64,000 nucleotides of DNA, from positions 62,001-126,000 of the forward strand of contig NZ_FQZE01000005.1 in NCBI RefSeq assembly GCF_900141875.1, read 5' to 3'. Of the stretch, positions 1 to 64,000 are shown in pieces. This DNA comes from Tangfeifania diversioriginum. GTDB taxonomy: Bacteria > Bacteroidota > Bacteroidia > Bacteroidales > Prolixibacteraceae. How positions within the stretch are numbered: the stretch's first letter is position 1; each line of letters begins with the position of its first letter. The notes below the pieces were generated by a model. That model did no database searches, had not been told where the DNA came from, and saw only the letters and a program-made list of their open reading frames with translations. Made by a program: the position numbers and the translations under genes.

Positions 1-72
1 CTAAAAAAAAGGTTTTCGGTAGCAAATGAGTGCAATTCTCTTACCTTCAAGCTCCATTCAAACATTTAATTT

Positions 73-735
73 ATGAATAAACGACTTTTTGCAATTGGAG
101 ATATTCACGGATGTTTTGATTCATTAAAGGAGTTGGTTGAAAACAAAATACAACTTCAAAAAAGTGACAACCTCATTCTGCTCGGTGACTACATTGACAG
201 AGGAGATAAAAGCAAAGAGGTTATTGATTTTATAATGGAATTACAAAAAAAGGGGTTCAATATTATTCCACTTATGGGCAATCATGAAGCCATGCTACTC
301 GATGCTTTAGAAGCCGAGAAAGATATCTCAAAATGGATTCAAAACGGTGGAGATAAAACATTGAAAAGTTTTGAAATCAATTCTTTGAAAGATGTTGAAT
401 CCAAATACATTGATTTTTTTAAAGGTTTGAGGTGCTATTTCGCATTTGAAAATTTTCTTTTTGTGCATGCGGGTTTTAATGACAATGTACTTAATCCTTT
501 TACAGATTATTATTCAATGCTATGGAAATGTAAAGAATCCTACGCAAATCCTTTGTTAGCAAATAAGACTATTATTCATGGTCATAATCTTATAAGTATT
601 TCAAAATGTGAAGATAGAGTTCTCTCTAAACTTGATGTAATTAATATTGATACTGGCTGTGTATATAATGATAAAGAAGGTTTTGGAAGACTAACTGCAT
701 ATGATTGTAATAATCAAAGAATACTTTTTGTTTGA
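73..735 (+). CDS. PPP-family metallophosphatase (Ser/Thr phosphatase or Ap4A hydrolase type)
   Basis: The 220-residue protein carries the full calcineurin-like phosphoesterase motif set: GDIHG (D10, H12), GDYIDRGDKS (D39, D42, R43), GNHE (N70-E72), a later VHAGF and finally HGH. These residues build a two-metal site that hydrolyses phosphomonoesters or symmetric dinucleoside polyphosphates. No signal peptide or membrane segment is present, so it should be cytosolic. The length matches the short bacterial PrpA/ApaH-like phosphatases. It stands alone on the + strand just before an HTH/nucleotidyltransferase pair, with low GC like the rest of the left 7 kb. Whether the substrate is protein or nucleotide cannot be decided from sequence. 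Confidence 0.88.
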   Translation: MNKRLFAIGDIHGCFDSLKELVENKIQLQKSDNLILLGDYIDRGDKSKEVIDFIMELQKKGFNIIPLMGNHEAMLLDALEAEKDISKWIQNGGDKTLKSFEINSLKDVESKYIDFFKGLRCYFAFENFLFVHAGFNDNVLNPFTDYYSMLWKCKESYANPLLANKTIIHGHNLISISKCEDRVLSKLDVINIDTGCVYNDKEGFGRLTAYDCNNQRILFV

Positions 736-749
736 ATTGATATTATAGA

Positions 750-772
750 TATATTTGCGATTCGCGAATCGC
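750..772 (+). promoter_or_regulatory. -7 promoter element abutting a 16-bp perfect palindromic operator
   Basis: TATATTTG at 750-757 fits the Bacteroidota -7 consensus TAnnTTTG. The 16-bp perfect palindrome GCGATTCGCGAATCGC occupies 757-772, covering the expected transcription start. The next gene encodes an HTH protein, so autorepression at this site is a natural inference. The site also argues against the TTG at 755 as start of the HTH gene, because it lies inside the promoter. Confidence 0.7.
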
Positions 773-790
773 GAATTAATGATATTGATT

Positions 791-1315
791 ATGAAGAAGC
801 ATAATGGAATGCGTCCACAAGATATTGTAGTTCTGTTGAAGATTATTTCAATAAGTGATGGTAAGTGGCGAAATATTGATATTGCAAATGCTATTGGAAT
901 TAGTCCTTCCGAAGTTTCTGAAGCGTTAAACAGATGTAAGATTGCAAAACTAATTGATAGTAAAAAAAGAAAAGTTAATATCAATTCTTTTACCGAGTTT
1001 TTGGTTTACGGATTAAAATATGTTTTCCCTACTGAACCCGGAGCTATTGTAAAAGGAACTCCAACTGCTCATTCTGCATCGCCAATAAAAGAACATATTT
1101 CATCAGATGCTGATGTTTATGTATGGGCTAATGCAAAAGGGACTCACAGAGGTCAAGCCATTGAACCATTGTATAAAACGCTTCCCCAGATAGTTCAGGA
1201 GGATAAATTATTCTACGAGCTATTAACCATTCTTGATACCATTCGGGTTGGTCGCGTTAGGGAAATACAAATTGCAATCGAAGAATTAAACAAACGCTTA
1301 AAAAATGCCTGGTAA
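791..1315 (+). CDS. Winged-helix/MarR-like HTH protein, probable antitoxin/regulator of the downstream nucleotidyltransferase
   Basis: The N-terminal ~75 residues form a winged-HTH (a segment IDIANAIGISPSEVSEALNR gives the recognition region). The C-terminal ~100 residues are a helical domain without a name I recognise, with conserved-looking PTAHSASPI and RVGRVREIQIA stretches. The start is placed at ATG 791; ATG 779 is also possible, while the upstream TTG lies in the promoter. The gene overlaps the following nucleotidyltransferase by 11 nt, implying coupled translation. The pairing of a small wHTH protein with an AbiEii-like nucleotidyltransferase is the AbiE toxin-antitoxin arrangement, in which the wHTH partner represses the operon. 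Sequence alone cannot show that this pair acts as a toxin-antitoxin system. Confidence 0.72.
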   Translation: MKKHNGMRPQDIVVLLKIISISDGKWRNIDIANAIGISPSEVSEALNRCKIAKLIDSKKRKVNINSFTEFLVYGLKYVFPTEPGAIVKGTPTAHSASPIKEHISSDADVYVWANAKGTHRGQAIEPLYKTLPQIVQEDKLFYELLTILDTIRVGRVREIQIAIEELNKRLKNAW

Positions 1316-2006
1316 TAATATTCTAATGCTGCAAACTGTAGCCAGCGGTTTGGGAGAATTGAGAGACGAAATGGTTTTTGTCGGTGGTGCAGTTGCTGAA
1401 CTTTATGCCGATAATCCGGCAGCTTCGGAAATCAGACCGACTATTGATGTAGATTGTGTAATTGAGATTAGTTCAAGGCTTCAATTTGCACGAATGGAAG
1501 AAAATCTTAGAGCCAGAGGATTTACAAACGATACATCAGAAGGAGCACCGATATGCAGATGGATTTATAAAGACATTAAAGTAGATGTGATGCCAACAGA
1601 TTCAAGTGTTCTTGGATTCAGTAACCGGTGGTACGAGGAAGGAATTGAAATTAAAATATCAAAAATACTTCCCGATGGAACTGAGGTATTTGTATTTCCA
1701 CCGGAATATTATTTAGCTGCAAAATTTGAAGCGCACAAAGGTCGAGGTGGAAATGATTTACGCCAGAGTCACGATTTTGAGGATATCATTTATATGCTGG
1801 ATAATTGTTCAGAACTACTCGAAAGTATAACCAATGCAAATGAGAGTGTAAAAACATATTTAAATGAAGAATGTGCCAATCTGTTGAAAAATGATGGATT
1901 AACAGAAGGTATAGAAAGTGCTTTGCCTTATGGTTCAGAAGAGGAAGCTACAGAAATTATAATGGAACTAATCCAAAACATTGCAGATGAGAACCACTTA
2001 GGTTAA
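1305..2006 (+). CDS. Nucleotidyltransferase, AbiEii-like toxin family
   Basis: The 233-residue protein has the nucleotidyltransferase-fold signature: VGGAVAELY with G27-G28, then TIDVDCVIE with D48 and D50, and a third acidic residue in IKVDVM (D94). All three catalytic carboxylates are therefore present. The C-terminal half is helical and acidic. Family members related to AbiEii/DUF1814 transfer a nucleotide to tRNA or protein and act as toxins or in phage exclusion; that role here is inferred. Translation starts 11 nt before the end of the HTH gene; an in-frame ATG eight codons later is an alternative start. About 295 nt of non-coding AT-rich DNA follows, in which I see no feature. Confidence 0.75.
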   Translation: MPGNNILMLQTVASGLGELRDEMVFVGGAVAELYADNPAASEIRPTIDVDCVIEISSRLQFARMEENLRARGFTNDTSEGAPICRWIYKDIKVDVMPTDSSVLGFSNRWYEEGIEIKISKILPDGTEVFVFPPEYYLAAKFEAHKGRGGNDLRQSHDFEDIIYMLDNCSELLESITNANESVKTYLNEECANLLKNDGLTEGIESALPYGSEEEATEIIMELIQNIADENHLG

Positions 2007-2301
2007 AAACAAAAATCTCATTAAATGCCTGATTCCCAACAATTATTTTTATTTTTAACTACTGAAACCAAAAGCCGGCTCTTGCAAATTGGATAAACAC
2101 ATAGTTGTTCCTTTTTGATAGCAACCGGCAGAATAACAGGGAATTACTGTTTTGAAGGATAATAAGATATATGTTGCATTGCAACGTGCACGTACGTTAG
2201 CCACCATGTTGAAATATATAGGACAGCTCTTGATATAATTTTATTAAGCAACCAATTGAAGTTATTCTTCATCTCAATGATAGAATCTAAAAATAAAGAC
2301 T

Positions 2302-2673
2302 ATGAAGACAAAATTAACATTTCTCATCTCTATTGTAATGATTATTTCTTGTTCAAAGAAAGATGATTTGACCAGTGAGAAAATAATAAATTTTTCAGTT
2401 CAACAGGAAATTAAAATTAAAAACGGAGATATACTAAAAATAAATCTGGGAAACTTCGGAGACGAGGAAGGTGCATGGATTTTTGAAGAACCTCAAAATG
2501 CAAAGGTGAGTAAAATATTACGAGAACTATCTAGTAGTTCAATTTTCTATCAATATTCTCCTTTAGATAATTTTACAGGTAAGGACACAGTTGGACTGAT
2601 ACTTAATCGAGGTTCTGATGGAGCAAGTTTGGGAATCAATGACACTACTCGGATTTGTATTATTACCGAATAA
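2302..2673 (+). CDS. Small lipoprotein with a cadherin-like/Ig-like repeat
   Basis: The 123-residue product begins with a lipoprotein signal (KTKLTFLISIVMIISC) whose cysteine at about residue 17 would be lipidated; the following SKKDD suits Bacteroidota surface export. The rest resembles one bacterial cadherin-like or Ig-like beta-sandwich unit (YSPLDNFTGKDTVGLIL). No partner gene is obvious: it sits between non-coding blocks as a single-gene unit. Its biological role is unknown. Confidence 0.6.
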   Translation: MKTKLTFLISIVMIISCSKKDDLTSEKIINFSVQQEIKIKNGDILKINLGNFGDEEGAWIFEEPQNAKVSKILRELSSSSIFYQYSPLDNFTGKDTVGLILNRGSDGASLGINDTTRICIITE

Positions 2674-2848
2674 AAAATGATAAAACACGGTGGTCAACAT
2701 TGTGCAAATTTCAGGGCTGCGCCTGGTTTTGTGCGGTCGGCAGGTTCATGCCCGATTTCCCGTATCCTCCGGACAGGAAATCGCACGCAACCCGCCCCGA
2801 CAACATGTACGAACCGGTTGGCATTCATTTTAAAGCAACCTATTTTAA
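2674..2848 (+). repeat. GC-rich cassette-boundary-like block A (attC-like)
   Basis: This block is much richer in GC than the genes on either side. It shares several words with block B at 3680-3860: CCGGACAGGAA in the middle, and near its right end CCGCCCCGAC followed by ACATGT and then ACCGGTTG (ACCGTTG in B). Its two ends are weakly complementary, giving an imperfect long dyad. The layout of one gene followed by a palindromic block ending in a CGTTG-like core resembles integron gene cassettes with attC sites. No integrase is present in the window. Short open frames crossing it look fortuitous. Confidence 0.4.
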
Positions 2849-2878
2849 ATGAGATGCATCATCATAAAAAAGATTACC

Positions 2879-3679
2879 ATGAAAAATTTATTTTACTGTT
2901 GCATCATACTTTTGATTATTAGTTCCTGCAAAAAGGATATCCTTATTACGGATATTGACTATTCGGATTATCTAAGTAATAATTCTATTACATCAGAAAT
3001 AATTTTCTATCCTGCTGAAAACTATGAAAATTATAATACGATTGCTATACCTGAATTGAATCTACATTTTATGACAACAGATACCTATTGGGGAGGTGTT
3101 CTTTTTTATTCAAAATTCATTGAGAAAAATGAATTAATAATAAGGTTTGACAGTATTCAAACAACAATGACAGCATCATTGGAGCCAAGGTCAGCAACAG
3201 CCTATGTTAGCTTGCCTGAAAATATCAATAAAATTTCATTAATTAATGGACATTTTGTGGATAAATATGATGTTTCTATTTCCAAAGAAAAAGTTGAGAT
3301 TGATTCAATAGTAAAAAATTTTACCGATGTTATAAATGACAAAATATTCAGATATCCTGAGAATACATTTGATTTTACTTGTTGGACTGATTCAACCGAC
3401 GAAAACTTATGTATTGATTTTTTAAATGTTCTTAAAAATGAGATATCACTGGTTGAATATGAGTTTATTGGTGAAGGTAAAATCCCCTTTCCGTATTATA
3501 CAAGTAATGAACCAAATCATTTTACAGCCATATTAAAATATGAAGACGAATCTGATTATGAAAAAGCAGGTGAATTACTTAGAGCATATACTTTAGAACG
3601 TATTCCACAAAATCAAGGGAAAGGTATTTCCCTATGGGGATGGAATAATAAAAATTTTCATAGTTACACTTTTTATTAA
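2879..3679 (+). CDS. Lipoprotein of unknown function
   Basis: The start at ATG 2879 gives a clean signal peptide (KNLFYCCIILLIISSC) with a lipobox ending in LIISSC, followed by KKD; an upstream in-frame ATG at 2849 would spoil it. The mature part of about 250 residues is acidic, has no domain I recognise, and ends with an aromatic-rich tail (LWGWNNKNFHSYTFY). It is the only gene between GC-rich blocks A and B and has the same low GC as the preceding lipoprotein gene, consistent with an acquired single-gene cassette. Confidence 0.6.
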   Translation: MKNLFYCCIILLIISSCKKDILITDIDYSDYLSNNSITSEIIFYPAENYENYNTIAIPELNLHFMTTDTYWGGVLFYSKFIEKNELIIRFDSIQTTMTASLEPRSATAYVSLPENINKISLINGHFVDKYDVSISKEKVEIDSIVKNFTDVINDKIFRYPENTFDFTCWTDSTDENLCIDFLNVLKNEISLVEYEFIGEGKIPFPYYTSNEPNHFTAILKYEDESDYEKAGELLRAYTLERIPQNQGKGISLWGWNNKNFHSYTFY

Positions 3680-3860
3680 AAAACTATGCCACACAGTACA
3701 TATTGCAGGACGGGGTTTGGTGGTACGCCAATTGCCCTCGAGTGCTCGGGGTCGCATCGCAGTTCCGTGTCAGGCAGCTGCCGGACAGGAACGCCCGCCT
3801 GACCGGACGGGCAGGCTCTCCGGAATCCGCCCCGACCACATGTGCCAACCGTTGAATGCA
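3680..3860 (+). repeat. GC-rich cassette-boundary-like block B (attC-like)
   Basis: This block is related to block A. Its left part (CACAGTACATATTGCAGGAC then GGGG) is partly complementary to its right part (CCGCCCCGACCACATGTGC), so a long imperfect stem can form. Inside is a smaller hairpin, GCCCGCCTG against CGGGCAGGC. The right end reads CAACCGTTGAAT, which contains a GTTRRRY integron core (GTTGAAT). Between 3861 and 4159 I see only AT-rich DNA leading to the ABC-3C operon. Confidence 0.4.
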
Positions 3861-4159
3861 AGGCTAAAAAGACAGCGGTACACTAATAAATGGATTATAA
3901 ATTTGAAAAAACGGATTGAAAATATTGTCTCACTGATTGAAGGTTGGTGCAAGAAAAAATTAGTTTTTGCCCGCCCGCTCCTGTCCACCAATTGGCGGAA
4001 CAAAGTCAGAGAAGCCCTAGTACATTGCACACAACTTTTACAGTATTTTCGGGATTTGCAAATCGCACAGGCAGCCTTACAATTCGAAATTTGCAAAAGA
4101 GTGCTGCTTTCTTCCTTAAACTCAAGTTGTTTTTCTATATTTATTGTTTTTAAAAGATT

Positions 4160-5086
4160 ATGAGAAAATATCCATTACACTATATGAACGAATATGATTT
4201 TGAGCAACTTACAATATCAATTTGCTCAAAAATACTAGGTGAAGGAGTAAAGCCCTTTGCTAAAGGTAGTGATGGAGGGAGAGATGGAAGTTTTAAAGGT
4301 AAAGCAACCAGTTTTCCAAGTGAACAACAACCTTGGGATGGTAAGTTTGTTATTGAAGCAAAACACACTAGCAAAGAAAATGCTAGTTGTTCAGATTATG
4401 AGTTTAAGAAAAGACTCAAAAACGAAGTTGTTCCTGCGATAAAGAGAAATCTTGAAAACAACAAAGTTGACTATTACCTTTTATTTACAAATAGGAAACT
4501 GACAGGTAAGCAAGATGAGAAAATTGAAGACTATATAGATGAAGAAACTGGAGTTAGAAATATAATAATTGGAGATGAGCATATTCAACAGTTTTTGAGG
4601 TCTTATCCTGATATTGTAAGGTCTGAAAATTTAAATCTATTGCTTCGTCCATTACAATTCGATGAAGAGGACTTGAAAGATATTGTAATTAAAGTTCATG
4701 AAAATATTCCAGGCAAAGAAGAATTAGAAAAAAATTACAAGGAAATTAAATATTTGAACTTAGATAAGAAAAATGAACTGAATGATTTAGGTGAAGAATA
4801 TTTTAATAATGTGTTAAAAAACAGTTTTCATTACTTTGAATCAATAAAGACTTTCTTGAGTGATACAATTAACGAAGAATACAAAGAGCTATATTACGAT
4901 ACTGCAGATGAGATTAATGCAAAAATTAATTTGAATAGAGAGGACTATGCTTGTTTCGAATCTTTACTGGAAGATTTTTTCGATTATGTGGTGACAAATA
5001 ACAAAGATTTAAAAGGGAAAAAACGACTTGTTCGTGTATTTTTGCATTATATGTATTGTAACTGTGACATAGGAAAAAAAGAATAA
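4160..5086 (+). CDS. ABC-three-component system effector: PD-(D/E)XK nuclease with ABC-3C C-terminal domain
   Basis: The 308-residue protein starts with a restriction-endonuclease fold: FEQL near residue 14, GGRDG with D42, and VIEAKH with E66 and K68, the classical D-(E)xK active site of Mrr-like nucleases. The C-terminal ~150 residues are helical and acidic and fit the conserved C-terminal domain seen in ABC-3C/LmuA-type effectors. Its stop overlaps the start of the small middle component by 1 nt, and an SMC-like ATPase follows, so all three ABC-3C parts are present. By analogy with Lamassu-type systems, the nuclease would cleave DNA when the ATPase senses invading DNA. The nuclease fold is seen; the defence role is inferred from family knowledge. 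Confidence 0.78.
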   Translation: MRKYPLHYMNEYDFEQLTISICSKILGEGVKPFAKGSDGGRDGSFKGKATSFPSEQQPWDGKFVIEAKHTSKENASCSDYEFKKRLKNEVVPAIKRNLENNKVDYYLLFTNRKLTGKQDEKIEDYIDEETGVRNIIIGDEHIQQFLRSYPDIVRSENLNLLLRPLQFDEEDLKDIVIKVHENIPGKEELEKNYKEIKYLNLDKKNELNDLGEEYFNNVLKNSFHYFESIKTFLSDTINEEYKELYYDTADEINAKINLNREDYACFESLLEDFFDYVVTNNKDLKGKKRLVRVFLHYMYCNCDIGKKE

Positions 5087-5322
5087 TGCTAGCACCTGAT
5101 AAACATACAAATATAAAGTATTCCTTAATTTACGTTTCTGGTATTGTGCTTAAAACAGTTCAGAATAATGGAATTATCAGATATGATGAGTTGCTAAATA
5201 CAACAATTAAACAAACCGGGAATCAAGCAAAGGATGTTTTTCAATTTGCTCTGTCGTTTTTATATCTGAATAACAAGATTCTGTATAATCAAAAACTTGA
5301 TTCAATTACAACTACTGAATAA
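5086..5322 (+). CDS. ABC-three-component system middle component (MC6-like)
   Basis: The 78-residue protein (NIKYSLIYVSGIVLKTVQN at its N-terminus, FALSFLYLNNKILYNQ near the end) resembles the small winged-helix-like middle components of ABC-3C systems, which always sit between effector and ATPase and bridge them. It overlaps both neighbours by a single nucleotide (stop/start overlaps at 5086 and 5322), so the three proteins are probably made in fixed proportion. It has no catalytic residues. The assignment rests as much on position as on sequence. Confidence 0.72.
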   Translation: MLAPDKHTNIKYSLIYVSGIVLKTVQNNGIIRYDELLNTTIKQTGNQAKDVFQFALSFLYLNNKILYNQKLDSITTTE

Positions 5323-7079
5323 TGAAATTAGTTAGGGTATATTCAAATAAGAATTTTATAAACATTAAAATGGATCACCATTTTAATGTTGTCCTTGCTC
5401 GGATTTCAGATATGGAAAGCAAAGATGATGCTCATAATCTTGGTAAAACTTCTTTAGTACATGTTATTAATTTTCTTTTACTTGGAAAATTCAATAAGAA
5501 TTTCTTTGAAAATGAATTGTTCAATGGCCAGATATTTTACGGTGAAATTGAGTTAAATTCTGGTAAATTTTTAATACTTCGAAGACAGGTTGATTTTCCA
5601 ACTAAAATATCATTTAAACTAAATGAGAATAAACAAAATGATTTCAATGTACCTGAAAGTTGGGATTATGAAGATATAGGGTTTGAAAAAGCCCAGAAAA
5701 CAATGGATGCCTACTTAGGCTTTGATGTTTTGAAGAATTATAGTTATAGAAAATCTATTACCTATTTTCTCCGCACTCAGCAGGATTATTTGGATGTTTA
5801 TAAACTGAATAAATTCCAGGGCAAACACATCACATGGAAACCTTTTGTTTTTGAATTATTGGGGTTTGATGGTAGTCTTATAACAAAAAAGCTTGAACTT
5901 GAAGAATTGGCTGAAGAACAAAAAAAGAAAATTGTTATTCTAAAACAAGAAGCCAATGTTGATATCGGTGAAAAAGATAAATTACTCGGATTAATTGATA
6001 TAAAAGAACAAGAAAAAAATAAGACCGAAGCTACAATTGATAAGTTTGATTTTTTTGAAAAAGATAGCAGCATTAACCAGGAGATAATTGATGATTTAGA
6101 TTTTCAAATTCAGACATTTAATACAGAAAGATATCGAATTGGATATGAGATCACGAAAATTGAAGAATCATTAAGTGAGAGTAATAATGATATTAACATT
6201 GAAAAGCTAAGGATTTTATATCAGGAAGTAGAACTGTATTTTCCTGAAAACATTGAAAAACAATTTGATGACCTTATAAAATTTAACAAATCAATTACAA
6301 CCGAAAGAAACAAGTTTTTAAAAGAGAATCTTTCTTTACTAAAGGATGAATACAAGGAAATTGCAAGACAAATCAAAATATTAGAGCTTGATAAAAGTGA
6401 AAAGCTCTCCTATTTGACTGAAAGGGATAGCTATTATAAGTTCAAAGGATATCAGAAATCATTGGCAAAGCTTGAAGCAGAAATTGAGCGTTTGCAAGAT
6501 AAAGTAAAGGCAATTGACAAGTCTGTTAAAATTGAACAACAGATAAAAAATATAAATAATAATATTGAGAATGCCATAGATAATATCAATGATGCAATTG
6601 CACAAAGAAACCATGCAAATATAAACCGAACCTTCAATTCTATTATTTATGATATTCTTGATACTAATGCACTTATTTCGATTACTCAGAATAAACAAGG
6701 TAATGTAGAATTTGATGCTAACTATCAAAATCCTGAAGATTTACTTTCAACATCCGAAGCTCAGGGTACCACATACAAGAAAATCCTCTGCATGGCATTT
6801 GATATAGCACTTTTAATACATTATTCAGATAAATCATTCTTTCGGTTTGTTTATCATGATGGGATTCTGGAGGGGCTTGATGACAGGGTTAAAGTAAGAT
6901 TATTGAACAAGGTCAAATCAATTTGCGAGGAATATGATATTCAATATATTTTATCTTTAATTGATTCTGACATTCCTGTTTTGAGTGATGGATCAAAATA
7001 CCAATTCGACGATAAAGAAATTTGTCTGGAATTAAATGATAAAGATGATTCAGGTCGCTTGTTTTTACACAGTTTTTAA
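5322..7079 (+). CDS. SMC/Rad50-like ATPase with DUF2326 C-terminus (ABC-3C ATPase)
   Basis: The 585-residue protein has an N-terminal ABC ATPase half with a shortened Walker A (SKDDAHNLGKTSL, GKT at 41-43). A long coiled coil follows (about residues 190-450). The C-terminal half has a signature-like STSEAQGTTYKK and a Walker-B-like FVYHDGILEGLDD around 509-521, the hallmark region of DUF2326. This is the standard plan of ABC-3C ATPases, which sense DNA structure and gate a nuclease. It is the last gene of the operon and starts on the stop codon of the middle component. GC is low, as expected for a mobile defence module. No transcription terminator on the + strand is evident after it. Confidence 0.85.
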   Translation: MKLVRVYSNKNFINIKMDHHFNVVLARISDMESKDDAHNLGKTSLVHVINFLLLGKFNKNFFENELFNGQIFYGEIELNSGKFLILRRQVDFPTKISFKLNENKQNDFNVPESWDYEDIGFEKAQKTMDAYLGFDVLKNYSYRKSITYFLRTQQDYLDVYKLNKFQGKHITWKPFVFELLGFDGSLITKKLELEELAEEQKKKIVILKQEANVDIGEKDKLLGLIDIKEQEKNKTEATIDKFDFFEKDSSINQEIIDDLDFQIQTFNTERYRIGYEITKIEESLSESNNDINIEKLRILYQEVELYFPENIEKQFDDLIKFNKSITTERNKFLKENLSLLKDEYKEIARQIKILELDKSEKLSYLTERDSYYKFKGYQKSLAKLEAEIERLQDKVKAIDKSVKIEQQIKNINNNIENAIDNINDAIAQRNHANINRTFNSIIYDILDTNALISITQNKQGNVEFDANYQNPEDLLSTSEAQGTTYKKILCMAFDIALLIHYSDKSFFRFVYHDGILEGLDDRVKVRLLNKVKSICEEYDIQYILSLIDSDIPVLSDGSKYQFDDKEICLELNDKDDSGRLFLHSF

Positions 7080-7115
7080 CCATGTGGACGATTAGCCAAC
7101 CCCACACAGCCAAGC

Positions 7116-7150
7116 AAAAAAAAGCAGGAGCCCCGTTTCCGGGACTCCCG
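7116..7150 (-). terminator. Rho-independent terminator of the 7181-7465 gene
   Basis: Read on the - strand, GGAGTCCCG pairs with CGGGGCTCC around a short AAA-containing loop and is followed by a run of eight T (interrupted only by TGC at the stem base). It lies about 30 nt beyond the stop codon at 7181. Confidence 0.75.
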
Positions 7151-7180
7151 CCAATTAAAATGAACAAACTCAAACAAACA

Positions 7181-7465
7181 TTAGTTATCCACCACCTCGC
7201 GGGCGGCTATGTATCCGTTGTAAAAATTGGCATCGCGCCGTTTAAAAATTTTCATCACGTTATCCAGTTTATTCTCCAGAATTTGAGTGGCATCGGTAAA
7301 AAGTTGTTCCAGCTCTTTGGTGGCCTGCACCGAGGCAATTTTGTAGGCCCGTGGCTGGCCGTTCATGGTTTTTGCAACGCGTTCAGCACTTATTGTAATG
7401 CGGTTAGCGGTTATTGAGATGCAGGCAGCACTTGTTGAGCTGGGCACTCCCGGTCGCCTGCTCAT
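7181..7465 (-). CDS. Conserved-looking hypothetical protein, possibly N-terminally truncated
   Basis: I do not recognise a named domain. The 94-residue frame begins at ATG 7465. It contains a regular helical stretch (TKELEQLFTDATQILENKLD) and a charged C-terminus ending NFYNGYIAAREVVDN. The codon composition is that of the backbone genes rather than of the AT-rich block to its left, and a good terminator follows on the same strand, so it is probably real. The N-terminal STSAACISITANRITIS looks like the interior of a longer protein. The 150 nt upstream are broken in all frames, so the gene may have lost its 5' part at the edge of the accessory block. Confidence 0.45.
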   Translation of the reverse strand: MSRRPGVPSSTSAACISITANRITISAERVAKTMNGQPRAYKIASVQATKELEQLFTDATQILENKLDNVMKIFKRRDANFYNGYIAAREVVDN

Positions 7466-7593
7466 AAAATGGCTGTAAAGCAAAACCTATTCACCAGCTG
7501 CTCCACCAGCCGGCGGATAGCAGGTGAAAGGAAAAATCCCCATTCAATAAAATCCAATTTTATGCGTTATTACACCGGTTCAAATCTTTAAGC

Positions 7594-7601
7594 TATTTTT
7601 G
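7594..7601 (+). promoter_or_regulatory. -7 promoter element (TATTTTTG)
   Basis: TATTTTTG matches TAnnTTTG and lies 23 nt before the start of the MORN-repeat gene. Confidence 0.55.
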
Positions 7602-7623
7602 TTCCCACACAAAAGAATGATTT

Positions 7624-8421
7624 ATGCGATTGTTATTTTTCAGCCTGCTTTTATGTATTCCGTTTTTGGCCTCTTCACAAATCAACCAAACCGATGCCAA
7701 CGGTTTGCGCCAGGGCAAATGGCAAAAAAAATACCCCAACGGCAGATTAATGTACGAGGGCGAATTTAAAGACGGGGAACCGGTAGGAAACTGGACACGT
7801 TACCACACCGGTGGACAGGTAAAAGCAAAAATTGAGTACGATGAAAAATCCGACTCGGCATTTGTGCAACTGTTCGATAACCGGGGCAAAAAAGTAGCTC
7901 AGGGGACTTACATCGATGAAAAGAAGGAAGGCAAATGGACGTTCTTTTCTGATAATGTGAAATTTTCGGAAGAACAATATGTCAACGATAAAAAACACGG
8001 AACTTCCCGGAAATTTTACCCTTCAGGCGAAGTGATGGAAGAGGCCGAGTGGGAAAACGGCCGTCAGGAAGGAAAGTACCAGGTCTTTTTTAAAAATGGC
8101 AAACCCTACATGCAATGCAAATTCAGCAACGGGAAACGAAATGGCCTTTGTTTGTCGTATTTCAAAAACGGAAGACTGGAAATGGAAGCGCATTACAAAA
8201 ACAATCTGCGGCACGACGACTGGAAATTTTACAGTGATTCCGGCGAATTGCTTTACACCTTAAAATATGACGAAGGCGTTTTGCTGAATCCTGAAGTGCG
8301 CGACAGTATTGGCAATCAGGAAATAAAAAACCTGGAGCAAGGGAGGCAAAACATTCCGGATCCGGAAAAATTCATGCAGGATCCCTCCGAATACATGCGG
8401 CAAATGCAAATGGGCAGGTAG
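7624..8421 (+). CDS. Secreted MORN-repeat protein (YwqK-like)
   Basis: The 265-residue protein has a cleavable signal peptide (hydrophobic core LLFFSLLLCIPFLASS). Next come about seven MORN_2-type repeats of roughly 22 residues, each built on G.W..Y...G....E..Y.NG (NGLRQGKWQKKYPNGRLMYE is the first). The last 45 residues are Gln/Pro-rich and outside the repeats. Such proteins are often annotated as YwqK-family antitoxins, but in Bacteroidota they are usually stand-alone envelope proteins; no toxin is next to it. The exact function is unknown. Confidence 0.8.
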   Translation: MRLLFFSLLLCIPFLASSQINQTDANGLRQGKWQKKYPNGRLMYEGEFKDGEPVGNWTRYHTGGQVKAKIEYDEKSDSAFVQLFDNRGKKVAQGTYIDEKKEGKWTFFSDNVKFSEEQYVNDKKHGTSRKFYPSGEVMEEAEWENGRQEGKYQVFFKNGKPYMQCKFSNGKRNGLCLSYFKNGRLEMEAHYKNNLRHDDWKFYSDSGELLYTLKYDEGVLLNPEVRDSIGNQEIKNLEQGRQNIPDPEKFMQDPSEYMRQMQMGR

Positions 8422-8450
8422 TGTTGTGTCAATCATGTTTTGTCATTTTT

Positions 8451-8769
8451 CACGAAGTGATGCCTATGGCAGAATCTGAGCCCGCCTGAATGACTTCGCC
8501 GGGCAGGAAATCTGCTCCTACAAAAAGGTTACTGCTCAGTAAGTGTAATATGTTGATTTTCAATATCCCCATGCTTTAGCTTGGGGTGGGGTATTGCAAC
8601 TAACCGGTAGTTTTGGCTGGATTTTTGTTTTTCTTGAACAAAAATCAGGACAAAACGGGTTGAAAACTAACAGTTTATATTTTCCTTGTTCTGCTGAGTA
8701 GTAATACAAAAAGAGATTTCTCCTCCTGCGTCGTCTTCCAAAGGGATCTGCCGTAGGCATCACTTCGTG
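8451..8769. repeat. Gene-free element bounded by a ~25-bp inverted repeat
   Basis: CACGAAGTGATGCCTATGGC at 8451-8470 recurs as an inverted copy ending at 8769 (CACGAAGTGATGCCTACGGC on the - strand), with homology running on to about 8476/8745 and a shared TGTCATTT just outside each arm. Between the arms lies a CCCCA/TGGGG hairpin (8567-8586) and AT-rich DNA, and no gene. The rest of 8422-8904 shows nothing else. The arrangement resembles a degenerate MITE or intergenic repeat common in Bacteroidota. Confidence 0.55.
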
Positions 8770-8904
8770 GGCATCGCGGGAAATGACATTTCAAAGTTGA
8801 CAGGGCTAAATTTCTCTGGAATCTGTAATTAAAAAGTCGCTTGTTTTCGTTAATTTGTGCCACTTAAGTTAATCAGGTAAGAAAACTGAATAGTTGGCAC
8901 CGGC

Positions 8905-10563
8905 ATGAACAAAGTGAAGGCTTTTATATTATTGGCAGTTTTAATTTTGACCACTGCAACATCATGGGGCCAAATGTATTACTGGGTTGGCTTTTCTGAC
9001 AAGATGAACACCCCTTATTCCACTGCTTTCCCCGAAGAATATCTTTCTGAACGTGCCCTGGAACGCCGCGAAAAGCAAGATATTCCCATCGACTCGCTCG
9101 ATTTGCCGGTTGATCCTGCATATATTAACCAGGTTTTGCAACTCGGTGCTGTGCCTATCCATTCCTCAAAATGGTTAAACGGAATTACTGTATCTGCAGA
9201 GTCTGGCGATTTTGAAGAAAAAGTGCGGGAACTGACATTTGTAACAGAAGTACAGCTCACTAAAAAAGTTTCGCAAATTAAAAGTGCAGTAAATAAATTT
9301 GCCGAACCGGTTGTGCCTGAAAACCAACTGGACATCGACACCTCTTTTTACGGCAGTTCAGTTTACCAGGTGGGGCAGTTAAACGGGCAGTTTCTGCATA
9401 ACCAGGATTTCAGGGGGCAGGGAATGCAAATTGCCGTGCTCGATGCCGGTTTTTATAAAGCCAACCAGTATTCAGCTTTCGACAGTTTGTGGGCCAACAA
9501 CCAGATTTTGGGAACCCGTGATTTTGTGTCACGAGACAGTAACTTCAATATTTTCGAAATGCATTATCACGGCATGAGTGTGCTTTCTATTATGGGTGGC
9601 AATCAACCCGGTGAACTAATCGGAACTGCCCCCAGGGCCTCGTACTGGCTTTTTCGTTCCGAGGATACCTATTCCGAGAATATTATTGAAGAAGACAACT
9701 GGGTAGCTGCTGCCGAGTATGCCGACAGCCTGGGCGTTGATATTATCAATTCATCGTTGGGGTATTCCCTTTTCAACGATTCAGCCATGGATCACACCTA
9801 CGCCGATATGGACGGGAATACCACCCGCGTTACCCGTGGTGCCAATATTGCTGCTTCGCGCGGAATGCTCGTGTTTTCTAGCGCCGGGAATGAAGGCAGC
9901 GTAAATAATCCGTGGAAATACATTATTGCTCCGTCAGATGGCGATAGTGTAATTGGTGTGGGAGCTGCCAACTGCGACGGGGCGCCGGCACCTTTCACTT
10001 CGTATGGCCCCGCATCCGATGGCGATGTGAAACCCAACGTGTCGGCAGTGGGCTGGAATACCACTTTGCAAAAAAGCAACGGAACAATTGGCACCGGCAA
10101 TGGTACTTCCTATTCTTCGCCGGTTATTGCAGGAGCTGCAGCCTGTTTGTGGCAGGCGAATCCGAATACCACTGCTTTCCAGGTGAAAAGTGCCATCGAG
10201 CAAAGTGCCCACCTGTTTGACGAGCCCGATCCGTTGCTGGGATTCGGTATCCCGGATATGAAATTGGCCGACCAGATTCTTAAAACTTCTGTTATTGAGC
10301 AGCTTGAAACTCTTGGCGACTGGTTGGTTTATCCTAACCCGATGGCTGATTACCTTGTCTTGCAAAAAAAATCGAAAAGTGTTTCTTCCGAACTAAAAAT
10401 TTACTTCTATACCACTGACGGCCGCTTGGTTTACAAAGTGGTTAAACCGGAAGCTTCCAAAATTATGATGAATGAACTTCAGTTTTTGCCCTCAGGGTTG
10501 TTACTTTTGCAGATAGTTACAGAAGAAGCTGCTGAAACCGTGAAAATTTATAAAAGTCCGTAA
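8905..10563 (+). CDS. Secreted S8 subtilisin-like serine protease with T9SS sorting domain
   Basis: The 552-residue protein has a signal peptide (1-22) and a pro-region of ~140 residues. The peptidase S8 domain has the complete triad: Asp in IAVLDAGF (D180), His in HYHGMS (H222) and Ser in NGTSYSSP (S402). An FSSAGNEG oxyanion-hole segment lies between. From about residue 471 a Por-type C-terminal sorting domain begins (LVYPNPMADY), which targets the protein to the type IX secretion system for export and surface attachment. It is followed after only 4 nt by xseA, which may be cotranscribed although the functions are unrelated. Substrates are unknown; nutrient-protein degradation is the usual role. 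Confidence 0.92.
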   Translation: MNKVKAFILLAVLILTTATSWGQMYYWVGFSDKMNTPYSTAFPEEYLSERALERREKQDIPIDSLDLPVDPAYINQVLQLGAVPIHSSKWLNGITVSAESGDFEEKVRELTFVTEVQLTKKVSQIKSAVNKFAEPVVPENQLDIDTSFYGSSVYQVGQLNGQFLHNQDFRGQGMQIAVLDAGFYKANQYSAFDSLWANNQILGTRDFVSRDSNFNIFEMHYHGMSVLSIMGGNQPGELIGTAPRASYWLFRSEDTYSENIIEEDNWVAAAEYADSLGVDIINSSLGYSLFNDSAMDHTYADMDGNTTRVTRGANIAASRGMLVFSSAGNEGSVNNPWKYIIAPSDGDSVIGVGAANCDGAPAPFTSYGPASDGDVKPNVSAVGWNTTLQKSNGTIGTGNGTSYSSPVIAGAAACLWQANPNTTAFQVKSAIEQSAHLFDEPDPLLGFGIPDMKLADQILKTSVIEQLETLGDWLVYPNPMADYLVLQKKSKSVSSELKIYFYTTDGRLVYKVVKPEASKIMMNELQFLPSGLLLLQIVTEEAAETVKIYKSP

Positions 10564-10567
10564 CCCG

Positions 10568-12001
10568 ATGGAGCAAAAATTAACACTTTTCGAGTTAAAC
10601 AAATGGATCAAAAATGCACTCAGCGAAGCCATTCCCGGCACCGTTTGGGTGGTTGCCGAAATTAGTGAATTGAAGGAAAACCGCAGCGGGCATTGCTACC
10701 TCGAGTTGGTTGAAAAAGAGGAGAATGACATTATTGCGCGGGCGCGGGCTACTATCTGGTCGTACACCTACCGGATGCTCAAACCTTATTTTGAAACCAC
10801 TACCGGGCAACTGTTTACGCACGGGTTGAAAATTTTGGTTCAGGTTTCAGTGGAATATCATCCTGCCTACGGATTGAGTTTGAACGTTAAAGATATTGAC
10901 CCGGCTTACACCGTGGGTGATTTGGCCCTGCAGCGTAAAGAAATCATGGAACGGTTGCAGCGCGAGGGAGTTTTCGGGATGAACAAAGAGCTGGAATTGC
11001 CATTGGTCCCGCAAAAAATTGCCGTGATTTCTTCCAAAACCGCTGCCGGTTACCAGGATTTTATGAACCAACTGGAAAATAATCCTGCCGGTTTTCGTTT
11101 TTATACACACATTTTTGAGGCAACAATGCAGGGAACAGGAGCTGTTCCTTCAATTATAAATGCACTGGAACGAATTTTTCAGTACGAAGATTTTTTCGAT
11201 GCCGTGGCAATTATCAGGGGTGGGGGAGCTTCGGCCGATTTAAGTTGTTTTGATAACTACGAACTGGCTTTTAATGTCACCCAGTTTCCGTTACCTGTTG
11301 TCACCGGCATTGGCCACGAAAAAGATGATACAATTACTGACATGGTGGCACATACCCGCCTGAAAACTCCCACTGCAGTGGCCGAATTTTTTATAAACGG
11401 CACAGAAAGTTTTTACGACAGGCTGCTTGCCCTGGAGGAGGAAGTGGTTGACGCAGTCCGCGAAAATGTGCAGGAAAAACATCATCAGCTCGAAAATTTT
11501 GCATCTGATTTTCACCAGCTGGTCTCCCGGTTTATTAATGAAAAAAAGATTCAGCTCACGGCAAAAGGAAACAGGTTTCAGCAGCAGGTGAGCCGGTTTT
11601 CATTCAATAAAAAGTATGAACTGAACACCATTCAGCACGATTTGCAATCAGCTGTTACGGCCTGGAACAATAGAAAAAAGATTGACCTGGAACGCAACCG
11701 GCAGTTACTAAAAACGCTGGCAGGCGAAGTGTTTTTCAAACAGCAGACAGAAAACAGCAGGTTAATTGGGCGGTTAAAGTCAGCCACCCGGGGCCTGATT
11801 TCAAAAGAAAAGGAACGGCTGCATTTAAACGAAAATGCAGTGCGGTTGCTGAATCCGGAAAATGTGTTGAAACGGGGTTACACGCTAACCATGAAAAATG
11901 ACCGGGTAGTTAAATCGGTAAAACAGCTTGCGGTTGACGATGAGGTGGAAACCCGTTTTGCTGATGGAAAGGTTAAAAGTAAAATCACAAAAAAAGAATA
12001 A
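10568..12001 (+). CDS. xseA: Exodeoxyribonuclease VII large subunit
   Basis: The 477-residue protein shows the N-terminal OB-fold (1-100) and the catalytic core with VISSKTAAGYQDF (about 152-164), IRGGGASADL (about 216-225) and GIGHEKDDT (about 247-255) followed by RLKTPTAVAEF. A long coiled-coil arm comes next and a C-terminal GYTLTMK...SVKQL segment closes the protein. Exonuclease VII degrades single-stranded DNA to oligonucleotides in both directions and needs several XseB subunits per XseA, bound on the coiled coil. The xseB gene begins one nucleotide after the stop codon, confirming the pair. Length is normal for the family. Confidence 0.96.
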   Translation: MEQKLTLFELNKWIKNALSEAIPGTVWVVAEISELKENRSGHCYLELVEKEENDIIARARATIWSYTYRMLKPYFETTTGQLFTHGLKILVQVSVEYHPAYGLSLNVKDIDPAYTVGDLALQRKEIMERLQREGVFGMNKELELPLVPQKIAVISSKTAAGYQDFMNQLENNPAGFRFYTHIFEATMQGTGAVPSIINALERIFQYEDFFDAVAIIRGGGASADLSCFDNYELAFNVTQFPLPVVTGIGHEKDDTITDMVAHTRLKTPTAVAEFFINGTESFYDRLLALEEEVVDAVRENVQEKHHQLENFASDFHQLVSRFINEKKIQLTAKGNRFQQQVSRFSFNKKYELNTIQHDLQSAVTAWNNRKKIDLERNRQLLKTLAGEVFFKQQTENSRLIGRLKSATRGLISKEKERLHLNENAVRLLNPENVLKRGYTLTMKNDRVVKSVKQLAVDDEVETRFADGKVKSKITKKE

Positions 12002-12002
12002 A

Positions 12003-12203
12003 ATGGCAACGAAAAAAGTATCTTACAATGAGGCAATTCTGGAGATTGAAGACATTCTCGGGAAAATTGAAAATGAAGAGCTGGATGTGGACGAGCTGGC
12101 CGAAAAAGTGAAGCGGGTTTCCTCACTGCTAAAAATATGTAAAGACAAGTTGCTGAAAACCAACGAACAGGTGGAGCAAATTTTAAAAGAAATGGAAGAA
12201 TAG
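12003..12203 (+). CDS. xseB: Exodeoxyribonuclease VII small subunit
   Basis: The 66-residue protein starts at ATG 12003, immediately after the xseA stop. It consists of a helical hairpin: YNEAILEIEDILGKIENEEL forms the first helix and the second runs to the C-terminus. This is the canonical XseB size and pattern. It coats the coiled coil of XseA. A longer frame reaching upstream into xseA is not needed. Confidence 0.95.
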   Translation: MATKKVSYNEAILEIEDILGKIENEELDVDELAEKVKRVSSLLKICKDKLLKTNEQVEQILKEMEE

Positions 12204-12220
12204 GAATATTTTCAAATTCG

Positions 12221-12228
12221 TACCTTTG
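12221..12228 (+). promoter_or_regulatory. -7 promoter element of deoC (TACCTTTG)
   Basis: TACCTTTG fits TAnnTTTG and lies 12 nt before the deoC start, so deoC has its own promoter and a very short leader. Confidence 0.6.
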
Positions 12229-12240
12229 TAAAAAAGAAAT

Positions 12241-12918
12241 ATGACAAAAGAAGAAGTTGCAAAAACAATAGATCATGCGGTGTTAAAACCGGAATTCACC
12301 GAAGCAGATTTACAAAAACACGCCCGCATGTGCATGGATAACGGCGTTTTCAGCATGTGTGTGAAACCCTGCGACATTTCAGCTGCCAAAGAACTGCTAA
12401 AAGATTCAGGAGTGAAAGTTTCGTGTGTGTTAAGTTTTCCGCACGGGGCTGACGCCACTCCGGTAAAAGCATTTCAGGCCAAACAGGCGATTGAAGATGG
12501 CGTGGACGAAATCGATATGGTGATGAATATTGGACGTTTCCTGGGCGATGATTATCATTACGTGGTAGAAGATATCAAAGCTGTGGTGGAGGTGGCCCAC
12601 AAACACGATGTGCCTGTAAAAGTGATTCAGGAAAGCGGATTTCTTTCGCCCGAGCAAATTACCAAAGCGTGCGAATTGTCGTTTATGGCAGGTGCCGATT
12701 TTGTGAAAACCTCCACTGGTTTTGGTCCCGGGGGCGCAAAACCGGAGTACATCGATGTGATGGTAAAAACCGTGGGCGATAAAATGAAAATAAAAGCCTC
12801 GGGCGGAATTCGCACCTGGGACGATGCTGTCGCTTTTCTCGAACAGGGGGCCGACAGGCTTGGGATTGGCTCAACCGAAGCCGTTTTGAACGGCGCAAAA
12901 GCCACTGGTGATTATTAA
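12241..12918 (+). CDS. deoC: Deoxyribose-phosphate aldolase
   Basis: The 225-residue protein is a class I aldolase that splits 2-deoxyribose-5-phosphate into glyceraldehyde-3-phosphate and acetaldehyde during deoxynucleoside breakdown. The Schiff-base lysine is K156 in DFVKTSTGF, and the second active-site lysine is K185 in KIKASGGIRT. The N-terminal TIDHAVLKPE and VDEIDMVMNIG motifs are also typical. Length and motifs are complete. It is a cytosolic single-gene unit with its own promoter; no other deo genes are nearby. Confidence 0.96.
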   Translation: MTKEEVAKTIDHAVLKPEFTEADLQKHARMCMDNGVFSMCVKPCDISAAKELLKDSGVKVSCVLSFPHGADATPVKAFQAKQAIEDGVDEIDMVMNIGRFLGDDYHYVVEDIKAVVEVAHKHDVPVKVIQESGFLSPEQITKACELSFMAGADFVKTSTGFGPGGAKPEYIDVMVKTVGDKMKIKASGGIRTWDDAVAFLEQGADRLGIGSTEAVLNGAKATGDY

Positions 12919-12975
12919 TTTTTTTTCACCAAAAAATAAGGCATATTTGTAGTTCTTGATGAAAAAAGAACCAGA

Positions 12976-14106
12976 ATGTATTTTTTAAACGGAGACCGAA
13001 TCTATATAAAACCCGATAATGGCGCTGAATCGCTGCACAACCAATTGTTGAGCTGTGTTGGCCAGTTGAACCAGATTAATTCAGGGAAGAAAGTTTTTAA
13101 GGTTAATTTTTTTGCCGATACTTCCAATAACAACTCATATAATAATTTACAGGAGAAAGCGCATGAGCTGATTTCTGAACGGTTTACAACGCCCATGGTC
13201 GTAAATATTATTGCTCAACCGCCATTGACCTGTAAAATTCTGGCCGAGGTTTTTTATTTTGATGCCACACTTTGGAATTCGGAATATATTCAAAAAGAAA
13301 ATGGAGCCGCCATGCTTTTTGAACGCGAAGGAACCGAAATTTTGATCGGGAATGTGCAGGCAAATAAAAGCAAAAGCTGCCATGAAAATGCAGCCAGCAC
13401 TTTTGAAGATTTTGGCGGGTTGCTTGGGCATGCCGGTTTTCCAGTAAACTCCATAATTCGCCAGTGGAACTACCTGGAGGATATTTTGGGTTTTGATGAC
13501 GACAAGCAACGTTACCAGGAATTTAACAATGTGCGTTCTGGTTTTTATGCCGATTATTTTAAAGAAACGGGCTATCCGGCAGCCACCGGAATTGGCATGA
13601 ACCGGGGCGGCGTGTTGATTGAATTTGTTGCCCTGAAGTCGGAAGCTGCACTTACGATGCCACTTGACAATCCCGGCCAGGTTGCCGCACATGTTTACAG
13701 CGATAAAGTTTTGATTGGGGGAAAGTTTGCCGTTAAGTCCACTCCCAAATTTGAGCGGGCACGTTACCTCGGAGTTTTCGGAAAGAAAATGATTTTTATT
13801 TCAGGAACTGCCTCCATACGCGGAGAGAAAACAATAGGTTTGGGTGATGCAGCGAAACAGACCGAGGTCACCATCGAAAATATCCGGCGTTTATATTCCG
13901 ATGAGGTTTTATCACAAATCCCGGGCAACGGTATTCGGCCACAATACGGCCATACTCGTGTTTATGTGAAACACCGCAAAGATTTTAAAGCCATAAAAAA
14001 CACCGTGGAACGTTATTTCGGAAATTTGCCGGCAGTATATATTCTGGCAGATATCTGCCGCGATGATTTGCTGGTGGAGATTGAAGGGAAAGTGGTGCTG
14101 GAATAA
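12976..14106 (+). CDS. RidA/YjgF-like protein related to FkbO/Hyg5-type chorismatases
   Basis: The 376-residue protein is about three times the length of a RidA subunit. Its C-terminal part contains the RidA-like signature IFISGTASIRGEKTIGLGD, then QTEVTIENIRRL, and ends with the family-typical YILADICRDDLLVEIEG. An N-terminal region of pseudo-RidA character precedes it (GIGMNRGGVLIEF in the middle). This two-domain plan is that of chorismatase-like enzymes, which hydrolyse chorismate; whether catalysis is retained cannot be judged. A nine-codon open frame (ATG 12959) overlaps the leader and start. No biosynthetic neighbours are present, so the substrate is unknown. Confidence 0.65.
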   Translation: MYFLNGDRIYIKPDNGAESLHNQLLSCVGQLNQINSGKKVFKVNFFADTSNNNSYNNLQEKAHELISERFTTPMVVNIIAQPPLTCKILAEVFYFDATLWNSEYIQKENGAAMLFEREGTEILIGNVQANKSKSCHENAASTFEDFGGLLGHAGFPVNSIIRQWNYLEDILGFDDDKQRYQEFNNVRSGFYADYFKETGYPAATGIGMNRGGVLIEFVALKSEAALTMPLDNPGQVAAHVYSDKVLIGGKFAVKSTPKFERARYLGVFGKKMIFISGTASIRGEKTIGLGDAAKQTEVTIENIRRLYSDEVLSQIPGNGIRPQYGHTRVYVKHRKDFKAIKNTVERYFGNLPAVYILADICRDDLLVEIEGKVVLE

Positions 14107-14120
14107 TATTCATTGTTAAA

Positions 14121-14154
14121 ATTCGTGGCACGACTTTGAGGTCGTGCCACGAAT
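14121..14154. terminator. Perfect 14-bp hairpin between convergent genes
   Basis: ATTCGTGGCACGAC at 14121-14134 is followed by a 6-nt loop TTTGAG and the exact inverted copy. It lies between the convergent RidA-like gene and the TonB-dependent receptor gene and could terminate both. It lacks a strong T run, so it may instead be a REP-type palindrome. Confidence 0.55.
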
Positions 14155-14208
14155 ACTCCATCATCAGTTTCGCTCCGAGCGACACCAATGGTTAAGAACA
14201 GTTTCCTT

Positions 14209-16650
14209 TTAAAAACTAAAATCCACGCCCACCATAAAATGCCTGCCGGCCTGTGGAAAATAGCCATCCATTTCATAACGCTCGCCGCCAAAGATGTAGG
14301 AATACACCCAGGCGTTGGTTTCATACATTTCATTAAAAAGGTTGTTCACCATCAGGTGAAGGGCCATTTCGTCAAACAATTCCGTTTTAAATGAATAATC
14401 TATTTTCAGGTTATTTACAAAATAGGCATCCAGACTGCGGGTGTCGCTTGAGGTATTGTCGATGAATTGTTTGCCTACATAAGATGAAACCAGTGCCAGG
14501 TTCAGGTTTTTTGCCGGGTTAAAAAGCAGCTGGCTGTTGGCAATTACGTTGGGTGAAAAAGCAATGTTAGTGGTTCCCAACTCAACTGTTTCCTGCCCGC
14601 CGGTATCCCAGTTATCCACATATTCAATGAAGTTTTTTATTTTATTTTGGCTGAATGTGGCATTCCCCTGCCATTCAAAATTTCGGGAGATTTTTATCCC
14701 GGCCTGCAATTCAACACCGGCCCGGTAACTGTTGTCCACATTCACCATTATGGGCGACCCCACGTTGTTTATTTCGCCCGTTTGTACCAGTTGATTTTTA
14801 TATTTCATGTAGTAAAAATTGGCGCTTCCGGAGAAGGTGCGCGAATGAAACCGGTAGCCGGCCTCCCAATCGTTCAGTGTTTCGTTCACCGGTTTTTCCT
14901 GCGAGGGGTCAATGTCCACATAAGCTGTTCGGTTGGGCTCGCGGTTGGCCCTGGCAAACGAGAGGTACAACTTCTGGTTTTCGGCAGGTTCGTAAAAAAT
15001 CCCAAGCTTCGGGTTGAAAAAGTTGAATACATGTTCCTGTGAAATGTCGCGTAAATCATCGTCAATCCCCGTGATACGGTAATCAATCCGGCGGTATTGC
15101 AAGTCGGCAAACAGGTTCAGTTTTTCAGCTACCTGGTAGTAATATTTGACGTACACATTAAAATCTTTTTTCAGTCCGTTTCCGCGGTACCATTCGTGGT
15201 TGTAGTCTATCTCGCCGAGGTATTGCCCCCAGATTACATTTCCGTAGTGGTCGCCGTCATACGTATTCCATCCCCCGCCCAAAGTCAAATCGCTTTTTCC
15301 TTTTTGGTAATTCAGCGAGAAGGTGAGCCCGTAAAAATGGTTGTCGAGCCACTTGCGGTCGATTACGTCGGACGATGTCACCGTGTCATTACCAATAATT
15401 AAATCCGGGATTTGATAATCTTCAAGGTCTTCATCGGCCCGGTAATTTTCGTAGTAGCCTTTGCCGCGGGTATAAAAGCCGGAGGCATTCAGATTAAAGT
15501 CCGGGCTGAATTTGTGCGAAAAATGCAACTGGTAATGATCCTGCTGGAAGTTGTCCACCTGGTTTTCATACGTATAAAGGTTGTATGTGCGGCTGTCGGA
15601 GTTAATCATCGCCTGTGTTTCCTGCGGTGAATAGAGCCAGTGTTCTTCGTAGCGCTGCATCCCTTCCAGATCATCGTTCAGCCGAACGGAAGGAACCCCG
15701 TTCCACGCCTGGTATGTCCTTTCAAGCCCCGAAAATACATTGGCTTTCAGTACTGTATTTTCAGCATAATAGCCACCTGAAACAAAAAACGATTTCAGGT
15801 CGGAAAAGGCACGGTCGATGAACCCGTCGGACGTTACTTTTGAGAGCCTGGCATCGAGTGTAAATTTATCATTGAGTAACCCGGTGCCGGCGGAGACGGT
15901 ATTTTTAAAGGTGTTAAACGAACCGGCTGCTGTTTTGTACTCCGCATAGGCATCTTTACGGAGCATGTTGGTTTGCAGGTTAATGGTGGCGCCAAACGCT
16001 GCTGCTCCGTTGGTTGAAGTGCCCACGCCACGCTGAATCTGGACGTTTTCGAGCGATGATGCCAAATCCGGCTGATCGACAAACCACGTTCCGTGCGATT
16101 CGGCATCATTCAGCGGGATACCATTTACCGTTACATTGATGCGGTTCAGATCGGTGCCGCGGATACGAAAATTGGTATATCCCACGCCTGCACCTGCATC
16201 GGAGGTTGCAACAAATGAGGGTGACAACTGCAGCAAGTAAGGAATATCCTGCCCCATGTTCCGCGACGAAATTTCTTCACCGGTAAGGTTGGTGTAGGCC
16301 ATCGGCGTTTTGTCTTTGGCGCGTGTGGCTGATACAAGCACTTCGCCGGTCATAAAAGATGCCGGCTCTAAATTTAGGATGAGTTCTTCATCTTCCGGAA
16401 TTTGAACCGGAACTTCTTTGGTTTCGTAACCTACAAACGAGGCTTTGATGACATATTCGCCCCGTTTGAGGTTTTTAAATTCGAAGCTGCCGTCACTGCC
16501 GGCAGATACTCCATAGAACGTGTTTTTTACCACTACGCTTGCGCCGGGAAGCGGTTCGCCATTGCCGGTAACTGTTCCTCTCAAATTGTGTTGCCCTGTT
16601 GCGGCAACAACCATTAACTGCATCAGCAGCCAAATGCTTAAACATTTCAT
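14209..16650 (-). CDS. TonB-dependent outer-membrane receptor, predicted thiamine(-related) uptake
   Basis: The 813-residue protein has a signal peptide (1-19), a carboxypeptidase-regulatory-like domain (about 22-105, GNGEPLPGASVVVKN), a plug domain with the usual DLNRINVTVNGIPLNDAESH (about 167-187), and a beta-barrel of ~600 residues ending in the terminal phenylalanine (VGVDFSF). It imports a scarce ligand across the outer membrane using TonB energy. Because a TPP riboswitch precedes it, the ligand is very likely thiamine or a phosphate or precursor of it; riboswitch-controlled TonB receptors of this type are known in Bacteroidota. No inner-membrane thiamine permease lies beside it in the window. 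Confidence 0.9.
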   Translation of the reverse strand: MKCLSIWLLMQLMVVAATGQHNLRGTVTGNGEPLPGASVVVKNTFYGVSAGSDGSFEFKNLKRGEYVIKASFVGYETKEVPVQIPEDEELILNLEPASFMTGEVLVSATRAKDKTPMAYTNLTGEEISSRNMGQDIPYLLQLSPSFVATSDAGAGVGYTNFRIRGTDLNRINVTVNGIPLNDAESHGTWFVDQPDLASSLENVQIQRGVGTSTNGAAAFGATINLQTNMLRKDAYAEYKTAAGSFNTFKNTVSAGTGLLNDKFTLDARLSKVTSDGFIDRAFSDLKSFFVSGGYYAENTVLKANVFSGLERTYQAWNGVPSVRLNDDLEGMQRYEEHWLYSPQETQAMINSDSRTYNLYTYENQVDNFQQDHYQLHFSHKFSPDFNLNASGFYTRGKGYYENYRADEDLEDYQIPDLIIGNDTVTSSDVIDRKWLDNHFYGLTFSLNYQKGKSDLTLGGGWNTYDGDHYGNVIWGQYLGEIDYNHEWYRGNGLKKDFNVYVKYYYQVAEKLNLFADLQYRRIDYRITGIDDDLRDISQEHVFNFFNPKLGIFYEPAENQKLYLSFARANREPNRTAYVDIDPSQEKPVNETLNDWEAGYRFHSRTFSGSANFYYMKYKNQLVQTGEINNVGSPIMVNVDNSYRAGVELQAGIKISRNFEWQGNATFSQNKIKNFIEYVDNWDTGGQETVELGTTNIAFSPNVIANSQLLFNPAKNLNLALVSSYVGKQFIDNTSSDTRSLDAYFVNNLKIDYSFKTELFDEMALHLMVNNLFNEMYETNAWVYSYIFGGERYEMDGYFPQAGRHFMVGVDFSF

Positions 16651-16702
16651 TTTTAGAATTTTTTGGTTATCAAACTAACCAATGGAGTGGGCCGGAGCCC
16701 GT

Positions 16703-16785
16703 TTGCCCTCCCTTCGCCGGCATTATCCGGATCAGGTTCAGTGGGTATAATCTCAGCCCTTAATTAATTAAGGCACCCCCATTGC
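16703..16785 (-). promoter_or_regulatory. TPP riboswitch (THI element)
   Basis: On the - strand the region reads GGGGGTGCC, an AT-rich P3 hairpin (TTAATTAATTAA), GGGCTGAGATTATACCC, ACTGAACCTGATCCGGATAA and TGCCGGCGAAGGGA. These are the conserved thi-box elements in correct order, including CTGAGA and ACCTGATCTGGATAAT-like segments that contact thiamine pyrophosphate. It lies in the leader of the TonB-dependent receptor gene, about 55 nt before its start, so TPP would repress that gene. Confidence 0.95.
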
Positions 16786-16797
16786 GTAATATCAGGA

Positions 16798-16805
16798 CAA
16801 AGTTA
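16798..16805 (-). promoter_or_regulatory. -7 promoter element upstream of the TPP riboswitch (TAACTTTG)
   Basis: TAACTTTG on the - strand matches the consensus and lies 12 nt before the conserved start of the riboswitch, the right place to transcribe the whole aptamer. Confidence 0.65.
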
Positions 16806-16959
16806 AAAAGGTTTTTTGGAATGGGAAAAATATGGTTTTGTTTATTGGTTGTTTATTCATTTGTTTTTTATTATTGGCGGTGACGGTCAGGAAAGGAGCG
16901 GAGACAAGGCACTCCGCTGCACCCGGCCATCTACTCGATTAGGTTTTCGTGCTTTGTTT

Positions 16960-17514
16960 TTAGCCATTCTTTATCTCCTCAAGAATCTCAATGAGTTCAT
17001 AAATATTTGTTGATGGATTGTTGAATAATTCTTTTTGTTTAGCTCTTTTACAAGCATCAAAGCATTTTTCGTTTAATTTCTCTCGTAACTTTTGGTCTAA
17101 TACTCCTTTTTTGTAAGTATTATGATTTCTATTACATAATTCTCTAATGCAATTGGCAGTTGTAATATGTGCATTTTGATTTTTGTAATGCAATAAAAAC
17201 CAAAGTTCAATTGAGGGATTGGATGTTAATAATTTAGCAGAATCTATCTTTTGCAACCGTTCAAGTACTGCGTCTATATCTGCATCATACATTAAAAAGT
17301 CAATATCCTTTTCGTGAGTTGGTTTTCCTTTCTTATGCCTTTTGATTAACTTTTCATCGATATTACTGCCTATAACTTTAGGGACAATTTCAATAGGAAC
17401 TCGGTATTTTGAACGAAGGTAACAAACGTATGTTTCCTCGGTTTTTCCTTCACAAAAAACCCAAAAATGGGGTTTTATCTTTTTCCCTTTTGATGCTTGT
17501 CTTTTCCTACTCAT
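16960..17514 (-). CDS. RloB-like protein (TOPRIM-like), partner of the adjacent AAA ATPase
   Basis: Starting at ATG 17514, the 184-residue protein has FCEGKTEETY near its N-terminus (E22), DFLMYDADID about 60 residues later, and SNPSIELWFLLHY, the motif set of the RloB family. The E...DxD pattern is compatible with a TOPRIM-like nuclease centre. The ATG overlaps the stop codon of the upstream ATPase gene by 8 nt, so the proteins are translationally coupled. RloA/RloB pairs occur within restriction-modification loci and as AbiL-type phage-abortive systems; no restriction genes are present here, so it would act alone. A start 36 nt further upstream is possible but less likely. Confidence 0.8.
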   Translation of the reverse strand: MSRKRQASKGKKIKPHFWVFCEGKTEETYVCYLRSKYRVPIEIVPKVIGSNIDEKLIKRHKKGKPTHEKDIDFLMYDADIDAVLERLQKIDSAKLLTSNPSIELWFLLHYKNQNAHITTANCIRELCNRNHNTYKKGVLDQKLREKLNEKCFDACKRAKQKELFNNPSTNIYELIEILEEIKNG

Positions 17515-18766
17515 TATGAAGTATTGATTTGAGGTTCTCGATAGAGTCATTTACAAATGGAACGGCATCGAAACGTCCTTGTAAATATGCTTTTTCTAAA
17601 TCCATTGTATCTCTAAAGTCACTGTAGTCGTATAGTGAATATAAATCCGTAGAAGCATCTTCATTTTTATTTACAAAGAAAATTTGGTCTTTACGAAACT
17701 TGGTAAGATTCAAAAATCGAGTATTGTGAGTTGTGCATATTAATTGCGCCCTTTTTCCTGCACGGAATAGATTGAAAATGTATTCTATAATATCAGTATG
17801 CAGACTTTCTCCAATTTCATCAATCAATAATATTTTATTATTAGAAACTATGTCTAAAATGTTTAACATTATCACAAAAAGTTTTTTTGTTCCTTCAGAC
17901 TCTTCGGTAATTAAGTCAAAACCTACACTCGGGTCTGCCTTATGATATGTTTTTATTTGCAATGCGTCCTGTATTACATCTTCAACTGATAATGTTAAGT
18001 CTTGTAGATTAGCATTAAAATTTTTCCCTTGCTGTTTTACTTTTCTAATTTTTATATCAACGATATCGCTATCTGCAATCCTTAATGCTTCTAATAATTG
18101 TTGTTTATAAACGTTAAATAGGTTTTCTATCTGAGGAGCATTATGTCCTAGATATCCAAGGATAAAAGTATTGTTGAAATAGTTAAAAATATCTTTAGCT
18201 ATTTCTCTGTCCATTTGGCTTGCTCGGGAAATATATAATGTTTTATTTGATGTGTTGTCTGCTACATCCAAAGGTCTTTTTAGAACAGAACCGAACGAAT
18301 ATTTTTCCTTTTTTGTTTTTCCTAATCGTTCATCACGAGTGAATATCTTTGTTATTCGTCCTTTGGGATAGTAGAATAAACTTTCAGTTACTACGCTGTT
18401 TTGCATTAGAGAGAAAGAGTATTCGTATTCAATTTCATTATTGACAAAACGAATGAAGTAATTGCTTGGTTTTTTGCTTGAATTTCCAAATTTGAATTTT
18501 TTGAAGTTGAATGTTATATTCTCGTTGTGGTTGTGGGAGTTTAAAACCATCATGCTGCAAAAACGGATTGCTTTAATTATGTTGCTTTTCCCTGAAGCAT
18601 TTGCCCCATACAACGCAACGGTTTTAAGTACAGATGTTTTCTCAAACTTTGTAATGTTATTTTTGAGTGCTTTAGCGTTTTTTGATTTAATATTTGCAGC
18701 TCTCAAATCCAATACAATTTCTTCTTTTATGGAGAAGAAGTTACTTAAACGTATTTCAAGTATCAT
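17507..18766 (-). CDS. AAA15/21-type ATPase (RloA/AbiLi-like, OLD-related)
   Basis: The 419-residue protein opens with the typical MILEIRLSNFFSIKEEIVLD, followed by Walker A GANASGKS (54-61). Near the C-terminus are Walker B LLIDEIGESLH (D316-E317) and an ICTTHNTRFL switch segment. It has the ABC-like AAA fold of OLD-family and RloA proteins but no C-terminal TOPRIM domain. That activity would come from the RloB partner encoded next. GC is clearly below that of the flanking TonB receptor gene, as expected for a mobile defence module. A 7-bp inverted repeat immediately upstream may be an operator. Confidence 0.83.
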   Translation of the reverse strand: MILEIRLSNFFSIKEEIVLDLRAANIKSKNAKALKNNITKFEKTSVLKTVALYGANASGKSNIIKAIRFCSMMVLNSHNHNENITFNFKKFKFGNSSKKPSNYFIRFVNNEIEYEYSFSLMQNSVVTESLFYYPKGRITKIFTRDERLGKTKKEKYSFGSVLKRPLDVADNTSNKTLYISRASQMDREIAKDIFNYFNNTFILGYLGHNAPQIENLFNVYKQQLLEALRIADSDIVDIKIRKVKQQGKNFNANLQDLTLSVEDVIQDALQIKTYHKADPSVGFDLITEESEGTKKLFVIMLNILDIVSNNKILLIDEIGESLHTDIIEYIFNLFRAGKRAQLICTTHNTRFLNLTKFRKDQIFFVNKNEDASTDLYSLYDYSDFRDTMDLEKAYLQGRFDAVPFVNDSIENLKSILHNE

Positions 18767-18778
18767 TTTGATGTTGTA

Positions 18779-18797
18779 TTTGTAAATATTTTACAAA
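18779..18797 (-). promoter_or_regulatory. Inverted repeat upstream of the RloA-like gene
   Basis: TTTGTAA and TTACAAA flank a 5-bp AT spacer, 13 nt before the ATPase start. It could be an operator; an AT-rich stretch makes chance occurrence possible. Confidence 0.4.
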
Positions 18798-19389
18798 TTA
18801 AGTCTATATAATGTGAAAAACAAATTTATAGGAGCCTTTTATATAATCTTAATACTTTATTTATCTCATCCTATGTGGTTTTTAGCATGAAACCTAGCGA
18901 TCCGTTCATATTTTCCGAATCCACTGAATAATATTTGTCGGATATATTTAGGTTTTGTTTCACAGATTGGAATCATTTCAGGGTTTTGGATGTTCTTTAA
19001 AATTTCCGTACATCCCTGCCTTTCCTGCTCCAAGGGCTTCCCTCTCCGGGCAAACGGCGAGCAAATGAATCCTTCCGCGAAAGCGTCGGTTTCGTTGCTA
19101 TGGAATCTTCCTTTTCTCCTTATGTTGCCCGGTATAATCAATACTTTGGTTTTTAGTGGCTTAAAAGTAAGCATAAATTTATTTTCAAATAAAAAAGGGG
19201 GCCATTATTATTTAATAAAAGCTTCCCCGGACAAAAAAGGAGGCGTGGGAGACATCTCCTAACCGTCGCCGGACGAAAAGGGAGGCGTGGGGGAATTCCC
19301 CTGTATTGAATGGCGGGGAATGGGCGCTGAATATGCAATGTTTAATATCCAAAATGAAGAGCAGCAACGATATTGTTATCCATTTATAC
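18798..19389. other. Gene-free stretch with a 42-bp-spaced direct repeat
   Basis: I see no convincing gene here. At 19227-19252 and 19269-19294 two copies of a 26-bp sequence starting CCGGACAAAAAAGGAGGCGT (second copy CCGGACGAAAAGGGAGGCGT) lie 42 bp apart. The segment 19015-19140 is GC-richer and open on the - strand, but that frame has no protein-like character. Confidence 0.5.
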
Positions 19390-19429
19390 AAAAAAAAGGC
19401 AGCGATTAGGGGCGCTGCCTTTTTTTTTG
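19390..19429. terminator. Bidirectional Rho-independent terminator
   Basis: GGCAGCG and CGCTGCC form a 7-bp stem flanked by a run of eight A on the left and nine T on the right, so it works on either strand. It lies 80 nt beyond the stop of the - strand HTH gene at 19510. Confidence 0.85.
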
Positions 19430-19509
19430 CGGGCTGCTTTCAACGGGTTCCGGTGGAAAAAGGATTATTGAATTAGGCACTTAACAGATTTAAGTTTAAA
19501 TTTTCATCA

Positions 19510-20070
19510 TCAAACCATTTGTAAATCAAAATCTTTTTTAGTTAGTCTTATCTTATTATGAGACAATGATTCTAAAGTCCTTTTGATATGTGATGCTCTG
19601 TCTTGTTGTATAAACGTTGGAATTAAATCCTCCAATTTTATTTTAAAGAGTCTGTTTATAACGATTAAATCCTCTTTTGAAAAAGGTCTTAATCCATTAA
19701 TCAACTCCGACATATAGCTTTTTCGATGACCTAAAATCTTTGCTAAATCATTTTGAGTTAACCCTGCCTCTTTTAATTTTGCTTTAATACGTTCTTTTCT
19801 CTTTTCGTAGAAGTCATTTTCGGCTTGCACTAATGTTTCTGCTAAATCGCTATCTTTAATTTGATTATCTGTTATGGAATTTTCATCATTCCAATTTTTT
19901 TCTTCATAGTCTTTTATCAGATTGCGAAGATGTTTGCGGATTGGTTTATATGATTCATCCTCTTTTTCAAGCACTCGTAATTTTAGAAATAGTGATGATG
20001 CTTTTTCGAAATCCAATTCACTCTCTAATGAATCTAATCTTTGTATGTTTTGTATTGAAAATCTATCCAT
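19510..20070 (-). CDS. HigA-like XRE-family antitoxin/regulator
   Basis: The 186-residue protein has a helical N-terminal half and a C-terminal HTH_3 domain at about residues 95-155: LKEAGLTQNDLAKILGHRKS, then YMSELINGLRPFSKEDL. This long-N-terminus arrangement is that of HigA-type antitoxins. It begins directly after a truncated HigB-like frame (3-nt gap on the - strand), in the usual toxin-first order of higBA modules. With the toxin apparently broken it may now only repress its promoter, or be an orphan. Confidence 0.75.
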   Translation of the reverse strand: MDRFSIQNIQRLDSLESELDFEKASSLFLKLRVLEKEDESYKPIRKHLRNLIKDYEEKNWNDENSITDNQIKDSDLAETLVQAENDFYEKRKERIKAKLKEAGLTQNDLAKILGHRKSYMSELINGLRPFSKEDLIVINRLFKIKLEDLIPTFIQQDRASHIKRTLESLSHNKIRLTKKDFDLQMV

Positions 20071-20071
20071 T

Positions 20072-20314
20072 TTAAATCAAATTTTGTTTACGTAACCATT
20101 TTTCAATCGTGCTTTTATTTCCTTTAAAAGTCTTGTCATATTCATCATGCGAACCAGTCCATACAACCGTTGCTTCATTGTCTTCAAAGACTATCAAAAT
20201 CATTGTACGATGAATATTTATATCAAAAAAGTAAAAACCATCGCTGTGTACACAATCTGCATCAGGTCGTGTTTCTATAATTTCTGTTTTCTTAGTAATT
20301 CCAAGTTGTATATT
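20072..20314 (-). pseudogene. HigB-like toxin, 5'-truncated
   Basis: The - strand frame reads, without an early ATG, LGITKKTEIIETRPDADC and onward, through FYFFDINIHRTMILIVF and VVWTGSHDEYDKTFKGNK to a stop just before higA. The C-terminal half matches the mRNA-interferase HigB/RelE type (tryptophan before GSHDEYDK). An in-frame stop lies at 20315-20317 and the first ATG is far inside, so some 20-30 N-terminal residues are missing. It is therefore most likely an inactivated toxin; a non-ATG start cannot be ruled out. Confidence 0.6.
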
Positions 20315-20480
20315 TTACAACGACAAATGTAAATGAAAGTTTCACAATACATGGAACTATAATTTTATTTTTTTTCTTCGTGTGTAGCTTGATTTTATGG
20401 TTGGTAACGATCAGGTGTATATGTACTGGTAAATTTTAATGGTATTTTCGTTTTTTTCATTCAATGGTTACCTTTTTGGT

Positions 20481-21524
20481 TCATTTTTCCGGATTAAAAT
20501 TCAACTCGGAGAACTTCCTTTTTTTCTGAATAAAAAATTTCCACATAATACTTTTGGGGAAAATTTCCGGGTGTTTTTCAACGGTTGCGAGCTGCAGGAG
20601 TTTTTTTCTTTTTCTGATGAGCTTTCCCAGGTTCCGGTAAAAAGAGGCATGCGCTTTAACAACTGCCCAAAAACTTTGGAAATAGAATCCAAAAATGAAT
20701 TTAACAGCAGCCACGCCATCCAGCACCATCCGGGTAAGTAAAATGCGATGAAACCATGTTGGAGGAAGGTTTTTGTACAGCATGAATAAGTTGTTGCGAA
20801 AATTGAGGTAAACCTTTTGGGGGCTGTCATACGACAAAGTGCCTCCCCCCAAATGAAAAACCACGCTTGCAGGCTGGTACAATATTTTGAAGCCCTGGTT
20901 TTTCAATCGCCAGCACAAATCAATCTCTTCCATGTGTGCCCAGAATTCACCATCGAAACCACCAGCTTTCCTGAAAGCTTCTGATTTTATAAACATGCAT
21001 GCTCCGCTGGCCCAAAATATTGGTGCCGGTTTGTTAAACTGGCCCAAATCGGGTTCTGTCCGGTTCAGAATTCGGCCACGGCAAAACGGATAGCCGAAGA
21101 TGTCGATAAACCCGCCGGCTGCACCGGCATATTCAAATTTGTGCGGTTTTTTGTAGCTTAATATTTTGGGTTGAACAACTGCAGTGTGCTCGTCTTTTTC
21201 AAACAGTTCAATTCCTGCTTTTAGCCAGTTGGGTGTTACTTCCACATCGGAGTTGAGCAAAATATAATAATCGGCATTTACCTGTTTTAACGCCTGGTTA
21301 TAGCCCTCGGCAAAACCGTAATTTTTATCGAGAACAATAATTTTAACGGATGGAAAATTGGTTTTTAAATGGTTGACGGAGTTGTCGGTTGACGCGTTGT
21401 CAGCCACATAAACCTCGATGTTGGGAGATTTTGAATTCAGAATAACCGATGGCAGGAAAGTGTCGAATAATTTTTCACCATTCCAGTTAAGGATTACAAT
21501 AGCAACCTTTTTGTCGTCGGGCAT
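20481..21524 (-). CDS. Family 2 glycosyltransferase (rhamnosyltransferase-like)
   Basis: The 347-residue protein has a GT-A fold: VAIVILNWNGEKLFDTFLPS at the start, VYVADNASTDNSVNHL, then YYILLNSDVEVTP with the metal-binding NSDVE, and an acceptor-side FWAHMEEIDLCWRLKNQGFK. The C-terminal ~70 residues are basic with a hydrophobic segment that may touch the membrane. It fits the WbbL/RfbF type that adds sugars to cell-surface polysaccharides. It is the last gene of the run yefM-yoeB-suhB-like-hypothetical-GT2, with 11 nt to the preceding gene. Confidence 0.9.
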   Translation of the reverse strand: MPDDKKVAIVILNWNGEKLFDTFLPSVILNSKSPNIEVYVADNASTDNSVNHLKTNFPSVKIIVLDKNYGFAEGYNQALKQVNADYYILLNSDVEVTPNWLKAGIELFEKDEHTAVVQPKILSYKKPHKFEYAGAAGGFIDIFGYPFCRGRILNRTEPDLGQFNKPAPIFWASGACMFIKSEAFRKAGGFDGEFWAHMEEIDLCWRLKNQGFKILYQPASVVFHLGGGTLSYDSPQKVYLNFRNNLFMLYKNLPPTWFHRILLTRMVLDGVAAVKFIFGFYFQSFWAVVKAHASFYRNLGKLIRKRKKLLQLATVEKHPEIFPKSIMWKFFIQKKRKFSELNFNPEK

Positions 21525-21535
21525 AGTTTTTTGCG

Positions 21536-22012
21536 TTAGGAAGTGAGCAGTTTTGAAATAATGGATGCGAGATTTTCCTTCTCGAGGCTTTCCAGGATTT
21601 CCTGTATTTTTTCTTCTTTTTCCTGTTCTCCTGAATTTAAAATGGTTTCCAGTTCTTTTACCTGTTTGCCGGTTAGTTCATCTTCAAGCAATTCTTTAAT
21701 TTTTAATTTTTCGTGTTTTTGCTGCGGGAGCCCCAGGCTTTCGAGTTCCGAAATAACTGCATCCAGAATTTCTTTGGCCTGAATTCTCACCGGGTCTTTG
21801 TCTTTGGCCGAACCGCCAGCAAAAGTATCGCGCAGGCTCCAGCTCGAGTAATCGTAATGAAGGTTTTGAATCATTTTTATTTTGGAATTCTCTTTGCCAA
21901 AAATGCGTTCCAAAAAAATGATGGTGCGGTTTTTCCATGCCTCCAGGTCAAACTTTTTGTCGTCGAGCCGGGCGATCTGTTCTTTCAGCAAGGTAATTTC
22001 TTTTTCGGCCAT
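21536..22012 (-). CDS. Conserved hypothetical, coiled-coil/acidic protein
   Basis: The 158-residue protein begins with a coiled-coil helix (EKEITLLKEQIARLDDKKFD). A central NLHYDYSSWSLRDTFAGGS reads like a conserved motif, and a strongly acidic, Lys/Glu-rich helical C-terminus follows. I do not recognise a family. It has no signal peptide or membrane span. It sits between the inositol-monophosphatase-like gene (26 nt) and the glycosyltransferase (11 nt) and is probably cotranscribed with them. Confidence 0.7.
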   Translation of the reverse strand: MAEKEITLLKEQIARLDDKKFDLEAWKNRTIIFLERIFGKENSKIKMIQNLHYDYSSWSLRDTFAGGSAKDKDPVRIQAKEILDAVISELESLGLPQQKHEKLKIKELLEDELTGKQVKELETILNSGEQEKEEKIQEILESLEKENLASIISKLLTS

Positions 22013-22038
22013 AAGTTGCGATTTATTTGTGCTGCAAT

Positions 22039-22857
22039 TTACGAATTCTGCTTTTCTCCCAACTGTTTATGAATGATTTTATAGAATGCAGGATAGAAAT
22101 TTTCGCTTGCAGCCACAATTTCACCGCCAAACAGCCATTTGCCGCCGCCGTTGAAATCGGAAACTTTTCCTCCGGCCTGCTGCAAAATAAAAACTCCGGC
22201 TGCCACATCCCAGGCGTGCAGGGCATGTTCAAAAAATGCATCGAACCGACCTGCTGCCACATAACAAAGATCGACGGCGGCAGAACCCAGTCGCCGCAGC
22301 CCGCGAGTGTTTTTCATGAGGTTTTTCATGGCCTCGATGTAGTCGTCCACCCGGTCAAAATCATAGTAGGGAAACCCGGTGCCAATTAATGTGTCTTCCG
22401 GTTCCGAAGTGGTGTTAACCCAGATTTTTTTCCCGTTTAAATAAGCCGGACTGTCCTTCCATGCGCAGAACATTTCATCGAGGCCGATTTCATAAACCAC
22501 TCCCAGCACCAGCTCGTCGCCTTCCTTTAAGGCGATGCTTACCGAGTGCGGCGAAATTCCGTGGATGTAATTGGTGGTTCCGTCCAGCGGATCTACAACC
22601 CACAAAAATTTTTCGCCGGCCTCCGAAGCAGTGCCTTCTTCTGCCACAAAACCACTTTCGGGAATGATCTCTTTTAGTGCTGAAACAATGCGCGATTCGG
22701 CGGTTTTGTCAACATAAGTGACCAGGCTGGCTGCACTTTTCAATTCCACATCTTTCTCTGAGATTTTTGCTCGTTCACCGCGGATAAAATTTCCTGTTTC
22801 GCGGGCAATTTGCTGAACTTGTTCACACAATGTTTTGTAATCGGTTATGTCTGTCAT
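22039..22857 (-). CDS. Inositol monophosphatase family protein (SuhB/CysQ type)
   Basis: The 272-residue enzyme carries the Li+-sensitive phosphatase signatures: VAEEGT, DPLDGTTNYIHGI and, near the C-terminus, HAWDVAAGVFILQQAGG. All metal-binding acidic residues of these motifs are visible. It would hydrolyse inositol-1-phosphate or a related sugar phosphate; SuhB-like proteins also act in ribosome biogenesis, so the physiological role is open. The start at ATG 22857 is chosen because the longer frame to 22890 would run into the upstream toxin gene. Only 11 nt separate it from yoeB. Confidence 0.9.
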   Translation of the reverse strand: MTDITDYKTLCEQVQQIARETGNFIRGERAKISEKDVELKSAASLVTYVDKTAESRIVSALKEIIPESGFVAEEGTASEAGEKFLWVVDPLDGTTNYIHGISPHSVSIALKEGDELVLGVVYEIGLDEMFCAWKDSPAYLNGKKIWVNTTSEPEDTLIGTGFPYYDFDRVDDYIEAMKNLMKNTRGLRRLGSAAVDLCYVAAGRFDAFFEHALHAWDVAAGVFILQQAGGKVSDFNGGGKWLFGGEIVAASENFYPAFYKIIHKQLGEKQNS

Positions 22858-22868
22858 AATTATTGATT

Positions 22869-23126
22869 TTAGTCGTAATGAAACCGGCATTTGGCAATGA
22901 ATATCTCATTGTCTTTTACCTGATAAATTAAGCGGTGTTCGTTATCAATTCTTCTCGACCAGAAACCTTTGTATTTATGTTTCAATGGTTCGGGTTTTCC
23001 CAGACCATAAAAAGGATTTCTAGCAATATCTTTAAGTAACTGATTGATTCGTTTTAAAATACGTTTGTCGTTCTTTTGCCAGTAGAGGTAATCTTCCCAC
23101 GACTCATCAACAAAAACATATCTCAT
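22869..23126 (-). CDS. yoeB: YoeB-type toxin (mRNA interferase)
   Basis: The 85-residue protein is a full-length Txe/YoeB toxin: the DESWEDYLYWQKNDKRILKR start, GKPEPLKHKYKGFWSRRID with the catalytic Glu, HRLIYQ with an active-site Arg, and the C-terminal CRFHYD with the His-Tyr pair. YoeB cleaves ribosome-bound mRNA. It follows its antitoxin gene by 11 nt, in the standard yefM-yoeB order, and is followed after 11 nt by a housekeeping-type gene. Confidence 0.95.
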   Translation of the reverse strand: MRYVFVDESWEDYLYWQKNDKRILKRINQLLKDIARNPFYGLGKPEPLKHKYKGFWSRRIDNEHRLIYQVKDNEIFIAKCRFHYD

Positions 23127-23137
23127 GGGAGAGGTTT

Positions 23138-23392
23138 TTAAGGTTCAATCAAATCTTTTTGAACGGAATTCCCATTTCTGTATTTTTCGATGGCAGCATC
23201 CAGTCGTTGTTCATTCCTCCGGGAAGAAAGTTCATGTTGAGTTGCACGCAGAGAGTTGTATTCGTTTAACGACATAATGACAACCCCTGAATCTTTGCCG
23301 CGGTTAATAATCAGTGTTTCAAAGTTTTCGGTTACGCTATCGAGGTATCGTTTAATTTCTTTTCTAAAATCGGAAAGTGTTGTTGTAATCAT
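23138..23392 (-). CDS. yefM: YefM-type antitoxin (Phd/YefM family)
   Basis: The 84-residue protein has the Phd/YefM N-terminal DNA-binding fold (TTLSDFRKEIKRYLDSVTEN, then a segment GVVIMSLNEYNSLRAT) and a flexible acidic/basic C-terminal tail (YRNGNSVQKDL) that would wrap the toxin. Directly upstream lies a 24-bp palindrome with two TGTACA hexamers, the motif recognised by YefM in E. coli. Confidence 0.93.
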   Translation of the reverse strand: MITTTLSDFRKEIKRYLDSVTENFETLIINRGKDSGVVIMSLNEYNSLRATQHELSSRRNEQRLDAAIEKYRNGNSVQKDLIEP

Positions 23393-23401
23393 GTTTGCAA
23401 A

Positions 23402-23428
23402 ATTTGTACATAATTATGTACAAATATA
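23402..23428 (-). promoter_or_regulatory. yefM promoter and 24-bp palindromic operator with two TGTACA boxes
   Basis: A perfect 24-bp palindrome (23402-23425) contains TGTACA at 23405-23410 and again at 23417-23422. On the - strand TATATTTG (23421-23428) gives a -7 element overlapping its upstream half, so bound YefM-YoeB would block RNA polymerase. The operator starts 9 nt before the yefM ATG. Confidence 0.85.
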
Positions 23429-23587
23429 GTAATAAATCAGGACTTGTAAAAATGAAATTACTATACGTTTGTGTACTCAGACATTGATTAGTTTTCTGAC
23501 TTCTCGCAGATTTTTTTGATTTCTGCGAAAATCAGCGCAATCAGCGGGAGAATTTTATTTAGATTTTTACAGGTGTTTTCAAAAATT

Positions 23588-24889
23588 TCAAGTCATTTCA
23601 ATTTCCACATGACCGTTCGGAATAATGGATTTCAGTTTCACCCTTTCTAACTGGTTGATTAATTTTTTGTTGAAAGGAGTTTCCACCTTAATGTAATTTT
23701 CAGTGAATCCGCTCATGGTATCTCCGTTTTTCTGTGCTTCGAACAAAACGGTTTGCTCGCTTCCTAAATATTTTTGGTAGAAACTGCGCAGTTTTTTCTC
23801 CGATAAGTTGATGTACATCTGCGTGCGGCGTTTGCGGTCTTCCACATCCACTTTCCATGGGATTTTGAGTGCCTGGGTTCCGCTTCGTTCAGAGTAGGTG
23901 AATGCGTGCAGCTGGGAAATTTCGAGCCCGTTAATAAAATCGTACGATTCCTGGAAAAGTGTCTCCGTTTCGCCGTTGGTGCCGGCAATCACATCAACGC
24001 CAATAAAAGCGTGGGGCACCAGTTGGCGAATGAGTTCAATCCTGTGATTGAATAATTTTGTAGAGTACCTGCGTTTCATCAGCGATAAAACTTCGTCGGA
24101 ACCCGATTGCAGCGGAATATGGAAATGTGGCATCAATACATTTGAACCCGCTACTAATTCAATAATATCATCTTTCAGCAGGTTGGGTTCGATGGAGCCC
24201 AGCCTCAAACGTTCGAGGCCATCGGTTTGCTCCAGTGCTTTTAACAAATCGAGGAAATTTTCGTCAGTCGATTTTCCGAAGTCGCCAATATTAACACCGG
24301 TTAAAACAATTTCTTTAAAACCTTTTGCTACGGCTTTTTGCGCCTCTTTTACCGTGTTTTTAATGGAGTCGTTCCGGCTGCGGCCACGGGCGTATGGAAT
24401 AGTGCAGAACGAGCAATAGTAGTCGCATCCATCCTGAACTTTCAGGAAACTACGGGTACGGTCGCCCCACGAGAATGCCTGATGGTAGCTTTTAATGTCA
24501 GGCAGGCGGGTGGTCCGTATTTCGGTTGTTTTTTTCTTTTGCAGATTGCCGAGATATTCAGGTATTTTAAATTTTTCCTGTGTGCCCAATACGAGGTCAA
24601 CACCTTTTATCTGGCCAATTTCCTGAGGTTTTAGCTGCGAGTAGCAGCCAACCACAATCACCATCGCATTCGGGTTTTTCTTTGTGGCCTGTCGAATGAT
24701 ATTCCGGCTCGATTTGTCGCCCTGATTGGTTACCGAGCAGGTGTTGATTACATAAACATCAGCTTCTTCATCAAAGTCAACACGCTCAAAACCTTTCTCG
24801 GTGAAAGTTCCTGCTATTGAGGATGTTTCGCTGAAATTGAGTTTGCATCCCAGTGTATAAAAAGCAGCTTTTTTCCCTTTATATCGCAT
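23588..24889 (-). CDS. mtaB: tRNA (N6-threonylcarbamoyladenosine(37)-C2)-methylthiotransferase MtaB
   Basis: The 433-residue radical-SAM enzyme converts t6A to ms2t6A at position 37 of ANN-decoding tRNAs. The N-terminal UPF0004 domain has three cluster cysteines (TLGCKLN, INTCSVTN, VVGCYSQ), followed by the radical-SAM CxxxCxxC in DGCDYYCSFCTIPYARGRSR and a C-terminal TRAM-like region. The GCKLN variant and overall length point to MtaB rather than MiaB or RimO. It is a cytosolic single-gene unit with its own promoter. The 23430-23587 spacer holds an A/T-rich CGCAG-type intergenic repeat and no gene. Confidence 0.93.
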   Translation of the reverse strand: MRYKGKKAAFYTLGCKLNFSETSSIAGTFTEKGFERVDFDEEADVYVINTCSVTNQGDKSSRNIIRQATKKNPNAMVIVVGCYSQLKPQEIGQIKGVDLVLGTQEKFKIPEYLGNLQKKKTTEIRTTRLPDIKSYHQAFSWGDRTRSFLKVQDGCDYYCSFCTIPYARGRSRNDSIKNTVKEAQKAVAKGFKEIVLTGVNIGDFGKSTDENFLDLLKALEQTDGLERLRLGSIEPNLLKDDIIELVAGSNVLMPHFHIPLQSGSDEVLSLMKRRYSTKLFNHRIELIRQLVPHAFIGVDVIAGTNGETETLFQESYDFINGLEISQLHAFTYSERSGTQALKIPWKVDVEDRKRRTQMYINLSEKKLRSFYQKYLGSEQTVLFEAQKNGDTMSGFTENYIKVETPFNKKLINQLERVKLKSIIPNGHVEIEMT

Positions 24890-24913
24890 TTAAATTCAGT
24901 CTAAATAAAAATG

Positions 24914-24943
24914 CAAAGTTAGAAAAAAGCTGCTTTTGGCAAA
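24914..24943 (-). promoter_or_regulatory. mtaB promoter (TTTG-N18-TAACTTTG)
   Basis: On the - strand a -33 TTTG (24940-24943) and -7 TAACTTTG (24914-24921) are separated by 18 nt, ending 24 nt before the mtaB start. Confidence 0.75.
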
Positions 24944-24950
24944 TTGTAAT

Positions 24951-26282
24951 TTAAAGCAAGTTGCTTGCAAGCTCTGCAAGGTAACTCCGTTCGCCCTTTA
25001 CCAGGTTGATGTGGGCAAAAAGTTCCTGGTTCTTCAAGTGATCGACCATGTAGGAAAGGCCGTTCGATTTCATGTCGAGATAAGGTGAATCGATTTGCTG
25101 CAAGTCGCCTGTGAAAATCATTTTCGTACCCTCGCCGGCGCGTGTAATTATGGTTTTAATTTCATGTGGCGTCAGGTTTTGGGCTTCATCGATAATAAAA
25201 AATGAATTGGACAAACTGCGTCCGCGAATATAAGCCAGCGGGGTAATTACAAGCTTTTCATTTTTTTGCAGCTCTTCAATTTTCTGGTACTCCTGGCTGC
25301 GCGGATTAAACGCATGTTTTATTACCGAAAGATTGTCGAACAGCGGTTGCATGTACGGATTGATTTTTTCGGAGGCATCGCCGGGTAAAAAACCCAGATC
25401 GCGGTTACTGAGTGCCACAATTGGGCGCGCCAGTAAAATCTGATCGAACGATTTATGCATCTCGATTGCTGCTGCCAGTGCCAGCAGTGTTTTTCCGGTA
25501 CCTGCTTTTCCGGTAAGCGCTACCAGCTGGATGTCCGGATCCATTAAAACATTCAGGCTGAAAGTTTGCTCCGCATTTCGTGGTTTTATGCCGTAAGCCG
25601 GTTTCTTTTCCACCCGCTTGATGCGTTTGTCTTTGGAGTCGTACCTGGCCAGCACACTTGAATTGTTGCCTTTAAAAATGAAACATTCATTGGCTTCGGG
25701 CTTAATTTCTTTGAATTCTTCAACGGCCACCGACGTTTGTTCGTACAACTTTTCAATTAAACTATCGTCGAAATTTTCGAATGTGGTGATGGTTTTATCC
25801 AGCACATTTTCATCGGTCACCTGGTCGGTTTTGTAATCCTCAGCTTTAATTCCGAGCGATTTGGCTTTCATGCGCAGGTTGATGTCCTTGCTCACCAAGA
25901 TTGTTTTCCGGTTTTGGTACGCTTTCGAGGTGTAGTCGGCAATAGCCAGAATGCGGTGGTCCGGAATATCTTCGCGGAACGACGTTTTCATGGCCTCCGA
26001 AAACGGTTTGCCGGTTTCAATGCGCAGTTTGCCCTTTCCTTTTCCCAGCGATTTACCGCCGTTAAAAAGTTCGTCGCCCACAATCTCGTCAAGGACGCGC
26101 ACAAATTCCCGTGCCTGGTAATTAATCAGGTCGTTTCCTCTTTTGAATTTATCCAGTTCCTCCAGTACGGTTATCGGAAGGATAATGTCGTTATCCTGAA
26201 ACTGGTAAATACAAGTGTGATCGTGTAAAATGACATTCGTGTCGAGAATGAAAATTTTACTTTTACTGGTTTTGCTCAACAT
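24951..26282 (-). CDS. PIN-PhoH protein (YlaK-like ATPase/RNase)
   Basis: Starting at ATG 26282, the 443-residue protein has an N-terminal PIN nuclease domain (IFILDTNVILHD, later PDHRILAIADY and VSKDINLRMKA supplying acidic residues) and a C-terminal PhoH ATPase/helicase domain with Walker A LTGKAGTGKT and Walker B-like SFFIIDEAQNLTP. PIN-PhoH proteins unwind and cut RNA. The longer frame to 26345 overlaps only leader sequence and is not needed. It is divergent from folC, with about 100 nt between them. Confidence 0.92.
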   Translation of the reverse strand: MLSKTSKSKIFILDTNVILHDHTCIYQFQDNDIILPITVLEELDKFKRGNDLINYQAREFVRVLDEIVGDELFNGGKSLGKGKGKLRIETGKPFSEAMKTSFREDIPDHRILAIADYTSKAYQNRKTILVSKDINLRMKAKSLGIKAEDYKTDQVTDENVLDKTITTFENFDDSLIEKLYEQTSVAVEEFKEIKPEANECFIFKGNNSSVLARYDSKDKRIKRVEKKPAYGIKPRNAEQTFSLNVLMDPDIQLVALTGKAGTGKTLLALAAAIEMHKSFDQILLARPIVALSNRDLGFLPGDASEKINPYMQPLFDNLSVIKHAFNPRSQEYQKIEELQKNEKLVITPLAYIRGRSLSNSFFIIDEAQNLTPHEIKTIITRAGEGTKMIFTGDLQQIDSPYLDMKSNGLSYMVDHLKNQELFAHINLVKGERSYLAELASNLL

Positions 26283-26385
26283 AGTTGTAGATTTGAATTT
26301 TCTAAATGTAGATAAATTCAAAATATTTGTTGAGGCACATTTCATTTTTTAATAAACTTGCAGCGGTTAATAAATATTTCTGATT

Positions 26386-27681
26386 TTGAATTATTCTGAA
26401 ACACTTGATTATTTGTTTTCCCGTTTGCCCATGTATCAGCGGGTAGGGCCGGCGGCATACAAAAACAATCTCGATAATACTTTGCAGCTCGATAATTTTT
26501 ACGGGAACCCGCACCGGCATTTTAAAACAATTCATGTTGCGGGAACCAACGGAAAAGGATCGGTTTCGCACATGCTGGCGGCTATTTTACAGTCGGCAGG
26601 TTATAAAACCGGACTTTACACCTCGCCCCATTTAAAAGATTTCAGGGAAAGAATTCGGATTGACGGGAAAATGATTCCTGAAAACGAAGTGGTTAACTGG
26701 GTTGAGAATTACAAAGTTAACGATGAGTTGCAGAAAATTGAACCTTCGTTTTTTGAGCTTACCGTGGCCATGGCTTTCGATTATTTTGCAAACGAAAAAG
26801 TGGATATTGCCATTGTGGAAGTTGGGTTGGGGGGCCGGCTCGACTCCACAAATATCATCACCCCGGAAGTTAGCATTATTACAAATATCGGGTTGGATCA
26901 CACCGCCTTGCTCGGTGATTCGCTTGAAGCGATTGCAAAAGAGAAGGCCGGCATCATTAAAAACAAAATCCCGGTTGTTATCGGAACTACCCAGAATGAA
27001 ACACAACAGGTTTTTACGGAAAAAGCTGGCGAACTATATGCTCCACTGTATTTTGCCGATAGAGAATATTCAGTTCGTTATGCCATGAATGATTTTGACG
27101 GAAATCAGCTTTTGGCAGTTGAGAAAAACGGGAAGCAGATTTACCGGCACTTGAAACTCGATTTGAAAGGTGCTTATCAGCAAAAGAATTTGCCGGCGGT
27201 TTTAAAAACGCTGGAGTTCCTGAAAACCAAAGGCTGGGGTATTTCACAGGAAAATATTGAAACGGGGTTGGCTGAGGTCAGCAAACTTACCGGATTGCTG
27301 GGACGTTGGCAGGTTTTAGATGTCAATCCGCGCATCGTTTGCGACACTGCCCACAATGCCGACGGACTAACTGAGATTGTGAAGCAGCTGGAACAAACTC
27401 CATATAAAAAATTGCATGTTGTTTTTGGGATGGTGAACGACAAGGAGCCGGAGAAAATTCTGAAACTGCTGCCACAAAATGCAGCGTACTATTTCACTAA
27501 AGCGAATATTCCGCGTGCCCTCGATGAAAATGTTCTGGCAAAATATGCTGCTGGATTTGGGTTGAAAGGACAGGCTTTTTCGGATGTTAATGATGCTTAC
27601 AACGAGGCAAAAAAGAGTGCCGGAAAAGATGATTTTATTTTTGTGGGCGGGAGTACATTTATTGTTGCAGAAATTTTGTGA
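26386..27681 (+). CDS. folC: Bifunctional folylpolyglutamate/dihydrofolate synthase, TTG start
   Basis: The 431-residue Mur-ligase-type enzyme has HVAGTNGKGSVSHMLA (P-loop), YTSPHLKDFRERIRI, EVGLGGRLDSTN and, later, CDTAHNADGL. It adds glutamate to dihydropteroate and folates. The N-terminal NYSETLDYLF is the conserved family start, yet the only initiation codon for it is TTG at 26386; the first ATG (26431) would remove part of this segment. A TTG start is therefore likely and may keep expression low. It is followed by tRNA-Val. Confidence 0.94.
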   Translation: MNYSETLDYLFSRLPMYQRVGPAAYKNNLDNTLQLDNFYGNPHRHFKTIHVAGTNGKGSVSHMLAAILQSAGYKTGLYTSPHLKDFRERIRIDGKMIPENEVVNWVENYKVNDELQKIEPSFFELTVAMAFDYFANEKVDIAIVEVGLGGRLDSTNIITPEVSIITNIGLDHTALLGDSLEAIAKEKAGIIKNKIPVVIGTTQNETQQVFTEKAGELYAPLYFADREYSVRYAMNDFDGNQLLAVEKNGKQIYRHLKLDLKGAYQQKNLPAVLKTLEFLKTKGWGISQENIETGLAEVSKLTGLLGRWQVLDVNPRIVCDTAHNADGLTEIVKQLEQTPYKKLHVVFGMVNDKEPEKILKLLPQNAAYYFTKANIPRALDENVLAKYAAGFGLKGQAFSDVNDAYNEAKKSAGKDDFIFVGGSTFIVAEIL

Positions 27682-27687
27682 ATTATT

Positions 27688-27718
27688 TTTGCAGAACTGA
27701 AAATACGTTTTATATTTG
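27688..27718 (+). promoter_or_regulatory. tRNA-Val promoter (TTTG-N19-TATATTTG)
   Basis: A -33 TTTG at 27688-27691 and a -7 TATATTTG at 27711-27718 are separated by exactly 19 nt, a perfect Bacteroidota promoter, 43 nt before the tRNA. Confidence 0.8.
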
Positions 27719-27761
27719 CAGCGCCTTTGAGGAAAGGGGGCGCGTTCAGAGAAACATTATT

Positions 27762-27836
27762 GGGGGGTTAGCTCAGTTGGTTCAGAGCACCTGGTTTACA
27801 CCCAGGGGGTCACTGGTTCGAATCCAGTACTCCCCA
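27762..27836 (+). tRNA. tRNA-Val (anticodon UAC)
   Basis: A complete cloverleaf can be drawn. The acceptor GGGGGGT pairs with ACTCCCC (one G-U pair). The anticodon stem CCTGG/CCAGG encloses loop TTTACAC with anticodon TAC, and the T arm is CTGG-TTCGAAT-CCAG. The discriminator is A and CCA is not encoded. A Rho-independent terminator follows at 27848. Confidence 0.95.
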
Positions 27837-28256
27837 CAAGAAATTAAAGAGTTGCAAAGGTTGAAAGTTGCAGCTCTTTTTTTGTGGAAAGAAATAAGAT
27901 TCATCCGGGGTCGCTGGTTCCCTCGAAGAGATCCCTTCGGGAGAATCCAGTACTCCCCACAAGAAATTAAAGAGTTGCAAAGGTTGAAAGTTGCAGCTCT
28001 TTTTTTGTGGAAAGAAATAAGATTCATCCGGGGTCGCTGGTTCCCTCGAAGAGATCCCTTCGGGAGAATCCAGTACTCCCCACAAGAAATTAAAGAGTTG
28101 CAAAGGTTGAAAGTTGCAGCTCTTTTTTTGTGGAAAGAAATAAGATTCATCCGGGGTCGCTGGTTCCCTCGAAGAGATCCCTACGGGAGAATCCAGTACT
28201 CCCCACAAGAAATTAAAGAGTTGCAGAGGTTGAAATTTGCAGCTCTTTTTTTGTGA
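27837..28256 (+). repeat. 123-bp tandem repeats carrying the tRNA-Val terminator and an interrupted tRNA 3' half
   Basis: Units begin at 27837, 27960 and 28083, exactly 123 bp apart and nearly identical, with a fourth partial unit at 28206-28256. Each contains the terminator hairpin (AGAGTTGCAA...TTGCAGCTCT then T7), a spacer, and then GGGGTCGCTGGTTC...AATCCAGTACTCCCCA. The last part is the variable loop, T arm and acceptor 3' strand of tRNA-Val, but its T loop is split by a ~24-nt hairpin-forming insert (CCTCGAAGAGATCCCTTCGG plus a few nt). The long open frames across the array arise only because 123 is divisible by three. Confidence 0.93.
27848..27884 (+). terminator. Rho-independent terminator of tRNA-Val
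   Basis: AGAGTTGCAA pairs with TTGCAGCTCT (one mismatch) and is followed by T7. Copies recur in each 123-bp unit. Confidence 0.8.
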
Positions 28257-28290
28257 AAGTTTAGTTTTTTATAGCATCTCGGGATGTTGT

Positions 28291-28788
28291 TTATTTGCTT
28301 TCCAGAAGTTCGTCTAAGTTTTCTAATGCCATTGTAAAGCCTTCTTTGAAGCCCATTTCAATTAGGCTTTCCATTTCTTTGAGACTCTCGAGTTTTAACG
28401 TGACATCTACTGTGGTTATTCCATTTTGTTCGGTGAATTTAATTATCCAGAAAGAACGTGGCGCATCTGAGTTTTCCTTGCCATTTTCATCGCAAAATGC
28501 ATCCAGCCACGAAAGTGAATTTTTCAGTTCTATTTTCTTGTAATTAGCTTTGCACCATTGCATATCATTTTCGGGACTAATCATTGCGTATAACCACATT
28601 CCGCCTTCTCTGAAATCCAAAGATTTGGTTTTAATGTGATAAGGTTTGGGAGCCCACCATTGATCAAGGATTTCAGGTTTTGTCCAGGCTTCCCATACTA
28701 ATTCAAGGTTTGCGGCAAATTCCCGTGTTATATTTAAGGAATTGCTTTCTTTGTTTACTCTAAAGTCAAATAATAAATTACGTTTCAT
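28291..28788 (-). CDS. AHSA1/SRPBCC-family protein
   Basis: The 165-residue protein is an Aha1-like START/SRPBCC domain: NITREFAANLELVWEAWTKP, WWAPKPYHIKTKSLDFREGG and TVDVTLKLES are the usual landmarks. These proteins bind hydrophobic ligands; the molecular function of bacterial members is mostly unknown. The start overlaps the end of the upstream ArsR regulator gene by 11 nt, a very common regulator-AHSA1 pair. Confidence 0.88.
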   Translation of the reverse strand: MKRNLLFDFRVNKESNSLNITREFAANLELVWEAWTKPEILDQWWAPKPYHIKTKSLDFREGGMWLYAMISPENDMQWCKANYKKIELKNSLSWLDAFCDENGKENSDAPRSFWIIKFTEQNGITTVDVTLKLESLKEMESLIEMGFKEGFTMALENLDELLESK

Positions 28789-29104
28789 CTTTCTCTTTTT
28801 TAATGGTTAATAAAACTTCGTCAAGTTGCTTGTACCGGTCTTCCCACATCTTCCTGAATGGCTCGAGCCATTGGTCAATTTCTTTCATTTTGTTAACCTG
28901 AAGTTGGTAATAAATTTCTCTGCCCTGTTGTTTTTGAGTTACCAGTTCACATTCTGTCAGAACGCGTAAATGTTTCGAAACGGCTTGTCGTGTTGTGTCG
29001 AAATGTTCAGCAATTGCATTGGGTGTCATTGATTGCATCGCAATGAGTGTTATTACTGCCCGCCTTGTTGGGTCTGCTATTGCTTTAAAAACATCTCGTT
29101 TCAT
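28778..29104 (-). CDS. ArsR-family transcriptional regulator
   Basis: The 108-residue protein has the winged-HTH of ArsR/SmtB regulators: VFKAIADPTRRAVITLIA, then TPNAIAEHFDTTRQAVSKHL as the recognition region, and the wing VTQKQQGREIYYQL. It lacks metal-binding cysteines, like other regulators paired with AHSA1 proteins. The start is at ATG 29104, since the frame extension uses TTG. Two 15-bp direct repeats upstream straddle a -7 element and are probably its operators. Confidence 0.88.
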   Translation of the reverse strand: MKRDVFKAIADPTRRAVITLIAMQSMTPNAIAEHFDTTRQAVSKHLRVLTECELVTQKQQGREIYYQLQVNKMKEIDQWLEPFRKMWEDRYKQLDEVLLTIKKEKDET

Positions 29105-29123
29105 CTTATTCAAAATTAATTAA

Positions 29124-29164
29124 TGCAACTATTTGGTTGCAAATATATGTGCAACTATTTGGTT
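29124..29164 (-). promoter_or_regulatory. ArsR operator-promoter: two 15-bp direct repeats around a -7 element
   Basis: TGCAACTATTTGGTT occurs at 29124-29138 and 29150-29164 (26-bp spacing). On the - strand TATATTTG (29140-29147) lies between them. The promoter for the ArsR-AHSA1 pair is thus framed by two probable repressor sites. Confidence 0.7.
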
Positions 29165-29369
29165 TCGCAAGTTTTTATCTGATTTTTTTTCAAAATTAAT
29201 ATATGAGTCTCTGTTTAATTGTTGGTTATAGCCTGCTGGATAAATGTTGTATTTTTGTGATAAACTCATCATCCAACGAAAAAGCTAATAAAAAAAAGGA
29301 GGAAAGAGCTGAGTACTATCCCAACTACACCGCTCCGCTAAATTAGCTGTTGGCGGTTCGTTGTTTTTA

Positions 29370-29471
29370 TCATTCTTTCAAACTCAAACTGTCATAATAT
29401 TTTTGAAAGTCAGTTTGTCCAAAAGAGAGGGTAGCCAAAAATGCAAGTATTACCGTTAAAACTTTTCTCAT
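29370..29471 (-). CDS. 33-residue secreted peptide or N-terminal gene remnant
   Basis: The frame encodes a signal peptide (RKVLTVILAFLATLSFGQ) followed by TDFQKYYDSLSLKE and a stop. Its ATG overlaps the stop of the upstream membrane-protein gene in an ATGA arrangement, which suggests that it was or is translated. It is too short for a known secreted enzyme; it may be the surviving 5' end of a gene cut at the junction near 29350. Confidence 0.5.
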   Translation of the reverse strand: MRKVLTVILAFLATLSFGQTDFQKYYDSLSLKE

Positions 29472-29866
29472 TTGTTTTTTACTTTTGTTCCAATCAACAA
29501 CAATACGATTACAACAAAAATTGCAAGCGTATCAGGTATTAATTGCTTTATATTACTGCTGTCATTCAGTAGAGTAAAAAATGTAATAACAATCCAACGC
29601 ATCGCTAAAATCACAATTATTAGCCATGAAGCAAACTTTAAGTTTGATTGATTCTTTCGAAAAGCCATTACCAGTAAGGCAATTCCGAAAATAAGATTTT
29701 CGATACCTATTATATGCCACACATAAGTGAGTGTAACAATTGTATTATTCTCAATTTTAGAATTTTCTAATATTTGCAAACTTTTTTCGACCCCATTCAG
29801 CGTGTGAGTAACTGCAAAGAGTACGCATAAAAATCCGACGATTAAATAGAAATAGTTTTTCACCAT
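29468..29866 (-). CDS. Four-helix integral membrane protein of unknown function
   Basis: The 132-residue protein has four hydrophobic segments: FYLIVGFLCVLFAVTH near the N-terminus, VWHIIGIENLIFGIALLVMA, FASWLIIVILAMRWIVITFF and TLAIFVVIVLLLIG. There is no signal peptide apart from helix 1. No family is recognised with certainty; small four-helix proteins of this kind occur singly in many Bacteroidota. It is followed by the 33-residue frame with a 4-nt overlap. Confidence 0.75.
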   Translation of the reverse strand: MVKNYFYLIVGFLCVLFAVTHTLNGVEKSLQILENSKIENNTIVTLTYVWHIIGIENLIFGIALLVMAFRKNQSNLKFASWLIIVILAMRWIVITFFTLLNDSSNIKQLIPDTLAIFVVIVLLLIGTKVKNK

Positions 29867-29934
29867 AATTTTTCAAAAATTAGAATGTTAGATACTTGGC
29901 TCTGCTCTGCATTCATTGTTGTTAAGCCTGATGT

Positions 29935-30423
29935 TCAAACGATAGTCAGTTTATAAATAAATTCTGCTATCTCTGTTTGTCGTGCATTTGCAAAACTTAC
30001 TTCCCTGGCGATTTTGACAAAACCAGATTTTTCTAAAACTTTTTGTGAGGCATAATTGTCAAACGCAACTCGTGCATATATTGGTCTTTTAGTTTCGATA
30101 TTAAGAAAATCAGCCAGGGCTTTTGTGGCAACTCCTTGTCCCCAAAATTTTTTGTCAATCCAATAAGTAATTTCCGCTTCTCTTTCCATTTCAAACTTCA
30201 CAATACTTCCAACAATACTATTATTAAACGAGATTGTCATATAATTTATGGTTGGGGCGCTCAACAACTTCGTATGTTTGGTTAAATATGCTGATTTGTC
30301 TGTTGGGTCCTCAGGTATGAATGCGGCTAAATAACTTGCTTCGTCAAGTTGAAATTGAAAGAAAACGGGCAAGTCTTCAATTTCTGTTTGTCTAAGTTTT
30401 ATGTCAAGCTTTTCGTTTGTCAT
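29935..30423 (-). CDS. GNAT-family N-acetyltransferase (RimJ/RimL type)
   Basis: The 162-residue protein has the GNAT acetyl-CoA site KKFWGQGVATKALADFL followed by ARVAFDNYASQKVLEKSGF, the classical motif A and motif B of RimJ/RimL-like enzymes. It would acetylate an amine on a small molecule or protein N-terminus; the substrate is unknown. The start is set at ATG 30423 (TNEKLDIKLRQTE), since the upstream extension has no domain character. It is a single-gene unit on the - strand. Confidence 0.88.
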   Translation of the reverse strand: MTNEKLDIKLRQTEIEDLPVFFQFQLDEASYLAAFIPEDPTDKSAYLTKHTKLLSAPTINYMTISFNNSIVGSIVKFEMEREAEITYWIDKKFWGQGVATKALADFLNIETKRPIYARVAFDNYASQKVLEKSGFVKIAREVSFANARQTEIAEFIYKLTIV

Positions 30424-30479
30424 TTTAACTTGCAGAGTAATTTTAAAATGCATCATCGTATGTGTTGGTGGTTTGTTGT

Positions 30480-31013
30480 TTATTTTTTTCGTTTGTAATG
30501 TAACTGAATTAATCCTGTATCAAATGTTTTTGCAGATATGAACTCAAGCGTTTGTTCAGGCCTTTCGTCTTTAAATAATCTTGTTCCATTCCCTAACAAT
30601 ACAGGAACGACTGAAATAATAAACTCATCAATGAAGTCATTTTTTAATAGTTCATTTATTATTTCCGCTCCACCGTCACAGTAAATATTTTTTCCGTTTT
30701 CGTTCTTCAGTTTTAATACTAATTCTGTTAGATTTCCGGTATAGAACTTTATTTTACCAACATTAGGTCTTTCGGTTCTTGTAATGACATACACATCTCT
30801 TTCGCCGTTATCATAGTGAGATGAGCCTATTTCTTTAAGCACATAATCATAGGTTTTTCTGCCAATAATCAAAGTGTCAATTGTATCAGTAAATTCTGCA
30901 TAACCATAATCTTCGCCTTCTTTTTCTACCAATTTTAAGAAACTGAGGTCGTCATTAGGTTTTGCAATATAACCGTCTAAACTTGTTGCTATAAAAACTG
31001 ATAATTTTCGCAT
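30480..31013 (-). CDS. Dihydrofolate-reductase-like protein (RibD C-terminal family)
   Basis: The 177-residue protein has the fold and motifs of the RibD_C/YyaP group: KLSVFIATSLDGYIA, DTLIIGRKTYDYVL, and GKNIYCDGGAEIINELLKN, ending with ISVVPVLLGNGTRLF. These NAD(P)H-dependent reductases resemble DHFR but usually act on unknown substrates. The start is placed at ATG 31013, which gives the canonical N-terminus. It stands alone among other single-gene units. Confidence 0.88.
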   Translation of the reverse strand: MRKLSVFIATSLDGYIAKPNDDLSFLKLVEKEGEDYGYAEFTDTIDTLIIGRKTYDYVLKEIGSSHYDNGERDVYVITRTERPNVGKIKFYTGNLTELVLKLKNENGKNIYCDGGAEIINELLKNDFIDEFIISVVPVLLGNGTRLFKDERPEQTLEFISAKTFDTGLIQLHYKRKK

Positions 31014-31066
31014 TTGTCTTTTGTTTTTCAACTTTGTTTATGCAATAATTCGAGTCTCCGGGAAAC

Positions 31067-31582
31067 TTACCTGCCCCCGTTTTTCATTTCCTGCACAGCC
31101 TTTTCACCAGCTTCCGTAATACCCATTATTTCTGTAAATACCCCAATCTCTTTTCGTGTATCGAAGAATACGATTTTAGCTATTGGTGTATCAAAGCTGC
31201 TTACAATAGAATAACCTTTGTTTTCAAATTCCGAAATAACTTTATCAAGATTGGTAACCGGTGTACTGTATGCAATATGCTGAAAACCACCTGCGGGGTT
31301 ACTGTCGATGTAATCTTTAAAAATACTTTGACCTGAAAGTGGCTGAATGAGTTCAACAAAGATACCCCCCGAATAAGCCATAGTTACCAGATTTTCTGCA
31401 TCTGAAGGCTTTCCGTAATAGGTTGCATCGTACTCCTTTAAGCGCGAAGTTACCGTTTCGCTAAAATTGTGTACTCCGAGCATTTCATGAAAAAATGTTT
31501 TTGTTCTTTCAACATCTTTCACTACCCACGCAATTTGAGAGAAATTTAAGCCAGATGAAATTTTCTTGTTTTTGTTGTCCAT
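31067..31582 (-). CDS. VOC-family protein (glyoxalase/bleomycin-resistance type)
   Basis: Starting at ATG 31582, the 171-residue protein shows the VOC beta-alpha-beta repeats: SQIAWVVKDVERTKTFFHEM, a central GGIFVELIQPLSG and FQHIAYSTPVTNLDKVI. Metal ligands would be H in QHIAY and E in FVELIQ. Such proteins include dioxygenases, isomerases and resistance proteins; the substrate is not evident. The long upstream extension of the frame runs into the methyltransferase gene and is rejected. Confidence 0.82.
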   Translation of the reverse strand: MDNKNKKISSGLNFSQIAWVVKDVERTKTFFHEMLGVHNFSETVTSRLKEYDATYYGKPSDAENLVTMAYSGGIFVELIQPLSGQSIFKDYIDSNPAGGFQHIAYSTPVTNLDKVISEFENKGYSIVSSFDTPIAKIVFFDTRKEIGVFTEIMGITEAGEKAVQEMKNGGR

Positions 31583-31601
31583 AGAAATCTTTTTTTGTTT
31601 G

Positions 31602-32165
31602 TCAGCAAATACTGTAGATTTTTGTGAATGGGATAGGGGTCTCATAATCAATGATATTTGAATAGTGTATATGTCTGAAGATTCCATCCAAATATCCATT
31701 CTTTTGATACGCATTAAAATTTTTGTAATGGCTTGTAGCTTTTTGGTCAAGCCACAAAAGCGTTTTTTGCTGTAGAGTAACGGGCTGCGAGAATCCGCAA
31801 ACCACGATTTTATCCGAAATTTCCTGCATTTTTTTTATCAGATAAATCGAATCTGACCAGGGTATCACATGAAAAAACAGACTTGCTATTGCATAATCGT
31901 AATTTTCTGAGTGCTGGTAACTGCTGTCGAGTTTCTCACACCTAAAATCAACATTACTAAGATTCATTATTCGCTTTTGTTGAACCGCATAATCAATCAG
32001 CGGCTTTGATTTGTCGATTCCCAATCCGTATTTTATTTGTGATGAAAGCTTAAAAAGCAGGTCTCCGTTTCCGCATCCAAATTCGATTACGCTGGAATTT
32101 GGTTCAATCAAATCCATTATTTGATTTTTGATGGGAGCAAGGTTATCTTTAGCTTTTAATTTCAT
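31602..32165 (-). CDS. Class I SAM-dependent methyltransferase
   Basis: The 187-residue protein has a Rossmann methyltransferase core with motif I VIEFGCGNGD, an acidic post-I segment LGIDKSKPLIDYA and YDYAIASLFFHVI as motif IV. The substrate is unknown. A diverged copy of its central part (FFHVI...MQEISDKIVVC) lies 6.6 kb away at 38243-38335, so the gene or its region was once duplicated. The nearest gene on the same strand follows after 20 nt. Confidence 0.85.
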   Translation of the reverse strand: MKLKAKDNLAPIKNQIMDLIEPNSSVIEFGCGNGDLLFKLSSQIKYGLGIDKSKPLIDYAVQQKRIMNLSNVDFRCEKLDSSYQHSENYDYAIASLFFHVIPWSDSIYLIKKMQEISDKIVVCGFSQPVTLQQKTLLWLDQKATSHYKNFNAYQKNGYLDGIFRHIHYSNIIDYETPIPFTKIYSIC

Positions 32166-32187
32166 TCAGAATCATGTTTTATTCTGA

Positions 32188-32619
32188 TTATTCAGGTTTC
32201 AGACCAACCGAGGCCTGGCCGTTTTCAGCGTTAAACGGAACTGAGCTGTGTGCATGGATAATCTGCCAGTTCCCATTCGTTTTTATGTAACAAGTTGTTT
32301 CCCGCCACCACATGTCCAGTTTTTCTCCATCGGGTTTTACTGCGTCGATGTGGTTTAGGCCGCTGCAATAGGCTAAGTCGCCGGTAGCCCTAATTTCAAT
32401 ATCCGCTATTTCATAGTCAATTATTTTTGAAAGGGTTGAGAGCCATTCATCCAATCTTTTTTTTAAAGTATCAATCCCAACCAGTTGAAGAGGGCCAACC
32501 ACATCATAGGAAATTACATCCGTATGATAACCGGCCGTAGCTTTTTCCACATCTCTTTTTTTAATTGCTGACACTCTTTCGGTAATTATTTTCTTGATTT
32601 GCAGATTATCATTATCCAT
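32188..32619 (-). CDS. SnoaL/NTF2-like (DUF4440-type) protein
   Basis: The 143-residue protein has the NTF2-like cone fold: an N-terminal helix pair (IKKIITERVSAIKKRDVEKA), DVISYDVVGPLQLVG, and paired strands ending CYIKTNGNWQIIHAHSSVPF. Members serve as steroid isomerase-like enzymes or small binding proteins; no catalytic residue can be assigned. It is a single-gene unit 23 nt upstream of the methyltransferase. Confidence 0.83.
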   Translation of the reverse strand: MDNDNLQIKKIITERVSAIKKRDVEKATAGYHTDVISYDVVGPLQLVGIDTLKKRLDEWLSTLSKIIDYEIADIEIRATGDLAYCSGLNHIDAVKPDGEKLDMWWRETTCYIKTNGNWQIIHAHSSVPFNAENGQASVGLKPE

Positions 32620-32709
32620 AATTATTCATTTTTTTAAATTAGTAGATACCCTATTCTGTGAAAATTTCAAAACAACCTGAAATATTAGTAAGACAGGCAT
32701 ATCAATGAT

Positions 32710-32940
32710 TTAAAAGCTCAGCATTGCCTTAAAAATAAACATCATACCCTGCCAAAAGTTTTCTGCCGGAGGATACAGTCCGGTAATTGGCTCATTTGCG
32801 ATTTGGTGATTAGTTGTATTGTCGTCATAAAGCTTGGTGATTGTTTTCGCATCAACTTTGATGAAAGTATCAACCCATTTTTGTAGTCCATTTCTTTTCA
32901 CTGTTTTAAATTGTTTTTTTTGGAATGTTATATTTTGCAA
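32710..32940 (-). pseudogene. Truncated SnoaL-like polyketide-cyclase fragment
   Basis: The 76-residue frame contains the N-terminal helix and first strand of a SnoaL-like domain (LQKWVDTFIKVDAKTITKLY, DDNTTNHQIANEPITG), then ends after FWQGMMFIFKAML. A normal member has 120-150 residues, so the C-terminal half with the active-site strands is missing. It is best read as a gene remnant, although the frame is intact. Confidence 0.55.
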
Positions 32941-33046
32941 TAATTCTCAACTTTGTTTCCTGTTTACAGGCTTCACTAATTTGATGTGTGTAAAAGAGAA
33001 AACTCTGCTGCTAAAGCAGTTTGTCAGCGTAAAATTGATAGCTGGT

Positions 33047-33262
33047 TTATTCTTCCAGAACGGTGGCATGTCGGCCAGTATGTGCTAATAGCCGAATGAT
33101 TCTCTCAGCATTTATCTGATCCGGACACTCTACTCGTAAAATTTTATCGCAGTCCTCCAGGTCGAAGTTGGCTCTGTATGCCGGAAACTGCCGGTGAATT
33201 CGCCTGACCAGCGATTCAGCCTGCTCCGGGTTGTCAACGTTGGTTTTGAAAACTTCTACCAT
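33047..33262 (-). CDS. Small conserved-type protein with an HMA-like ferredoxin fold (predicted)
   Basis: The 71-residue protein (VEVFKTNVDNPEQAESLVRR, then NFDLEDCDKILRVEC and INAERIIRLLAHTGRHATV) has a beta-alpha-beta-beta-alpha-beta pattern like heavy-metal-associated domains. It has one cysteine in place of a CxxC pair, so metal transfer is unlikely. Its function is unknown. The gene ends close to a remnant region and starts just after a 297-nt spacer (33263-33559) in which I see no feature. Confidence 0.65.
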   Translation of the reverse strand: MVEVFKTNVDNPEQAESLVRRIHRQFPAYRANFDLEDCDKILRVECPDQINAERIIRLLAHTGRHATVLEE

Positions 33263-33559
33263 AGAACCTCCTTTAAGCTATAATTCCTCGGCCACTGAAT
33301 GCTTCATACAATAATGACCTTAGCGCGATATGTTGTCACTTCTTCCAGAACCGGGGACATTGCTATGTCTCGATTTTTGCAAATGCCGTTAAGATTAATA
33401 TATTGATTTCTATGCATCACAATTACTTAAACAAAGATGAAATCGTTTTTTGGAAAGAAGGTTGTGTGATTACGACAATATGAAGGGGTAATAGCGACAT
33501 GCACCTGCCCGGAGAACCGGATTCCGGAATTGTTTCGTAATTCCGGAATGCATTTGATT

Positions 33560-34138
33560 TTATTCACCTTTTCGTCTTAGGGGTTTCACTTTTCGTCGAT
33601 TTTCAGAATCATTAATCAGTTCATTAAGCCGTTTCTGCCGTGTCTTTTCTTGTTTGGCGCTCATTACCCAATGAATGGCAGTTCTCTGGTAATAAGGTGC
33701 CTGAGAAGTAAAAAATGCCCAGGCTTTTTTGTTTTCTTTGAAGGTAGATTCAAACTCTTTACTGAAAGTCACCTGGGGTTGTTCAAATGAATACACCCTG
33801 GATTTTTTTTCTTTTCGCTGATCAAATGCTTTTCTTCCGGAGGGGTGCATCCGGTTTTTCCCGATTAGTATTCGAGCGGTTTTGATGTTTTTGTCGCTCC
33901 AGTTGCTTCCCGGCTTTCGGGGGGTGAAGCGAATTTTATAGCTTTCTTCATCAATGGATTTTCTGAGGCCGTCAATCCAGCCGAAGCTGATAGCCACTTT
34001 CACTGATTCGTCCCATGTGATGCTTTCCTTGCCCGAAGACTTCTTGTAAAAGCCGACCCAAAGCTCATTCAGCTTATTGTGATTTTCAGCAAGGAAATCC
34101 CCAAAGTCGTTGTAGGTTTTAAAAAATTCCGGTTTCAT
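33560..34138 (-). CDS. YdeI/OmdA-family protein
   Basis: The 192-residue protein begins PEFFKTYNDFGDFLAENH and contains ELWVGFYKKSSGKESITWDE, then VAISFGWIDGLRKSID, the hallmarks of the YdeI (bacteriocin-protection, OmdA) family. The C-terminus is strongly basic (RRKVKPLRRKGE). The biochemical role of the family is not settled. It is a cytosolic single-gene unit 25 nt downstream of an SgcJ-like gene. Confidence 0.88.
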   Translation of the reverse strand: MKPEFFKTYNDFGDFLAENHNKLNELWVGFYKKSSGKESITWDESVKVAISFGWIDGLRKSIDEESYKIRFTPRKPGSNWSDKNIKTARILIGKNRMHPSGRKAFDQRKEKKSRVYSFEQPQVTFSKEFESTFKENKKAWAFFTSQAPYYQRTAIHWVMSAKQEKTRQKRLNELINDSENRRKVKPLRRKGE

Positions 34139-34163
34139 GGGGCAATAAATATAAAACGTTGAT

Positions 34164-34604
34164 TTATTTTACCAGTGCGCTTAATTCTTTTGTGAACTCA
34201 TCAGCCATTTCAGGTCTGCCGTGAAATTGTGCAGGCGTGTTCTGAAATAGGTCAACTTTCCAAACGTCGTTTTGCTTTACTGCGGTTATAGTTTGAATTG
34301 CATTTGCTGCCGGATTGATCGCTTTTTGTCCGGGGGGTATCATGCCGACAATGGCTCGCAGGATGGCGACCTCTGGTTTCAAAAAGCGCATATCTTTAAC
34401 TTTCCATACATAAATGGCTGTTTGATGATGGTTAAATATTTTTGATATTTCAGCTTCAATTTCATCTCTGCCTTTATACAAGCTGCCATCAAAACCAATC
34501 GATTCCCCATTATCGGTAAATAGTGATGCCATTTTGGTCGCATCCTGGTTGTTCCAGGCTTTTAATAAATCAGAGTGTAGGGTTTCTAATTTCTTATTGT
34601 CCAT
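34164..34604 (-). CDS. SgcJ/EcaC-type NTF2-like protein
   Basis: The 146-residue protein has the DUF4440/SgcJ pattern: LHSDLLKAWNNQDATKMASL, FTDNGESIGFDGSLYKGRDE, VAILRAIVGMIPPG and a terminal strand VWKVDLFQNTPAQFHGRP. It belongs to the NTF2-like superfamily, in which members are small ligand-binding enzymes. A specific reaction cannot be given. It is one of several NTF2-like genes in this run. Confidence 0.83.
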   Translation of the reverse strand: MDNKKLETLHSDLLKAWNNQDATKMASLFTDNGESIGFDGSLYKGRDEIEAEISKIFNHHQTAIYVWKVKDMRFLKPEVAILRAIVGMIPPGQKAINPAANAIQTITAVKQNDVWKVDLFQNTPAQFHGRPEMADEFTKELSALVK

Positions 34605-34713
34605 TATCCTTTCGTTTATAGTTTATTAAAACTGTTTCCATTAGTCAATAGTGTGTAACTGCCAATTCGTTATTCTGTTATTAGTTTATTGTCCTTTGCA
34701 GGGAAAGTCAGGA

Positions 34714-35238
34714 TTAACGTGAGTTTGTTATCATTTGATTTGTGGTTATTAATTGAGCAAACCATCGTTTAATTATTTTATTATGATATTCAATAATTTT
34801 ATCTGCTTTCATAAATGAGTTGTCATAAGTACTGTGACCATCACTTATCAAAGTTGTTGGAATGCCTTTCCCAAATGCACTTTTGCAGGTTGTATCGATA
34901 CAGTACTCAGTTTGGAGACCTGCTATCACAATAGAATTGATATTATTCGAAGTCAAAATATTTGATAACTTGGTTTTAAAGAATGCATCGGGAGTGTGCT
35001 TGTCAATATAAAAATCAGTAGGTTCTGAATGGATTTTTGAATATACTTCCCAGAGTTTTGTCCCCTTTACTAAATCTTCGTCAATATGCCGGACGAAGAT
35101 AATTGGCTTATCATGTTTTCTGAACCAATCAATAAGTTGGTTGATATTATTTATCAAACTGGTTTCATTATATACAGAATCATCAGGATCCACGAAAAAT
35201 CCTTCCTGCACATCAATAACAATTAGTGCTTCTTTCAT
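34714..35238 (-). CDS. Isochorismatase-like cysteine hydrolase
   Basis: The 174-residue enzyme has the triad of this family: D9 in ALIVIDVQEGF, a Lys in the YIDKHTPDAFF segment, and the nucleophilic Cys in IAGLQTEYCIDTTCKSA. The cis-peptide region VIAGLQTEYC is intact. It would hydrolyse an amide or related bond (nicotinamidase, biuret hydrolase and others share the fold); the substrate is unknown. Confidence 0.88.
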   Translation of the reverse strand: MKEALIVIDVQEGFFVDPDDSVYNETSLINNINQLIDWFRKHDKPIIFVRHIDEDLVKGTKLWEVYSKIHSEPTDFYIDKHTPDAFFKTKLSNILTSNNINSIVIAGLQTEYCIDTTCKSAFGKGIPTTLISDGHSTYDNSFMKADKIIEYHNKIIKRWFAQLITTNQMITNSR

Positions 35239-35374
35239 ATTTTATTAGTTTAAAATTAACAACCAGATTACAGTATTTTTTTTGTGTTTTTAAGTGTTTG
35301 CCATTCGTGGTTAATTTTTTAGTGACTTATCCTTTTTTAATTTTGTTGAAAAGCGTTACGCCCAATCATCACCT

Positions 35375-35752
35375 TCATTGTAGCATTGGAAGGTATTTCT
35401 CATAATTGTCAACAATCACCCAAAGCAAAATCGCAAATAATAGAAGCGGCATAAGGAGCCCCGAAGGTGCAACCGTTATATGATGAACAAGGATCCCGAT
35501 CATAACCGGGAAAATGACAATTGCTCCCAATGCTCTGCTTTTCTTTGGGATAAAAAGGAGCCCCCCGATGATTTCGGCTACAGCAACCAGGGGCTGCACC
35601 CACCCAATACTGTTGAAAGCTTCCATCGTTTTCACCACCTGTTCAGGGAGATCCTCCGGGACGGGCATGTAATAGAAAAATTTGTTGAGCCCCGAGTTAA
35701 TGAATGCCAGTCCGAAAAGGAGGCTGGCAGCAAATAAGATTTTATTTTTCAT
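35375..35752 (-). CDS. DoxX-family membrane protein
   Basis: The 125-residue protein has four membrane segments, beginning ILFAASLLFGLAFINSGLNK and continuing with VAVAEIIGGLLFIP, AIVIFPVMIGILVHHITVAP and LMPLLLFAILLWVIV. The GLNKF motif after helix 1 and the EIIGG in helix 2 are typical of DoxX. Members take part in redox or detoxification processes at the inner membrane, mostly undefined. Confidence 0.85.
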   Translation of the reverse strand: MKNKILFAASLLFGLAFINSGLNKFFYYMPVPEDLPEQVVKTMEAFNSIGWVQPLVAVAEIIGGLLFIPKKSRALGAIVIFPVMIGILVHHITVAPSGLLMPLLLFAILLWVIVDNYEKYLPMLQ

Positions 35753-36340
35753 CGTTTCAAGTATTTAGTTTAACACGGAAATATTAACGTGCTTTAGCAG
35801 TAAGACAACCACTCTTTTCGTTTTTTTACACATTAAGTATATTAAGACAAATTTATCTTTTTTGTTTGAGAATAAAAAAAAGTTTACCGAAAAGTGATAG
35901 TTTGCCTAGGATTAATTGAACTAAAGTGTTTTATCAAAAATGATGTGCTGGCTGCAACCGGGAATGTGTATCAAAAATACTGAGTGTTTTTTGAAGAATT
36001 GATTTTAAGACTTGGTTCCCACATACACCCCAACACAAAGAATGAATAAATTTCTTCTGCTTAATTATTCGTTAAAATTTTGTAATTATTTGATATAAAA
36101 ATCTCAATCCTCTTCCAGCACACAATACCCCAACCTGAAGGTCGGGACTATTTTGGGTGGCTTCTTCCATCCATTATCAAGAGAACAAAAACCAGACTGA
36201 TTAGTTACAACATTGTATTTTGTGAAATTTATGCTTATAAATTATCATGTTCGTTTCATCAGAACAAAACTTGATTTTTAATGGCTAATGCCTGCCGCCA
36301 GGTGGGGGCGACAAGGCAGATGAAGGAATTATAATTGCCT
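35753..36340. other. 588-bp gene-free, AT-rich stretch
   Basis: No open frame with protein character exists on either strand. Two weak palindromic words are present: CCCAACCTGAAGGTCGGGA near 36128 and GCCTGCCGCCAGGTGGGGGC near 36291. Both resemble REP-like intergenic palindromes of Bacteroidota. Otherwise I see nothing. Confidence 0.5.
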
Positions 36341-36802
36341 TTATTCCCCGGGGGGTGCTTCATGCAATACTTCCTTCATTTTCGGAATAACCATTTTCCA
36401 TCCCCGCAAAGATTCTTCAAACCTCTTTTCAGCGTTTTCGGCACCTTGAAAATCTCCTTGCGTGATTATCAATTTACAACCAGTTTTTTGGGGGAGAATG
36501 TCGTAAGTTAAGTCCACGTAGTTTTCGGGGATGTCATCCAATCCCAAATTGGGATCAAACATTGTGAAAGTAACCTTTCTTTGGGGAACAACCTCCATTA
36601 TTTCTCCTTTGACATAAACGACATCCCGGTTGGCTTCGTTTTTTCCCTGCCAGACAATTGGCGTTCCAACTTTCCAATCGGACAGCACTTCACAACCAAA
36701 CATGTATTGTTTCGTCATTTCAGGGTTTATTAATAAATCCCAAACCTTTTCAGCATTAGCTTTGAATGTAAGTTCTTCTCTGACAATAAGTGACTGTTTC
36801 AT
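36341..36802 (-). CDS. SRPBCC (Aha1-like) domain protein
   Basis: The 153-residue protein is a second START/SRPBCC domain in the region: IVREELTFKANAEKVWDLLI, TKQYMFGCEVLSDWKVGTPI, and a C-terminal helix RFEESLRGWKMVIPKMKEVL. It is not a close copy of the one at 28291. Its start overlaps the end of the AraC-type regulator gene by 4 nt (ATGA), so both are probably cotranscribed. Confidence 0.86.
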   Translation of the reverse strand: MKQSLIVREELTFKANAEKVWDLLINPEMTKQYMFGCEVLSDWKVGTPIVWQGKNEANRDVVYVKGEIMEVVPQRKVTFTMFDPNLGLDDIPENYVDLTYDILPQKTGCKLIITQGDFQGAENAEKRFEESLRGWKMVIPKMKEVLHEAPPGE

Positions 36803-37746
36803 AGCTTTTTCATTTGGTTAAAATCCAAATTTGAGGAGTTTTTTAATGCTTTTGTTACAGAATCGGGATTATTTCTAACACAATTGGGAGAAATCCCAAA
36901 TTCTTTTTTGAAGGCGTTTGAAAAATGCTGAGGGGAACTATATCCGGTTTCGTATGCAATCTCTTTTGAAGGCTTTCCGGTTTCCAGCAATAGTTGTTTT
37001 GCCATAAACATCCGGGTTTTATGAATATACCCAAAAACAGTTGTGCCAAAAAGCTCTTTAAATCCTTTCTTTAGTTTGTATTCGTTTACCCCAACCTGTT
37101 TGGAAAGTTCCACAATGGTTGGGGGATTATCAATTCTGTACGACAGGAACTCTCTGGCCTCAATCAATTTTTGTTTGTCCCGGCCTGACTTGATAGTTTT
37201 ATTTGAGTTTTGGTGTTCATGTAGCTCGGCCTGTAAAACCAATAATTCTATACTCTTTGACAGAAGGAAAAGGTTTCTTAATTGGTCATTGTACGTGCAA
37301 TCGATAATTTCCCTTAATACCTGCCGGATTTTAAAGTTATTGGTTTTCCATTCGTCCGAAAGGATGCAGTTTTTTCGATTAATTACTTTATCCGTAAATC
37401 TTTTTAAAGGCTCATTTCCATTTTGACCTATTTCAATAAATGTGTTGGTGCTGAAGTTTATTCCAAGTGTTTCTATTCTTTTGGTATTGTTATGGACCTC
37501 AATATCCAAACCATCAGAATACATTATATTGTTATGATATCCTGAAAGCAAAAAAGACCTGTTTATTTGCTTAAAATTAAAATCATAGCTGCCCCCCAGA
37601 CCAATATGGAGCCGTACAAAATTTGTATCATCCGCAAATTTGGTTGTCTCAAAAGAATGATAGTCAATAATATTATGCGAAATTTGGATGTCGTCCAATT
37701 TCCACAGATTTGTTGCTCTTTTTTTTATGTTCTCCTTCTGCTTCAT
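36799..37746 (-). CDS. AraC-family transcriptional regulator
   Basis: The 315-residue protein has a ligand-sensing N-terminal part of about 200 residues and a C-terminal double HTH: PPTIVELSKQVGVNEYKLKK, then KPSKEIAYETGYSSPQHFSN and AFKKEFGISP. The spacing is that of PchR-like regulators (GFKELFGTTVFGYIHKTRM). It likely controls its own operon, including the SRPBCC gene that overlaps it. The effector is unknown. Confidence 0.9.
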   Translation of the reverse strand: MKQKENIKKRATNLWKLDDIQISHNIIDYHSFETTKFADDTNFVRLHIGLGGSYDFNFKQINRSFLLSGYHNNIMYSDGLDIEVHNNTKRIETLGINFSTNTFIEIGQNGNEPLKRFTDKVINRKNCILSDEWKTNNFKIRQVLREIIDCTYNDQLRNLFLLSKSIELLVLQAELHEHQNSNKTIKSGRDKQKLIEAREFLSYRIDNPPTIVELSKQVGVNEYKLKKGFKELFGTTVFGYIHKTRMFMAKQLLLETGKPSKEIAYETGYSSPQHFSNAFKKEFGISPNCVRNNPDSVTKALKNSSNLDFNQMKKL

Positions 37747-37990
37747 TTGTGTTTTCCCTTGAACAATGGAATTCCCGACTGGGTTTTAAAGTTTTGTAGG
37801 TTTTCGTTTCTCTTTTTCCAATCGTTAATGCATTTTCTATTACAGTCATTTTTCTGTGCCAATAGTTTTTCATTTCTTCTTTTGTGGCATTGTCAAAAAG
37901 TTTTTCCTGATTCCAAATTGCCAACATCTTTGGGGCGTCCAACGGGTTTTTCTTGTTTTTTATTGAATTCTTGTCCGATTGAATGTCCAT
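37673..37990 (-). CDS. Uncertain small open frame upstream of the AraC gene
   Basis: The 105-residue frame starts at ATG 37990. The first ~70 residues (DAPKMLAIWNQEKLFDNATK is a sample) look protein-like, but its 3' end overlaps the AraC gene by 74 nt in another frame and there has a low-complexity character. It may be a shortened gene whose real end was lost. No family is recognised. Confidence 0.35.
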   Translation of the reverse strand: MDIQSDKNSIKNKKNPLDAPKMLAIWNQEKLFDNATKEEMKNYWHRKMTVIENALTIGKRETKTYKTLKPSREFHCSRENTNEAEGEHKKKSNKSVEIGRHPNFA

Positions 37991-38242
37991 TGATCCCCTA
38001 TGTGATAATACAGATCATTAAAATAGCAAACGCTTTATTCATAGGCCAATGAGTTATTATTTTATGTCCGAATAAAAAACACACCACAAAATAGTTTGTT
38101 CACACAAGGCTATCTGACAGCCATTTCCGTAATGATTTTCTCCAAACAAGCATGGTGTTGTTACACTTTAAAATTTTGGTAGGGACTGGAAGATTTCAGG
38201 TCAAGCTCAACTGGTAATTTGTGCTGTAAAGACTCCGGATAC

Positions 38243-38335
38243 GGAAATCTACAAACTACGATTTTATCCGATATTTCCTGCATCTTTTTCATCAGGTAAA
38301 TTGAATCTGGCGACGATATAACATGAAAAAATACG
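38243..38335 (-). pseudogene. Fragment of a methyltransferase paralogous to the gene at 31602
   Basis: Translated on the - strand this segment gives VFFHVISSPDSIYLMKKMQE followed by ISDKIVVC, nearly the same as the interior of the methyltransferase at 31602-32165. The flanking DNA does not continue the frame on either side. Only about 30 codons survive. Confidence 0.8.
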
Positions 38336-38367
38336 TTGGTAATTGAAGAATTGAATCTTCCTTATGA

Positions 38368-38550
38368 CGGATTAAACTTCTGAGGCATTTGAAAGAAAAA
38401 ACAGCCTTTCTGTCAAAAGCAATAAACGATTTAGGAGATGTACTGGATTCCATCCCAATTGAAAAAGGCGACATCGAAGAACCGATTGCTGGCAGAATTG
38501 AAAAAATTATCAGTGATAAAGGGGAAAAGGGAAAAAGATGCTTTGTTTGA
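38368..38550 (+). pseudogene. C-terminal gene remnant of unknown family
   Basis: The + strand frame from 38368 to the stop at 38550 encodes LLRHLKEKTAFLSKAINDLG, then DVLDSIPIEKGDIEEPIAG and a Lys-rich end. It has clear protein character but no start codon at its beginning and a stop just upstream. It is probably the 3' end of a lost gene. The rest of 37991-38562 shows only the methyltransferase fragment. Confidence 0.45.
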
Positions 38551-38562
38551 ATTCAAAAAGTT

Positions 38563-39432
38563 TCAATCCAGTTTGAACGCTTTTTCAGCTTTCTCTTCAA
38601 ATTCTTCGGGCAGTTCGCTGAAAAATTGTTTCAGCCGGGGCCAAAGTTTCAGCTGGTTCATTTCGCGGAGGTGCTCAATCTGATTTTCCAGGATCTGCTG
38701 TTCCTCTGAATTGAATTGGTAATCCGAAAGGCGTAACTCAACTGCCAGAATATGCAAATCGTGATCGTCTCCCAGGTGGTCGTTAATAATATTGAGTTGT
38801 TCGCTTCGGGCTTTAAAATATTTCGGGTGCATCAACCGTATAAAATCGAGCTGGTAAAATAAGCGCTTCAACTTTTTTCGCAGTGAATGGATCGCTTCGG
38901 GAGTAGGAGCGTCAGGCAGTTCAGAGAAAAAAATATAGCCTGTGAGGTACGAGTTGTTGATTTCCCGTACCAGGTGAACTTTTGATACTTTGCTGTTTTC
39001 TGAACCGGTAATGGATGACTCAAGTTTTGAAAAGAAACTGCCGATTGATTTGCAGATTTCTTTTCCTTTGAAACCTTGATCAATTGCTTTTTTGTTCTTC
39101 CCGTGCAGTTTTGCTTCTGCGTCTTTTATTTTTCGTTCAGGAATAAGTTTTTTCCCCGTCAGTTCTTTTTCAAAGAGCTCGACATTCACATACGATTCGC
39201 GCAGCGGAGAAAGTATTTTCCCGAGTTGTTTTATTTCCTTGCGAATGCTTTTGGCTTCGCTCCCGGGCACCTGTTCATAAAAGCGGATTAATGACCGTAA
39301 CCGTTTAAATATTTTGCGCAGTTCATGCACGGTAATGTTTGGCGAAATATTTTCAACACTACAAAAATACTCAGCCCTTTCGGTTTGGCGAAGAATAGTA
39401 TGTGCCAGCTTGTTTCCTGCGTTCTGTGTCAT
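38563..39432 (-). CDS. CHAD domain protein (polyphosphate-associated)
   Basis: The 289-residue protein is a CHAD domain with its two helical-bundle halves: ITVHELRKIFKRLRSLIRFY in the first and EAIHSLRKKLKRLFYQLDFI in the second, each with the conserved His and basic residues, plus LGDDHDLHIL after the second. CHAD proteins bind polyphosphate through these basic surfaces and occur on polyphosphate granules. No CYTH domain is fused to it. It lies downstream of serS by about 225 nt on the same strand. Confidence 0.9.
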   Translation of the reverse strand: MTQNAGNKLAHTILRQTERAEYFCSVENISPNITVHELRKIFKRLRSLIRFYEQVPGSEAKSIRKEIKQLGKILSPLRESYVNVELFEKELTGKKLIPERKIKDAEAKLHGKNKKAIDQGFKGKEICKSIGSFFSKLESSITGSENSKVSKVHLVREINNSYLTGYIFFSELPDAPTPEAIHSLRKKLKRLFYQLDFIRLMHPKYFKARSEQLNIINDHLGDDHDLHILAVELRLSDYQFNSEEQQILENQIEHLREMNQLKLWPRLKQFFSELPEEFEEKAEKAFKLD

Positions 39433-39531
39433 AAAAAACTAATTTTACAGGAATTACAAAGTTAGCAATAAAACCAAAGAGGTCAAAGTCCGGTTTTTTG
39501 AAATGACTTTGATAATGAATCGCTTGAAATA

Positions 39532-39656
39532 ACAAATCTCAAATGAATTCCAAATCACAAATTTTAAAAAATCCAAATGTGTGCAAAATGTTTGGATTTC
39601 AGGATATTTTATTTTTGGTGTTTATTTGAGATCTGGTAATTGGAATTTGTAATTTT
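39532..39656. repeat. Palindromic intergenic element (MITE-like) downstream of serS
   Basis: The left arm CAAATCTCAAATGAATTCCA is matched by the right arm (TTTGAGATC...AATTGGAATTTG) in inverted order. In the middle AATCCAAA and TTTGGATT form a second stem. The whole 125 bp is AT-rich and gene-free. It may also act as the serS terminator. Confidence 0.55.
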
Positions 39657-39659
39657 CGA

Positions 39660-40934
39660 TTAGTCTATTCTTTCAAATCCGCAATACGGCACCAGCACCT
39701 TCGGAATTTTTATTCCTTCCGGGGTCTGATTATTTTCGAGCAGTGCGGCAACAATCCGGGGCAGTGCCAGTGCACTTCCGTTCAAAGTGTGGGCCAGTTG
39801 CGGCTTTCTCACACCTTCTTCGCGAAAACGCAGTTTAAGCCTGTTGGCCTGGAACGATTCAAAATTGGAAACCGAACTCACCTCGAGCCACTTTTTCTGA
39901 GCGGCAGAATAAACCTCGAAATCGTAAGTCAGTGCAGCGGTAAAACTGATGTCGCCGCCGCAAAGTCGTAACACGCGGTAGGGAAGTTCAAGTTTCTCAA
40001 CGAGCGAAGCCACGTGTTTCACCATCTCGTCCAGTACTTCATACGATTTGTCGGGGTGGGCAATTTGTACAACTTCCACTTTGTCGAACTGGTGCAGGCG
40101 GTTCAAACCGCGTACATCTTTTCCGTACGACCCCGCTTCACGACGGAAACAGGCACTGTACGCCGTGTTTTTGTAGGGCAGATTTTTGGCATCCAGAATT
40201 ACATCGCGGTAAATGTTAGTCACAGGTACTTCGGCGGTGGGAATAAGGTAGAGATTATCGCCGGTAATATGATACATTTGGCCCTCTTTGTCGGGCAACT
40301 GTCCCGTGCCAAAACCGGAGGCTTCGTTTACTACCAGCGGCGGTTGCACCTCTTCGTAGCCTGCTTTTCGTGCTTCATCCAAAAAGAAATTAATAAGCGC
40401 CCGCTGCAACTGCGATCCTTTTCCGCGGTACACCGGGAAACCTGCGCCGGTGAGTTTCACGCCCAGCTCAAAATCGATGAGATTGTATTTTTGTGCCAGT
40501 TCCCAGTGAGGCAAAACATCGTCGGCCATTTTGGGCAGTTCGCCTTTGGAAGTAACTACTTCGTTATCTTCTTCACCTTTTCCTTCAGGCACCGATTCGT
40601 GTGGCAGGTTGGGCAACTGAACCAGCAATTCATTCACCCGGGTTTCGATACCGCCAAATTGTTCGTCAACCTTTCTGATGTTTTCCTTCAGTTGCGAGGT
40701 GCGCTCTTTGGCAGTGTTGGCTTCTTCTGTCTTTCCTTCACGGAACAACTGACCAATCTCCTTCGAGATTTTATTCATCTCAGCTTTGGCCTCGTCGGCC
40801 TGGTTCTGCAACTTGTTTTTTTGCCGGTATAAATCGATGATTTGACCTACAATTTCACTGGCATCGAAATTTTTGCGATTCAGTTTTTCGACCACCAGTT
40901 CCGGGTTATCCTGAATGAATTTAAGGTTGAGCAT
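39660..40934 (-). CDS. serS: Seryl-tRNA synthetase
   Basis: The 424-residue class II synthetase has the N-terminal coiled-coil arm (about 30-105) that grips the long variable arm of tRNA-Ser. The catalytic core follows with motif 2 YSACFRREAGSYGKDVRGL and motif 3 LNGSALALPRIVAALLEN. Length and all motifs are complete. It is an essential cytosolic enzyme with its own promoter. Confidence 0.97.
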   Translation of the reverse strand: MLNLKFIQDNPELVVEKLNRKNFDASEIVGQIIDLYRQKNKLQNQADEAKAEMNKISKEIGQLFREGKTEEANTAKERTSQLKENIRKVDEQFGGIETRVNELLVQLPNLPHESVPEGKGEEDNEVVTSKGELPKMADDVLPHWELAQKYNLIDFELGVKLTGAGFPVYRGKGSQLQRALINFFLDEARKAGYEEVQPPLVVNEASGFGTGQLPDKEGQMYHITGDNLYLIPTAEVPVTNIYRDVILDAKNLPYKNTAYSACFRREAGSYGKDVRGLNRLHQFDKVEVVQIAHPDKSYEVLDEMVKHVASLVEKLELPYRVLRLCGGDISFTAALTYDFEVYSAAQKKWLEVSSVSNFESFQANRLKLRFREEGVRKPQLAHTLNGSALALPRIVAALLENNQTPEGIKIPKVLVPYCGFERID

Positions 40935-40956
40935 GACTTCCTGTTTAAATAAGGTA

Positions 40957-40964
40957 CAAATTTA
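40957..40964 (-). promoter_or_regulatory. -7 promoter element of serS (TAAATTTG)
   Basis: TAAATTTG on the - strand matches TAnnTTTG and lies 22 nt before the serS start. Confidence 0.6.
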
Positions 40965-41010
40965 ATAAATGATACGGCACAACCGTTGTGTAGAAAAAGT
41001 AAATTGGACT

Positions 41011-41048
41011 AAAAAAAAAATCTCCTGCCGAAACCGACAGAAGATTTT
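41011..41048 (-). terminator. Terminator copy downstream of the RelE/ParE module
   Basis: On the - strand AATCTTCTGTCGG and CCGCAGGAGATT-type arms pair with one mismatch and run into ten T. It is a near copy of the rpmA terminator at 41697-41732; the similarity extends to about 41064. Confidence 0.8.
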
Positions 41049-41081
41049 CATCTCTTCTTCGGAAGTATCTGGCTTTTTTTG

Positions 41082-41378
41082 TTATCTGTTCTTCCAAATC
41101 TCAGGATCTCTGCTTGTATGCAGAACAGCAGAAACAATTATGGTTTTATTGATTTCGTCAATTGAATAATGCACCAAAAACGGGAACACATTTAAAACAG
41201 CAGTTCTCACATCGTTGTAACGTACATTTGAAGCTCTAGGATTTTTTCTAATAAAGTTGACCTTTTCACGGACTTCTGTAGTGAACCTTTTACCAAGCCC
41301 GTTTTGTTGTTTATTATACCATTTGGCAGCTTCGCGGATATCTTCCTTCGCAAGAGGCAGGATCACAGATTTATACAT
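41082..41378 (-). CDS. RelE/ParE-family toxin
   Basis: The 98-residue protein fits the RelE/ParE superfamily: LPLAKEDIREAAKWYNKQQN, GLGKRFTTEVREKVNFIRKN and the terminal VLHTSRDPEIWKNR, which is the usual HxxRDP ending of this subgroup. Toxins of this group either cleave mRNA on the ribosome or poison gyrase; which applies is unknown. Its start overlaps the antitoxin stop by one nucleotide. Confidence 0.92.
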   Translation of the reverse strand: MYKSVILPLAKEDIREAAKWYNKQQNGLGKRFTTEVREKVNFIRKNPRASNVRYNDVRTAVLNVFPFLVHYSIDEINKTIIVSAVLHTSRDPEIWKNR

Positions 41379-41608
41379 TACAAATCATTTTCGATATCGT
41401 CCATGGCAGAGTCGAAATCCAAAGCAGAATCAGGATTCTTTTTGTGGTTTTCAAGGCGTTTTAACACCAACCTTTTTTGCCATTCCGGGATATCGATGTC
41501 TTCGCTTTCAATATCCTTGTATTTACTTTTAAGTTCGTTCCAATCATTAATAGGAATAAAAACGCCGGTTGTTTTTCCTTTGCTGTCCGAAATATATTGC
41601 AGGTTCAT
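41378..41608 (-). CDS. Antitoxin of the RelE/ParE module
   Basis: The 76-residue acidic protein begins LQYISDSKGKTTGVFIPIND, then W-N-E-L-K, and ends in an acidic helix (SALDFDSAMDDIENDL). The N-terminal strand pattern is that of Bacteroidota antitoxins paired with ParE/RelE toxins. It directly precedes the toxin with a stop/start overlap. Confidence 0.85.
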   Translation of the reverse strand: MNLQYISDSKGKTTGVFIPINDWNELKSKYKDIESEDIDIPEWQKRLVLKRLENHKKNPDSALDFDSAMDDIENDL

Positions 41609-41696
41609 AATTTCAACTTTTATCTGTTATCTTTTTGCTAATGTTTTGTTCCAATTCGAAGTCAGGATTGAAGCATTCATTTCTACACAAATTTAC

Positions 41697-41732
41697 AAAA
41701 AAAATCTCCTGCCGAAACCGACAGGAGATTTT
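41697..41732 (-). terminator. Rho-independent terminator of rplU-rpmA
   Basis: On the - strand AAATCTCCTG pairs with CAGGAGATTT around a TCGGTTTCGG loop, followed by eight T. It lies 35 nt after the rpmA stop codon. Confidence 0.9.
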
Positions 41733-41767
41733 ATCTCTTTTTCGGGAAATGCATCCCGGAATTTTTT

Positions 41768-42373
41768 TTACTTCTCTTTTGCCAGTTCTTTGGCTTGTTC
41801 AATCCACGGTGCCGGGTCTTTTGAAGCGTAACGGCTTCCGGCTTCTTCGAGGATCTCATGGAGTTTTTCAACCGATGTTGCAGCAAAATTTTCAAATGTT
41901 GCAATTCCTGCCGTGTTGAAAACTTCTTCTAATTTCGGACCTACGCCATCGAGTTTTTTGAGGTCGTCTTTTTCAACCGCATTTTTAGCCTGTGCCTTCG
42001 GCGCTTCTGCTTTTGGCGCTTCGTCTTTTGTTTCAGTTGCCGGTTTGGCTTCTGTTTTTGGTTTTTCAGCTTTCGGCGCTTTTGGGGCCGGAGCTTCTGC
42101 CACTGCAGTTTCTACTTCTGCAAGCGGCTCAACCGATACAAAAGAGCGGTCTTTTCTTTTTCTTTTAAAAACAACAGTGCCGTCGATCAATGAAAACAGG
42201 GTATGATCTTTTCCCATTCCCACATTTTCGCCCGGGTAATGTTGTGTTCCACGCTGGCGTACTAAAATATTACCAGCTTTGGCAAACTGACCTCCGTAAA
42301 TTTTTACTCCCAGTCGTTTGCTTTCCGATTCGCGTCCGTTCTTCGAACTACCTACACCTTTCTTATGAGCCAT
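41768..42373 (-). CDS. rpmA: Ribosomal protein L27 with C-terminal helix-hairpin-helix extension
   Basis: Residues 1-85 are an ordinary bacterial L27 ([49 protein letters not shown]). A linker of about 50 residues rich in Ala, Pro, Lys and Glu follows. The last 65 residues form a helix-hairpin-helix-like domain ([20 protein letters not shown], then [20 protein letters not shown]). Total length is 201 residues against about 85 normally. In many Bacteroidota a similar domain is attached to L21; here L21 is short and L27 carries it. It follows rplU by 16 nt in one operon. Confidence 0.93.
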
Positions 42374-42389
42374 GGTAAATGTTTTTTAG

Positions 42390-42701
42390 TTATCCAACAA
42401 TGTTTTCAATTTGCACTTGTGTGAACCGCTGACGGTGACCGTTTAGTTTTTTGTAGCCTTTTCTTCTTTTCTTTTTGAAGACAAGCACTTTGTCACCTTT
42501 TACATGTGCCAGCACTTTGGCTGACACTTTTGCACCTTTTACGGTGGGCGTTCCTACGGCAATTTTACCGTCGTTGTCAACCAACAACACTTTGTCAAAA
42601 TCTACCGAGTCGCCTTCCTGGGCATCCAACTGGTGGACATACAGTTTTTTGTCTTTTTCCACCTTAAACTGGTGCCCTGCAATCTCTACAATCGCGTACA
42701 T
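42390..42701 (-). CDS. rplU: Ribosomal protein L21
   Basis: The 103-residue protein is a standard L21: [20 protein letters not shown] at the N-terminus, and the basic [20 protein letters not shown] near the C-terminus. It binds 23S rRNA in the large subunit. There is no C-terminal extension. The gene heads the rplU-rpmA operon behind a consensus promoter. Confidence 0.97.
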
Positions 42702-42787
42702 AATTTCAATTTTAATGTTTACACCGCCAGGCGTGAATCACTTTTGATTCCTCTTTTTTAAGCCTGAACGATTCAAAATTTGGACTG

Positions 42788-42818
42788 CAAAAGTAGTTAT
42801 TTTTAGATAATTGGCAAA
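42788..42818 (-). promoter_or_regulatory. rplU promoter (TTTG-N19-TACTTTTG)
   Basis: On the - strand -33 TTTG (42815-42818) and -7 TACTTTTG (42788-42795) are exactly 19 nt apart. The leader to the rplU start is about 80 nt. Confidence 0.8.
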
Positions 42819-42877
42819 TTAATGGAAGTTATTTTAAAATTCAACACGAAGGGTATTGAATTTTTATGCACTTACTT

Positions 42878-43564
42878 TTAAAACCGGTATCCGGCAGAAA
42901 GTCCAAAACCTGTATTTTTTAACACCGATTGATCGTCAGGGATAAATTCATTTTCCCAGTTAATATTCAACATGCCCAATTGTGTGTTGAACTGAAAAAA
43001 TAAACCGCCGGGAAGTTCGTAACCGGCAAAAATGTTACCGCCTGCATCAAAAGGCCGTACATAAAAAATATCTGAACTGTCTGAGTTGCTGCCTTCTTTA
43101 AATTTAACATCATATTCCATTGAGCCCGAGTCGGATTCCCAGATGACTTTTCCGCCAACTCCATAAGCTAAATAGGGGCCAAATCCCAACATAAAATGGC
43201 CATTGCCCAGCTGTGCTTTATAGACAAAATTCAACGGCATTTCCAAATAGGAAAGCCTGATTTTGGAGGCCAGTGCCATTTCTAAACCTTCAGGGTTTTG
43301 GGCTCCTTTTGTTGACAGCATAAGCCCGGGTTGAAAATAAAACTCGGGTGCTACCGGAATCTGGGCATTCACTCCACCATGGTATCCCAGCAGAAGATCG
43401 TATTCGAGCTGGTCGCCGTCGGCATCTTTCCCGTTTAAATTTTGAAAATTCACTCCGCCAAGCACGGCAAATGAAGTTTTTGAGGAATTATTATTGAATT
43501 GGGCAACTGCAGACATTGCCGTAAATACGATAAGTATGGTAATGGTTAAAAATTTTGTTTTCAT
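42878..43564 (-). CDS. Outer-membrane beta-barrel protein (PorT-like/OMP_b-brl)
   Basis: The 228-residue protein has a signal peptide (KTKFLTITILIVFTAMSAVA) and a pattern of alternating hydrophobic strands with aromatic girdles, ending in LSAGYRF, a typical outer-membrane C-terminus. It fits the small Bacteroidota barrels with eight strands. Function is unknown. It is about 75 nt downstream of the OmpA-family gene. Confidence 0.8.
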   Translation of the reverse strand: MKTKFLTITILIVFTAMSAVAQFNNNSSKTSFAVLGGVNFQNLNGKDADGDQLEYDLLLGYHGGVNAQIPVAPEFYFQPGLMLSTKGAQNPEGLEMALASKIRLSYLEMPLNFVYKAQLGNGHFMLGFGPYLAYGVGGKVIWESDSGSMEYDVKFKEGSNSDSSDIFYVRPFDAGGNIFAGYELPGGLFFQFNTQLGMLNINWENEFIPDDQSVLKNTGFGLSAGYRF

Positions 43565-43639
43565 TTTTTTGAATTTTTAATTTGATTCTACTTTGATTTA
43601 AAACTGAATGTCAGGGTGTTAAAATAAGAAGGAATACTA

Positions 43640-44311
43640 TTAGCTGCCAGCTTCTTGTTCTGCCTCAGCTTTCATTTTTTCGTTGGCAGTAATTAAAAAG
43701 TCAACCCTGCGGTTTTGGGCTCGTCCTTCCTCTGTATCGTTGGTATATTTCGGATACAATTCCCCCATGCCAATCTCGGTAATTCGCCGATTTGAAATTC
43801 CGTTTTGAACCAAATAGTCGGAAACTGAACCGGCGCGTTGTTCTGATAATCTTTGGTTGTAGGATTCTGAACCGGTGCTGTCAGTATGTCCCTGAATTTC
43901 AATGTTGGTGTCCGGGTAATTGTTCAATACAACTACCAGTTTGTCGAGATTGTTTCTTGCGTCAGCCGAAAGATTTGATTGGTCGAAACCAAACAGGATT
44001 TTGCTGTTGAATTCAACTACAATTCCTTCTCCCACGCGTTCTACCTGTGCATCGGGTACTGTGTTTTTTATTTCTTCGGCCTGTTTATCCATTTGCCGGC
44101 CAATAACTGCACCGGTTGCACCACCGGCTGCGGCTCCGATAATTGCCCCAAGGGCTGTATTTCCTGATGCTTTACCAACAATTGCACCGGCAGCGCCACC
44201 GGCTGCAGTGCCAACTGCCGCACCTTTTTGCGTTTTATTCCACGAAGCACAACCGCCAAAAATCAAGGCAGCGCTAAACATCATCACTAAACTAAGTCTG
44301 AGCTTTTGCAT
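43640..44311 (-). CDS. OmpA-family lipoprotein with glycine-zipper domain
   Basis: The 223-residue protein has a lipobox (IFGGC, Cys21), a glycine-zipper segment GAAVGTAAGGAAGAIVGKAS and a second such repeat. A C-terminal OmpA peptidoglycan-binding domain follows (IEIQGHTDSTGSESYNQRLS, then QNRRVDF). It should anchor the outer membrane to the cell wall. The 432 nt upstream (44312-44743) hold only an inverted repeat. Confidence 0.9.
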   Translation of the reverse strand: MQKLRLSLVMMFSAALIFGGCASWNKTQKGAAVGTAAGGAAGAIVGKASGNTALGAIIGAAAGGATGAVIGRQMDKQAEEIKNTVPDAQVERVGEGIVVEFNSKILFGFDQSNLSADARNNLDKLVVVLNNYPDTNIEIQGHTDSTGSESYNQRLSEQRAGSVSDYLVQNGISNRRITEIGMGELYPKYTNDTEEGRAQNRRVDFLITANEKMKAEAEQEAGS

Positions 44312-44669
44312 AATTAATTAATGTATTTGTTTTTTTACGTCATTACTAATTCCAGATTTCATAATTTCTAACCAATAACTATGAAATCCTGGAATGTTAA
44401 CGTCTAAAGTTCAAAAAGGATTCCAAAAATCGTGTTGAAAAAGCAGTTGTCTGCTTTCTGTCAAATGCTCAATAATGTAATTTTTTGAATGTCATTTTGT
44501 TGTATTTGTTTTGTTAATTTTTGGGTTTAATGGCAAAGATGAATAGGCTGACATTATGAACTATCAAAATGATAATTTTTTATCAATTTGTAGGTTTTAG
44601 GGGGATTGAAATGTGTAAAATTTCCTTCAAAGGAATCAAGTGTATGTTTAAATTGATCGCGTTGGCACC

Positions 44670-44715
44670 ATTCTGAGTGTTCACCCAATAAAAATTTTGA
44701 GAGAACACTCAGAAT
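44670..44715. repeat. 13-bp perfect inverted repeat between ompA-like gene and pgi
   Basis: ATTCTGAGTGTTC (44670-44682) is repeated inverted at 44703-44715 with a 20-nt A/T-rich loop. It lies just beyond the pgi stop and could be a terminator without a T run. No other feature is seen in 44312-44743. Confidence 0.55.
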
Positions 44716-44743
44716 AATCTGTCAATAGGGAACTTCTGTGTTT

Positions 44744-46444
<1,701 letters not shown>

Positions 46445-46459
46445 TTAATAGTTATAAGA

Positions 46460-46467
46460 CAAAGATA
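46460..46467 (-). promoter_or_regulatory. -7 promoter element of pgi (TATCTTTG)
   Basis: TATCTTTG on the - strand fits the consensus and lies 66 nt before the pgi start. Confidence 0.6.
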
Positions 46468-46542
46468 ATGCTTTAATAAAAATCACAGCATTTGAGCAGG
46501 AATCCTTAATTATTGCTTAATAACAGGCAAGCCGTTTTTTTA

Positions 46543-46550
46543 TACTTTTG
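46543..46550 (+). promoter_or_regulatory. -7 promoter element of the DMT permease gene (TACTTTTG)
   Basis: TACTTTTG matches the consensus 21 nt before the ATG at 46572. A TTG at 46548 lies inside this element, so it is not the start codon. Confidence 0.65.
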
Positions 46551-46571
46551 TCCACAATTAGTAAATTAAAA

Positions 46572-47486
46572 ATGGTAAAGAGGTCAGACGCATTTAAGGG
46601 GTATTTTTTCGCCATTCTGGCAACAATTGCATTTTCGAATGTTTACATTTTCAGCAAAGCGGCCTTAAATGAAGTTCACCTTGCACAGTTTGGGGTTTAC
46701 TGGTTTTTTATCAGCACGGTTTTAAGTTTGGGGTATGCATTTTGGAACAATAAATTAAAACAACTTTATAGCCTCACCAAACGCCAGGTGCATATTTTAA
46801 TCACGCTCGGGTTTCTCGAAATTTTCACTACCACAACCTTTTTTCTCTCCATCAATATAATCCCCGATCCGGCAGTAACCTCGTTTTTGGGAAACCTTTT
46901 CCCGGTGATGCTGGCAGTTGGCGGGGTAGTGGTTTTGGGCGAAAAGTTCGGGCCGGTTGAAACCGGCGGGGCAGTTTTGGCCCTGGTTGGCGCATTCGTA
47001 ATTAGCTACACCGGTGAAACTTCACTTGAAAAACTTTTCATTCCCGGCACCGGAATTGTTGTGCTGAACGCTTTTTTTGCTACCACAGCCTCACTCGTTG
47101 TAAAGACGAATGTGCGGAAACTGAGTCCCGAATTGCTGGGCCTGAACCGCTCTGTTTGGCTGCTGGTATTTTCGTTTATAATGATTTTTGTTTATGGAAA
47201 ATCGTTTGTCATTCCCGTTTCGGCATTGAAAAACATTGCAGTGGGTGCTGCGCTCGGGCCATTTTTGGCTGTTCTTACAGTGTATTACTCATTTAGCTAC
47301 ATAAATGCTTCGCGGTCGTCGGTGGTGCAAAGCCTGAAAGGTATTTTTGTATTGCTGGGCGCTTACCTTGTTTTCGGTTCGTTTCCGCTTCCACACCAGT
47401 TTGTGGGCGGATTGATAACAGTTGCCGGAGTTTTGGTAATGACACTCGGCCAGGCCGGAGTATTCAACCTGAGGCGTGGTAAATAA
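46572..47486 (+). CDS. DMT-superfamily (EamA) transporter
   Basis: The 304-residue protein has about ten membrane segments arranged as two EamA repeats (first beginning GYFFAILATIAFSNVYIFSK, second GIVVLNAFFATTASLVVKTN). The end of each repeat has the typical GGAVLALVGAFVISY and GGLITVAGVLVM helices. Members export amino acids, nucleosides or metabolites across the inner membrane; the substrate is unknown. The start is at ATG 46572. Confidence 0.88.
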   Translation: MVKRSDAFKGYFFAILATIAFSNVYIFSKAALNEVHLAQFGVYWFFISTVLSLGYAFWNNKLKQLYSLTKRQVHILITLGFLEIFTTTTFFLSINIIPDPAVTSFLGNLFPVMLAVGGVVVLGEKFGPVETGGAVLALVGAFVISYTGETSLEKLFIPGTGIVVLNAFFATTASLVVKTNVRKLSPELLGLNRSVWLLVFSFIMIFVYGKSFVIPVSALKNIAVGAALGPFLAVLTVYYSFSYINASRSSVVQSLKGIFVLLGAYLVFGSFPLPHQFVGGLITVAGVLVMTLGQAGVFNLRRGK

Positions 47487-47565
47487 AAACGAAAATTTCA
47501 CGTTTTAACTCAGCAGAAGTTTTTATTCTGAATATTTTTAGCAATGAATTAAATTCAAAATTATT

Positions 47566-48123
47566 ATGAGAATTACTCTTTTTTTTCTACTTCTTTTCGG
47601 ATTGCACAGCATGCTCCTGGCTCAGGAAGAATTAATTGAGTTGAATGATGAACCCATTGAATTTGAGGCGGATGGATTCTATATAAAGCGGGTGACAGAT
47701 AGCCGTTCAAATAAAGACAGCATTGGGTTTGCCCAAAAGGGCGTATTCAAAAAAGATAAAGTGCCGGCCCGGTTTAAAGATGGCCTCGAACCCGCTATTT
47801 ACAATTTTTTGAAAGAAAATTTCAGGCAGGATTTTTCAGGTGTTCCGGTTGTAATGTATGTTAACTATTTGCATGTTTCAGAAACTATGGGAGTGCCAAT
47901 AACAGGAACAGCAGATATCAAATTGGAATTTCTGAGGGAAAAAGACGGAAGTGTGGGAAGACTGTACGAGTCCGAGGCGTTTGTTGAAAAACCCGCCCTG
48001 AATGTGACCAAAACGCATGAACAACGTATTCGCGAAGTAATTGCCACTTGCCTGGAAAGTTTTAATGAATCGGACTGGAAAACAATTGAGCCGGTGTATT
48101 TTAAGGAAGGCGATAAAAATTGA
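47566..48123 (+). CDS. Secreted protein of unknown function
   Basis: The 185-residue protein has a signal peptide (RITLFFLLLFGLHSMLLAQ) and a mature domain of ~165 residues with no name I recognise (FYIKRVTDSRSNKDSIGFAQ; VVMYVNYLHVSETMG). The sequence suggests a periplasmic alpha/beta fold. It is a single-gene unit between the permease and the ricT-like gene. Confidence 0.7.
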   Translation: MRITLFFLLLFGLHSMLLAQEELIELNDEPIEFEADGFYIKRVTDSRSNKDSIGFAQKGVFKKDKVPARFKDGLEPAIYNFLKENFRQDFSGVPVVMYVNYLHVSETMGVPITGTADIKLEFLREKDGSVGRLYESEAFVEKPALNVTKTHEQRIREVIATCLESFNESDWKTIEPVYFKEGDKN

Positions 48124-48242
48124 ACACAGTATTGCCATTTTAACCTTCAAAGCCAATCAATTCAGAAAAAACTTATTTATTTAAGGACATTTCAATCTTT
48201 TTTTTGATCTTTGCGCACGGAATTATTTAAGAAGGGAAGATT

Positions 48243-49352
48243 ATGAGTTGTTCAGGATGTTCATTTAATAATTCAATTTCCGACAGGCCCGGCGATGCAT
48301 ACGACTGGCTGAATGATTTGCCCGACACGGCATCTGAAACGGATATTGTTGAAGTAAAGTTTAAATCGACACGAAGAGATTTTTATAAAAATACTGATAA
48401 ACTGGCATTAAAAAGAGGTGATAAAGTGGTGGTGGCCACCTCGCCGGGGCACGATACCGGCGAAGTTACCCTGACCGGCTACCTTGCAGAAAAACAGTTT
48501 CACCGCAAAATAAAAAACCCGAAACGTTTCACACTGAATCCCATTTACAGGAGAGCCAGCGAAAACGACCTCGAAATGCTGGAAGCCGCCCGAAGCAGGG
48601 AAAAACCTACTTTGATTCGTGCACGCCAGGTTGCAGGTGACCATGGATTGGACATGAAAGTGGGCGATGTGGAATTTAGGGGCGATGGCAAAAAAGCCAT
48701 TTTCTACTACATTGCCGATGGACGGGTCGATTTCAGGGAGCTGATAAAGGACTACGCACGTGAGTTCAATATTAAAGTGGAAATGAAGCAGATTGGTGCC
48801 CGGCAGGAGGCCGGACTGGTTGGGGGAATTGGCTCGTGCGGACGTGAACTTTGCTGCTCGAGCTGGCGTACTGACTTTTCCAGTATTACCTCTGAAGCCG
48901 CACAAACACAGGGTCTTTCGCCATCGGCACAAAAAATGGCCGGAGCCTGCGGAAAACTAAAATGCTGCCTGCTTTACGAGCTGGATGTTTACATTGAAGC
49001 ACGAAAAGAGTTCCCAAAACAACTGCTTGAGCTGGAAACCGCTGCCGGTGTTGCCAAACCCATAAATACTGATTATCTGAAAAAAGAGATTTGGTACACC
49101 ACAGGCGGTAACACACCATCCGGCAATTTTAAGCTGACACTGAAAGAGGTGAAGGATATTATCCAGAAAAACAAAAAAGGGGAAAAACCCGAAATTTTAC
49201 CTCAGGGTTCAACACAGGCAAAAGAGCCCGGCTGGGAACCTGTAAACACCGGACGTATTGATCGTTTTGAGAAAAAAGGGAAAAACAAAAGGAAAAAAAG
49301 GCGGAATAAAAGAAAGAATTACCGGCCAAAAGCAAAAATCCAGAAGCAATAA
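48243..49352 (+). CDS. PSP1-domain protein (RicT/YaaT-like)
   Basis: The 369-residue protein has a PSP1 C-terminal domain (FRELIKDYAREFNIKVEMKQ, IGARQEAGLVGGIGSCGREL) and two cysteine clusters, GSCGRELCCSSW and CGKLKCCLLYE, which in B. subtilis RicT help bind iron-sulfur clusters. It also has a short N-terminal CSGC. RicT acts with RicA and RicF in RNA processing and as an RNase Y specificity factor; Bacteroidota versions often lack these partners, so the role here is open. The C-terminal 60 residues are Lys/Arg-rich and probably disordered. Confidence 0.87.
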   Translation: MSCSGCSFNNSISDRPGDAYDWLNDLPDTASETDIVEVKFKSTRRDFYKNTDKLALKRGDKVVVATSPGHDTGEVTLTGYLAEKQFHRKIKNPKRFTLNPIYRRASENDLEMLEAARSREKPTLIRARQVAGDHGLDMKVGDVEFRGDGKKAIFYYIADGRVDFRELIKDYAREFNIKVEMKQIGARQEAGLVGGIGSCGRELCCSSWRTDFSSITSEAAQTQGLSPSAQKMAGACGKLKCCLLYELDVYIEARKEFPKQLLELETAAGVAKPINTDYLKKEIWYTTGGNTPSGNFKLTLKEVKDIIQKNKKGEKPEILPQGSTQAKEPGWEPVNTGRIDRFEKKGKNKRKKRRNKRKNYRPKAKIQKQ

Positions 49353-49390
49353 CTGGGATTTCTCAAGTTATATAATCAAGAGCAAGCCCT

Positions 49391-51655
49391 TCAATTTATG
49401 CTTTGGTCGATAAATTTGTTGATTTTTTCCTTAAAATCTTTCAGCAAAACCGGCTTTGCAAGATAATCGTCGCAACCTGCCTGGAATGCTTTATCCCTGT
49501 CGCCTTTCATGGCATAGGCTGTTTGAATAATTACCGGAAGGTTTGGAAACTCTGTTTTAATAATCCGGGTTGCATCGTAGCCATTCATGCCGGGCAACTG
49601 AACATCCATGAGGACTAAATCAGCAATGTTATTTTTCAGGTACCCGATGCCTTCATTGGCATCCATAAAGTTAACATGTTTGAAGCCCAGGATTTTTATT
49701 ACACTTTTCAGGTATTCAATACTTGCGGGGTCGTCTTCAAATGAAACAATAGTTTTAGCAGAAGTACTGATTTTTTCTTTGCCATTTTCCCCTGCAGCTT
49801 TGTTCGAAAGTTTACCATTTTCTGCCGAAGTTTTTTCATCTTTAAAATTTCGCGGGACAGACACATAAAAGGCTGAACCTTTGCCGGGTTCAGAGTTCAC
49901 CCACGCCTTGCCGCCAAGCCGCTCGGTTATTCCCGAGATTATGGCAAGGCCAAGTCCTGAGCCTTCGTGTTTCCTTGAAATGCCTTCTTCCACCTGGCGG
50001 AAAGGTTCAAAAATAATAGTTGCTTTTTTCGGGTCAATTCCTACACCCGAATCTTTAACGAATAATACAATTTCACCGTTGGAAACCAAACATCCCAATT
50101 CGATAAAACCCTCTTCGGTAAATTTAAAGGCATTGTCGAGCAGGTTTTTAAAAATCTGGTATAACCTGTTTTTATCTGATCTTACCATGCAGGATTCTTC
50201 ATTCAGGCACAATTTTAGTTTTAAATCGATTTTTGACAATTTATCAGCCTTCTGCGTTTTGTAAACCACGTGCAATTCCTGCAACAGTTCATTAATGTCG
50301 AAAGTTGAATAGTCGATTTTGAGCTGGTTCGACTGGATTAACGAAATATCGATAATATCATCGATAACAGCAGTGAGGCGCTGTCCTGAGTTTTCGATGA
50401 TTTTCCCGAAGTAGTTTAAGTCATTTGGCTCAATGTTGCCGGAACAAATTATATTAGAGAAACCAAGAATGGCATTTAACGGGGTGCGAATTTCGTGGCT
50501 CATGTTTGCCAGGAACAGTGATTTAAGCCTGTCGCTCTCCTCTGCTTTTTTCCTGGCTTCCTCCAGTTCTTCAACCATTTTTTTACGGAGGGTAATGTCA
50601 TGTCCTATTCCCACTAAACCGGTAACCTCTCCATCGCTTTTTTTCAGCGGCACCTTGGTGGTTAAAATCCAGCGGTTAGGATTTCCCGGAAGCATCTCTT
50701 CACGGTTGACAACCGCCTTTCCATGCTCAATAACCTGCCTGTCGTCTTCGTTGTATTTTTCAGCAATTTCTTTGGGGTACAACTCATCGTCCGTTTTTCC
50801 TATTATATCATCAACACTTCGGGCTCCGCAGTTTATTACATCGGCCTTGTTGGCAATAATTTTACGGTAATTTGTGTCTTTCATGTAAATCGCATCCGGA
50901 ATATTATCAATTAGCGTGCTGAACAGCAGGTTCATTTCATTCACCTCTTTTTCAGTTTTCAACTGCTCGGTAATATCGTGGCTTACCCCAAAAACCATAT
51001 TCTTGCTTTCGCGGTATTCTGCAATGGCATGAATATTTCTTATTTCTCCATTGTCGGGCCTTTTAATTTTGAAATTTACATTGAAATTTCCTTTCCCTTC
51101 AACCAGTTTGGAAAGTTCATTTAGTATAGGCTTGCGGTATTCCGGAAGCAGAATTTCAATTAATCCATCCAATGAAATAGTTCTGTTTTTTACGCCATAA
51201 ATAGTACGGGCACCTTCCGTTCCGTAAATCATTTTTGTATCCAAATCAATTTCCCATGATCCCAGAAAAGTCAGTTTTTCTGCCCGCTGTAGCCGCCGAT
51301 TGTTTATTTTCATCTCTTTGGCAGCAATTGTTTCGGCGGTAATATCAGAATAGGTGGCCACCACCCGATCCTCTCCAATATTTTTCACATCGGCCCTGAA
51401 AAACTTTTTATTGTTCTTTTCCCCCATCTCCATAAGAAACCTGTTTTGGGCACCATTCGCAATCACCTGCTCGCATAAGCACTGTCCGTTGATAACCTGG
51501 CATGGCAATTCCTTGTTGAAAAGCTGTGTGAAACAGGTTCCGTTTTCGGGCTGAACGTTAGGATCGTTGGTTTGGAGAATTTTCTTTTGTTTTAAATCAA
51601 TGACATAAAAATGCAAGGGGAGTGCCTCCAGTATATTTTCTGCTCTCATCTTCAA
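49391..51655 (-). CDS. Hybrid sensor histidine kinase with PAS domains and receiver
   Basis: The 754-residue protein has an N-terminal PAS-like region, PAS domains at about 115-235 (GSWEIDLDTKMIYGTEGA) and 245-365 (IPDAIYMKDTNYRKIIANKA), and HisKA with phosphoacceptor H387 (MSHEIRTPLNAILGFS). HATPase_c follows (NLLDNAFKFTEEG, DSGVGI, GSGLGLAI), and a C-terminal receiver has phosphorylation site D684 (DLVLMDVQLPGMNG). No membrane segments are visible, so it is a cytosolic sensor. The signal is unknown. The lack of a transmembrane region and a separate regulator suggests further phosphorelay partners. Confidence 0.93.
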   Translation of the reverse strand: MKMRAENILEALPLHFYVIDLKQKKILQTNDPNVQPENGTCFTQLFNKELPCQVINGQCLCEQVIANGAQNRFLMEMGEKNNKKFFRADVKNIGEDRVVATYSDITAETIAAKEMKINNRRLQRAEKLTFLGSWEIDLDTKMIYGTEGARTIYGVKNRTISLDGLIEILLPEYRKPILNELSKLVEGKGNFNVNFKIKRPDNGEIRNIHAIAEYRESKNMVFGVSHDITEQLKTEKEVNEMNLLFSTLIDNIPDAIYMKDTNYRKIIANKADVINCGARSVDDIIGKTDDELYPKEIAEKYNEDDRQVIEHGKAVVNREEMLPGNPNRWILTTKVPLKKSDGEVTGLVGIGHDITLRKKMVEELEEARKKAEESDRLKSLFLANMSHEIRTPLNAILGFSNIICSGNIEPNDLNYFGKIIENSGQRLTAVIDDIIDISLIQSNQLKIDYSTFDINELLQELHVVYKTQKADKLSKIDLKLKLCLNEESCMVRSDKNRLYQIFKNLLDNAFKFTEEGFIELGCLVSNGEIVLFVKDSGVGIDPKKATIIFEPFRQVEEGISRKHEGSGLGLAIISGITERLGGKAWVNSEPGKGSAFYVSVPRNFKDEKTSAENGKLSNKAAGENGKEKISTSAKTIVSFEDDPASIEYLKSVIKILGFKHVNFMDANEGIGYLKNNIADLVLMDVQLPGMNGYDATRIIKTEFPNLPVIIQTAYAMKGDRDKAFQAGCDDYLAKPVLLKDFKEKINKFIDQSIN

Positions 51656-51775
51656 AAATTGTTTCCCGGGTTTGTAAATTGTTTTTCAAATGCTCGCTGC
51701 AAATATAAAATTATTTTGAGATTTCGGGGTGAAAGTCGCTAAGTTCGTTGAAAATCAGTAAATAATATGGCTGTT

Positions 51776-52798
51776 TTAATAATACATATTACTTTTTAGA
51801 TTATCTTTCACATTTTCTGTCCAGTGTTTAAAATCATATTTGGAGAGGGTAACTTCGTCAAAGATTTCATTCAGTGTATTTTGGGTTATCTTCCTGAAAT
51901 CCTCGTTGCGGGGGAGAATGAGCACACCGCATAGCTCAACCGATGCGGGACTAACCACAATTTGCTTCTCACCGGTTTCGAAAAAATGGGAAGGCCGCTG
52001 CTTTTCGCGCGGGAAAATTACAACCCGCCATTCATTTTGTTGGTAATTACAGAGAATGTTCAGCATTGGTTCCGGTTCGCCCTTTGCCGGCAACAATTCA
52101 AAAATAACATTGAAAACAGCTGTCAGCTCCTCAAGGTCTGATGAGCGAAGTGAAACAAATCTGCGTAAATAGTTTTCAACTGCAACTACAGTAATTTTGC
52201 TATTTCTGAAAATAATATCCGCAAATTGGTTTTCGAGCAGTTCAAACTCCTCCTCAATAGGTAGAAATCCGGTGTTCCCGGCCTGAAAATGAAAATGGTC
52301 GGGTGCCGAGGCGCCACATTTCGGTCCATTGTAAAAAAGTGTAAATCCGGACAGGTCGCGGTTCAGTTTCAACATATCCGGGAAAAAGTTCTGAATTCGC
52401 TGGGGAGTGTGGCTCCGATGAGGAATGGTGAGGTGCACCGGAAAAATGGGAAAGGGGTTGACCAAAATCAGGTAGTTTTCCTGGAAAGAAATTCCTTTTT
52501 GCACAGCCGGTAAATTCTCATAACACAGGAAACATGGCCTTTCGGCAATACTTTTTGCATCGGTTTTGGCGGCCGACGACCGGATGCGTCCGGGATTGTG
52601 CTGTACAACAATTTTAAAATGGCCAAAATTGAATTTTTTGGTTTGCATGCCAGTAAGTGCCTGGTAATTTTTTCGGGCCAAATCCCATTTTTTTTGCTGC
52701 TGTTTAACCAGTGCAATGGCCTGATCGTTCAGGTTTTCAACCAGGCCGAAACCGGAAAGTTCTTGAGCAGTTATTATTTTTTGATTTACCAAGTTCAT
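51776..52798 (-). CDS. DUF4922 protein (HIT/GalT-like nucleotidyl-hydrolase or transferase)
   Basis: The 340-residue protein has ERPCFLCYENLPAVQKGISF and GASAPDHFHFQAGNTGFLPI, the latter a HxHxQ-type catalytic segment like that of GalT/Ap4A phosphorylase enzymes. This identifies DUF4922, common in Bacteroidota. It is probably a nucleotide-sugar phosphorylase or similar. It is followed (upstream on the same strand) by a family-2 glycosyltransferase gene, 33 nt away, so both may act on the same glycan or nucleotide sugar. Confidence 0.85.
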   Translation of the reverse strand: MNLVNQKIITAQELSGFGLVENLNDQAIALVKQQQKKWDLARKNYQALTGMQTKKFNFGHFKIVVQHNPGRIRSSAAKTDAKSIAERPCFLCYENLPAVQKGISFQENYLILVNPFPIFPVHLTIPHRSHTPQRIQNFFPDMLKLNRDLSGFTLFYNGPKCGASAPDHFHFQAGNTGFLPIEEEFELLENQFADIIFRNSKITVVAVENYLRRFVSLRSSDLEELTAVFNVIFELLPAKGEPEPMLNILCNYQQNEWRVVIFPREKQRPSHFFETGEKQIVVSPASVELCGVLILPRNEDFRKITQNTLNEIFDEVTLSKYDFKHWTENVKDNLKSNMYY

Positions 52799-52831
52799 TT
52801 GTATTGAAAGCTCCGGGTTTAATTATCTGCT

Positions 52832-54268
52832 TTACTTTTTCAACCTTGCTTTTAGTTCAAAAGTACGAATACGATCTTTATACAAGTTGTGCGTATTCTG
52901 CTTTTCAATATCGAGCGATGCATCGGTATTGTCCTCCCAGCGGCGGCACAGGTAACCCGGTTCGTAAATCCGCCCTATTTTGTATTCCCGCGAAATGGCC
53001 AGTCCAACCGCGTAATCTTCCCCGTAACTCACGTTCGGAACTCTGATAGTTCTCAGTACCGGTGTATAAAATGCACGTGGTGCGCCCAGTCCGTTAATCC
53101 GCAAAGCATTGTTGGGGCCATTGTCGTCGGTCCATTCGTTGTGGTCAATTATTCCGGGAGGCAGCTCTTCCAAATCAAAATTGGTCATTTGATAACTGCC
53201 AATCACCATGGCACATTTTTCTTCATGGAACTTATCCACAATTTTTTGAAGGGTGTTTTCTGATGCATACAAATCGTCGCTGTCTAACTGAACGGCAAAT
53301 TTTCCGCACTTTTCATGAAACACAGCTTCGTTCCAGCAACCGCCAATTCCCAGGTCAATCCGCCCGGGAACAACATGAATCAGTTTTCCGCCACGGGCAA
53401 AATCGTGAAGAATTTCCGTTGTGCCGTCGGTGGAGTGGTTATCCACAACAATTATATTAAAGTTGAAATTTGTTTTTTGAATGAGCACTGACTCCACAGC
53501 ATCTTTAATGGTTTTTACGCGGTTCCTTACCGGAATTACCACCGACGCTTCTACGGGAAAATCTGTTTTCGAAAAATCGATTTCCTTAAACGGTGGCCGC
53601 AGCAAACCGCCAATTTTTTTGAGATGTGCCGTGCAGGCTTTTTCCATTTCAATTTGTTTGTCGCGGGCATTTCCGCTTACGTAATCGAACTGTTTTTTGC
53701 CCGTTTTCCGCGTGTCGGTTTCTTCCATCGTGAAAAGAAATTCGGGAATCCGGGTGAGTTCTCCCAGTCGCGAGGCATGCAACCGCAGTGCATAATAGCC
53801 AGCCTGTTGAAAACTGTCTTCTTCGAACGATTTCAACACATCGCTGCGAAACAGTTGCACCGGACCGAAATTAAAATCGTCACGCAAACTGCCCGACTGA
53901 TAATCGATAACCGGATGGGCCGACAGTGCCCCGTTTGTTATTTCAAAATAATCGGAATAAACCATTGGCGAGCCGGTATTTTCTGCCACCTGTACCATCC
54001 GCTCCAGGGCAAACGGGCCAACTCCCAGGCGTGTATTCTGCAGGGCAATCAATGAATAGGTTGTTGAACTTTTTTCAGCAATTATTTTCATGGCTGCGGT
54101 TGACAGCGGTTGTTCACAAATCAGTGTTTGTACATTCTCAATTTTAACTTCATCGGGCGATAACACAAACACCTGGTTGGTTAATCCCGAATTGAGCAGT
54201 TGATTGACAGTATTAAGCGTTTCCGTGCTGTTTGTATAAGCAATAAAGCAATTTATTTTTTCTTTCAT
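52832..54268 (-). CDS. Family 2 glycosyltransferase with extended N-terminal domain
   Basis: The 478-residue protein has a typical GT-A domain in its C-terminal half ([36 protein letters not shown] and the metal-binding [12 protein letters not shown]). An N-terminal ~210 residues precede it that look like a second, degenerate GT-A fold ([20 protein letters not shown]). The acceptor is unknown. It precedes the DUF4922 gene in what looks like a two-gene operon. Confidence 0.87.
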
Positions 54269-54330
54269 TTTTGAAAAATTGAGTTTTTAATACTGATTGA
54301 AAATGGCCAACAATCTTGTGAAATCCCTAA

Positions 54331-54338
54331 CAAAGGTA
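54331..54338 (-). promoter_or_regulatory. -7 promoter element (TACCTTTG) of the glycosyltransferase-DUF4922 pair
   Basis: TACCTTTG on the - strand lies 62 nt before the glycosyltransferase start. Confidence 0.55.
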
Positions 54339-54460
54339 TAAATTTGATATGGCAAAAAAGAACCAAAAAACGCCGGGAACTTAAAACATTTTTGCGGCAC
54401 ATTTGTCCAAATTAACAAGAAAACGAATTCATACCAAAAATTAACTTAAAGTTACAAAAC

Positions 54461-55456
54461 ATGGATTACAGAAAAATTGGAAAATCAGATTTGGAATTAT
54501 CAACCATTACATTTGGCGCATGGGCTGCCGGTGGCTGGATGTGGGGTGGTACCGAACAGAACGATTCGGTGAACGCCATTAAAGCAGCATACGAATTGGG
54601 CGTGACATCCATCGATACTGCCCCGATTTACGGACAAGGCACCAGCGAAGAAATTGTAGGTGAAGCCATTAAAGATATTTCGCGCGACAAAGTTCAGATT
54701 CTCACCAAATACGGAATGCGCTGGGATGTAAAGAAAGGCGATTTTGCCTTTCACAGTAAAAATAATAGTGGAAAAGATATTGAAATTTACAAGTATGCCG
54801 GCAAAGAGAGCGTTGTGAAAGAGTGCGAAGACAGTTTGCGACGACTGGGTACCGATTACATCGATTTGTATCAGGTTCACTGGCCCGATTCCACTACGCC
54901 AATCCAGGAAACGATGGAAGCAGTGAATAAACTGATAAAAGAGGGAAAAGTGAGGTATGCCGGCGTCTGTAATTATAATGCCGCACAGATGGAAGAAGCG
55001 TCAAGATATGTTGACCTTGTTTCCAACCAGGTACCCTACAGCATGGTGAAACGCGATATTGAGAAAGAAGTTGTTCCGCATGCTATTGAAAACAACCAGT
55101 CGATACTGGCTTACAGCCCGCTCGAGCGTGGCTTGCTTACCGGCAAAATGAAACCGGGGTATCAATTTGGAGAAGGTGACCACCGGGCAGGCCTTCCATA
55201 TTTTACCGACGAAAACATTGAAAAAACGAATGAATTCCTGGAAAAAATAAAAGTGCTGGCCAACGATAAAAATGCTACGCTGGCGCAGTTAGTGCTTCGC
55301 TGGACAGTTGAGCAGCCGGGAATTACCATTGCTCTGGCCGGGGCACGCAATCCAAAGCAGGCGGTTCAGAATGCCAAAGCAATGGATATTGATTTAACAG
55401 AACAGGAACTGGTATTTATTACTGAAGAACTGGATAAACTAAGGTTGAATTTGTAA
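54461..55456 (+). CDS. Aldo/keto reductase
   Basis: The 331-residue NAD(P)H-dependent reductase shows the catalytic tetrad of the AKR superfamily: Asp and Tyr in SIDTAPIYGQG, Lys in ILTKYG and His in YQVHWPD. The cofactor site ALAGARNPKQAVQNAKA lies near the C-terminus. It resembles the YajO/Tas group of general stress aldo/keto reductases. The substrate is unknown. A terminator follows. Confidence 0.93.
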   Translation: MDYRKIGKSDLELSTITFGAWAAGGWMWGGTEQNDSVNAIKAAYELGVTSIDTAPIYGQGTSEEIVGEAIKDISRDKVQILTKYGMRWDVKKGDFAFHSKNNSGKDIEIYKYAGKESVVKECEDSLRRLGTDYIDLYQVHWPDSTTPIQETMEAVNKLIKEGKVRYAGVCNYNAAQMEEASRYVDLVSNQVPYSMVKRDIEKEVVPHAIENNQSILAYSPLERGLLTGKMKPGYQFGEGDHRAGLPYFTDENIEKTNEFLEKIKVLANDKNATLAQLVLRWTVEQPGITIALAGARNPKQAVQNAKAMDIDLTEQELVFITEELDKLRLNL

Positions 55457-55502
55457 AAATCAGTGAAGTCATAAACTGCAAGTGAATTGCATTTTAAAAA
55501 AA

Positions 55503-55536
55503 GGCAGCAGCCAGCCATCCGGTTGTTGCCTTTTTT
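55503..55536 (+). terminator. Rho-independent terminator of the aldo/keto reductase gene
   Basis: GGCAGCAGCC pairs with GGTTGTTGCC (two G-T pairs) and is followed by six T. It also lies at the 3' end of tRNA-Lys on the other strand, where an A/T stretch beyond 55500 would serve as T run. Confidence 0.8.
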
Positions 55537-55540
55537 GTTG

Positions 55541-55613
<73 letters not shown>

Positions 55614-55622
55614 CAAAAGCTG

Positions 55623-55653
55623 CAAATTTAGCTGATTGGTTTTAGAAATCAAT
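55623..55653 (-). promoter_or_regulatory. tRNA-Lys promoter (ATTG-N19-TAAATTTG)
   Basis: On the - strand a -33 ATTG (55650-55653) and -7 TAAATTTG (55623-55630) are 19 nt apart, ending 9 nt before the tRNA. Confidence 0.7.
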
Positions 55654-55682
55654 TTTTTAAATGCATTTCGTTTTCAATCTTA

Positions 55683-57200
55683 TTAGAGTTTTAAAATCAC
55701 CGGTTCACTCAGCTCACTTTCGTTGTTCAGCCGGTCGAGCACCGACATACGCACCTCATATTCCTTTTTATCTTCATTGATCCGCCCGAATTTAAATTTG
55801 TCGTCTTTGGCGGGAATAATGGTATAGATAAAATCCGGATTGGAGGAATCGAAGCGGGTTTCTTTTTCATTTATATAAATTACATAACGCCACGGTTTAT
55901 CCATTTCATTTTGAGCTTCCGCAGTTTCCCATTTTATCCCTTTCCACCAGCGTTTTTTGAATTTTGCCACAGGAGCCGGCGGTTGATTGTCGATCCACCG
56001 CATTGGTGGCACAATTGCCGGACGCTGGTACAAATCGAAGGTCAGGCTATCCTGAAATCCCTGCAGGTTACGTTTGAAATGCTTGCTGCTGTAAAAAGCA
56101 GATCCGCCAATTTCGGGAATGGTACGCAAATACCTGACTTGAGCCGGGAGTTCACCGGGCTGGGTCCATTCTGGTACATTTGAGTTCACATTGCTCTTAT
56201 AAACGCCATGGCCAATGTACATAGCACGGCCATAGGCATGGTTCCTCCACCAGCGGCAGAGTAATTTAAAATCGACCAGCGGATGCCCAATCTGCCAGTA
56301 AAGTTGTGGCAGGGTGTAATCAATCCACCCCATTTCCTGCCATTTAATAATATTGGCATACAAATCGTCGTAGTTAGTAGCTCCCGCGCGGGTATCGGAT
56401 CCCAGTGGGTCGTCGGATTTGTTTCGCCAAACACCAAACGGGCTGATGCCAAATTTGACCCACGGCTTGGTGGCTTTAATGGTTTCGTTCAGTTTTTTTA
56501 TGATGATGTCCACATTTTCGCGGCGCCAGTCGGCTTTGTTTTCCGGGAAAAATCCGCGGTTGTAGCGGGCAAACGAAGCGGTGTCGGGAAATTCTTCTTC
56601 CAACGGATACGGATAGAAATAATCGTCGAAATGGATGGCATCCACATCGTAGCGGGCCACAATATCTTTTACCACTTCGGCCACAAATTCGCGGGTTTCG
56701 GGCAATCCCGGGTCGAAGTACAATAAATTGCCATACTTCAAAATCCACTCCGGGTGATCGAACGCGATGTGGTTAGCAGCCAGCGGCTGATCAGCATTCT
56801 GAGCCACCCGGAACGGGTTCAGCCAGGCGTGCAGTTCCATGCCGCGTTTGTGGCTCTCCTCAATCCAGAATTGCAGCGGATCGTAAAATGGGTCGGGTGC
56901 TTTTCCGGGCACGCCGGTCAGGTAACGTGTCCACGGCTCCAGTTCCGACGGGTAAAAAGCATCGGCTGCCGGACGTACCTGCAAAATAACGGCATTCATG
57001 CCCAAGCGCTGGTGCATATTCAAAATTTCAATTGCCTCACGTTTCTGTCCTTCGGTTGAAAGTCCGGGTTCCGATGGCCAGTCGATGTTTACCACCGTGG
57101 CCACCCAAACTGCACGGAATTCGTGTTTTGGATAAAACGGCTGCGAATAAACTGATAAGCATAAAACAAAAACAACAATCAGCGACAGAATATACTTCAT
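55683..57200 (-). CDS. Secreted GHL10/DUF187-type glycoside hydrolase
   Basis: Starting at ATG 57200, the 505-residue protein has a signal peptide (KYILSLIVVFVLCLSVYSQ) and a TIM-barrel of the GHL10 (YngK-like, DUF187) family: HEFRAVWVATVVNIDWPSEP at the start, LQVRPAADAFYPSELEPW, HAWLNPFRVA, and DAIHFDDYFYPYP with two acidic residues likely in the active site. A fibronectin-like C-terminal ~90 residues follows the barrel. It acts outside the cytoplasm on an unknown glycan, perhaps cell-wall related. Confidence 0.9.
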   Translation of the reverse strand: MKYILSLIVVFVLCLSVYSQPFYPKHEFRAVWVATVVNIDWPSEPGLSTEGQKREAIEILNMHQRLGMNAVILQVRPAADAFYPSELEPWTRYLTGVPGKAPDPFYDPLQFWIEESHKRGMELHAWLNPFRVAQNADQPLAANHIAFDHPEWILKYGNLLYFDPGLPETREFVAEVVKDIVARYDVDAIHFDDYFYPYPLEEEFPDTASFARYNRGFFPENKADWRRENVDIIIKKLNETIKATKPWVKFGISPFGVWRNKSDDPLGSDTRAGATNYDDLYANIIKWQEMGWIDYTLPQLYWQIGHPLVDFKLLCRWWRNHAYGRAMYIGHGVYKSNVNSNVPEWTQPGELPAQVRYLRTIPEIGGSAFYSSKHFKRNLQGFQDSLTFDLYQRPAIVPPMRWIDNQPPAPVAKFKKRWWKGIKWETAEAQNEMDKPWRYVIYINEKETRFDSSNPDFIYTIIPAKDDKFKFGRINEDKKEYEVRMSVLDRLNNESELSEPVILKL

Positions 57201-57306
57201 TTCGAGTTTTTCTTTTGGTTCAAACAAAGATATTTATTTTAAAATACAGCTTAAAGCAGCCATTGAAAAATTCAGAAATCTACTTTGAGTATTGCTCATT
57301 AAGTTC

Positions 57307-57314
57307 TATTTTTG
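57307..57314 (+). promoter_or_regulatory. -7 promoter element of the TA-murK-like operon (TATTTTTG)
   Basis: TATTTTTG fits the consensus 16 nt before the antitoxin start. Confidence 0.55.
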
Positions 57315-57330
57315 AGTAAAATATACAGTT

Positions 57331-57576
57331 ATGGACACAACAAACATTAAAATAAAGCTAATTAAAGAAATAGATTCTCTTGACAACAAAAATGTTAAAG
57401 AATTATACGGCATAGTAATGAATTTCATCAATGGAAAAGTGGAGTCAGAAAATTGGGATAATCTTACTGAAATCCAAAAAGCCGGAATTGAATTGGGAAT
57501 CAACCAGTTAGACCAGAACAAAGGCCTCGACCATGATATGGTTATGGAAGAACTGAAAAAAAAGTATGGAATTTAA
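57331..57576 (+). CDS. Antitoxin of a RelE/ParE module
   Basis: The 81-residue acidic protein (IKIKLIKEIDSLDNKNVKEL at the start, NQLDQNKGLDHDMVMEELKK at the end) has the length and charge of Bacteroidota antitoxins that precede ParE-like toxins. Its end overlaps the toxin start by 11 nt. DNA-binding motif is not obvious. Confidence 0.8.
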   Translation: MDTTNIKIKLIKEIDSLDNKNVKELYGIVMNFINGKVESENWDNLTEIQKAGIELGINQLDQNKGLDHDMVMEELKKKYGI

Positions 57577-57886
57577 AAAGAAGATAATCTGGTCGCCGGA
57601 AGCAAAAGAAGATCTGGAAAATATTTTAGACTATCTGATGTTTCGTTGGGGGATTGCGATTACTTCCAGGTTTCTTTTTCATACGGAAAAAATGGTAACC
57701 CAAATAGCAATAAATCCGAAACAATACCCAATTTTTTCTTTCAAAAAAAGAATACGAAGATGCGTTTTAACAAAGCAAAACACCATTTATTACAGGGTGA
57801 AAAATGAGAGGGTTGAGATTGTGAGAATTTTTGACACGAGGCAAAACCCCAATAATCTCAGAATTTTGTTCGAGACAAAAGAATAG
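57566..57886 (+). CDS. RelE/ParE-family toxin
   Basis: The 106-residue basic protein has the RelE/ParE pattern: KIIWSPEAKEDLENILDYLM at the start, PIFSFKKRIRRCVLTKQNTI in the core, YYRVKNERVEIVRIFDTRQN near the end. The terminal Arg in IFDTRQNP is typical. Toxic activity is inferred from the family. A sugar-kinase gene starts 4 nt after its stop. Confidence 0.88.
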   Translation: MEFKKKIIWSPEAKEDLENILDYLMFRWGIAITSRFLFHTEKMVTQIAINPKQYPIFSFKKRIRRCVLTKQNTIYYRVKNERVEIVRIFDTRQNPNNLRILFETKE

Positions 57887-57890
57887 ACAA

Positions 57891-58742
57891 ATGCTATTAA
57901 TTGCAGACAGCGGTTCCACCAAAACAAGCTGGTGTGTTTCTGATTCAGATAACACTGGAAAATTCTATTCAACAAATGGAATTAATCCTTTTTTCAGGAC
58001 AACGGAAGACATTGTAGCCGAGCTCAGAAAAGATCTCCTGCCAAAATTAAAAAAGGAAATTAGCACCGTGTATTTTTACGGTGCCGGAGTGGTAAATGAG
58101 GAGAAAGCCGACGTGATAAAAAATGCGCTCTCCCAACTCTTTCCCGGTGCCGCACTTGAAGTGGAAAGCGATTTGCTGGCTGCTGCCCGTTCGACGCTTG
58201 GTGCCAAAAGCGGAATTGCCTGCATTTTAGGAACCGGCTCCAACTCTTGCCTTTACAACGGAAAAGCAATTGTGGCACACGTTCCTCCTTTGGGATTTAT
58301 TTTGGGCGACGAAGGAAGTGGTGCCGTTTTAGGCCGCAAGTTGGTAGGCGACTATTTAAAAGGAATCATGCCCCGGAATCTCTCGGCAAAATTCAAAGAA
58401 AAATTTCCACTTCAATATGCCAATTTTCTGAAAAGTGTTTACAAAGAAGAAAAGCCCAACCGTTTCCTTGCCGGGTTTGTACCTTTTCTGAAAGAAAATA
58501 TCGAAGAAGAATACTGCGACGAAATTGTCAGGAATGCATTTGATGATTTTATCACCCGAAATGTAGCTAAGTACAAAGGCTACCAGCAACTTTCGGTTTG
58601 CTTTGTGGGTTCAATTGCCTTTCATTTCCAGGAACAACTGCTGGAGGTGCTTGATGAAAAAAATATCACCCCCGGAACCATAATTAAAGAACCCTTGCTA
58701 AATTTGCTGCACTACCATTTACAAAATTCTAAAGATGAATAG
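57891..58742 (+). CDS. BadF/BcrA-type sugar kinase, probably N-acetylmuramate/N-acetylglucosamine kinase (MurK-like)
   Basis: The 283-residue protein is an ASKHA-fold kinase: LLIADSGSTKTSWCVSD is the phosphate-1 loop, ACILGTGSNSCLYNG phosphate-2, PPLGFILGDEGSGAVLGRKL the substrate/adenosine region. Its stop overlaps the murQ start by 8 nt, so it probably makes MurNAc-6-phosphate (or GlcNAc-6-phosphate) for MurQ during peptidoglycan recycling. The start is at ATG 57891, 4 nt after the toxin stop; the upstream extension runs through the toxin gene. Confidence 0.85.
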   Translation: MLLIADSGSTKTSWCVSDSDNTGKFYSTNGINPFFRTTEDIVAELRKDLLPKLKKEISTVYFYGAGVVNEEKADVIKNALSQLFPGAALEVESDLLAAARSTLGAKSGIACILGTGSNSCLYNGKAIVAHVPPLGFILGDEGSGAVLGRKLVGDYLKGIMPRNLSAKFKEKFPLQYANFLKSVYKEEKPNRFLAGFVPFLKENIEEEYCDEIVRNAFDDFITRNVAKYKGYQQLSVCFVGSIAFHFQEQLLEVLDEKNITPGTIIKEPLLNLLHYHLQNSKDE

Positions 58743-59550
58743 CATAACTGAATCGAGTTCGCCATATGACAACCTCGAAAAAATGAGTGTTCGCGAGTTG
58801 CTGGAAGGTATTCATAACGAAGACAAAAAAGTGCTTCCTGCTGTTGAAAAAAACATTCCGCAAATCGAAAAACTGGTCACCCAAATAGTACCCAAGATGA
58901 AAAAAGGTGGCCGCTTGTTTTATGTTGGTGCGGGCACCAGCGGGCGGCTGGGGATTTTGGATGCCTCGGAAATACCACCAACTTTCGGCGTTGGCTACGA
59001 CATTGTAATCGGGCTGATTGCCGGCGGCGACCAAGCCATCCGGAAAGCCATTGAGGCGGCTGAAGATGATGAAAACCTGTCGTGGGAAGAATTGAAAAAA
59101 TACAATATTGGTGAATTGGACACGGTTGTTGGAATTGCAGCTTCGGGACGAACTCCATTTGTGATAGGTGCCGTTAAAAATGCCCGTAAACACGGAATCC
59201 TTACGGGATGCATTACCAGCAATCCGGGGTCGGGGCTCTCACAAAATGTTGATATCCCCATTGAAGCGGTTGTGGGGCCTGAATTTGTTACAGGCAGCAC
59301 GCGCATGAAATCGGGAACAGCACAAAAATTAATCCTGAACATGATTACCACCACCCTGATGATACAAATGGGCCGTGTGAAAGGCAACCGGATGGTTAAC
59401 ATGCAGTTAACCAACCAAAAACTGGTGGAGCGTGGAACCCGGATGATTATGGAAGAACTGGGTTACAATGAAAAGAAAGCCCGCAGATTGCTACTTATAC
59501 ATGGATCGGTAAATAATGTTTTGGAAGCGATTGGGAAAAAGAAAAAATAA
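58735..59550 (+). CDS. murQ: N-acetylmuramic acid 6-phosphate etherase
   Basis: The 271-residue SIS-domain lyase has the family signatures FYVGAGTSGRLGILDASEIP, PTFGVGYDIVIGLIAGGDQA and VTGSTRMKSGTAQKLILNMI. It removes D-lactate from MurNAc-6-phosphate to give GlcNAc-6-phosphate. All motifs are present; it lacks part of the C-terminal tail of longer homologues (~300 residues), which is normal in Bacteroidota. It is translated together with the preceding kinase. Confidence 0.95.
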   Translation: MNSITESSSPYDNLEKMSVRELLEGIHNEDKKVLPAVEKNIPQIEKLVTQIVPKMKKGGRLFYVGAGTSGRLGILDASEIPPTFGVGYDIVIGLIAGGDQAIRKAIEAAEDDENLSWEELKKYNIGELDTVVGIAASGRTPFVIGAVKNARKHGILTGCITSNPGSGLSQNVDIPIEAVVGPEFVTGSTRMKSGTAQKLILNMITTTLMIQMGRVKGNRMVNMQLTNQKLVERGTRMIMEELGYNEKKARRLLLIHGSVNNVLEAIGKKKK

Positions 59551-59593
59551 CCCTCCTTTAACAAAGGAAAATTATTCAGGTTAAAAAAATTGA

Positions 59594-59601
59594 TATCTTT
59601 G
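59594..59601 (+). promoter_or_regulatory. -7 promoter element of an orphan transcript (TATCTTTG)
   Basis: TATCTTTG matches the consensus. No coding gene begins within 480 nt, but a terminator follows about 170 nt downstream. Confidence 0.6.
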
Positions 59602-59607
59602 CATCTG

Positions 59608-59775
59608 ATAAAACAAGAGGGAAGTATCCCTAAGTTCAAAAAACAGAACGAAAATATTTAAGAAAAATCATCTCGCTTGCATCTTTGCAAGTTTGTGGTT
59701 TATTAGGTTTAGTTGGTTTAGGTTAAGTCCCGAAAGGGACAAAAAGGCTGTCAAAAGACAGCCTTTTCTTTTTTG
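59608..59775 (+). ncRNA. Candidate small RNA (promoter to terminator, no open frame)
   Basis: The segment lies between a -7 element and a strong terminator (AAGGCTGTC-AAAA-GACAGCCTT, then TTCTTTTTT at 59744-59774). It contains at least two more stems: GTCCC-GAAA-GGGAC (59727-59740) and CTTGCA-TCTT-TGCAAG (59676-59691), with an AT-rich single-stranded-looking link. No start codon opens a significant frame. It is about 300 nt from the next gene, so a leader role is less likely than an independent RNA. Confidence 0.55.
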
Positions 59776-60081
59776 TCTAAATCGCTATAACCCCACTTTA
59801 AACACAAATCTGATTTATAACATGAATTTTTATTTTTATTACAATTATTAATGTTGTATTTTTCCGGTAACGTACACGGCAATCGAAAAGATCTATATAT
59901 TTTTAAATTCAGTCATTAAAATTTTTAGAAATTAATACTGGATAAAACCACGTAAAAGAAATAGCCTAATAAAATTTATAATTATGGATAATGAATACCT
60001 GGATTATATGTATCAAGAAATAGTACCTGGCTTACTTAATTGTGTAGCTTATTAAATTTAACAATATAAAACCAATAAAAA
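59776..60081 (+). other. AT-rich leader region before the Gfo/Idh operon
   Basis: An imperfect palindrome CCGGTAACGTACACGG near 59866 resembles LacI-type operators with a central ACGT. A 23-codon frame at 59984-60055 (DNEYLDYMYQEIVPGLLNCV) is open but has no support beyond that. Confidence 0.35.
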
Positions 60082-61419
60082 ATGAAAGAAACAAGAAGAA
60101 AATTTATCAAAAAATCTGCTGTTGCAGGTACGGGAGCAATTGTTGCTCCAACTTTCATCTCTGCAAAAGTATTTGGTGCAAACGATCGGATTAATGCCGC
60201 GGTATTAGGCCTCAATGGCCGCGGGAAAAGTCATGTTTCAGGTTTAATGAAGCAGAATAATGTTCAGGTCACAACACTTTGCGATCCGGACATGAATATT
60301 TTAAAAACACGAAAAGATGACTTCAAAGAGACTTACGACCAGGATGTAAATCTGGAGCAAGATCTTCGACGAGTTATGGACGACAAAGACATTGATGTGG
60401 TGAGTATTGCATCACCAAACCACTGGCATTCATTGTCAGTTATCTGGGCCTGCCAGACTGGAAAAGATGCCTACGTCGAAAAACCCGGTTCGCATAACAT
60501 TTGGGAAGGACGAAAAATGGTGGAAGCTGCCCAGAAATATGACAGAATTGTGCAGCATGGAGTTCAGCTAAGAAGCTCTCCGGCAGTTAATCAGGCCATT
60601 CAGCTCCTTCGCGAAGGTTATATTGGCAGGGTTTACATGGCACGCGGATTAGTATTTCGCTGGCGTCCCAGTATTGGCGACAAGGGGTTTTCACCGGTCC
60701 CGGAAGGCCTGGATTATGATTTATGGACCGGACCAGCACCCAAACGTCCGTTCACTGAAAACCTGGTTCATTATAACTGGCACTGGCACTGGGATTACGG
60801 AAACGGCGATGTGGGGAACCAGGGAATTCATGAAACTGATTTATGTATGTGGGGACTGGATGTGGGATTGCCCACTGAAATTACATCCATGGGAGGTAAA
60901 TTCCTTTGGGACGATGCAAAGGAAGTACCTGAAGTGCTTACATCTGTTTACAATTATCCTGAAGAGAACAAAATTATCCAGTTTGAAGTGAGGCCGTGGG
61001 CAACAAACACTGAGCAGGGTGTTACCGTGGGCAATATTTTTTACGGCGAAAAAGGCATCCTTGTAGTTGATGGATACAGCAAGTTTAAAACCTATTTGGG
61101 AAGAGACCGGGAGCCTGGAATTTCGGGTGACGACGGAGAACAAGAAGCCACCGGAATGGAAAGAGGCGCCGGAGGAACCGACGGACATTTTGCCAACTTT
61201 ATTGAAGCTGTGCGCAAGCACGATGCGAGTATTTTGAATGCCCCGGCTGAAACAGCACACCTTTCTTCCGGATTGGCGCATCTCGGCAATATTGCTTACC
61301 GGTTGGGTAAAGTCTTAAACTTCGATCCCAAAGCGGAAAAATTTGTCAATGATCCGGAAGCTGATCAAATGCTTACCAGGAACTACCGCGCCAACTATGT
61401 TGTTCCCAATAAAGTGTAA
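60082..61419 (+). CDS. Tat-exported Gfo/Idh/MocA-family oxidoreductase
   Basis: The 445-residue protein has a twin-arginine signal (TRRKFIKKSAVAGTGAIVAP). It continues with a Rossmann NAD(P) site (AAVLGLNGRGKSHV) and the family motif VEKPGSHNIWEG with the active-site Lys. GNQGIHETDLCMWGL supplies the His/Asp pair. Export with folded cofactor is typical of this Bacteroidota group, which oxidises sugars or glycosides to 3-keto forms outside the cytoplasm. A PmoA-like lipoprotein and a TIM-barrel isomerase follow on the same strand. Confidence 0.93.
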   Translation: MKETRRKFIKKSAVAGTGAIVAPTFISAKVFGANDRINAAVLGLNGRGKSHVSGLMKQNNVQVTTLCDPDMNILKTRKDDFKETYDQDVNLEQDLRRVMDDKDIDVVSIASPNHWHSLSVIWACQTGKDAYVEKPGSHNIWEGRKMVEAAQKYDRIVQHGVQLRSSPAVNQAIQLLREGYIGRVYMARGLVFRWRPSIGDKGFSPVPEGLDYDLWTGPAPKRPFTENLVHYNWHWHWDYGNGDVGNQGIHETDLCMWGLDVGLPTEITSMGGKFLWDDAKEVPEVLTSVYNYPEENKIIQFEVRPWATNTEQGVTVGNIFYGEKGILVVDGYSKFKTYLGRDREPGISGDDGEQEATGMERGAGGTDGHFANFIEAVRKHDASILNAPAETAHLSSGLAHLGNIAYRLGKVLNFDPKAEKFVNDPEADQMLTRNYRANYVVPNKV

Positions 61420-61440
61420 CCTGGGAATGCTTTTAATTAT

Positions 61441-61490
61441 AAAAGAAGCATTTATATGATGGCTGAGCGGTTGTGTCAAATGCTTCTTTT
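61441..61490 (+). terminator. Hairpin after the Gfo/Idh gene
   Basis: AAAAGAAGCATTT (61441-61453) and AAATGCTTCTTTT (61478-61490) form a perfect 13-bp stem with a 24-nt loop, ending in T. It may be a terminator or attenuator between genes 1 and 2 of the cluster. Confidence 0.65.
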
Positions 61491-61525
61491 CCAAACTTTT
61501 TTTACCACAAATAATGTATAAAAGA

Positions 61526-62572
61526 ATGAATTTCAGAAATAGACTTATTACTATCGCAATGATTTTCACAACAATCCTGTTTTGCCAGTGTGGAAATAAT
61601 CAGCAAATTGAATTAAAAGTAAGCGAGTCGGATAAAAAAGTGGATGTTTTATTTGATGGACAACTTTTTACTTCTTATATCTACCCCGACAATATTATGA
61701 AACCGGTGCTTTGGCCGGTAGTTTCACCTGCCGGGAACATTCTTACCCGGAGTTACCCAATGGAAAATAAAGCGGGCGACCGAACCGATCATCCGCATCA
61801 TGTGGGCGTTTGGTTGAACTATGGAGATGTGAACGGACTTGATTTCTGGAACAATTCCGAAGCAATCCCGGAAGAGAGGAAAAGTGATTACGGGCGGATT
61901 TATCACACATCGGTTGAAAAAGCGGAAAGTGGCAAAAACAAAGCCGAACTGGTTGTTGAAAACGAATGGAAGGCTCCGGATGGTACAAAAATGCTGGATG
62001 AAGAGACCAATTTTACATTCAGCCAGAAAGATGAAAATATTCGTATTATCGACAGAACTACTACATTGGAAGCTGTAATAGATGAAGTAAAATTTACCGA
62101 TAACAAAGAAGGAATGTTTGCCATCCGCGTGGCACGCGAACTAGAGCTTCCCTCGGATAGTCCCACAAAACTTATGGACTCGCATGGCAATATTACGGAA
62201 GTGAAGGAGATGGATAATTCCAAAGTAAAAGGAGATTACAGAAGCTCTGAAGGAATTGAGGGAGCTGAAGTTTGGGGAACCAGGGCCAGGTGGATGAAGC
62301 TTTCGAGCGAAATTAACGGCGAGAAAGTGGCACTTGTTATTATCGATCACCCGTCAAATGTGGGGTATCCAACCTACTGGCATGCTCGTGGCTATGGATT
62401 ATTCGCAGCTAATACGCTCGGTCAGAAAATATTTTCTGATGGCGAAAATGAACTGAATTTCAGTTTAACCGAGGGGGAAACTACAACTTTTAAATACAGA
62501 TTTGTAGTTGCTTCCGGCGAGCTCTCTGATGAAAAAATCAATGAACTGGCCGATGAATATGCTTCAATGTGA
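61526..62572 (+). CDS. PmoA-like (DUF6807) lipoprotein
   Basis: From ATG 61526 the 348-residue protein has a lipoprotein signal (TIAMIFTTILFCQC). The mature part belongs to the PmoA/DUF6807 family: YIYPDNIMKPVLWPVVSPAG, DRTDHPHHVGVWLNYGDVNG and a HARGYGLFAANTLG near the end. Family members co-occur with Gfo/Idh oxidoreductases in sugar utilisation loci; the activity is unknown. The HPHH cluster looks metal-binding. It would be a membrane-anchored partner of the preceding oxidoreductase. Confidence 0.87.
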   Translation: MNFRNRLITIAMIFTTILFCQCGNNQQIELKVSESDKKVDVLFDGQLFTSYIYPDNIMKPVLWPVVSPAGNILTRSYPMENKAGDRTDHPHHVGVWLNYGDVNGLDFWNNSEAIPEERKSDYGRIYHTSVEKAESGKNKAELVVENEWKAPDGTKMLDEETNFTFSQKDENIRIIDRTTTLEAVIDEVKFTDNKEGMFAIRVARELELPSDSPTKLMDSHGNITEVKEMDNSKVKGDYRSSEGIEGAEVWGTRARWMKLSSEINGEKVALVIIDHPSNVGYPTYWHARGYGLFAANTLGQKIFSDGENELNFSLTEGETTTFKYRFVVASGELSDEKINELADEYASM

Positions 62573-62598
62573 GATTTAAAGAATTTAAAATCAGTAAA

Positions 62599-63468
62599 AT
62601 GGATCATTCAAGAAGAAGTTTTATACAAAAAAGCCTGGTGGCCGGCACAGGTTTAACATTGCTTAATCCTTTGTCTGCATTTTCAATGCAAAAGAAATCA
62701 AAAATGCAGCTGGGGCTGGTAACCTACCAGTGGGGAAGAGACTGGGATTTACCTACTCTGATTACCAACTGTGAAAAAACCGGGTTGCTTGGCGTTGAAT
62801 TGCGCACCCAGCATGCGCATGGAGTGGAGACTTCGCTCAGTAAAAGTGAACGCTCAGAGGTTAAAAAACGGTTTGCCGACAGCCCGGTTACCTGCGTGGG
62901 ATACGGATCGAACTTCGAGTATCACAATGTTGATCAAAGTAAAGTTAAAGAGAACATTAAAGGCACAATTGAATACCTGAAACTTTGCAAGGATATCGGG
63001 GCAACAGGGATCAAGGTAAAACCAAATGGATTGCCGCCTGAGGTTCCCAAAGAAAAAACAATTGCCCAGATTGCAGCCTCGTTAAACGAATGCGGAAAAG
63101 CCGCCAGCGATATGGGCCAGCTTATTCGTGTTGAAGTACACGGTAAATTAACCCAGCAATTGCCAAATATGAAGGCGATTTTTGATCAGGTAACAGAAGA
63201 CAGTGTGAAAATTTGCTGGAACTGCAATGATCAGGATTTACTGCCTCCGGGCCTGGAAGCCAACTTTAATTCAGTGAAAAAATGGTTTGGCGACACTGTT
63301 CATATCCGCGAACTGAATGTCGGGGATTATCCTTACCAAAAACTCATGAACCTGTTTTCAGATATGAATTATGAGGGCTGGATATTGCTCGAAGCGAGAA
63401 CATCTCCAGAAGACAGAATCAGTGCAATGAAAGAGCAAAAGAAGTTGTTTTTTGACATGGTCTCATAA
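62599..63468 (+). CDS. Tat-exported sugar-phosphate-isomerase-type TIM barrel
   Basis: From ATG 62599 the 289-residue protein begins with a twin-arginine signal (SRRSFIQKSLVAGTGLTLL). It continues as an AP-endonuclease-2 TIM barrel (LGLVTYQWGRDWDLPTLITN; RVEVHGKLTQQLP; VKICWNCNDQDL; ILLEARTSPEDRISAMKEQK). Such proteins isomerise or cleave keto-sugars; with the Gfo/Idh and PmoA-like genes it forms a plausible extracytoplasmic sugar-oxidation/isomerisation unit. An alternative start at 62569 would add residues ahead of the Tat motif. Confidence 0.88.
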   Translation: MDHSRRSFIQKSLVAGTGLTLLNPLSAFSMQKKSKMQLGLVTYQWGRDWDLPTLITNCEKTGLLGVELRTQHAHGVETSLSKSERSEVKKRFADSPVTCVGYGSNFEYHNVDQSKVKENIKGTIEYLKLCKDIGATGIKVKPNGLPPEVPKEKTIAQIAASLNECGKAASDMGQLIRVEVHGKLTQQLPNMKAIFDQVTEDSVKICWNCNDQDLLPPGLEANFNSVKKWFGDTVHIRELNVGDYPYQKLMNLFSDMNYEGWILLEARTSPEDRISAMKEQKKLFFDMVS

Positions 63469-63497
63469 TTCCATTTTTTGGCAGATGTTAAACGACC

Positions 63498-63543
63498 AAA
63501 AAAGGTGCATAAAATAGCAACAATATTTTGCGCACCTTTTTTG
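63498..63543. terminator. Bidirectional terminator between convergent genes
   Basis: AAAAAAGGTGC and GCACCTTTTTT pair, with an inner AAAATA/TATTTT stem. The A run on one side and the T run on the other let it stop transcription from both the sugar cluster and the TonB-like gene. Confidence 0.85.
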
Positions 63544-63551
63544 TGTAATCT

Positions 63552-64000
63552 TCAGAATTCTACCGGCAAGGTCATTTTCACCGGAACAGGTTTTCCGCGC
63601 TGCATGCCGGGTTTCCAGTCTTTCATGTTGGTTGCAATGGCGGCAGCTGCCCATCCAACATCCTCGTTATCCTGTTCCACAATTTTAATATCAGTCACTT
63701 TCCCGGTTGCTGAAACAGTGAAACCAACCACTGCCTTTCCACTTATGTTATCAGATTTCGCAAATTTTTTCTGCATTTCCTCTACATATTGGCCGAGTGC
63801 GTAAAACCCACCGGGGTATTTGGGAATATCTTCCACCACAAAAAACACTTCCTCATCGTTATCCTTTAATGGCAACGGTGGAGGTGGAGGTGGCGGCGGC
63901 ATTTCTTCCTTAAAGTGTTTTTTCGGAATGATTTGAAAAACGCCTTCATTCAGCGTAATTTCCTGTTTCGTAGCAGGATTAAACGAAGAAACTTCCACCT
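63552..64000 (-). CDS. TonB-family energy transducer, C-terminal part (cut by window edge)
   Basis: The visible 149 codons end in a TonB_C domain (GKAVVGFTVSATGKVTDIKI, then MQRGKPVPVKMTLPVEF). A proline-rich MPPPPPPPPLPLKD stretch precedes it. The frame is open to the window edge and the only initiation-type codon there is a GTG at 63998, so the gene almost certainly extends further. Bacteroidota often have this domain at the end of a BlaR1/M56-type membrane peptidase or of a classical TonB; which applies cannot be seen. Confidence 0.85.
   Translation of the reverse strand, partial: VEVSSFNPATKQEITLNEGVFQIIPKKHFKEEMPPPPPPPPLPLKDNDEEVFFVVEDIPKYPGGFYALGQYVEEMQKKFAKSDNISGKAVVGFTVSATGKVTDIKIVEQDNEDVGWAAAAIATNMKDWKPGMQRGKPVPVKMTLPVEF

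Follow-up and report, generated by a model that had tools for sequence, protein, structure and literature searches.

The closest described counterpart of the locus considered here is found in Escherichia coli K-12, at the genes tyrT/tyrV (L308, NC_000913.3:1286000-1288200). The 178-bp rtT unit (RttR/tpr) is a 3' half of tRNA-Tyr with a split T loop, in which GGTTCG is followed by about 67 nt of hairpins and then by AATCC...CCA; the spacer between tyrT and tyrV is likewise an interrupted 3' half. A probe made of the 67-nt rtT insert gave matches in 4,680 of 5,426 complete E. coli genomes, at 1 to 9 places in each. No paper on rtT was found in the open-licence literature.

Tandem amplification involving tRNA genes is also known from phage T6, where the GIY-YIG nuclease SegB cuts within tRNA genes at the motif RAWTSGAAC, including those of its own phage, and drives tandem amplification of the tRNA together with segB; microhomology exists between the tRNA 5' end and the nuclease 3' end (PMC13096335). 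In fungal mitochondria (atp6, atp9, cox2 and nad3 of Glomus, and atp6 of Allomyces), a mobile endonuclease ORF brings a replacement 3' end of the gene, and the native 3' end is left downstream (PMC3630166). The available part of a survey of GIY-YIG proteins does not mention linkage to tRNA genes (PMC1564403). No paper tying chromosomal GIY-YIG genes to tRNA genes in Bacteroidota was found in the open-licence literature. Short scattered palindromes with a candidate enzyme nearby are represented by REP sequences with their RAYT transposases and by the palindromic elements of Rickettsia.

Structure of the tRNA-Val Locus

The window, i.e., the whole stretch of 64,000 nucleotides of Tangfeifania diversioriginum that was analysed, contains an intact tRNA-Val gene followed by a tandem array of interrupted 3' halves of the same tRNA, with the number of units given as in the draft assembly of 81 contigs. 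The features of the locus, in window positions, are as follows:

27688-27718, + strand: promoter-like site of the Bacteroidota type, TTTG-N19-TATATTTG, ahead of tRNA-Val (consensus match only)
27762-27837, + strand: intact tRNA-Val(TAC) (tRNA gene call; Rfam, 71 bits)
27820-27942, + strand: period 1, 123 bp, comprising tRNA 3' end, terminator, 23-nt spacer, GGGGTCGCTGGTTC and 22-nt hairpin
27846-27883, + strand: terminator-like hairpin and T run of the intact tRNA-Val (fold and sequence reading)
27907-27961, + strand: interrupted tRNA-Val 3' half, copy 1, with the hairpin insert at 27921-27942
27943-28065, + strand: period 2, 123 bp, identical to period 1 letter for letter
28030-28084, + strand: interrupted tRNA-Val 3' half, copy 2, with the insert at 28044-28065
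28066-28188, + strand: period 3, 123 bp, with a single substitution, located in the hairpin
28153-28207, + strand: interrupted tRNA-Val 3' half, copy 3, with the insert at 28167-28188
28189-28259, + strand: final partial period, comprising tRNA 3' end and a slightly diverged terminator

TRF delimited the array from 27820 to 28259, with a period of 123 bp, 3.6 copies and 98% matches, and 4 of the 71 positions of the last partial unit differ. TRF and unit alignment confirmed the three near-identical 123-bp units reported by the first-pass annotation, and sequence reading bore out its statement that the acceptor 3' strand and the terminator are retained and the 5' half is missing. Each unit keeps 14 nt of the variable loop and T stem (GGGGTCGCTGGTTC), the 19-nt 3' end GAATCCAGTACTCCCCACA and the 38-nt terminator, while the tRNA-Val 5' half is absent from every unit. 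The insert lies in the T loop, as had been described, but is exactly 22 nt long rather than about 24 nt and is bordered by GGTTC and GAATCC rather than TTC and AATCC; no tRNA letters are lost. Its sequence, CCTCGAAGAGATCCCTTCGGGA, fits the palindrome TCCCGA...TCGGGA only loosely. Read on the opposite strand, the SegB motif becomes GTTCSAWTY, which fits the T loop GTTCGAATC split by the insert. The hairpin unit folds with -27.3 kcal/mol (z about -3.6 against shuffles), and z of the whole unit is -4.3.

The locus is similar to E. coli rtT in having tandem units directly behind a tRNA gene, a 3' half with a hairpin-split T loop and an ORF across the repeats, but the tRNA, the insert and the bacterium are different, and there is no sequence kinship. 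The rtT units carry CCA and lack a terminator of the window type. A GIY-YIG gene is absent both from the window array and from the K-12 locus. The Rfam scan of the window at the gathering threshold detected only tRNA and TPP, and no rtT homology.

A frame of 192 codons (27678-28256, + strand) spans tRNA-Val and the entire array, similar to tpr at E. coli tyrT. The frame runs through the array because 123 bp correspond to 41 codons, and it was rejected as a real protein, having no Pfam match. Elsewhere in the window, a YefM/YoeB-type toxin-antitoxin pair (22869-23392, - strand) and a TPP riboswitch (16693-16790, - strand) are present.

Broken tRNA Copies in the Genome

At least 15 of the 43 tRNA genes of the genome adjoin a broken copy of themselves. 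For 14 of the 43, a partial copy of the gene's own 3' or 5' end was found nearby by a 12-mer criterion with at most one mismatch, against 0.26 expected; tRNA-Asp is the fifteenth. Broken copies accompany, for example, tRNA-Val(GAC), Ser(GCT), Gly(CCC) (x2), Tyr (x3, in 218-bp units), Ala, Gln and Thr, and upstream copies of the 5' type are found, for example, at tRNA-Asn, Leu(GAG) and two genes for tRNA-Met. Every copy is specific to its tRNA, fitting the acceptor stem of the neighbouring gene, and wherever a copy was examined, a palindrome or hairpin either interrupts its T, anticodon or D arm or takes the place of that arm. The inserts differ freely from locus to locus.

The 123-bp unit, for which a genome-wide search had been suggested at the first pass, occurs at no other place, and the two weak matches obtained are other tRNA loci with broken copies of their own tRNA. 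This speaks against a generic repeat, since the unit has no match elsewhere in the genome and other tRNA genes own tRNA-specific versions.

Palindromes are found also away from tRNA genes (37 in the genome, about 9 at tRNA loci). The 16-nt palindrome TCCCGAGTACTCGGGA that marks the tRNA-Asp array also makes up, exactly, the P3 helix of RNase P RNA (RF00010, E 3e-72; L242, C23:104249-104264), where an RNA helix may likewise have been replaced by a palindrome. The genome also contains an IS-like dispersed repeat in about 10 copies, which ends in TCCCGATAGTCATCGGGA and is often located at contig ends, e.g., C41:88689 (L294) and C42:93211 (L296).

GIY-YIG Genes in tRNA Units

Genes of small GIY-YIG nucleases were found at three other tRNA loci of the genome. 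At tRNA-Ser(GGA) there are two tandem units, and in each a complete GIY-YIG gene of 81 codons is enclosed by the tRNA 3' end and the interrupted copy. At tRNA-Asp there are several units, the last of which contains a GIY-YIG ORF of 83 codons, and at tRNA-Met a GIY-YIG ORF of 96 codons lies ahead of the broken copy. Matches to Pfam GIY-YIG have E of about 1e-17 for two of these ORFs and 3e-11 for the third. The catalytic residues Y6, Y17, G19, R27 and E63 are invariant in ten tRNA-linked proteins from loci other than the window array, and the nearest solved structures to the tRNA-linked proteins are UPF0213 (1zg2, E 5.7e-15) and SLX1 (E 1.8e-8), a structure-specific repair nuclease. The same layout is present in relatives at tRNA-Val, Asn and Gly, while tRNA-Arg in relatives shows its mirror image, in which the 5' half with a palindrome is followed by the ORF and then by the intact tRNA.

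Three parts make up the complete element: the host tRNA's 3' end, with the terminator being optional, a GIY-YIG ORF about 80-100 codons long, and another, arm-altered copy of the tRNA without its 5' end. In this other copy, a palindrome, often similar to TCCCGA...TCGGGA, interrupts or replaces the anticodon, T or D arm. Composed in this way, the element sits in a tRNA gene and leaves one intact tRNA. In the window array, an intact tRNA is likewise located beside partial copies of itself, and one arm, the T loop, carries a palindrome, as a loose match; the GIY-YIG ORF between the tRNA copies, missing here, is present at the three loci described above and in the relative G060.

Elements of this type share with SegB, a free-standing homing endonuclease of the tRNA region of phages T4/T6, the association of a GIY-YIG nuclease with tRNA genes and the tandem repetition of tRNA and nuclease. 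SegB, however, is phage-borne, and its tRNA copies are intact, with no palindrome-replaced arms, whereas the elements described here are chromosomal and encode a bare GIY-YIG domain of 80-100 aa. Similar to the mobile ORFs of mitochondria, they combine an endonuclease ORF within a gene with a replacement gene end. The mitochondrial cases concern organelle protein genes and are mostly of the LAGLIDADG type; their replacement 3' end differs from the native one, while here the two are nearly identical, and their leftover ends carry no palindromes. Unlike in the REP/RAYT systems, the palindrome here stands in place of a tRNA arm, and the gene linked to it encodes a GIY-YIG protein instead of a Y1 transposase.

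Several other GIY-YIG loci were observed. In the relative G014 (contig C3; L045, L062), tRNA-like copies whose anticodon arms are replaced form a large tandem array that includes two GIY-YIG ORFs. ARAGORN called several of the copies as tRNA-??? or as a false tRNA-Phe(aaa), and the annotation of tRNAs can be polluted in this way. Further GIY-YIG ORFs were found within interrupted genes at C49:118667-118879 (L101) and C23:99034-99246 (L102), one of the host genes apparently being a REP-associated Y1 transposase; these ORFs are flanked by the near-identical inverted repeats TACCCTGTCAAATAA and TACCCCGTGAAATGA and possibly represent a second, non-tRNA type of GIY-YIG element. At C79:20864-21088 (L099), a GIY-YIG ORF lies in the interspersed repeat TGTCATTTCGA...TCGAAATGACA, which also holds TCCCGAGTGCTCGGGA and a related hairpin.

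Distribution of tRNA-Linked GIY-YIG Loci

Scanning of public genome contigs with four tRNA-linked proteins yielded a set of 80 GIY-YIG loci, selected by similarity to those proteins. They belong to Bacteroidota, Ignavibacteriota, Fidelibacterota (Marinimicrobia), Cloacimonadota, Chlorobiota and Calditrichota, as well as to some Patescibacteria, with one record from Chloroflexota. Among the 51 testable loci, i.e., those with 1.5 kb on either side, a tRNA gene on the same strand was found within 500 bp in 42 cases (upstream in 39), compared with 1/51 for a tRNA on the opposite strand and 1/51 for a same-strand tRNA at 1000-1500 bp. A partial tRNA copy 3' of the ORF, recognised by a match to the 3' 12-mer with at most two mismatches, is present at 38 of 50 testable loci, one of which (L171) carries a full tRNA gene instead of a partial copy; several of the remaining 12 carry a tRNA copy with altered arms. 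A less biased, Pfam-ranked search showed a tRNA link for about half of the small GIY-YIG loci.

The palindrome T(C/T)CCG...CGGGA was detected 3' of the ORF at 47 of 74 loci, against 0.40 in dinucleotide shuffles and 0/67 at +800 bp. It mostly replaces the anticodon arm, in the arrangement AGAGC[A/G] - palindrome - [G/A]GGTC, while a tRNA-Asp group has it in place of part of the T arm. An independent pattern based on DNA only and blind to proteins, GAGC-R-TCCCGA-N(2-14)-TCGGGA-R-GGTC, matched 29 times, in 21 of the 395 Bacteroidota genomes, and its reversed control had no match; at 23 of these 29 loci a tRNA lies no more than 1.2 kb away, and a GIY-YIG gene is present at 16. The exact form of the pattern represents one subtype and occurs in only about 5% of the sampled genomes. 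A phage origin was considered and rejected, as a pattern search revealed no relative in viral contigs and the phage matches by tblastn are at most 42% identical and come from phages of other hosts.

Nuclease Lineages and Their Presumed Targets

On a tree of 93 GIY-YIG proteins, built from a short alignment with many forks open, 27 changes of tRNA type were counted, and 500 shuffles gave a mean of 43.7 and never fewer than 37; within Bacteroidota only, the count was 21, against 37.0 in shuffles. The replaced arm, for which a few labels were corrected by hand from the sequences, changes 7 times, against 15.1. Clades crossing phyla exist: Asp-linked proteins of Ignavibacteriota, Cloacimonadota, Calditrichota and Fidelibacterota cluster together. 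This distribution fits nuclease lineages that would each be tied to one tRNA and one arm, with shared descent at one locus contributing to the signal.

Empty and Filled Alleles at the Orthologous Locus

The orthologue of the window locus in relatives matches on the folC side, with about 70% identity. In the single-contig genome G037, two intact tRNA-Val genes and no broken units are present, while its congener G060 contains two intact tRNA-Val genes, three ORF-less units and one unit with a GIY-YIG gene; the flanks of the two are collinear, with 90% and 85% identity. The break is in the T loop in the window array, whereas the anticodon arm is replaced in G060, and a single common insertion event is accordingly not required. 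The state of the window, with one intact gene, three ORF-less units and no nuclease, reads as a later or parallel form.

Origin of the Array

The array of the window is probably a tandem nuclease-less form, non-autonomous or decayed, of the tRNA-nested GIY-YIG elements, and would have arisen through copying and amplification set off by breaks. The family link as such is well supported by the anatomy of the units, the genome context and the orthologous locus. Ordinary tandem duplication, in which a broken second tRNA-Val with a hairpin repeat was amplified together with its terminator by unequal recombination, with no nuclease involved and with neutral junk as the outcome, as at E. coli tyrT, would agree with the near-identical head-to-tail units, with the same anatomy of the rtT units, next to which K-12 has no nuclease gene, and with the ORF-less copies at several tRNA loci of the genome. 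Such an origin is unlikely, as it predicts neither the GIY-YIG ORFs in the same type of unit at three other tRNA loci nor the broad linkage of tRNA, GIY-YIG gene and palindrome and the tree signal. The assembler could also have expanded a single unit, the genome being a draft of 81 contigs with units 1 and 2 identical; this is highly improbable in view of the private substitutions in unit 3 and the last partial unit and of the similar arrays at other loci, within a 1.7-Mb contig of a relative and in complete E. coli genomes, and the architecture would hold even with one unit.

The units might instead be kept as a functional RNA locus, in which a hairpin-extended tRNA tail is transcribed and serves as a decoy for processing enzymes, a source of tRNA fragments or an rtT-like sRNA. 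The strong fold of hairpin and unit and the intact terminators are compatible with this, and E. coli rtT is annotated as sRNA in RefSeq. The consensus scan, however, with 9 matches in the window against 7.4 expected, placed no promoter-like site inside the array; the sole site is ahead of the intact tRNA and is separated from every unit by a terminator, since one follows tRNA-Val and each unit. Given also that the orthologous locus of G037 has no units and that the inserts vary freely between loci, retention as a functional RNA is rather improbable; the units may conceivably be a source of tRNA-half RNAs, a suggestion weakened by the same position of the promoter-like site and terminators. The first-pass annotation had further considered attachment-site scars or an integrase decoy. 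The tRNA 3' ends are classic attachment sites, and this is the part kept in the window units, as would be expected for tyrosine-recombinase elements (genomic islands, satellites) integrating there. Yet no integrase is encoded by the ten ORFs scanned close to the array, other loci retain the D arm or the 5' half, with copies reaching the D arm at many of them, and nearly all copies have an interrupted or palindrome-replaced arm, whereas simple attachment duplications are uninterrupted. Scars of the integrase type are therefore very improbable; the notion of scars left by a tRNA-targeting element holds for an element that looks like the GIY-YIG nuclease type, and the decoy found no support.

Proposed Mechanism

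The mechanism proposed for the nuclease-less form and its parent elements leans on the SegB and mitochondrial cases. The nuclease would cut within the DNA of one tRNA arm, the one seen as replaced afterwards, and homologous recombination between tRNA copies would insert or copy the element, with repair from donor DNA flanked by tRNA. Repeated breaks or unequal exchange between tRNA halves would lead to tandem amplification, and units that lose the ORF could persist as arrays, as in the window. In the leftover copy, the cut site, which in the window would be the T-loop motif GTTCGAATC, would be abolished by the palindrome, whose role is possibly that of a scar, of protection or of a nuclease substrate.

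The intact upstream tRNA-Val still has the T loop and the anticodon arm, i.e., the presumed target, and the usual homing logic, by which an element destroys its own target, thus fails to explain why this gene is not cut. Sequence-specific homing is also argued against by the nuclease itself, a bare catalytic domain with UPF0213 and the structure-specific SLX1 as its nearest solved relatives. It is a real possibility that the elements are a distinct class rather than a variant of the homing-nuclease elements nested in genes.

Significance

More broadly, and tentatively, the loci may represent a large undescribed class of chromosomal mobile elements of Bacteroidota and neighbouring phyla: minimal tRNA-nested GIY-YIG nucleases that restore the tRNA, mark the leftover copy with a palindrome in place of an arm, made or recognised by the nuclease or its repair pathway, and spawn nuclease-less arrays. 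E. coli tyrT/rtT, having the same anatomy, would be a distant relic of the same process, which offers a possible origin for the rtT repeats. In practical terms, such arrays may break assemblies and confuse tRNA annotation. The proposal predicts which tRNA arm would be cut by each nuclease, as well as a dependence of array length on the nuclease. Numerous tRNA fragments and stray small GIY-YIG genes, otherwise easily taken for noise, would share one cause under this proposal, which also suggests how a selfish nuclease may live within an essential tRNA gene without killing the cell.
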